From positions 1-10,429 of the forward strand of contig JAEOST010000145.1 in the NCBI GenBank assembly GCA_016840245.1: DNA of 10,429 bases, read 5' to 3'. Below, piece after piece: positions 1 to 10,429 of the stretch. Below the pieces are notes generated by a model that had not been told where the DNA came from, made no database searches, and worked only from the letters and a program-made list of their open reading frames with translations. This DNA is from Candidatus Thorarchaeota archaeon (GTDB taxonomy: Archaea > Asgardarchaeota > Thorarchaeia > Thorarchaeales > Thorarchaeaceae). The translations under genes were made by a program, and so were the position numbers. Position 1 is the first letter of the stretch. Every line of letters begins with the position of its first letter.

Positions 1-864
1 GGTAGCATAAGGCCATCCAAGAGCTGTGAGTGTTGTGCATATTGCTTGATGATTCTGAGGATTGACTGCCAAGTTTTGAGAAAATGAAACCCTATTTACA
101 CCAACATGCCCTTCAGATAGATACCATCCCATTAACGAAAAGAAGTCGTCTTCCAATAGAATGTTTATACGTTGCCATTTACCTGCTTCACGATACTGCT
201 CTGCGCTTGTGGTCATTTTCACATAAAGTGGAGCAACACTTTCAGCATCTCGACGAAGAGTTTCTTTGGCGGATTCTGAGAGATCTGTCCATCTAGCTTT
301 GTACATCTTGCTGGTTTTGGAATATCTGAATTCGTCAATGATGACCTGAATTAAATCAGATTCAACTGACTGACCTTTTCGATATGTAAAACGTTTGAAG
401 TCGTTTCTCTTCATCCCCACTGTAAGATGACTTGGATCAATATAGTCTGGAATGAAAATATGTTGGAGGGGTGTATTGGTGAAGTAGTTCGTTCCAAGAA
501 TTAGCAAATCATCGCCAATTTCTATATCTTCTGCGGAAACTTCAACCACATCATATTCAGTCTCAACTGCTTTGGGTTTCTTGCTTCTTGTTGGATTTCG
601 AATTAGTTTTGGAATCATATGATTAGGAGTACATCTAAAAACACGCCCATCATCGAGAGTGAAATCCAATGTATGAGAATCTATACTTCTTGTGAATCCA
701 ATGATTGGAGTGTAAGTAGGCTTACCGAATTGTGGAGATTCCAGTTCATTGTGAACAGAGAGAATTTCAAGACCGCTCCATGAATTTTGCAGTGACCCAA
801 TCTTACACTTCTTCACAAACCCATCTGAGGACCTCACCACAACTTCCTCATCAAAGGGAAGACA
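1..864 (-). other. Intein (N-terminal 288 residues) with LAGLIDADG homing endonuclease, inserted in DNA polymerase motif B
   Basis: The polymerase frame changes abruptly at Cys (862-864) from KVFVNA to CLPFDEEVVVRSSDG, a classic intein block A: nucleophilic Cys1 followed by LPxDE. Block B is RCTPNHMIP; the TPNH core lies at 619-630 (intein residues 79-82), and its Thr and His assist the first N-S acyl shift. About 160 residues later comes LMGWYLSEGHVG at 100-135 (from intein residue 244), a LAGLIDADG dodecapeptide (block C) whose acidic Glu would be a metal ligand of the homing endonuclease. The second dodecapeptide, blocks F and G with the terminal His-Asn, and the +1 nucleophile are off the left edge. 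Motif B is a known intein target in archaeal family-B polymerases; by eye this insertion is at, or one residue downstream of, the thermococcal KxxxN^S site. No stop or frameshift is seen in the visible part, so splicing and homing functions may be intact. Confidence 0.9.
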
Positions 865-2244
865 AGCATTAACGAACACCTTCAATGCTTTCTCAACAAC
901 AGTGTACCAGTTTCTGGTTCGTTCCTCAAGCGACTTATCCTTACTCTTAGACTTGAACCAGTCAACACGAGTGTCTCTAAAGAAACCGATAGTCTGACTG
1001 ATCATTCCAGTTCGCTTCGTACAAATCCAATGATCGGTTTCCGGGACCTTGTTATTCTCTGCAAGACGGCACTCCTCATGAGGACAGTCTACAGTCTCAT
1101 AACTGATGTTATGACGTTTCATAATGGTAGGATACAGACTGGCAAAGTCCAGCACAGTTGCGTTGAAGTGTACACCAGCTATAGGTTCAATGACAATTGC
1201 ACCTTTGAATCGTTTGTCCTTAATCATGGCCTCAGTCTGAGCATCTGATGATTTCATAGTTTCAATGTCAGCTGGTCTTGGAATCAGATTACCGCGAGAG
1301 CGATGTTCTTGCCTGAATAGGGATTGAATCCAAGATGATATTCCCAGTCGTGTCACATCTTCCATTGAGAGTCTAGAGATACGCATTAACAGAATGATGA
1401 GGCGGAGCAACAGATTGTTGTCATAGCTGGTTATTCTGAGGGTGATATTTGCATCAAGCCAACAGTAGTGAGCCAGCTCATAGTAAGGAAGGGATGAGAT
1501 ATCTGTACTAAGATCAAGCTTCCCAATGTCCAAGAGTCCTTTTGCTATAGAATCGAGATTGGTCCTCTCATAGGCTCCAGAGAGTGCGTAGAGTCGGATT
1601 GATGGATTCTTCAGGAATCGGTACAAGTCAACATGGACTCCCTGATCCAATAATGCTATCTCATTTCCACGACCCATTCGAATTGGACAGTATCGATCCA
1701 TGTCAATCTTGAGCCTCTCAGCTCGGTGATACATGTAGTTCAGGTCGAAAGCATCACCAACAAAAGTGAGGACAATTGGATATTGGTCAATGATTCTGAA
1801 TGCTTCAACGAGCATATCAGCCTCTGATTCAAAGTACACAATGTCAAGTCCAGCAGGAAAGTCTGCAGTCTTTTTACCCTCATCAATACCCTTTCGACGT
1901 AAGACGAAACATTTCTGAAAGTCCTCGTTGTCTGATAGTCCAATAGCTGTCACGGGATAAGGTGATGTATTAGCATCTGGTACTCGATTCTTAACAGGTG
2001 TATAGACTTCGATATCAACAGCTAATCTGCGAATATCAGGGACTTCTGTAAAGAAGAGTGGAGCATACTCGTTTATCACACGAGCAATACCTTTGTCTTC
2101 ACTGAATATCTCCGCAAATTGCGACATGACGTCATCATCGAGGTCCGGAGGAGATGGCTCAAGTTTACCATCAACAATCTTGTATGTCATTCCTGATACC
2201 AAGTTATTGTCGTAGGTGTAGCAATTACGATAGCGAATATTTTC
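1..2244 (-). CDS. polB: Family-B DNA polymerase, exonuclease and palm region with intein (3' end outside window)
   Basis: This is the main part of the replicative DNA polymerase, open in one frame from 2244 to base 1. Numbered from the TTG at 2883, with the amber as codon 213, the proofreading exonuclease motifs are all present: Exo I LAVDIEVYTP (D290, E292), Exo II TFVGDAFDLNY (D377) and Exo III YCWLDANIT (Y473, D477). Polymerase motif A is DFASLYPTIMKRHN (D579). It is followed by a Cys/His cluster (DCPHEEC and a later HWIC), a likely metal site of the kind seen in archaeal PolB. Motif B begins at K668 as KVFVNA and is interrupted after A673 by an intein starting with Cys. The expected continuation (Ser/Thr-Tyr-Gly) and motif C (DTD) lie beyond the left edge. 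If the amber truly ends translation, the nearest internal starts are TTG at 2200-2202 and ATG at 2188-2190; initiation there would lose the N-terminal domain but keep the exonuclease and palm. All visible catalytic residues are intact, which argues against an old pseudogene. Confidence 0.9.
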
Positions 2245-2247
2245 CTA
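2245..2247 (-). other. In-frame TAG (amber) codon inside the DNA polymerase reading frame
   Basis: On the minus strand the codons read CAT GCT TGG TAG GAA AAT ATT CGC (H A W stop E N I R), and the frame before and after the TAG is identical. A single change of TAG to GAG, AAG or CAG would restore an uninterrupted protein with a plausible HAW-x-ENIRYRNC sequence. Four other genes in this window also end in TAG, so TAG normally looks like a stop here. The codon could be a genuine nonsense mutation, a base-calling or assembly error, or a readthrough or pyrrolysine codon; the sequence alone cannot decide. Confidence 0.85.
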
Positions 2248-2883
2248 CCAAGCATGACTTACTCCATCCTGACTGAGAGAGTCGCGTATGGCTCCAGCAC
2301 GACCTCCAATAGCTAAGGGATCAGTTGCTATCACCTTGGTCATTGTCACAGGACGATCTCGGAGCAAATCAACTAAATCCACACTCTCAGCACGTACGAA
2401 ACCCCGGTTGTTTCGAATCCCAGGCATACTCTCTACTGTCTGGGCAGGAAAGTCTGTATAGCAATAGGGCTTGTGATTTGTATTGTCAAACCAGAAGTAA
2501 ATCTCCTTAGTATCAGGATTGTATAATCGTGCTACAGCCTTGTTTTGAGCACCGTCATAATCTACTGATAGTAGAATGGAGGGAGAGAGATTTTTGGGAA
2601 CTGAACGAGTGCCAACTGTTAGATCCATTGTAAGCTCCTCATCAGGTATTGATAAATCATCTTCATCATCCACTGTGAAGACTGCTGCTGAACGTTCAGT
2701 TGGTGGACTGGACTCTGAAGGTGATTCATCAGTAATTGTGTGTGAATCGGATTTAGAGTCCTCTGATTCTTTGGGTGTAGCTTGTCGCTGTTCTTTACTC
2801 TTTGAGTTTTCAGTTTCAGAACCGCCAAAGAAGTCTTCTAAGCTTGATTGACCTTCTTCATCTGAATTATCGTTCTTTCCCAA
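2245..2883 (-). CDS. polB: Family-B DNA polymerase, N-terminal segment ending at an in-frame amber codon
   Basis: This is the first 212 codons of the family-B DNA polymerase that continues in the same frame to the left edge. The start is TTG at 2883: an in-frame TGA lies three codons upstream (2890-2892), and GAGGAA sits a few bases before the TTG as a plausible ribosome binding site. Residues 12-19 read QSSLEDFF, a textbook PIP box (QxxLxxFF) for binding the PCNA sliding clamp. Residues 20 to about 80 are rich in Ser, Glu, Asp and Thr and are probably disordered. From about residue 100 the sequence becomes ordered (LSVDYDGAQNKAVARLY and onward), consistent with the polymerase N-terminal domain. 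The segment ends at HAW followed by TAG, and homologous sequence (ENIRYRNCYTYDNN) resumes immediately in the same frame. Alone this piece has neither exonuclease nor polymerase motifs, so it is best read as the front of one gene that is interrupted, misread or read through. Confidence 0.85.
   Translation of the reverse strand: MGKNDNSDEEGQSSLEDFFGGSETENSKSKEQRQATPKESEDSKSDSHTITDESPSESSPPTERSAAVFTVDDEDDLSIPDEELTMDLTVGTRSVPKNLSPSILLSVDYDGAQNKAVARLYNPDTKEIYFWFDNTNHKPYCYTDFPAQTVESMPGIRNNRGFVRAESVDLVDLLRDRPVTMTKVIATDPLAIGGRAGAIRDSLSQDGVSHAW
2827..2850 (-). other. PIP box (PCNA-binding motif) near the polymerase N-terminus
   Basis: Codons 12-19 from the TTG start spell QSSLEDFF, an exact match to the QxxLxxFF consensus by which DNA polymerases, FEN1, RFC and ligase bind the PCNA clamp. 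It is followed by about 60 acidic and serine-rich residues that look unstructured, so the motif could act as a flexible tether. The motif match is seen directly; PCNA binding is inferred. Confidence 0.7.
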
Positions 2884-2985
2884 GGTTCCTCAGTAGTTGG
2901 GTGTTTGATTACCCCTGATAAGCACTTCCAAAGAGTGAATTTGTATAGCGTCGCCTTCATTAGAGACTACTATCAATCCAACACT
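2884..2985. promoter_or_regulatory. Divergent promoter region between polB and the PPC-domain gene
   Basis: These 102 bp separate the TTG start of the polymerase (minus) from the ATG of the PPC-domain gene (plus), so both promoters should lie here. An AT-rich stretch, aatttgtatagcg at about 2938-2950, reads TATA-like on both strands. It lies about 40 bp upstream of the plus-strand ATG and about 60 bp upstream of the minus-strand TTG. The polymerase side also has a GAGGAA Shine-Dalgarno-like site; the plus-strand gene has no clear one. Promoter positions are inferred from spacing only. Confidence 0.35.
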
Positions 2986-3426
2986 ATGGTGCGCGCATTC
3001 CAAACACAGGCAGAGAAGACAATCATAGCTAAACTGGAACCTGGAGAAGATATTCTCAATACAATAATGGCCTTGGCCGCTGAACACAAGATACAGAGTG
3101 GGCAGGTTTCATTCATTGGCGCCATCGCGAAAGCCAGACTCGGATACTTTGATAGAGCAACTAGTGAATATCAAGAGATAACTATTGATAGAGATCTAGA
3201 GGTAGTTTCAGGGATGGGAAATATCGCAGTTCTTGATGATGGAAGCGTTGTGGTCCATGCACACCTCGTAGTAGCTGATGATGAAGGCATTTGCTATGGG
3301 GGCCATCTTATGAAGGGATGTGAGGTGTCAGTGACCATTGAACTCCTTATGACTCAATTTGATGGATCACTCCAGCGTGGCAAAGACGAAGCAACCGGTC
3401 TCAATCTCATTCAGGATTTCGCATAG
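2986..3426 (+). CDS. PPC/DUF296-domain protein
   Basis: This is a small 146-residue protein that is essentially one PPC (plants and prokaryotes conserved, DUF296) domain, close to the usual length of free-standing prokaryotic members. The N-terminus fits the family pattern of a first strand and helix (KTIIAKLEPGEDILNTI). It is followed by SGQVSFIGAI near residues 38-47, SGMGNIAVLDDG at 75-86, and the hallmark H91-A-H93 with GGHL at 105-108. In prokaryotic structures of this family the conserved histidines bind a metal and the protein forms trimers. The molecular role is not established: plant versions sit in AT-hook DNA-binding proteins, and this one has no AT-hook. ATG at 2986 is preferred because an in-frame TTG at 2905 would add 27 residues outside the domain. 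It ends with TAG and is convergent with the HIT gene, 8 bp away. Confidence 0.85.
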   Translation: MVRAFQTQAEKTIIAKLEPGEDILNTIMALAAEHKIQSGQVSFIGAIAKARLGYFDRATSEYQEITIDRDLEVVSGMGNIAVLDDGSVVVHAHLVVADDEGICYGGHLMKGCEVSVTIELLMTQFDGSLQRGKDEATGLNLIQDFA

Positions 3427-3434
3427 TTGATTGG

Positions 3435-3863
3435 TCAAGCTTCTCTGATAAGTGTGGCTTTTGCATCTAGTTCCTCTCGGGGTGCCATACTCTCACGGTA
3501 GTTGTCAGGAAATCTGAAACCAAAGGTGTCTTTATGATTACGGGGGATTACATGAAAGTGAAGGTGTGGAACTTCTTGGCCTGCACCCGATCCATTGGCT
3601 GCAATATTAAGAACGCCCTCGGGTTGGAACGCCCGATTCACACTCCGGGTAAGATCTGCAAGCTTCCTTCCCAGGTGTGATATAACATGTGGATCAATAT
3701 CAAACATATTCTCGTAGTGATTCTTGGGTATGATGAGGCAGTGACCATCTGTGACGGGAAATACGTCCATGAAAGCCAAAACAACCTCATCTTCGAATAC
3801 CACTGAGGCGGGAATCTCGCCCCGTACAATCTTACAAAAAATGCAATCCTCAGAGCTGTTCAT
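3435..3863 (-). CDS. HIT-family (Hint-like) nucleotide hydrolase
   Basis: This is a 142-residue histidine triad protein, a normal length for Hint-type members that cleave nucleoside phosphoramidates or related AMP-linked substrates in the cytoplasm. The HIT motif HLHFHVIPR is complete (H100, H102, H104; the central histidine of the triad is the nucleophile in the family). It is preceded by NIAANGSGAGQEVP, matching the usual N-G-x-x-AGQ-x-V loop. C7-IF-C10, with H49 and H100, resembles the zinc site of many bacterial and archaeal HIT proteins. ATG at 3861-3863 is chosen because MNSSEDCIFCKIV is the typical family beginning. A longer frame to 3926 adds 21 residues with no family resemblance. 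A TTTATC element about 26-31 bp upstream of this ATG could be the TATA box of a leaderless transcript. The gene ends in TGA. The exact substrate cannot be read from sequence. Confidence 0.92.
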   Translation of the reverse strand: MNSSEDCIFCKIVRGEIPASVVFEDEVVLAFMDVFPVTDGHCLIIPKNHYENMFDIDPHVISHLGRKLADLTRSVNRAFQPEGVLNIAANGSGAGQEVPHLHFHVIPRNHKDTFGFRFPDNYRESMAPREELDAKATLIREA

Positions 3864-3956
3864 ATTCAGAATATAGGATTTAAGCAGTGATAAAGCGTTC
3901 GAAGCGCATTGAACAGGTCTACACAAATCTCATTAGAGCAGTTCCCTTGAAAATAT
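3864..3956. promoter_or_regulatory. Divergent intergenic region between the HIT gene and the GIFT-like gene
   Basis: These 93 bp must carry promoters for both flanking genes. On the minus strand TTTATC lies about 26-31 bp before the HIT ATG, the right spacing for an archaeal TATA box with a leaderless start. On the plus strand there is no strong TATA element or Shine-Dalgarno site before the GTG at 3957; ccttgaaaat immediately upstream is only AT-rich. These are weak assignments from spacing. Confidence 0.25.
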
Positions 3957-5159
3957 GTGACGCGGCAACTTCAGGTGCTATCATTGAGCGGACGTAGAAA
4001 GAAGATTTTCTTTGACCAGACACAGAACGAACGTGGAAAGATCGAATCAACCTATTCGGATTTAGCTAGACTATTGAAGGATAACGATTACGATGTCGAG
4101 GCCTACACGGAATTTATGATTTTGGACAAGAAGATAGCAGAAGGGGCAGTGATTGTCTTTGGGTGTCCAAATAGCTCGAAGCTCAGGAATCCAGAGATTG
4201 AAACTCTCAAAAAATATGTGAAAAGTGGTGGAAGTCTCATGTTGCTGTCCCTCTCAGGAGGGGATAAGGGTCTAATGAACAACATGAGCAAGCTCTCAGA
4301 AATCTTCGGAATCACGTTTGAGAACACTGCAGTCAAGGATGATCGGAATAACTCAGGGATTCCGACAATGCCCATCATCAAGGACCTAGTCCCACATTTC
4401 ATAACAAAAGACGTGAAGGAAGTATTATACCCCTCAGGATGTACACTCAGGGTTTCGGGTAAAGCAACAATTCTTGCAACCACTTCAACTATGGCAGACC
4501 CACCAGGTCAACCAATCATCGCATTGGCTGAATACGGAAAAGGCCGTGTCATGTGTATTGGTAGTTATGAGATATTCAGGAAAGGTGGAGGACTAGCCAA
4601 CAAGGCGAACAAAGTCTTTGCAGTGAATGCGTTCACTTGGTTAAGTGGAGATGACAGATCCTTTGAATCGTCTGAATCTACAGTAACTGAGGAGAAAACA
4701 GCACCGAAAGAAAGTACAACGGCGGATCCAGTTATGGCACAGGAGATGGAAAACACACTTCGTCGTCTCGTAAATGCAGTCTTTGATCTGCAGAAGGATA
4801 TCTCAAAGGTCCGAGAGAAAGTTGACAGTGTGGAGAAGAATATCGAGAGTCTCAGAGACCAGTTCCAAGACTTTGCAGAAAAGACTCAGGATCAGCTAGG
4901 CATAATGATACCATCAAAGCAGTTTCTGACCGAGGAAGAGAATCAAGCAGCCGAGATTGGGGCCGATATCAAGGCACTTGAGAAAGAGATACGTTCAGTT
5001 GAGCAGCTCCGTGAACATATCGAGCAACGCCATTCATCCGGAGTCATGCCCAAGGAGTCCTATACGGAACAGGCAGAGAAACTTGATTCTAGAATAAAGA
5101 GTCTTGAGAAGAAGCTAAAGAAGAAACTGAAAGAGATGGATGCCCTCTCAGAGATCTGA
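3957..5159 (+). CDS. GIFT-like (IFT52/DUF4350-type) domain protein with C-terminal coiled coil
   Basis: This is a 400-residue, probably cytosolic protein with no signal peptide or membrane segment. Residues 1 to about 230 resemble a GIFT/DUF4350-type Rossmann-like fold. Visible are FDQTQNERGKI at 19-29, a helix (TYSDLARLLKDNDYDVEAY), a strand AVIVFGCP at 64-71, EIETLKKYVKSGGSLMLLS at 80-98, and a late AEYGKGRVMCIGSYEIF at 191-207. Such domains occur in bacterial gliding-associated proteins and in eukaryotic IFT52, where they bind partners or ligands non-catalytically. Residues 231-260 are a Ser/Thr/Glu-rich linker. Residues 263-312 and about 335-395 have heptad-like patterns of coiled coil, ending in a SHOCT-like stretch (SGVMPKESYTEQAEKL) and a lysine-rich helix. 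The start is GTG at 3957; no Shine-Dalgarno site is seen. The gene ends in TGA, 14 bp from the convergent neighbour. The fold call rests on motif resemblance, and the cellular role is unknown. Confidence 0.75.
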   Translation: MTRQLQVLSLSGRRKKIFFDQTQNERGKIESTYSDLARLLKDNDYDVEAYTEFMILDKKIAEGAVIVFGCPNSSKLRNPEIETLKKYVKSGGSLMLLSLSGGDKGLMNNMSKLSEIFGITFENTAVKDDRNNSGIPTMPIIKDLVPHFITKDVKEVLYPSGCTLRVSGKATILATTSTMADPPGQPIIALAEYGKGRVMCIGSYEIFRKGGGLANKANKVFAVNAFTWLSGDDRSFESSESTVTEEKTAPKESTTADPVMAQEMENTLRRLVNAVFDLQKDISKVREKVDSVEKNIESLRDQFQDFAEKTQDQLGIMIPSKQFLTEEENQAAEIGADIKALEKEIRSVEQLREHIEQRHSSGVMPKESYTEQAEKLDSRIKSLEKKLKKKLKEMDALSEI

Positions 5160-5171
5160 ACCGCTGGTTCA
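5157..5171. terminator. Short inverted repeat at a convergent gene junction
   Basis: TGAACC-GCT-GGTTCA is a perfect 6-bp stem with a 3-base loop. It begins at the TGA stop of the plus-strand gene and lies just before the stop of the minus-strand membrane gene. Its position between convergent genes suits a bidirectional terminator or mRNA-end hairpin, but no strong T-tract follows on either strand and archaeal termination relies mainly on such tracts. The repeat is seen directly; the function is a guess. Confidence 0.3.
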
Positions 5172-5173
5172 TT

Positions 5174-6652
5174 CTATCCAACTATATCTTCGATAAATCC
5201 GACTAACTCATTTGCTCCATATTTGAGTGCCCGATATATCTCTCCAAAATATCGGTGGAATGGATAGCTGATTGTAATCAATACCAAGAATAAGAAGTAG
5301 ACCGTTCTATGGGGAAACAGTAGAAGAATGGTCAACACAAAGGGGAGAATAAGCATCGGAATAGAGACGCGAATAGAGGTTGCGTCCTTTGAACACATAC
5401 TGGAAACAGCCAAAATAGAGAGAAAGGGAATGAGAAGAACCAGATAATATTTGTATATCCCTCGCGGGCTCCAGAGATGAAGCCACAGTACTAGCATTAG
5501 TGTCAGAAAGAATATCCTTCGCCAATAACCTCTAATGTTGCTATCGTCTTTTACTTCCAGTAACATCAGTGCTGTGATGGGTAGAATTCCAATCATAAGT
5601 CCAATAGATGAGAATGATAGGACATTGAAGATCTCCACGACCCACGCGGGTGCTCCAAAGGATATGAAGAGGTGTGCTATTACTATTGGATGGCTTGCCT
5701 TTGGTAGAGCTGAAAGGTCTGTAAGATAGGTACCTCCTGCACGTTGGAGGATTTGGTAGAAGTAGTTTAGGGGATCAAGGATGTATGGTAAGGATAGTGT
5801 AACGAAGTAGACGATCGCAATTATTGCAGTCTTACCGAAACCGACCAAGTCTACTGCATCGCTTAGCAAAGTCTTTGACTCTGTATCTTCCAACTGCTCA
5901 TATTCATCATCTGTATGGCCATTCTCATTTCTTATTCGAACTGCACGTTTGACCACAAATGCTAGCACCGGTATGCCTAGGAATATAGCAGTTTGTTTGA
6001 ATAGAACGGATGTGACCATTGCTAAGACTCCAGCAGTGCGGTGTCCCTTCATCATCAAATAGAATGACAACATTGCGAAGAAGACGAAAGGAGAGGGATT
6101 CAACCACAAGAATGTAACATGATACAGAACAAGAGGGTTCAGTAGGTATGTTGCTGCGGCAACCTCTCCTACCCGTTTGTTATCAGATAGGAATCGAGCA
6201 ATTCCATAGACAGGAAGGGCTGTCATGTAACCAAAGATGCACAAAACCAGACCAATACCAAATGGCTGTATTGGGAGGATTCGTCCAAGAGCACAGATAT
6301 AGACATACAATGGAGGAAAGAAGTAGGGTGTATTGTAGGTTCCACGCTCTATCACAAGTCGGTCAAATGATTCTGTATAGGGTACATGCCCTGAGAGAAA
6401 TTGATCGGCCCATGATATGTAGTAGTAATCGTGGTCGACGTATCCCTCGAAGTACACATTGATAGCTGAGCCAAAGAATGGAAGTTCACCATTACCATTC
6501 CACATTCCGCGATAGGGGCGTATCCTATCAGCAACAAAGTCAATTGCAGCCATGTTATAGATAAATGCCCAGACTATCACGCCAATCACTAGGACGAGTA
6601 TTAGGACGCGGTACTCAGAGAACCAACTGCGAAGTTTCAACTGAGCACCCAT
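5174..6652 (-). CDS. Multi-pass membrane protein, probable GT-C-fold glycosyltransferase (short paralogue)
   Basis: This 492-residue integral membrane protein resembles GT-C superfamily enzymes that transfer sugars from polyprenyl-phosphate donors on the outer face of the membrane. Residues 15-36 form the first membrane segment. The first outer loop carries YFEGYVDHDYYYISWADQF (67-85) with acidic E69, D73 and D75 where GT-C enzymes keep their catalytic Asp. It continues with the family-like LSGHVPY and YFFPPLYVYI at 110-119. Further hydrophobic helices follow at about 130-150, 165-180, 185-202, 207-235, 275-290, 322-345, 350-370 and several to the C-terminus. A charged loop (about 236-262, RNENGHTDDEYEQLED) interrupts them. 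A late SPRGIYKYY motif is shared with the neighbour. ATG at 6652 follows the paralogous upstream gene by 18 bp, so the two are probably co-transcribed. It ends in TAG. Donor, acceptor and even transferase activity are inferred from topology and loop motifs. Confidence 0.75.
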   Translation of the reverse strand: MGAQLKLRSWFSEYRVLILVLVIGVIVWAFIYNMAAIDFVADRIRPYRGMWNGNGELPFFGSAINVYFEGYVDHDYYYISWADQFLSGHVPYTESFDRLVIERGTYNTPYFFPPLYVYICALGRILPIQPFGIGLVLCIFGYMTALPVYGIARFLSDNKRVGEVAAATYLLNPLVLYHVTFLWLNPSPFVFFAMLSFYLMMKGHRTAGVLAMVTSVLFKQTAIFLGIPVLAFVVKRAVRIRNENGHTDDEYEQLEDTESKTLLSDAVDLVGFGKTAIIAIVYFVTLSLPYILDPLNYFYQILQRAGGTYLTDLSALPKASHPIVIAHLFISFGAPAWVVEIFNVLSFSSIGLMIGILPITALMLLEVKDDSNIRGYWRRIFFLTLMLVLWLHLWSPRGIYKYYLVLLIPFLSILAVSSMCSKDATSIRVSIPMLILPFVLTILLLFPHRTVYFLFLVLITISYPFHRYFGEIYRALKYGANELVGFIEDIVG

Positions 6653-6670
6653 AATGGATCAACTTCCAAC

Positions 6671-8743
6671 CTAAGAATCGGCGATGCTCTGATAAGATGC
6701 TTCCTCATAAGTTATGGGCTCATCAGTGATGTAGTGGTGAATTTTAAATCGCATACCCCGAAACCGCGATGTGATGGGATGGAAGGCAGGTGCAACAACT
6801 CCTCTCACCATCCGGAAGGGACCTTTCATATACCACCACATTGTGCCCATCTGGGTAGCAATTAGATATCCTATGAGAATTAAGATGATACCAAAGAAGT
6901 AGACATTCCTAGATGGTAGTAGAATCATACTCATCATCACAAAGGGCATCCATATCATTGATGCAGAGAATGGAACATTGTCAGTCTTGCTAGTGACCAT
7001 TCTGGATGATGCAAATATTGAGAAGAATGGGGCAAAGATTACGAAGTAGTACTTGTAGACACCACGAGGCCCCATGAGATGTACCCAGAACATCATTATC
7101 ATAGCCAGAAAGAGGAGTCGGCGGAAGTAGTAGACCTTGTTATCCCCTCGCTTCACTTCAAGTATCATTAGACCAGATATCACGATTACACCTATCCAAA
7201 GTAGGAATCCTTGGTATACAAGGTCGTCCAAGAACTCAGCAAGCAAAGGCAAGTCTAATACAATAGGAAGCACTTGAAATCGCATTGGACTTCCATAACC
7301 TGGTGGTATTGTAAACGAGTCCAACGGAAAACCGCCAGCAGCCATCATGATATTTCTAAGCATGGTGTTAGGATTTGCAAGGTAGAATGGAAGAAGGATA
7401 GCTCCAGCGAACACAAGCACAACGAGCACACTCAATAGAAATGCTCGAAAATCGATTAAAGGACCTTTTAGTCCGCTAGGAGTCTTCTTAGAAGGTCCTG
7501 AAATTCTGGGGATAACTCCTGGATTGAATCGCATCAGAAAATAGATGCTGAGTATTATTGGCCACCACAGAATTTGGAAGGCATTGAGTAAGGGGAATGT
7601 GTAAGCAATCATGAAGACAACAAGGGACATCGTCAAACCAAGACTGAGGATAAAAAGTGTAAACAGGAAGGACTTAACGAACGTGCTACGATCCAGATTC
7701 TTCTTCTGAGCATTTCGTGTGCAGTCAGCAAGGAAGATCGCATTCAGACCCAAGTATGTCATCACGAGTAGAATACCCATAAAGACTAGCATCAAGGAGG
7801 GGAAGACAATATTGAGCACGAGAAGAACTGACGCGCTAATTGCGGCTACTGCAAAGATACCTAGGAAGAAGGTCACAGACTCAGGTGAGTTTCTCAACCA
7901 GTCTATTATTCCATCCTTCTCCTTCGGCTCCGGTTCAGGTGGATCAGGTGAATCTGATGGTTCGGTAGGCTCTGGTTCACTCTGGCCATCAGCTGGATAA
8001 CGCCATCTTAGTAGCAAGTATACCACCAGGGGAATCCCTAAGAACCAGGCTATCTGTTTGAATAACGCGGCGACTACAATGAGTAGTGTCCCAGCTTGAC
8101 GCCGCCCCCGTATGAGCATATAGAAACCAGAGAAGAAGAAGAACACCACAGGAGCCGTATTGAGCCAGATCCATGCGATGTGATAGATTGGACTAGGACT
8201 TAGTATGTATGTGAGAGCAGCAGCTTCTGCAACACGACGGTTATTCGAGAGCTCATGGGCAATACCATATGTGGGAAAGATTGTGATGAATCCAAATATT
8301 GTGAGTAATAACCCAATCCCAGTGTTTTCAGGTACAAAGGGATTTAGAGCTATTCCAGCTGCGTCAAGAACAGCATAGAGAGGAGGAAAGATGTAGGCAC
8401 CATTAGTATTGGTGATACCATCCATAACAAGAACACCAAATGGATCGGGTCTGGGTGAATATGGCCATGTCCCATTTAGGAACTTATGACCCCAATGTAC
8501 ATAGAAGAATGAGTAGTCTGAATATCCCTCTAATTGAATTTGTACTGTCTGATTGAAAATCGTGTATTCGCCATTTCCCACCCATACAGCTCGTGTGTTC
8601 CAATTGGGCGTGTCTAGATATTCATATACAGCTTGGTTGAACACAATAAACCAAACAAAGAATCCGATAACAATTATGGCTATGAATACGGAGTAATTGA
8701 CAAGGAAACGTACGATGCGTTTCTCCAATTTACCGGGAGCCAT
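6671..8743 (-). CDS. Multi-pass membrane protein, probable GT-C-fold glycosyltransferase (long paralogue with insertion)
   Basis: This 690-residue paralogue of the downstream neighbour shares GNGE...EGY.D in the first outer loop (E72, D76), FLNGTWPY, YIFPPLYAVL at 117-126, the TYGIA and LFKQ..FLGIP helices, and a late GPRGVYKYYF. The second Asp of the neighbour's DHD is Ser here (DYS), so the two may differ in activity or substrate. After the helix ending near residue 247 comes a Pro/Glu-rich linker (about 251-275), then an extra block to about residue 430. That block holds roughly four added membrane segments (about 291-315, 317-337, 357-382, 388-404) absent from the short paralogue, after which similarity resumes (FRAFLLSVLVVLVFAGAILLPFYL). 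ATG at 8743 is preceded by GGAAATGG as a weak ribosome site. CTTAAT about 26-31 bp upstream could be a TATA element. The Rad50-like gene ends 59 bp upstream on the same strand. The gene stops at TAG, with an in-frame TGA three sense codons later. Confidence 0.75.
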   Translation of the reverse strand: MAPGKLEKRIVRFLVNYSVFIAIIVIGFFVWFIVFNQAVYEYLDTPNWNTRAVWVGNGEYTIFNQTVQIQLEGYSDYSFFYVHWGHKFLNGTWPYSPRPDPFGVLVMDGITNTNGAYIFPPLYAVLDAAGIALNPFVPENTGIGLLLTIFGFITIFPTYGIAHELSNNRRVAEAAALTYILSPSPIYHIAWIWLNTAPVVFFFFSGFYMLIRGRRQAGTLLIVVAALFKQIAWFLGIPLVVYLLLRWRYPADGQSEPEPTEPSDSPDPPEPEPKEKDGIIDWLRNSPESVTFFLGIFAVAAISASVLLVLNIVFPSLMLVFMGILLVMTYLGLNAIFLADCTRNAQKKNLDRSTFVKSFLFTLFILSLGLTMSLVVFMIAYTFPLLNAFQILWWPIILSIYFLMRFNPGVIPRISGPSKKTPSGLKGPLIDFRAFLLSVLVVLVFAGAILLPFYLANPNTMLRNIMMAAGGFPLDSFTIPPGYGSPMRFQVLPIVLDLPLLAEFLDDLVYQGFLLWIGVIVISGLMILEVKRGDNKVYYFRRLLFLAMIMMFWVHLMGPRGVYKYYFVIFAPFFSIFASSRMVTSKTDNVPFSASMIWMPFVMMSMILLPSRNVYFFGIILILIGYLIATQMGTMWWYMKGPFRMVRGVVAPAFHPITSRFRGMRFKIHHYITDEPITYEEASYQSIADS

Positions 8744-8802
8744 AGACCATTTCCATACATGCCTACTGATTAAGTTTTGTCCTCAAGTAAACGCCAAAAG
8801 TC

Positions 8803-10429
8803 CTACATTATCAAACTAGCATCACTTGCAGAACCAGACTTTGTCACGTCGATTACAGGCACCTCATCCCAATCCTGAATGTCAGTGTGAGTAATCAAGA
8901 AGATCTGTTTGAAGCTAGCGTCATTAACGAGATTACGAACCACTGAGATTCGACGGTTCTTGTCAAGTCCACCAAGAGGTTCATCTAGCAATACGCATCG
9001 TACTCGTGGTGATATTGCAGGACTGTCTTTTGTTGGTCTGATAGCACTCATTGTTCGGCTGATACCAAGTCTGAGAGCCAGACTGATTGCTGTACGATCA
9101 CCATAGCTTAGCTGAGATGTTTTCTTTGTAGCATTGTCCCGCTCATCACGAATCTTGAGAACTAAGCCCGCTCCAGAACGCCCCTTTGCAGGCGTAGGAA
9201 CAAGATCTACTGAAGAGTATTGATCTCTAGTGAACGCTTGCACATACGGATTGGTTGCTCCACGGATAATGCCAATCAATCGCTTCTGAACTACGTAATC
9301 AGCCACAAATCCATTGATGAGTTTCAGACGAACATACTTTGCATGTTCACTCAGACGAGTAAGGCTATCAATCTCAGCAGCGAGCTCTTTCATGTATATA
9401 GCTCGTTCCTGCCCGTCAGAGATTCTCTTCTGTTGTTTCTCAATCTCTTTCTCCACTATTTTGTACTCACGTGTGAGAGAGTCTAATTGTGCCTTTGACT
9501 CAACTTGCTTGTTTTGAAGGTCGTTGATGCTCTTTGCAGCGTGTTTCGTCAGAAAGCTCTCAATATCTTCTACTCCAATCTTGGCTAGAGCAGCCTTCAT
9601 CTTTGCTTCCGTTTTATCCAGATCTTTCTGTGCAGTATCCACAGTCTTCTGTTTAGTCATAATCCGACGTATTGCCTCAATGGCAGAGGAGATACCAACC
9701 ATCTTCGATTCGAAGTCCCGACTAACATCAGTAAGTGCGTCCCTCTTGCTCTTCAGTTCTGTTAGTCGAGTTGAGTTCTCTTGAATAGTTGTCCTATACT
9801 CAAGGACTAACTTTTCGCGCTGTTCAAGAGTGAGAGGCTTGGAGCAAGTTGGACATTCTATCGTCTTGTCCCCTTCAATCACTTCTAACTCACTGACCTT
9901 CTCTATCAGGTCTGAAGAAACACCTGAGAGGTGACCGGTTTCTCGATCTACACCCTTAATCTCGGTCTTGTTTGATTTCACCTGGGATTCGAGCTTCTCT
10001 GACTCCTTCATCAATAAATCAAGTCTGGCCTTTATTACAGCCTTGTCTGCGGAAAGTAGACCTGCATAATCCAAATCACTATCCCTATCCCGACTGCTTT
10101 GCTCAAGATTTCGGATTCTCTTTTCATGATCATTATTGAGATCGTATAATAATTTCAGGGTCTTTGAATCAGGAAGGGAGTCTAGAGTTTCTTGTACCTT
10201 TGTCCTTTTCTTCTCCTTTTCTTTCAAATCAGCTTCGTATTCACCAATCTGCTGTGTAGCTTCATCAATCTGTTGCTGAATTACTTCAGGTGGGTAATAG
10301 TCATCCCTTAACGCGTTTATCTTACTTGATAACTCGCTTTCAAGAGAGTCGAGATGACCTGTCATCTGGCCCATTAGCTCAATATTGTATACTCTAATCA
10401 GAAGGTCTCTAAGGACTGATGGTGTGGCA
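8803..10429 (-). CDS. rad50: Rad50-like SMC ATPase, C-terminal part (5' end outside window)
   Basis: This is an SMC/Rad50-type ATPase that normally works with the Mre11 nuclease in double-strand break processing. The frame is open to the right edge (ATPSVLRDLLIRVYNIEL precedes the first internal Met at 10374), so the start, Walker A and probably the Q-loop lie outside. Numbered from that Met, residues 8 to about 165 form one coiled-coil arm. C174-P-T-C177 (9844-9855) is the CxxC zinc hook through which two Rad50 molecules join. Residues about 182-345 form the return arm. The C-terminal ATPase lobe has a signature LSYGDRTAISLALRLG (421 onward), Walker B RCVLLDEP (458-465), D-loop GGLD (467-470) and H-loop H495. 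The signature reads LSYGD instead of the usual LSGGE/Q. The arms look shorter than in Pyrococcus Rad50, suggesting a protein nearer 700 than 880 residues. It ends in TAG, with a backup TAA ten sense codons later. Another small SMC-like repair ATPase is the main alternative. Confidence 0.85.
   Translation of the reverse strand, partial: ATPSVLRDLLIRVYNIELMGQMTGHLDSLESELSSKINALRDDYYPPEVIQQQIDEATQQIGEYEADLKEKEKKRTKVQETLDSLPDSKTLKLLYDLNNDHEKRIRNLEQSSRDRDSDLDYAGLLSADKAVIKARLDLLMKESEKLESQVKSNKTEIKGVDRETGHLSGVSSDLIEKVSELEVIEGDKTIECPTCSKPLTLEQREKLVLEYRTTIQENSTRLTELKSKRDALTDVSRDFESKMVGISSAIEAIRRIMTKQKTVDTAQKDLDKTEAKMKAALAKIGVEDIESFLTKHAAKSINDLQNKQVESKAQLDSLTREYKIVEKEIEKQQKRISDGQERAIYMKELAAEIDSLTRLSEHAKYVRLKLINGFVADYVVQKRLIGIIRGATNPYVQAFTRDQYSSVDLVPTPAKGRSGAGLVLKIRDERDNATKKTSQLSYGDRTAISLALRLGISRTMSAIRPTKDSPAISPRVRCVLLDEPLGGLDKNRRISVVRNLVNDASFKQIFLITHTDIQDWDEVPVIDVTKSGSASDASLIM

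Follow-up and report, generated by a model that had tools for sequence, protein, structure and literature searches.

An in-frame amber codon and an adjoining altered codon at invariant positions of a Thorarchaeota PolB1 gene

The window (the whole stretch of DNA analysed here, 10,429 nucleotides of the Candidatus Thorarchaeota contig JAEOST010000145.1) carries at one edge a minus-strand gene that, as judged by its sequence, is a DNA polymerase of the Thorarchaeota PolB1 type. Translation from a TTG at position 2883 to base 1 gave a frame of 961 codons with one stop only, a TAG at 2245-2247 that corresponds to codon 213; the initial annotation was therefore correct in describing this TAG as the sole stop, with the same frame on either side. 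The start agrees with that of the nearest long relative (P0002), which begins MGKND where the window has TTG followed by GKND. The features of the frame are as follows.

2248..2883, minus strand: upstream part of PolB1, codons 1-212, with a TTG start; database protein P0122, on a contig of 10,429 bases.
2245..2247, minus strand: the TAG, in frame at codon 213 of PolB1; all 119 relatives that cover the codon have Glu.
2242..2244, minus strand: codon 214, GAA (Glu), again unlike the invariant residue, which is Ala in all 119 covering relatives.
2200..2202, minus strand: TTG, codon 228, a possible internal start; by eye, no Shine-Dalgarno-like sequence upstream.
2188..2190, minus strand: ATG, codon 232, a possible internal start; by eye, a purine run lies immediately before the ATG, nearer than a ribosome site usually would.
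865..2241, minus strand: downstream part of PolB1, codons 215-673, with the rest of the N-terminal domain, the exonuclease domain and the start of the polymerase domain with motif A.
1..864, minus strand: N-terminal part of a putative intein, starting with Cys after ...KVFVNA and cut by the contig edge; assigned by alignment, with weak profile matches below cut-off.

The closest of the listed proteins carry Thorarchaeota names (P0002, 88% identity; P0054, 97% over the part covered). N-terminal, exonuclease and early polymerase sequence is shared with archaeal PolB1 (DNA-directed DNA polymerase I, PRK05761 / NF004417), and the solved relative 1s5j (Sulfolobus PolB1) matched the window protein with an E value of 2.7e-128. 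Unlike 1s5j and NF004417, the window has the TAG and an Ala-to-Glu change at codons 213-214 and an intein after residue 673. The NF004417 profile scored 638.5 bits (best stretch 93-674) against a whole-protein cut-off of 780, a shortfall attributed to the C-terminal part lying outside the window; a complete intein-bearing relative (P0005) scored 938.8 bits. Only residues 1-673 of the polymerase are in the window, and residues 674-961 align with relatives as an intein, a feature that the earlier reading missed. The contig stops within the intein, which puts the remaining polymerase sequence, including the later catalytic motifs, outside the window; the initial description of the gene as otherwise intact can thus extend to residues 1-673 only. 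Of the intein flanks, the N-terminal Cys and a precise insertion point, vacant in relatives that lack the intein, are seen in the window, and the C-terminal splice site is off the contig; the window piece matched TIGR01445 weakly and below cut-off (E = 0.081). In P0005 the C-terminal splice site (His-Asn-Ser) is seen and TIGR01443 is above cut-off. P0054, 97% identical to the window where the two overlap, lacks the intein, which P0002, P0005 (complete) and others carry; its presence or absence in PolB1 thus varies among close relatives. Downstream of the TAG, the stretches DIE (290-292), FVGDAFDLNY (374-383), YCWLD (473-477) and DFASLYP (579-585), which we take to be exonuclease motifs I-III and motif A, fall at most of their positions on invariant columns of an alignment with 120 relatives, in keeping with the original statement that all four motifs are intact.

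Beyond the polymerase, the window holds PCC, HIT and Rad50 genes, an IFT52-like gene and two membrane protein genes, and none of these other genes has an internal stop. The product of 3957-5159 (plus strand) has an IFT52 GIFT domain (E = 1.1e-18), named after a eukaryotic protein and found here in an Asgard contig, with weak SMC-like matches in its C-terminal part. The minus-strand genes at 5174-6652 and 6671-8743 encode two membrane proteins that are tandem paralogues of each other (42% over 233 residues), with no Pfam match at E 0.001, and in several genomes of the class their relatives sit on the PolB1 contig.

The TAG had been described as a single lesion, a view that overlooked the adjoining codon 214. 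In a protein alignment of the window with the best 120 of 273 passing homologues, codons 213-214 are Glu-Ala in all 119 relatives that cover them (P0054 starts later). The DNA of 30 class loci, one per genome from 47 genomes, gave Glu-Ala in 30 of 30; 29 of them matched a script's pattern of GAG or GAA and then GCN, and the one that escaped the pattern (L022) translates as Trp-Glu-Ala. The inspection of codon 213 in relatives that had been proposed at the outset thus returned Glu throughout (119/119 proteins, 30/30 loci), and Sulfolobus PolB1 1s5j likewise has Glu-Ala at the aligned position. Across the 195 columns with at least 98% agreement among the other rows, the window departs at two, with a stop at 213 and Glu in place of Ala at 214. 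For the other 120 rows the mean number of departures at such columns is 0.97 (maximum 9), with an adjacent pair in one row, and the chance that two random picks among 195 columns are adjacent is 0.005.

Outside codons 213-214, PolB1 carries, by counts of lineage-specific changes, no sign of relaxed evolution or decay. Window-specific to P0002-specific changes after the stop numbered 9:13, 10:10 and 7:11 with three outgroups, and those before it (90-212) numbered 3:9, 3:7 and 4:7. The absence of any excess relative to P0002 upholds the suggestion that selection still acts or that the change is very recent. The Rad50 fragment of the window has no departures at 105 columns of 98% agreement; at 126 columns of 95% it has three, each also found in P0125, a complete Rad50 protein from a 10,156-base contig. 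P0125 shares 534 of 541 residues (99%) with the window, so a close strain has already been assembled; the seven differences are all at variable positions. Since the two departures adjoin, decay is absent elsewhere in the gene and Rad50 is clean, the lesion is local and either recent or artificial. P0002 (PolB1) and P0127 (Rad50) are each on a contig of 8,944 bases, presumably the same one given the equal size and gene order, and the same span in the window measures 8,943 bases; the sister is therefore colinear and uninterrupted at the TAG site.

Four readings of the TAG were weighed, with weights that are judgements and not computed values and with the remainder allocated to none. The order initially proposed, with error first, followed by a recent nonsense mutation, re-initiation and finally readthrough or pyrrolysine, survived testing overall. 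We give about an even chance to a local artefact, in which two wrong bases in an intact PolB1 gene would account for both TAG and Glu. Two wrong bases a few positions apart, due to errors in reads or to poor coverage in this part of the assembly, may have turned the adjacent invariant codons 213-214 into a stop and Glu; in the living cell the gene would then most likely read through normally to a full-length PolB1, with the intein spliced out. The sequence comparisons lead us to infer, by a small margin, wrong bases and not mutated ones: the departures fall at exactly 213 and 214 of 195 columns, constraint is normal, Glu-Ala is universal in covering relatives and the sister is uninterrupted. 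Against an artefact, the contig seems accurately sequenced elsewhere (the clean Rad50 and the other genes free of internal stops), and one multinucleotide mutation could yield both adjacent changes. The main loose end is P0122, the truncated 212-residue ORF, which belongs to a database cluster with two member sequences. If the cluster representative is the longest sequence, as we assume, the second member would either be fragmentary or come from a sister strain that carries this stop too; were it to end at the same place, the stop would be real, and in this respect the cluster tells against an artefact. A scan of a viral collection gave no confirmed relative of the 212-residue ORF.

A local two-base error seems somewhat likelier than the strongest alternative, a real and very recent null allele of PolB1, which we regard as a credible but more tentative reading. 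A multinucleotide mutation, or two hits in quick succession, would have inactivated the gene, and PolD and a second PolB would carry out replication. The accuracy of the contig elsewhere and the two members of the P0122 cluster are points in its favor, as is the strain variation evident from P0125. The lack of relaxation is compatible with such an event if it was recent, and for the same reason a real event would have to be recent. The idea of a second polymerase, part of the original proposal, found support in relatives: the PolD large subunit (PF03833) was above cut-off in 44 of 47 class genomes and a second PolB match, weak (23-36% identity over short stretches), occurred in 42 of 47, and a null PolB1 allele could survive because both are common in the class. 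However, a PolB1-type match was found in 45 of 47 class genomes, all but G008 and G026 (a few matches are partial or divided between contigs), with no internal stop among the matches listed, and hits in two adjacent invariant codons require clustered mutation. A null PolB1 would probably be short-lived, to judge from the lack of broken copies among the relatives. Two class genomes carry more than one PolB1-type match, G020 with two on separate contigs (63% and 65%) and G005 with two partial ones, in each case a paralogue or contamination. A further version, in which the amber is real and common to a sister strain (the second P0122 member), is improbable; in a Thorarchaeota population PolB1 would then be made through low-level UAG readthrough, or would just be dispensed with, PolD being the main replicative enzyme.

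Decoding of UAG, whether by pyrrolysine, by a suppressor tRNA or by programmed readthrough, would give a full-length polymerase and would fit the persistence of constraint past the stop. A 2021 study (PMC9723677) reports tRNApyl-like remnants in some Thorarchaeia and in Lokiarchaeia, and a full Pyl system, within the Asgard classes that it covered, in Sifarchaeia only. Another study (PMC7918605) argues that bacterial genes widely contain in-frame stops with low dN/dS. The window gene resembles pyrrolysine-decoded genes such as MtbB in Sifarchaeia (PMC9723677) in having an in-frame UAG beyond which the frame continues, but it is no methyltransferase, relatives have no UAG at the site, TAG is a frequent terminator and class relatives lack PylS above cut-off. 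It likewise resembles the prokaryotic in-frame stops under purifying selection described in PMC7918605 in having a single stop in a gene without decay, and differs from them in that its stop is found in one contig only and adjoins a second disruptive change. Among the publications retrieved, no title pointed to a stop inside an archaeal polymerase gene.

TAG terminates four of the six other genes of the window, namely PCC, both membrane protein genes and Rad50, and TGA terminates the remaining two, HIT and the IFT52-like gene; the TAG of Rad50 lies in the same alignment column as the ends of 84 of 120 relatives. Mechanically called ORFs of at least 200 codons at 29 class loci ended in TGA (31), TAG (18) and TAA (14), and those of at least 150 codons in a 400-kb sample of a relative, G035 (n = 300, also mechanical), in TAG (142), TGA (131) and TAA (27). 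TAG is an ordinary terminator here. PylS was above cut-off in none of the 47 class genomes, the relatives of the window, in contrast to 2 of 227 phylum genomes, both with tRNA-Pyl nearby; 1 of 14 control genomes was also positive. Matches at E <= 0.001 were present in 21 of 47 class and 182 of 227 phylum genomes, all but two of them far below cut-off.

No tRNA with a CUA anticodon and no Rfam match up to E 1 was found in the window. In class relatives, ARAGORN called no CUA tRNA at the checked places, a subset of those returned by BLAST, pattern and covariance-model searches. The pattern search for tRNA-Pyl was no better overall than its reversed control and cannot match the anticodon loop of the tRNA-Pyl shown; ARAGORN was applied to the 30 of its places that became loci, part of all places. 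The Rfam tRNA model RF00005 misses the ARAGORN-called tRNA-Pyl of two loci (L044 and L045), and because of this blindness its screen of G035 and G011, in which 7 of 64 loci had no ARAGORN call, bears on ordinary tRNAs only. A further search model (R1) built from two near-identical sequences listed 56 places, of which 38 distinct ones were passed to ARAGORN; several of these gave no call and resemble tRNA-Glu in sequence. A match of 59 bases that recurred with the tRNA-Pyl model proved to be tRNA-Glu and was rejected as a candidate. As a separate observation, 11 of 14 printed tRNA-Glu(CTC) sequences of class genomes (L212, L213, L215-L219, L222, L223, L225 and L227; bases ~50-160) have an apparent intron-like insert in the D arm, with a partial gctccgg...ctgg copy upstream, and three (L214, L221 and L228) have no insert.

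The pyrrolysine option raised in the initial annotation fares poorly on PylS and on terminator usage, and decoding of UAG in any form is very unlikely: a stop occurs at the site in 0 of 119 covering relatives, no CTA anticodon was among the tRNAs called in class relatives, and the adjoining Ala-to-Glu change would be left unexplained.

Re-initiation shortly after the stop was the remaining proposal. Start codons do exist there, at TTG 2202-2200 and ATG 2190-2188 (given at first as 2200 and 2188); by eye, the printed bases show no Shine-Dalgarno-like sequence at the usual spacing before codon 228 or 232. A structure model of the read-through protein (673 residues, 50 sequences, codon 213 as Glu; mean pLDDT 75.7, pTM 0.75) has pLDDT of 82-91 in blocks around the stop and below 50 at residues 1-87 and 545-599. 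It places the stop in a loop of the N-terminal domain, between a strand at residues 211-212 and a helix at 218-226, and by this model a product started at codon 228 or 232 would be without all strands of 99-186. Split archaeal PolB genes occur in Methanothermobacter. The truncated PolB1 N-termini P0123 and P0124 were tried as precedents and rejected, as they run past codon 213 with Trp-Glu-Ala and end elsewhere. A split polymerase whose two pieces cooperate after restart is thus the least probable of the four readings, given a modelled break inside a domain (strands 99-186 before it, 233-243 after) and not between domains, fragments in relatives that continue past the site, and restart codons that lack a ribosome-site-like sequence at the usual distance.

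As the evidence stands, the locus is mainly a warning against inferring recoding from one stop in one metagenome contig, and the clustering of departures at otherwise invariant columns offers a quick filter for lone stops in such contigs. A TAG that proved real and fixed would amount to a natural knockout and show that an Asgard lineage can do without PolB1; sense decoding of UAG in a polymerase would be its less likely meaning.
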